A stretch of DNA of 11,428 bases from Sphingomonadales bacterium (GTDB lineage: Bacteria; Pseudomonadota; Alphaproteobacteria; Sphingomonadales; Sphingomonadaceae): the NCBI GenBank assembly GCA_020200935.1, contig JAIVHR010000207.1:1-11428 (forward strand), given 5' to 3'. Made by a program: the position numbers and the translations under genes. Below, one piece after another: positions 1 to 11,428 of this stretch (its first letter is position 1; each line of letters opens with the position of its first letter). A model generated the notes under the pieces. It ran no database searches, was not told the origin of the DNA, and saw nothing but the letters and a program-made list of their open reading frames with translations.

Positions 1-24
1 TCTCGAACTAGCGGGAGGCGCGCC

Positions 25-753
25 ATGATCACCGATACCGAAACGGGCACCAACATCGTCGAGATCGGCGACGGCCTTTACCGGATCAACACGCCGCTGC
101 CGATCCCGGGGCAGGAATTCTCCTTCAACCAATATCTGCTGATCGCCGACGAGCCGCTGCTGTTCCATGCCGGGCCGCGCGGGCTGTTTGCGCAGGTCAG
201 CGCGGCGGTCGCCACGGTGATGCCGGTCGCCAAGCTGCGGCATATCGGCTTCAGCCATGTCGAGGCCGACGAATGCGGCGCGCTCAATCTGTGGCTCGCC
301 GCGGCCCCCGAGGCGGCGCCGCTCTGCAGCGCCGTCGCCGCGATGGTCTCGATGACCGATCTCGCCGACCGGCCGCCGCGCGGGATGGAGGATGGCGAGA
401 CGCTCGATATCGGCGGGCGAACCCTGGAATGGATCTACGCGCCGCATGTCCCGCATGGCTGGGAGAACGGCTTCCTCTTCGAGCGCCAGACATCGACCCT
501 CTTCTGCGGCGATCTCTTCACCCAGCCCGGCATCGGAGCCGAGCCGCTCGTCGAAGGCGATATCCTCTCGCCGAGCGAGGAATTCCGGCAGGCGATGGAT
601 TATTACGCCCACGGCCCCAACACCCGGGCCGTCATCGACCGGCTCGCCGATATGGGGCCGACCACGCTCGCCTGCATGCATGGCAGCGCCTGGAAAGGCG
701 ACGGCAGCGCGATGCTCCGCTCGCTCGGGGATTCGCTCGCGCCCGCTCTCTGA
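25..753 (+). CDS. MBL-fold protein with diiron-type (ODP-like) metal site
   Basis: 242 residues. The start is ATG at 25, with GGGAGG at 13-18 as ribosome binding site. The fold is a metallo-beta-lactamase domain, but the metal motif is H78-x-E80-x-D82-E83 rather than the hydrolase HxHxDH. The other ligand candidates are H144, D163 and H219. The E80 substitution and the 19-residue H144-D163 spacing match the oxygen-binding diiron (flavodiiron/ODP) branch, known for reducing O2 or NO. The flavodoxin domain of true flavodiiron proteins is absent, so an electron partner would have to be separate. No signal peptide is visible, so it is probably cytoplasmic. The protein looks full length. The fold and metal site are seen in the sequence; the substrate is unknown, and a hydrolase or sensor role is also possible. 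E83 replaces the usual histidine but I recall this as normal in close alphaproteobacterial relatives. Confidence 0.85.
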   Translation: MITDTETGTNIVEIGDGLYRINTPLPIPGQEFSFNQYLLIADEPLLFHAGPRGLFAQVSAAVATVMPVAKLRHIGFSHVEADECGALNLWLAAAPEAAPLCSAVAAMVSMTDLADRPPRGMEDGETLDIGGRTLEWIYAPHVPHGWENGFLFERQTSTLFCGDLFTQPGIGAEPLVEGDILSPSEEFRQAMDYYAHGPNTRAVIDRLADMGPTTLACMHGSAWKGDGSAMLRSLGDSLAPAL

Positions 754-908
754 CCCGGCCGCTTCTGTCCCATCGCGGCACACCACCGGTTAACGCACAC
801 GAGACCCGCGCCAAAACCGCCCGGATCGTGGTAAACAAGTCATGAATTTCGTTGCTCCTCGGCCCGATAATGGTTGAGAAAGCCTTAAACAGGCACGGGA
901 CGAGACAC

Positions 909-1583
909 ATGCGGCATACCAACGGACTCTGGCTCGGAACGAAGCTCGTCATCGCCGCGGCGATCATCGGGCTGATGGCGCAGTTCGGCTCCATCTCGGC
1001 CGACATGCTCGACCAGGCCGGCGTCGAGCCCGAGCCGCAAACCCTCGCGACCGCCGCCCCGACGCCGCAGCCGGTCGAAGCACCGGCGCAGACGCTGCTC
1101 TCGCTTGCCTCGACCGCGCACGGCACGGCGGCCAATGGCGGTTTCCAGATCGTCAGCGAGCTCGCGGTGACGGGGCCGATGGAGCACGGCACCTTCGCCT
1201 GGAACGACAGCGGCGTTCCGGACGGCGAGCTGCGCATCATCATCGATCTCGATACCGAAATGCTCCATGTCTATCGCGCCGGCTACGAGATCGGCCGCGC
1301 GGTGATCCTCTACGGCGCCGACGAGAAGCCGACTCCGACCGGGCGCTTCACGATCACCGAGAAGAATATCGACCACGTCTCCAACCTCTATGACGCGCCG
1401 ATGCCTTACATGATGCGGCTGACCAACGACGGCATCGCGATCCACGGCAGCGAGGTCGATTACGGCTATGCGACGCATGGCTGCATCGGCGTCCCCGACG
1501 ATTTCGCCGCCTTGCTGTTCGAGCAGGCGCAGCTCGGCACGCGGGTGCTGATCCGGTCCGAGGGGAGCGCGCGGACGATTTGA
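909..1583 (+). CDS. L,D-transpeptidase (YkuD domain), signal-anchored
   Basis: 224 residues from ATG 909. Residues 10-27 form a hydrophobic signal anchor (LGTKLVIAAAIIGLMAQF), followed by an Ala/Pro-rich linker to about residue 60 and a YkuD catalytic domain from about residue 105 to 218. Family hallmarks are TPTGRF, IHG with H179, and the SHGC-like THGC with catalytic H190 and C192. Enzymes of this family form 3-3 peptidoglycan cross-links or attach proteins to peptidoglycan in the periplasm. An in-frame ATG at 870 and a TTG at 852 could extend the N-terminus. I prefer 909 because the hydrophobic segment then sits directly at the N-terminus and GGGACGAG lies just upstream. GATAAT at 866-871 could be a -10 element, which would also exclude the earlier starts; this is inference. 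The domain appears complete. Confidence 0.85.
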   Translation: MRHTNGLWLGTKLVIAAAIIGLMAQFGSISADMLDQAGVEPEPQTLATAAPTPQPVEAPAQTLLSLASTAHGTAANGGFQIVSELAVTGPMEHGTFAWNDSGVPDGELRIIIDLDTEMLHVYRAGYEIGRAVILYGADEKPTPTGRFTITEKNIDHVSNLYDAPMPYMMRLTNDGIAIHGSEVDYGYATHGCIGVPDDFAALLFEQAQLGTRVLIRSEGSARTI

Positions 1584-1631
1584 GGCGGCCGGGCTGCTCG
1601 CGGCATTGACAGATCAGGTGCCTCGCACCCC

Positions 1632-1713
1632 GTCACCCCGGACTTGATCCGGGGTCCAGGGCGGTAGGCGATGGCGCCTGTGGCTCTGGATGCCGGATCA
1701 AGTCCGGCATGAC
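1632..1713. repeat. Inverted pair of GTCACCCCGG/CCGGATCAAGTCCGG repeats
   Basis: The left copy reads GTCACCCCGGACTTGATCC and the right copy is its approximate reverse complement (GGATCAAGTCCGGCATGAC), separated by about 40 bases. Each copy also has internal dyad symmetry (CCGGACTTGATCCGG). The pair can fold into a long imperfect hairpin downstream of the L,D-transpeptidase stop. Two bipartite relatives occur at 1747 and 10966. This type of short palindromic repeat is common between genes in alphaproteobacteria; a transcript-end or stability role is inference. Confidence 0.75.
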
Positions 1714-1746
1714 GGATCGGGGCGCCGCGCGAAGGCCGCTCACTTT

Positions 1747-1790
1747 GTCACCCCGGTCCTGATCGGCAAGTATCCCCTTGCGGCAAGGAA
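1747..1790 (+). repeat. 44-base bipartite repeat, copy 1
   Basis: Starts with GTCACCCCGG like the neighbouring palindromes, but after TGATCGGC it switches to a different tail containing TATCCCCTT and CAAGGAA. The same 44-base arrangement recurs at 10966-11009 with a handful of changes. The tail has a small dyad, CTTGC-G-GCAAG. Confidence 0.7.
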
Positions 1791-1891
1791 ACCTCAGTTC
1801 GTCACCCGGTCAGCTCGCCCACCCATGGCCGCGTGATCTTTGCCCCCGGCAATGATCAGAAATTCCCGGGAGGCATTTCGACCCGGCCATC

Positions 1892-1911
1892 CCCTCTCGC
1901 AAGCGGGAGGG
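1892..1911. repeat. Small hairpin CCCTCTCG-CAAG-CGGGAGGG
   Basis: Eight-base stem with one G-U pair and a four-base loop, about 50 bases upstream of the MFS start codon. Motifs of the CCCTCCCGCAAGCGGGAGGG type are, from memory, frequent between sphingomonad genes. It is probably a dispersed repeat; an attenuator role in the MFS leader is possible but unsupported. Confidence 0.5.
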
Positions 1912-1959
1912 AGACCTGTGCCGCTTGCCGACCTCGCACCGCGCGGATTAGAGGGCGCC

Positions 1960-3173
1960 ATGGCCGACGCTCCGCACCCTTTCCGGATCGCCAAGGCCTA
2001 CAATATCGCGCGCGACGGCGGGATGGGGGTCGGCGCGGCGGCCGGGCAGCTGGCGATCATCGGGCTGCTGCAATTCCTGCCGCTGTTCGTGCTGACGCCG
2101 TTCGCCGGGCTCGCCGCCGACCGGTTCGACCGGCGGACGGTCGCCAAATGGATGGTCGGGCTGCAGATCGTCTGCGCGGCGATCCTCGGTTTCGTCACCT
2201 GGCGCGAAGCGATGGACCTGCCGGTGCTGTTCGGAGTCGCAATCCTGCTCGGCATCGCCCGCGCCTTCGCCGGGCCGGCGCTCGGCGCGCTGGCGCCCAA
2301 CCTGGTGCCCAAGGAGGTGCTGCCCAACGCGATCGCCTTGTCCTCGATATCCTGGCAGGTCGGCGTCATCGTCGGCCCGGCGATCGCCGGCTATCTCTAT
2401 ATCGTCGATCCGGCGCTGCCCTATGCGACCTCCTGCGCGATGTTCTGCGTCGCGCTCGGCGCGCTGAGCCTGATCGGCAAGGTGCCGCGCACACCGATCG
2501 TCGGTGCCCAGCGGCCGATCGGCCAGGTCATAGACGGGCTGCGCTATGTGCGGCGCAACCGGATGGTGCTCGGCGCGATCACGCTCGATCTGTTCGCCGT
2601 CTTCCTCGCCGGCGCGACGGCGCTGTTCCCGGTCTATGCGCGCGATATCCTCGAGGTCGGCGCGACCGGCCTGTCGCAGCTCGCCGCCGCCCCGGCGGTC
2701 GGCGCGGCGCTGACCGCTTTGTGGTTCTCCTTCCGGCCGCTCAAGACTCATGTCGGCCCCAAGATGCTCTGGTCGGTCGCCGTCTTCGGACTCGCGACGA
2801 TCGTCTTCGGGTTATCGACCTCGATGCCGCTGTCGCTCGCGATGCTCGTCATCGTCGGCGCGGCCGACATGTTCTCGGTCTATATCCGCCAGTCGCTGAT
2901 CCAGCTCCACACCCCCGACGACAAGCGCGGGCGCGTCTCTTCGGTATCGCTGCTGACGATCTCGGCCTCGAACGAATTCGGCGATTTTTTCTCGGGCAGC
3001 CTCGCCTGGATATTCGGCCCGGTAGCGGCGGTCGTTTCGGGCGGTGTCGGCGCGGTCGTCACCGTGCTATTGTGGAGCCGATGGTTCCCGGTGCTGCGCC
3101 ACACACGGACCTTTGACCCGCCCCCCGAGTTGGATGAAGAGACACCCGAACAGACTTTGCAGGAGAAGCCTTC

Positions 3174-3177
<4 letters not shown>
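1960..3177 (+). CDS. MFS transporter (EntS-like MFS_3 type), lacking first transmembrane helix
   Basis: 405 residues from ATG 1960, preceded by GAGGG at 1951-1955. Related proteins are drug or siderophore exporters of the inner membrane. I count eleven hydrophobic helices; the first (about residues 26-51) corresponds to family helix 2, followed by the loop motif [10 protein letters not shown] that normally joins helices 2 and 3. In the family, a helix ending in WQVY lies between the N-terminal PFRI and the YNIARD segment. Here [10 protein letters not shown] runs almost directly into AYNIARD (junction about 1987-2001), so about 25-30 residues including helix 1 are missing. The rest, through the cytoplasmic C-terminus ([11 protein letters not shown]), looks complete. 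The stop overlaps the cysK start (ATGA), implying translational coupling. The substrate cannot be told, and function without helix 1 is doubtful. Confidence 0.85.
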
Positions 3178-3965
<788 letters not shown>

Positions 3966-3992
3966 GGGACCCATTCTGCACACTGACTCTTT

Positions 3993-4088
3993 CGTCATTG
4001 CGAGCGTAGCGGGCCGCAGGCGACCGCAGGTCAACCAATCCAGGCCCGAACTGGATTGCCGCGTCGCCTTCGGCTCCTCGCAATGACG
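3993..4088. repeat. CATTGCGAG palindromic repeat, copy 1
   Basis: Bounded by CGTCATTGCGAG on the left and CTCGCAATGACG on the right, with inner arms CCAATCCAG and CTGGATTGC. It can fold into a long imperfect hairpin between cysK and the NRDE gene. A second copy is at 5716-5824. This family is widespread in proteobacterial intergenic DNA and may act as a transcript end here. Confidence 0.8.
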
Positions 4089-4123
4089 CTTCGTCTTTGC
4101 GCGTGAGCCGGAGATAGACTGCC

Positions 4124-4864
4124 ATGTGTGTGCTCGCCTTTGCCTGGGGCGCCGATCCGCGCCGGCCGCTGGTGCTGATCGGCAATCGCGACGAGCGCCA
4201 TGACCGCCCGGCCGAACCACTCGCCCGTTGGGACGAGACCCCGCACGTCATCGCCGGGCGCGATGCCGAAGCCGGCGGCACTTGGCTCGGCGTTTCGGAG
4301 CAGGGGCGGATGGCGGTCGTCACCAATCTGCGCAACCCGGCCGGCCCCGATCCCGGCAAGGCCTCGCGCGGGCAGCTGGTCGCCGATCTGCTGACCGGCG
4401 GCGGGCGCTATGCCGATCCCGCCGCGCCGGATCTCGCCGACTTCAACCCCTTCAACCTGATCGATGTGCGGGCGGGATGCGCGCGCATTCTGAGCAATCG
4501 CCCCGAGCCGGCGATCCGCCCGCTCGCCCCCGGCATCCACGGCATGTCGAACGGCCCGCTCGACGAGCCCTGGCCCAAGGTCGAGCGGATCAAGGCGATC
4601 CTCGCCGGCTGGCTCGAAACCGGCGACGGCAACGCCGCGCCGCTGCTCGATGCCCTGCGCGCCGATGCGGCGCCGCTGGCCGGACCGGAAACCGTGCATC
4701 TGAGCCCGATCTTCATCATCAACCCGGTCTACGGTACGCGCTGCAGCACGGTGCTGATCGTCGAGGCGGACGGGATCGGCCGGATCGCGGAGCGGCGCTA
4801 TGATGAGCGCGGGCAGGGAACCGGCGAGACGGCGATCGAATTCAGCTGGCCTGTTGAAGAATGA
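4124..4864 (+). CDS. NRDE family protein (TANGO2-like)
   Basis: 246 residues, close to the family's usual length. The start is ATG 4124 with CGGAG at about 4108-4112. Family marks are the N-terminal MC with C2, N21-R-D-E24, a GGTWLGV segment, TNLR, LSNRPEP, MSNGPLDEPWPK, and the late LSPIFI and NPVYGTRCSTV motifs. The N-terminal cysteine resembles Ntn-type hydrolases, but the biochemical role of bacterial NRDE proteins is not settled. The human homologue TANGO2 has been linked to lipid or heme handling and secretory pathway organisation. No signal peptide or membrane helix is visible. Repeats flank the gene on both sides, so it is probably a single-gene transcript. Family assignment is firm; function is not. 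Confidence 0.88.
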   Translation: MCVLAFAWGADPRRPLVLIGNRDERHDRPAEPLARWDETPHVIAGRDAEAGGTWLGVSEQGRMAVVTNLRNPAGPDPGKASRGQLVADLLTGGGRYADPAAPDLADFNPFNLIDVRAGCARILSNRPEPAIRPLAPGIHGMSNGPLDEPWPKVERIKAILAGWLETGDGNAAPLLDALRADAAPLAGPETVHLSPIFIINPVYGTRCSTVLIVEADGIGRIAERRYDERGQGTGETAIEFSWPVEE

Positions 4865-4885
4865 ACCACAGGTATCCGCATTGTC

Positions 4886-4983
4886 CCCGTTCGTCCTGAG
4901 CCTGTCGAAGGGCGTGCACCAAGCGACATCGTCCGCGGCCCGCCCTTCGACTGCTGCCTTCGGCAGCGCTCAGGACGAACGGG
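4886..4983. repeat. 98-base cloverleaf-like palindromic repeat, copy 1
   Basis: Perfect 16-base outer arms (CCCGTTCGTCCTGAGC and its complement) enclose inner arms TCGAAGGGCG/CGCCCTTCGA and a small hairpin GCTGCC-TTC-GGCAGC, giving a branched fold. It lies between the convergent NRDE and 5009-5695 genes, where it could end transcripts in both directions (inference). The other copy, at 8269-8366, has exactly the same length and about seven differences. Confidence 0.88.
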
Positions 4984-5008
4984 GGTGCATTTGGTCGCAG
5001 GAAGGCGA

Positions 5009-5695
5009 TCACCGCCCCTGGCCATCCATTTCCGGCGGCAGCAGATCGACCGGGTCGCCTTCGGCCGGCGGGCCTGGACGCGGGCGCTGGGCCGGCTGGT
5101 CGGGCCGGTCATCGGGCTCGCCCTCGATATCCTCGATCAGCGCGCCGATCGGATCCTCCTCGTCGGAGGTGTCCTCGAATGCGCGCTCGCGGATCGACAG
5201 ATCGGCGGCGGCGAGATCGGTGATCACCAGGTCGGCGCCGCTCAGCCGGTCGATCGCCCCCGATCCGCCGCGCACGACATAGTCGATATCGGCGCGCAGC
5301 CGGCGGCTATAGCCGAAGGCCGGCTCGGTGCCGCGCGGCAGCTCGATCACCAGCCGCGCCGAACATTCGGCGACATCGCGCGCCTCGATATATTCGGTGA
5401 GCTCGGTGCGATCGAGCCGGACCAGGCTGTCGGCCTCTAGCCGCGCGAGCGCTTCGGGATCCTGCGAGGCCTCCCGCGCCCGGGCAAAGACCCGCGCGCC
5501 GACCGCATCGGCGGTCGCCTGCGAGGAGCAGAGCACGGCGCTCGGTTCCTCGTCGGCATCGGTGAGGTCGACCGAAAGCTCGCTGTCCGATCCGCCCATA
5601 TCGGCGAGCCCGAGCATATGGGTCGCGATCCAGGCGAACAAAGCCGCCGCGACGATGCCGGCGATACCCCATATCCATTTTGCGCGGCGCGACAT
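5009..5695 (-). CDS. Membrane-anchored protein of unknown function
   Basis: 228 residues. The start chosen is the ATG whose first base is 5695, preceded on the minus strand by GGAGAAG; a longer upstream frame would run through the palindromic repeat. Residues 7-30 form one transmembrane segment (WIWGIAGIVAAALFAWIATH) after the basic start MSRRAK, suggesting a periplasmic body. The body from C56 to about residue 185 has two cysteines (C56, C111) that could pair, alternating charged helices and strands, and the segment RRLRADIDYVV. The last 45 residues are acidic and proline-rich (DDRPDQPAQRPRPGPP). I recall similar sphingomonad proteins with a CSSQATY-like motif, annotated only as hypothetical. 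I cannot assign a function. The gene lies downstream of the acyl-CoA dehydrogenase on the same strand, separated by a palindromic repeat. Confidence 0.75.
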   Translation of the reverse strand: MSRRAKWIWGIAGIVAAALFAWIATHMLGLADMGGSDSELSVDLTDADEEPSAVLCSSQATADAVGARVFARAREASQDPEALARLEADSLVRLDRTELTEYIEARDVAECSARLVIELPRGTEPAFGYSRRLRADIDYVVRGGSGAIDRLSGADLVITDLAAADLSIRERAFEDTSDEEDPIGALIEDIEGEPDDRPDQPAQRPRPGPPAEGDPVDLLPPEMDGQGR

Positions 5696-5715
5696 ACTTG
5701 CTCTTCTCCACTCAT

Positions 5716-5824
5716 CGTCATTGCGAGGAGCGCAGCGACGAAGCAATCCAGGCCCGCCTTATCTGCCGGCGAACCGCCTGTCCGCCCTGGATTGCCGCGT
5801 CGCCTTCGGCTCCTCGCAATGACG
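5716..5824. repeat. CATTGCGAG palindromic repeat, copy 2
   Basis: Begins CGTCATTGCGAG and ends CTCGCAATGACG, with AAGCAATCCAG and CTGGATTGC as inner arms. Its right half matches the 3993-4088 copy almost exactly; the central section differs in length and sequence. It sits between the acyl-CoA dehydrogenase stop and the start of the 5009-5695 gene, a likely transcript boundary. Confidence 0.8.
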
Positions 5825-5853
5825 GTAAATTGAAGCCGAGCCCGCCAACCGCG

Positions 5854-7656
5854 TCAAGCCGCGACGAAGGCCTCGGGCTCCAATGCCATCAGGCTGTCCG
5901 ATCCGCCTTCGATCTGCGCGCGCAGGCTGCCGGCGTCGGGCATGATCCGCTCGGCGTAGAAGCGCCCGGTGACGAGCTTCGCCTTGTGGAAGGCGGCATC
6001 GCCCTCGCCGGCCTCGATCGCCCCCGCGCTGGCCTTGGCCATGCGCAGCCACATCAGCCCGATCGAAACGATGCCCATCAATTCCATATAGGGATAGGCC
6101 GCGGCACCGGCATGGTTGAGGTTGGCAAAGGCGTTCTGCATCAGCCACATCGTCGCCTTTCTGAGCTCGCCATTGGCTTCCTCGAGCCCGCGGGCGATGC
6201 GGTTGACCGCCTCGTCCTCCTGCCGCTCGGCGACCTCGTCGGCGACCAGCTTCATGAAAGCCTGGATCGCCCGGCCGCCATCCTTGGCGAGCTTGCGGCC
6301 GACGAGATCCATCGCCTGGATGCCGTTGGTGCCCTCATAGATCATCGCGATCCGGGCATCGCGGACATACTGTTCCATGCCCCATTCGCGGATATAGCCG
6401 TGGCCGCCATAGACCTGCTGCGATTTGGTCGCGATCTCATAGCCCTTGTCGGTGATGAAGCCCTTGATCACCGGCGTCAGCAGCGAGATCAGGTCGTCGG
6501 CCTCCTGCCGCTCCTCCTCGGTCTGGGCGAGATGGACCAGATCGACCTGCAGCGCGCCCCACAGGCACAAAGCCCGGGCGCCCTCGAGATAGGCCTTCGA
6601 TTCCATCAGCATCCGGCGGACGTCGGGATGGACGATGATCGGATCGGCTTTCTCTTCGGGATCGGCCGGGCCGGTCAGCGCCCTGCCCTGGCGCCGGTCG
6701 AGCGCATAGGCGACGGCGTTCTGATAGGCGACCTCGCCGACGCCGAGCCCCTGCAGCCCGACACCGAGCCGCGCCGCGTTCATCATGATGAACATGGCGG
6801 CCAGCCCCTTGTTCTCCTCGCCGACCAGCCAGCCCGTCGCGCCGTCGTAATTCATGACGCAGGTCGAGTTGCCGTGGATCCCCATTTTCTCTTCGAGCGA
6901 GCCGCACTCGACCGCGTTGCGATCGCCGATCGATCCGTCGTCGCCGACCATGAACTTGGGCACGATGAAGAGCGAGATGCCCTTCGAGCTGTCCGGCGCG
7001 TCGGGCGTCTTGGCGAGCACAAGATGGATGATATTCTCGGCAAGATCGTGCTCGCCCGACGAGATGAAGATCTTGGTGCCGGTGATCGCGTAGCTGCCGT
7101 CGGCCCGCGGCTCGGCCTTGGTGCGGATCATGCCGAGATCGGTGCCGCATTGCGGCTCGGTGAGATTCATCGTCCCGGTCCACTCGCCGGCGATCATCTT
7201 CGGGAGATACTTCTCCTTCTGCTCGGGCGATCCCTTGGCGTTGATCGCGGCGACCGCGCCCTGGGTCAGCCCCGGATACATCGCGAAGGCCATGTTCGAG
7301 CTGATCAGGAATTCCTCGAATGCCGTGCCCAGCACATGCGGCAGCCCCTGCCCGCCATGCTCGACCGGCGCCATCAAGGTCGGCCAGCCGCCGGCGGTGA
7401 ATTCCTTGTAGGCTTCCTTGAAGCCGTCGGGCGTCGTTACCGATCCGTCCTCATGCCGCGTGCAGCCCTGCTCGTCGCCGATCTGGTTCAAGGGAAACAG
7501 CTTGTCGGCGCAGAATTTCCCGCCTTCGGAAAGGATCGCATCGATCATGTCGGCACTTGCATTCTCGAAGCCCGGCAGGTTCGCATAGCGATCGAGCGCG
7601 ACGACATGGTCGAGCACATAGCGGCTGTCGCGCACGGGGGGCGTATATTGGGGCAT
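5854..7656 (-). CDS. Acyl-CoA dehydrogenase, 600-residue C-terminally extended (DmdC-like) type
   Basis: 600 residues, the usual length for this subgroup. The ATG at 7656 is preceded on the minus strand by AGAGGAAG. These FAD enzymes oxidise acyl-CoA to enoyl-CoA, as in fatty-acid beta-oxidation or 3-methylmercaptopropionyl-CoA breakdown (DmdC). Domains in order: N-terminal helical part (about 30-160), middle beta part with the flavin-contacting [13 protein letters not shown] (163-175), C-terminal helical part (about 280-455) with QVYGGHGY (415-421) and the catalytic base E441 in YEGTNGIQ, then an extra C-terminal domain to residue 600. All key residues are present, so the gene looks intact. 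It lies 75 bases downstream of a MerR-type regulator on the same strand and is probably co-transcribed with it. The exact acyl substrate cannot be read from sequence. Confidence 0.92.
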
Positions 7657-7684
7657 CGGTCTTCCTCTTCAGCTCACCAGATAT

Positions 7685-7707
7685 CCGTTAGCCCTGAGCC
7701 CTAACGG
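7685..7707. repeat. Inverted repeat CCGTTAG-9-CTAACGG between regulator and dehydrogenase
   Basis: A perfect 7-base dyad with a 9-base spacer in the 75-base gap between the merR-type gene and the dehydrogenase. It has no T-run on the minus strand, so it is a poor intrinsic terminator. It may be a protein binding site or a weak attenuator; neither is shown. Confidence 0.45.
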
Positions 7708-7731
7708 TCTCTAGTCATTCGAACAATTTGC

Positions 7732-8145
7732 TTATCCCACGATCTCTTCGATCAGGTTGACGAAGCGCTCGAGCTCCTCGATCGACGAATCGATATCCTC
7801 GCGCTGGCGCTTGAGGGTCGCGATGCGCTCGTGGCATTTGTCGATCGTAACCTTGCGCTGGGTCAGCCGGTCGTCGCCGATATCGTAGAGATCGATCATC
7901 TCGCGGATGTCGGCGAGGCTGAAGCCGACCCGCTTGGCGCGCAGGATCCAGGCGAGCCGCGCCCGATCGCGCTTGACATAGACGCGGGTCAGCCCGTGCC
8001 GCTCGGGCGAGATCAGCCCTTCATCCTCGTAGAAGCGCAGCGCCCGCGGCGTGACGTCGAACTCCTGCGAGAGATCGCTGATCGTATAGGTTTCGCGGTT
8101 TTGCTCGTCGGGCGTGTCGATGCCCGCTTCGAATTCGGTTGCCAT
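7732..8145 (-). CDS. MerR family transcriptional regulator (LiuR-like)
   Basis: 137 residues. The N-terminal MerR helix-turn-helix starts at Y20 (TISDLSQEFDVTPRALRFYEDEGL, residues 21-44), followed by the wing with R49-R58 and a long C-terminal dimerisation coiled coil (about 95-137). The metal-binding cysteine pair of CueR or ZntR is absent (one cysteine only), so a metal sensor role is unlikely. MerR proteins next to acyl-CoA dehydrogenases, such as LiuR, control branched-chain amino acid or fatty acid catabolism in proteobacteria. The downstream dehydrogenase supports such a role by context. No clear Shine-Dalgarno precedes the ATG at 8145; a palindrome lies 20 bases upstream and fits autoregulation. 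The family call is firm; the regulon is inferred. Confidence 0.88.
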   Translation of the reverse strand: MATEFEAGIDTPDEQNRETYTISDLSQEFDVTPRALRFYEDEGLISPERHGLTRVYVKRDRARLAWILRAKRVGFSLADIREMIDLYDIGDDRLTQRKVTIDKCHERIATLKRQREDIDSSIEELERFVNLIEEIVG

Positions 8146-8164
8146 GGCGGCTGGCTAGATGCCC

Positions 8165-8180
8165 TTCACGTTAACGTCAA
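8165..8180 (-). promoter_or_regulatory. Palindromic operator candidate (TTCACGTTAACGTCAA)
   Basis: A 16-base near-perfect palindrome with a perfect 10-base core ACGTTAACGT, 20 bases upstream of the merR-type start. On the minus strand it contains TTGACG, which may serve as a -35 element; no good -10 follows. From memory it resembles ACGT-type palindromes reported for LiuR-class regulators. It most likely mediates autoregulation of the regulator-dehydrogenase unit. Confidence 0.55.
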
Positions 8181-8268
8181 TAACCTGACGCTACGGCATG
8201 CGGGATTTGGCACCACTCTTCGCAGTGCGCGTACCCGGCCTAGGGGCGGCAAACCAGCTGGAGAAGAA

Positions 8269-8366
8269 CCCGTTCGTCCTGAGCTTGTCGAAGGGCGGGC
8301 CGCAAGCGACGTCGCCCGCGGCACGCCCTTCGACTGCTGCCTTCGGCAGCGCTCAGGACGAACGGG
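8269..8366. repeat. 98-base cloverleaf-like palindromic repeat, copy 2
   Basis: Same length and fold as 4886-4983: outer 16-base arms identical, inner arms TCGAAGGGCG (8288-8297) and CGCCCTTCGA (8324-8333), and the GCTGCC-TTC-GGCAGC hairpin identical. Differences fall almost entirely in the central loop region. It lies just downstream of the Rho-N gene stop, between it and the merR-type promoter. Confidence 0.88.
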
Positions 8367-8398
8367 AGAAAAACGCCTCATTCGGGAGTGATCGCCGC

Positions 8399-8647
8399 CT
8401 AACGGCTCCGGATCGCCTCGATCAGTTCGTCCTTGTCCATCTCGGAGCGGCCTTCGATGCCGATCTCCTGCGCCTGATCGTAAAGCTCTTCCCTGGTGCG
8501 ATCCTCGAGCTCGGTGCCGCGCGCATCGACATTGTCGTTGGCCTGGGCGTTGGCGATGCGGGCGGCCTTTTCCTTCGAGGCGCCCTGCTCCTTCAGCTCT
8601 TCATAGGTCTCGTCATTCTTGATCTGGGGTCCGTGGTCCTTGGCCAT
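8399..8647 (-). CDS. Small Rho-N (SAP-like) domain protein
   Basis: 82 residues. The start ATG is at 8647, with a strong AAGGAGA on the minus strand; an upstream in-frame start would remove this ribosome binding site. The N-terminal half (MAKDHGPQIKNDETYEEL, then GASKEKAARIAN) matches a small conserved domain of unknown function common in bacteria. The C-terminal half (TREELYDQAQEIGIEGRSEM-DKDELIEAIR, about residues 53-81) is a Rho termination factor N-terminal type helix-extended-helix motif that can bind nucleic acid. The protein is acidic and cytoplasmic. Relatives are sometimes annotated as stress-related or plasmid-stabilisation-like, but no function is established. It is divergent from purF with a 131-base shared upstream region. 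Confidence 0.85.
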   Translation of the reverse strand: MAKDHGPQIKNDETYEELKEQGASKEKAARIANAQANDNVDARGTELEDRTREELYDQAQEIGIEGRSEMDKDELIEAIRSR

Positions 8648-8778
8648 GAAAAATCTCCTTTCCGTGCGATCAACGAATGTCGCCGTCGTCGGCTCCCCAG
8701 GGTTTGACGACAAAAGCGAGACAAACGCGTTGCGCCCCCCTATATGCGGCGCGAGACGATCAAGTTGCCGGGATCGCC
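8648..8778. promoter_or_regulatory. Divergent upstream region of the Rho-N gene and purF
   Basis: Both genes must start from this 131-base stretch. On the plus strand there is TATATG at 8741-8746 about 33 bases before the purF ATG, a reasonable -10 position, but no matching -35. TTGACG occurs at 8704-8709, too far from it for a standard pair. No PurR-type or riboswitch motif is recognised. Confidence 0.3.
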
Positions 8779-10083
8779 ATGCTGACAACCAATCCCTTCG
8801 ACCCTGCCGACCGCAATTTCGACCAGGACGACGTCATCCGTCAGCTTCCGGGCGAGGCGGCCTGTGGCCATGTGCGCTATTCGACGACCGGCGAATCGGG
8901 CCTGCGCAACGTCCAGCCGCTCTATGCCGATCTCGAATCGGGCGGCTTCGCGATCACGCATAACGGCAATATTTCCAATTCGCTGACCCTCAGGCGCGAT
9001 CTCGTCAAGCATGGCTCGATCTTCCAGTCGACCTCGGACACCGAGACGATCATCCACCTCGTCGCGACCTCGAGCTACAAGACCCTGCTCGACAAGGTGA
9101 TCGATGCCCTGAAGCAGGTCGAAGGCGCCTATTCGCTGGTCTGCCTGACGTCGCAGGGGATGATCGGCTGCCGCGACCCGCTCGGCATCCGGCCGCTGGT
9201 GATGGGCAAGATGGGCCCGGAAGGAGACCAGGCGACGATCCTCGCCTCGGAGACCGTGGCGCTCGATGTGATCGGCGCCGAGTTCGTCCGCCAGGTCGAT
9301 CCCGGCGAGCTGATCGTCGTCAATGACGAGGGCATCGCCTCGCACCGGCCCTTCGCGCCGCATGCGCCGCGGCCCTGCATCTTCGAGCATGTCTATTTCT
9401 CGCGCCCCGATTCGATCGTCGACGGCCAGTCGGTCTATTCGGTGCGCAAGGAGATCGGCGCCGAGCTGGCGCGCGAAAATCCGGTCGAGGCCGATCTCGT
9501 CATCCCGGTGCCCGATTCGGGTACCCCGGCGGCGATCGGCTATGCGCAGCAATCGGGCATCCCCTTCGAGCTCGGCATCATCCGATCGCATTATGTCGGC
9601 CGCACCTTCATCCAGCCCGGCGACCGGGTCCGCCATCTCGGCGTCAAGCTCAAGCACAATGCCAACCGGGCGCTGATCGACGGCAAGCGCGTGGTGCTGA
9701 TCGACGATTCGATCGTCCGCGGCACGACCAGCACCAAGATTGTCGAGATGATGCGCGAGGCCGGCGCGACCGAGGTCCATATGCGGATCGCCAGCCCGCC
9801 GACGACGCATAGCTGCTTTTACGGCGTCGACACGCCCGAGCGCGACAAATTGCTCGCCTCCTCGCGCAATGTCGAGGAGATGCGCCAGTTCATCGAGGCC
9901 GACAGCCTCGCCTTCCTGTCGATCGACGGGCTCTATCGGGCGCTCGGCGAGGACGGGCGGCGCGAGCAGAATCCCCAGCGCTGCGACGCCTGCTTCTCGG
10001 GCGACTATCCGACCTCGCTGACCGACAAGGATTCGCGCGGCAAGATCGCCGAACTTCCGCTGCTCGCCGAACGGGTGACGTGA
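8779..10083 (+). CDS. purF: Amidophosphoribosyltransferase PurF, glutaminase N-terminus deleted
   Basis: 434 residues against about 480-500 usually. It catalyses the first committed step of purine synthesis, PRPP plus glutamine to phosphoribosylamine. The start ATG 8779 gives MLTTNPFDPAD, the normal sphingomonad beginning. The sequence then jumps to NFDQDDVI, skipping about 55 residues that hold the catalytic cysteine (ECGVFG) and LQHRGQE. Retained glutaminase parts are GHVRYSTTG (30-38), HNGN (61-64) and SDTE (86-89). The phosphoribosyltransferase half is complete, with the PRPP loop VVLIDDSIVRGTTS (305-318). Cysteines 200, 346, 402 and 405 match in spacing the four [4Fe-4S] ligands of Bacillus subtilis PurF. 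As written, the protein could at best use ammonia. The longer frame opening at 8677 is non-homologous upstream sequence. Confidence 0.92.
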   Translation: MLTTNPFDPADRNFDQDDVIRQLPGEAACGHVRYSTTGESGLRNVQPLYADLESGGFAITHNGNISNSLTLRRDLVKHGSIFQSTSDTETIIHLVATSSYKTLLDKVIDALKQVEGAYSLVCLTSQGMIGCRDPLGIRPLVMGKMGPEGDQATILASETVALDVIGAEFVRQVDPGELIVVNDEGIASHRPFAPHAPRPCIFEHVYFSRPDSIVDGQSVYSVRKEIGAELARENPVEADLVIPVPDSGTPAAIGYAQQSGIPFELGIIRSHYVGRTFIQPGDRVRHLGVKLKHNANRALIDGKRVVLIDDSIVRGTTSTKIVEMMREAGATEVHMRIASPPTTHSCFYGVDTPERDKLLASSRNVEEMRQFIEADSLAFLSIDGLYRALGEDGRREQNPQRCDACFSGDYPTSLTDKDSRGKIAELPLLAERVT

Positions 10084-10084
10084 T

Positions 10085-10220
10085 TTGTCAGACCTTCGCT
10101 ATCGCGAAGGCGCGGCACCAGCCCGCACCCCCACCCGGCCTCCCACAGGGTAAACTCATTGGGAGGCCGGGTGGGGGTGCGGGCTGGTGCCGCGCTCGAC
10201 CGCCAGGTCGAGTCTGACAA
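10085..10220. repeat. 136-base perfectly paired four-way (cloverleaf) element
   Basis: Starts one base after the purF stop. Four helices abut without unpaired junction bases. P1 is TTGTCAGA (10085-10092) with TCTGACAA (10213-10220). P2 is CCTTCGC/GCGAAGG (10093-10110, loop TATC). P3 is 35 bp, 10111-10145 with 10160-10194, with a 14-base loop. P4 is CTCGACC/GGTCGAG (10195-10212, loop GCCA). All 57 pairs are Watson-Crick, and only the three loops are unpaired. C10093-G10212 and G10110-C10195 can pair alternatively, so the junction can migrate one step. No T-run follows on either strand, so it is not a classic terminator. It is probably a dispersed palindromic element; origin and function are unknown. 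Confidence 0.8.
10161..10183 (+). other. G-quadruplex motif inside the palindromic element
   Basis: Four G-runs (GGG, GGG, GGGGG, GGG) separated by loops of 5, 1 and 3 bases, meeting the usual G3+N1-7 pattern. Because it lies in a perfect inverted repeat, the minus strand of 10122-10144 carries the same motif. Quadruplex and P3 hairpin would exclude each other. Confidence 0.6.
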
Positions 10221-10244
10221 TCGAATAAAACCAATGGAGCCAAA

Positions 10245-10952
10245 GTGACTGATCTCAAAAACAAAACCGCCCTCGTCACCGGCGCGAGCCGGGGGATTGG
10301 CGCGGCGACGGCGAAGGCGCTGGCCGGCGCCGGCGCGCATGTCATCCTCGTCGCGCGGACATCGGGCGGGCTCGAGGCGGTCGAGGAGGAAATCCACGAG
10401 GCCGGCGGCAGCGCGACGATCGCCCCGCTAGACCTGACCGACGGCGACTCGATCGCGCGGCTCGCCGCGGCGGTGCGCGAGCGCTGGCCGGCGCTCGACA
10501 TCCTCGTGCTCAACGCCGCGATGCTCGGCAGCCTGACCCCGGTCACCCAGATCGAGGCCAAGGAGCTGAGCCAGGTGATGACGCTCAATTTCCTCGCCCA
10601 GCAGGCGCTGATCGGCGCGCTCGACCCGGCGTTGCGCAAGAGCGAGGCCGGCCGGCTGATCGCGCTGACCTCGAGCGTCGGCCGCAACCCGCGCGCTTAT
10701 TGGGGCGCATACGGCGCCTCGAAAGCGGCGTTCGAGACCTTGGTCGAGGCCTATGGCGAGGAGGTCCGGAACACTTCGGGCGTACGCGTCGCGATCGTCG
10801 ATCCCGGCGCGACGGCGACCAGGATGCGCCAGAATGCCTATCCGGGCGAGGACCAGGCCGAACTCAAGCCACCCGAAGCCGTCGGCGACTATATCCGCGA
10901 CATGCTGACCGGGGATTTCGAGACCGGGACGCGGGTGCGCGTGGAAGAGTAG
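10245..10952 (+). CDS. Short-chain dehydrogenase/reductase (SDR)
   Basis: 235 residues from GTG 10245, with GGAG at 10236-10239; the ATG at 10234 is out of frame and stops at once. Classical SDR marks are the nucleotide-binding TGASRGIG (12-19), LDLTD (62-66), NAA (90-92), N115, the catalytic S143 and Y156-x3-K160 (YGASK), and PGAT (187-190). It is a cytoplasmic NAD(P)-dependent oxidoreductase. Its position directly after purF is one I recall as conserved in sphingomonads, but no purine-related role is known. The basic A37-R38 region (LVARTSGG) is compatible with NADP preference; substrate unknown. The gene appears intact. The 136-base palindromic element separates it from purF, so separate transcription is possible. 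Confidence 0.9.
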   Translation: MTDLKNKTALVTGASRGIGAATAKALAGAGAHVILVARTSGGLEAVEEEIHEAGGSATIAPLDLTDGDSIARLAAAVRERWPALDILVLNAAMLGSLTPVTQIEAKELSQVMTLNFLAQQALIGALDPALRKSEAGRLIALTSSVGRNPRAYWGAYGASKAAFETLVEAYGEEVRNTSGVRVAIVDPGATATRMRQNAYPGEDQAELKPPEAVGDYIRDMLTGDFETGTRVRVEE

Positions 10953-10965
10953 GCTCGCCACTCGC

Positions 10966-11009
10966 GTCACCCCGGACTTGATCGGCGATTATCCCCTTCG
11001 GCCAAGGAA
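10966..11009 (+). repeat. 44-base bipartite repeat, copy 2
   Basis: Same length and order as 1747-1790: GTCACCCCGG, TGATCGGC, TATCCCCTT, then CAAGGAA. Located 13 bases after the SDR stop. The tail carries a weak CCTT/AAGG dyad. Confidence 0.7.
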
Positions 11010-11012
11010 TCA

Positions 11013-11100
11013 CGTCATTCCAGCGGAGGCTGGAATCTATCCCGGCTGTCGGTCTCGCGCTCGCGCATCTGGGATAGACCCCAGCCTTCGCTGGGGTGAC
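11013..11100. repeat. Composite palindromic repeat GTCATTCCAGC ... GCTGGGGTGAC
   Basis: The left part has the dyad ATTCCAGCGGAGGCTGGAAT and the right part ACCCCAGCCTTCGCTGGGGT. CTATCCCGG and TGGGATAG further pair the two parts, so the whole folds into a branched hairpin. These half-elements are of the type seen dispersed in many alphaproteobacterial genomes. Confidence 0.75.
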
Positions 11101-11252
11101 GCATTGTTCCTTCTCCGGCGACCCTCGTCTCGAAGACCGATCGCAGCGCAACATTCTTGCGCTAACTTTGCGAAGTGGACGCATAGAGGCCGTCGGGAAT
11201 TGTGCTTTTGTTTCGCGGGGTCGCCCGATCCTTCCGTTAAGTTCACGCCGGC

Positions 11253-11269
11253 TTGACAGCAGGTTGACA
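11253..11269 (+). promoter_or_regulatory. Two consensus -35 hexamers (TTGACA) 11 bases apart
   Basis: TTGACA occurs at 11253-11258 and 11264-11269. No clear -10 follows 16-18 bases later, and the only nearby gene end is on the minus strand. It could be a promoter for something on the plus strand beyond this window, or a repeated binding site. Confidence 0.25.
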
Positions 11270-11292
11270 CGCCCCGGGGTGTCACCCCCTCC

Positions 11293-11306
11293 CCTCCCCG
11301 GGGAGG
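11293..11306. repeat. Perfect 14-base palindrome CCTCCCCGGGGAGG
   Basis: Lies about 10 bases downstream of the stop of the partial minus-strand gene. As a fully self-complementary site with no loop it is a weak hairpin and lacks a T-run; a terminator role is only possible. The preceding 11265-11284 is also a near-palindrome (TGACAC ... GTGTCA). Confidence 0.4.
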
Positions 11307-11315
11307 ATCCCCACC

Positions 11316-11428
11316 TCATCCGCGTCGCGAGGATCGATCGCCGATCCGCGCCCGGTCCGACTCCGCATCCGACTCCGCGTCCGACTCCCCCTCCGCCGCT
11401 GCGTCCCCGGCAGGAGCGCCGGCCGCCC
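11316..11428 (-). CDS. C-terminal fragment of an unidentified protein (enters from right edge)
   Basis: On the minus strand a frame open to the window edge encodes 36 residues before a TGA at 11316-11318. It starts AAGAPAGDAAAEG, continues with three ESD units (ESDAESDAESD) and ends RARIGDRSSRRG. An Ala/Glu/Asp-rich low-complexity tail followed by a basic end is common for C-termini in GC-rich bacteria. The other two minus frames are also open for a while and give Arg- or Gly-rich peptides, so the call rests on composition alone. The protein cannot be identified. Confidence 0.35.
   Translation of the reverse strand, partial: AAGAPAGDAAAEGESDAESDAESDRARIGDRSSRRG
11356..11403. repeat. 12-base tandem repeat (TCCGACTCCGCA type)
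   Basis: Three copies at 11356, 11368 and 11380 (TCCGACTCCGCA, TCCGACTCCGCG, TCCGACTCCCCC) and a degenerate fourth (TCCGCCGCTGCG). The 12-base period keeps frame and would encode repeated Glu-Ser-Asp-Ala on the minus strand, supporting a coding origin. Confidence 0.7.

Follow-up and report, generated by a model that had tools for sequence, protein, structure and literature searches.

The stretch of DNA analyzed here, referred to as the window, spans 11,428 nucleotides (contig JAIVHR010000207.1) from a member of the Sphingomonadales. Toward its right end, purF is followed on the same strand by a gene for a short-chain dehydrogenase (SDR), and the gap between the two genes is filled by a 136-base element (positions 10085–10220), which lies 1 base from the purF stop codon and 24 bases from the SDR gene (Table 1).

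Table 1. Features of the purF-SDR interval, with positions counted along the window.
Feature	Positions	Strand	Remarks
purF, amidophosphoribosyltransferase	8677..10083	+	TIGR01134, 439.1 bits (cut-off 350); start uncertain
Outer stem, 5' strand	10085..10092		TTGTCAGA; conserved terminal repeat with TGTC tag
Arm 1, 7-bp hairpin	10093..10110		CCTTCGC-TATC-GCGAAGG; loop class TNNC
Core stem, 5' strand, C-rich	10111..10145		no mismatches with 10160-10194
Core loop, 14 nt	10146..10159		CAGGGTAAACTCAT; from sequence and fold
Core stem, 3' strand, G-rich	10160..10194		from sequence and fold
Arm 2, 7-bp hairpin	10195..10212		CTCGACC-GCCA-GGTCGAG; unlike arm 1
Outer stem, 3' strand	10213..10220		TCTGACAA; from sequence and fold
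SDR gene	10245..10952	+	PF00106; downstream of the element

Refolding reproduced exactly the gap-free four-way structure that an earlier note, made from the sequence, had described for the purF-SDR gap: mismatch-free helices of 8, 7, 35, and 7 bp, with every base at the junction paired. In order, TTGTCAGA is followed by a hairpin, the 35-bp stem with its 14-nt loop, a second hairpin, and TCTGACAA. Folded as DNA, the element forms 57 pairs at -77.7 kcal/mol (z -16.8), and folded as RNA it reaches -127.9 kcal/mol (z -18.3), values that lie 17–18 standard deviations below those of dinucleotide shuffles, of which none in 200 was as good in either case. The RNA fold leaves the terminal T-A pair open and gains three additional pairs within the 14-nt loop. 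The one step of branch migration claimed for this copy is real: it is the alternative junction (9/6/36/6 bp as DNA) that appears in the fold of lowest energy. By eye, the core loop CAGGGTAAACTCAT is a quasi-palindrome, found in either orientation among other copies, and the G-rich core strand (GGGAGGCCGGGTGGGGGTGCGGG), whose complement is C-rich, resembles a quadruplex motif. The proposed likeness to viral hairpin ends and tRNA-like cloverleaves proved unnecessary: a search of the whole window returned no Rfam family at the gathering threshold, on which ground a viral hairpin end, a tRNA-like RNA, and a riboswitch were rejected as candidates, and the 13 weaker matches near the element were mostly to microRNA hairpins.

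The element recurs elsewhere, as a DNA repeat dispersed among marine bacteria belonging to the genus Parasphingopyxis. The window's own genome, a 2.1-Mb assembly that is 66% complete, carries it at three places, one of them cut by a contig end, and BLAST, the comparison that the earlier note had called for, matched 37 of 148 genomes, including all ten of Parasphingopyxis and the window's own. A covariance model likewise found matches in 10 of 10 Parasphingopyxis genomes. With 150 scored candidates per genome, these numbered, on both strands together, 143 in G006, 110 in G008, 108 in G005, 52 in G002, 24 in G007, and at most 10 in each of the others, corresponding to approximately 72, 55, 54, 26, 12, and 1–5 sites, respectively. 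The stretches of the single-contig genome G006 that were chosen for fetching contain 81 sites, 67 of them full copies. Copies in this genome are clustered, with 26 of 75 sites at 2.5–2.8 Mb and none at 0.1–0.2 and 0.3–0.7 Mb. Outside Parasphingopyxis, the matches consist mostly of the core hairpin, sometimes accompanied by a side hairpin. Side stems of at least 6 bp were present on 9 of 40 core sides in other genera against 1.3 expected, and on both sides at 2 of 20 loci (two of the 20 loci belong to one genome, and locus L026, with an interrupted core, was excluded); the side arms are thus only partly shared beyond the genus.

The copies compared below derive from 229 hits in the fetched loci, reduced to 180 after removal of repeats, 136 of full length, and 133 used, in 111 of which both arms could be parsed. 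At three loci (L056, L080, L082), contig ends fold back perfectly through the element and are probable assembly artifacts; they were removed before the later counts, and L056 remains among the rows of the alignment described next.

Alignment of 29 full copies, taken from the genome of the window and from those of eight relatives (nine in all), revealed that 97.0% of cells pair and that 20 of the 57 pairs have changed on both sides. The covariation score was 0.216, compared with 0.067 for shuffled alignments (none of 500 as high) and 0.014–0.039 when the structure was slid, so that the search for compensatory changes suggested by the earlier note was positive. Changes on both sides affected six of seven pairs in each small arm and 8 of the 35 core pairs; the outer stem, nearly invariant in the 29 copies, showed no covariation, and pairing in arm 1 reached only 89.7% of cells. 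None of the findings that the earlier note had named as fatal to its reading, namely a single unconserved copy, a lack of homologues, and a lack of covariation, applies to this element.

The core stem is kept nearly perfect in copies that have diverged. It contains at most one mismatch per 35 bp in 96 of 118 readable copies (the other 15 of the 133 have no readable motif). In G006, the 5' core halves of separate copies differ at 3.5 of 35 positions (~10%), and mismatches between the two halves within a copy occupy 21 of 1680 cells (1.25%), as counted over 48 copies with four or fewer mismatches; this ungapped count excludes 8 of the 56 readable copies, which have six or more mismatches, perhaps because of gaps. 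The closest copies are 94.8% identical among the 133 and 94.9% identical among the 67 full G006 copies, in a comparison that covers the fetched copies and therefore only some of those in genomes other than G006. Since no pair reaches 95% identity, maintenance accounts for the near-perfect stems better than youth does, and a recent burst of copying was rejected for the copies examined. The earlier note had offered recent insertion or active maintenance as the reason for so perfect a stem; insertion specific to the lineage is borne out by the site comparison below, and youth is not. Additionally, G-T and A-C mismatches are equally rare in G006 core stems (4 of 21 each), so that there is no sign of RNA wobble tolerance and selection acting on an RNA is unsupported. 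Eighteen hand-picked pairs of orthologous occupied sites showed an element identity of 0.805, compared with 0.801 for 300 random pairs (P 0.57); because orthologous copies resemble each other no more than random ones do, it seems that copies undergo replacement or conversion rather than simple inheritance.

Although both arms of a copy are drawn from a shared pool, with 47 distinct first heptamers and loops that are mostly TNNC, they are unlike each other more often than random pairing would allow. Over the first seven bases, arms within one mismatch of each other occurred in 0 of 111 copies against 17.1 expected (minimum of 6 in 2000 random pairings), and arms within two mismatches in 2 of 111 against 24.6. 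A stricter shuffle of right against left arms, indeed too strict, since the arms themselves helped to set the orientation, gave an expectation of 5.8 within one mismatch (P 0.0014); exact identity under this scheme, 0 against 2.3 expected, was not significant (P 0.089). In G006 alone, 0 of 53 copies had arms within one mismatch, compared with 9.7 expected. The first arm base was the same in 32 of 111 copies against 48.3 expected (P 0.0006) and the first three bases in 1 against 10.4, all of these statistics being only partly controlled for kinship among copies. The potential for branch migration is reduced: at least one step is possible in 31 of the 111 copies against 54 expected, two or more in 6 against 25, and three in 0 against 19. 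Because the arms are self-complementary, equal arms would permit collapse into a hairpin of ~60 bp, and partly equal arms would permit sliding of the branch. Across the family, the arms thus tend to favor a junction that stays fixed, whereas the earlier note had in mind a mobile Holliday junction, which they disfavor as a family design; the copy at 10085–10220 allows its one step. Birth of the whole element by fold-back of one half, which predicts identical arms, was rejected, as identical arms were found in 0 of 111 copies.

Copies often lie directly at gene ends. Of the 133 full copies, convergent genes flank 55, tandem genes 52, and divergent genes 5; 1 overlaps a called gene, and 20 are too near a locus edge to be judged. 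Background gene pairs in the same loci, which include occupied gaps and overlapping loci, were 131 convergent, 419 tandem, and 104 divergent, with genes called by a codon-usage script and no annotation used. The 112 classifiable copies show a significant convergent excess (P 7e-10) and a significant deficit of divergent positions (P 0.0007). Copies in tandem gaps are closer to the stop codon in 37 cases and to the start codon in 14 (P 0.002). The 162 element sides that face a 3' end fall into 82 at 15 nt or less from the stop codon, 13 at 16–35 nt, 28 at 36–60 nt, 14 at 61–110 nt, and 25 farther away, so that 52 of them belong neither to the class at 15 nt or less nor to that at 36–60 nt. Sides facing a start codon are within 15 nt in 9 of 62 cases. 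In several flanks, the stop codon itself is seemingly supplied by the element end, e.g., as TGATTTGTCAGA or TAGTTTGTCAGA (by eye).

The peak at 36–60 nt matches the distance of one extra module. Such stacked modules, of the form GTCAGA-arm-CGCSGCACCGGG, lie outside the element at a step of 43–46 nt, mostly 44–45 nt. In 20 of the 133 copies they flank only the left side, in 18 only the right, and in 7 both. The module motif occurs 156 times in G006, compared with 2 occurrences of a reversed control. Moving outward from the element, the shared flanks turn from T-rich to G-rich on its left side and from A-rich to C-rich on its right side. The idea that the outer T and A flanks pair and covary was rejected, as the observed pairs equaled expectation, and a classical terminator was rejected because no T-run follows the stem.

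At purF, the comparison of gaps in relatives that the earlier note had proposed was informative. The adjacency of purF and the SDR gene is retained in nine relatives, and the element is absent from the gap in all nine, from which a gain in the lineage of the window follows. By eye, the gap in G001 contains a repeat resembling the CGTC type in place of the element, and that in G006 contains a sequence resembling the CTTCGACAAGCTCAGGACGA repeat. A repeat of the form TTCGTCCTGAGC(C/T)TGTCGAAGG occurs in the window at ~4890 and ~8270, with a similar sequence in the G006 purF-SDR gap. Other junctions in relatives present empty sites or element halves (by eye), and inspection by eye of the empty sites, which are too diverged to read, revealed no target-site duplication. 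The inversion of an arm during assembly that the earlier note had feared is unlikely, given that the adjacency is kept in nine relatives and that 29 copies share the architecture with compensatory changes. Earlier work is reported to have shown that ribosomes stall, and translation is reduced, at REPs located 15 nt or less from a stop codon (PMC12306157). By analogy with this distance rule, the copy after purF could lower the level of PurF.

The closest known kind of repeat is the CGTC-tagged REP dimer, surveyed in Sphingomonas wittichii and S. chlorophenolicum and including neisserial dRS3 and Rickettsia RPE-4/6 (Di Nocera et al., 2013, PMC3733652). That survey defines these REPs by a CGTC, TGTC, or CCTC tag, unpaired and directly beside the stem, a stem of 8–9 bp with A-T at positions 1–2, and a loop of 4–5 nt, and describes their occurrence as dimers, their proximity to stop codons, their convergent bias, and their apparent lack of a dedicated transposase (PMC3733652). 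According to the same survey, the S. wittichii repeats lie <20 bp from stop codons, and dimers may be set in palindromes (PMC3733652). Dimers of unlike partners are preferred in most families and exclusive in some, a preference said there to have "no obvious explanation," with protection from hairpin-cutting enzymes named as one possibility (PMC3733652). The Parasphingopyxis element has in common with CGTC dimers short hairpins with 4-nt loops, an outer (C/T)GTC tag, opposite orientation, unlike partners, a place next to stop codons in convergent and tandem gaps, and an alphaproteobacterial host. The missing transposase near the copy, to which the earlier note had drawn attention, is ordinary for CGTC-type repeats (PMC3733652).

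Individual features agree with the CGTC definition to different degrees. Copies of the element are inverted dimers, mostly downstream of genes in convergent or tandem gaps and near stops, and a length of 18 nt (7+4+7) is found in 185 of 222 arms, with loops that are mostly TNNC, in agreement with CGTC REPs. In contrast, the TGTC tag (CGTC in some copies) is parted from the stem by AGA, and the stem is usually of 7 bp and not regularly A-T first: it is a perfect 7 bp in 154 of the 222 arms and 8 bp in 5, with A or C as first base in nearly all. The element further differs in that its spacer is a conserved 35-bp palindrome that makes the dimer a four-way junction, in that modules stack at a step of 43–46 nt, and in that the unlikeness of the arms has been tested against random pairing and reaches the first base pairs. 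The family is therefore regarded as related to CGTC REPs and as working in the manner of a REP dimer, and is not called a proven CGTC member, since it departs from the definition in the position of the tag and in the length and A-T start of the stem. Two CGTC-type pairs are present elsewhere in the window. One inverted pair (1631–1655 on the plus strand and 1690–1714 on the minus strand), with unlike 8-bp stems and a 5-nt loop, lies shortly after a gene end, and a second heterodimer (11013–11036 on the plus strand and 11078–11101 on the minus strand), with 8-bp stems and 4-nt loops, lies ~60 bases past the SDR gene. Longer repeats starting with CGTCATTGCGAG and containing CAATCC occur at ~3990–4060 and 5715–5825; the latter is an inverted pair that produces a spurious ORF with the peptide HCEERSDEAIQ. 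No paper naming the element was found in the open-licence literature, as judged mostly from titles and the beginnings of abstracts.

Bacterial MITEs, such as ERIC, BOX, RUP, and the Coxiella MITEs, are non-autonomous intergenic palindromes with terminal inverted repeats. The element resembles them in all of these respects, its own terminal inverted repeats included, and differs in being cross-shaped rather than a single hairpin; by eye, no target duplication was seen. In AAV-type T-shaped ends, two short arms flank a long stem, and in Seeman-type immobile junctions, unlike arms fix the branch point. The element likewise has two short arms beside a long stem; unlike AAV-type ends, it is a chromosome-internal repeat with no sign of a replicative or terminal role. 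GTAG REPs and REPINs, which are served by a RAYT, share with it the inverted hairpin pair, extragenic location, high copy number, and 3'-end preference, whereas the element has no GTAG tag and G006, the genome richest in copies, has no Y1 transposase. PF01797, the Y1 transposase family, is absent from G006 and from 8 of the 10 Parasphingopyxis genomes, which makes a RAYT improbable as the mobilizer; across the 148 genomes it was found in 33, being slightly commoner in those with the element (10 of 37) than in those without (23 of 111). Mobilization by a RAYT was rejected on these counts, and no mobilizing enzyme was found among Y1 transposases, the only class searched.

The element is probably a member of a non-autonomous, REP/MITE-like family of mobile palindromes in Parasphingopyxis, the core of which is common to other Sphingomonadales. 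It is built of two short REP-like hairpins, with their TGTC tags outermost, that are set in opposite orientation on either side of a conserved 35-bp palindromic core. Presumably the element transposes, its copies being spread by an enzyme that would act in trans and is probably not a RAYT. The unlike arms would prevent the formation of a continuous ~60-bp hairpin, which might be cut or lost, and would fix a four-way junction instead; protection from hairpin cleavage is a possible role suggested for unlike partners of REP dimers in the CGTC survey (PMC3733652). The core stem may be kept perfect at the DNA level, either by self-templated correction or by selection, e.g., at insertion. Most tentatively, the hairpin at the purF end may limit read-through and tune expression of purF or of the next gene.

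Other explanations account for parts of these data. A classical MITE, derived by deletion from a DDE insertion sequence with terminal repeats of approximately GGGnTTTGnTTTGTCAGA and moved by the transposase of that IS, would agree with the lineage-specific gain at purF and with the continuation of shared sequence into the T-rich/G-rich and A-rich/C-rich flanks; the apparent absence of a target-site duplication, the lack of any IS remnant between the element ends, and the near-fixed module step, unusual for a MITE, render this origin improbable. Slightly less credit is due to an immobile DNA device, in which the cruciform would be bound in many copies by a structure-specific protein, such as gyrase, a nucleoid protein, or a junction resolvase. 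Unlike arms with suppressed branch migration, near-perfect stems in diverged copies, and the uneven spread in G006 are what such a device would display, but copy number ranges from ~1 to ~80 among species (some assemblies being incomplete), and for that reason a genome-wide function is unlikely to depend on the element.

A host regulatory RNA or bidirectional terminator, selected at gene ends and not mobile, would explain the 3'-end position, the convergent bias, the very stable RNA fold, and the compensatory changes. It would not explain why nine relatives have the same gene pair without the element, why T precedes the hairpin and A comes after it with no T-run following, why G-T mismatches are no commoner than A-C, or why orthologous occupied sites are no more alike than random copies, and it is accordingly rated as very improbable. 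Three fold-back contig ends do carry the element, as would be expected of an assembly artifact; nevertheless, conserved and covarying copies with conserved flanks recur in a single-contig genome and in named isolates, which already refutes artifact and chance palindrome alike and leaves them a negligible probability.

A bolder proposal may be entertained, although it is rather unlikely: that natural selection has given Parasphingopyxis genomes up to tens of immobile four-way DNA junctions, which a structure-specific enzyme would use for copying or insertion at stop codons and whose cores would be re-perfected at the DNA level. The arms match at the branch-point base pair less often than chance and are never alike among the copies examined; if the proposal is true, the cross would seldom slide and would never collapse into one hairpin. 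The family displays, with statistics, the preference for unlike partners known from REP dimers, and its palindromic core makes the question testable, as the choice between a fixed cross and one long hairpin depends on whether the arms are unlike. The enzyme that moves the element could be sought in related species, where sites are occupied, empty, or half-decayed. The unlike arms give the impression that it is the shape of the cross that is being preserved.
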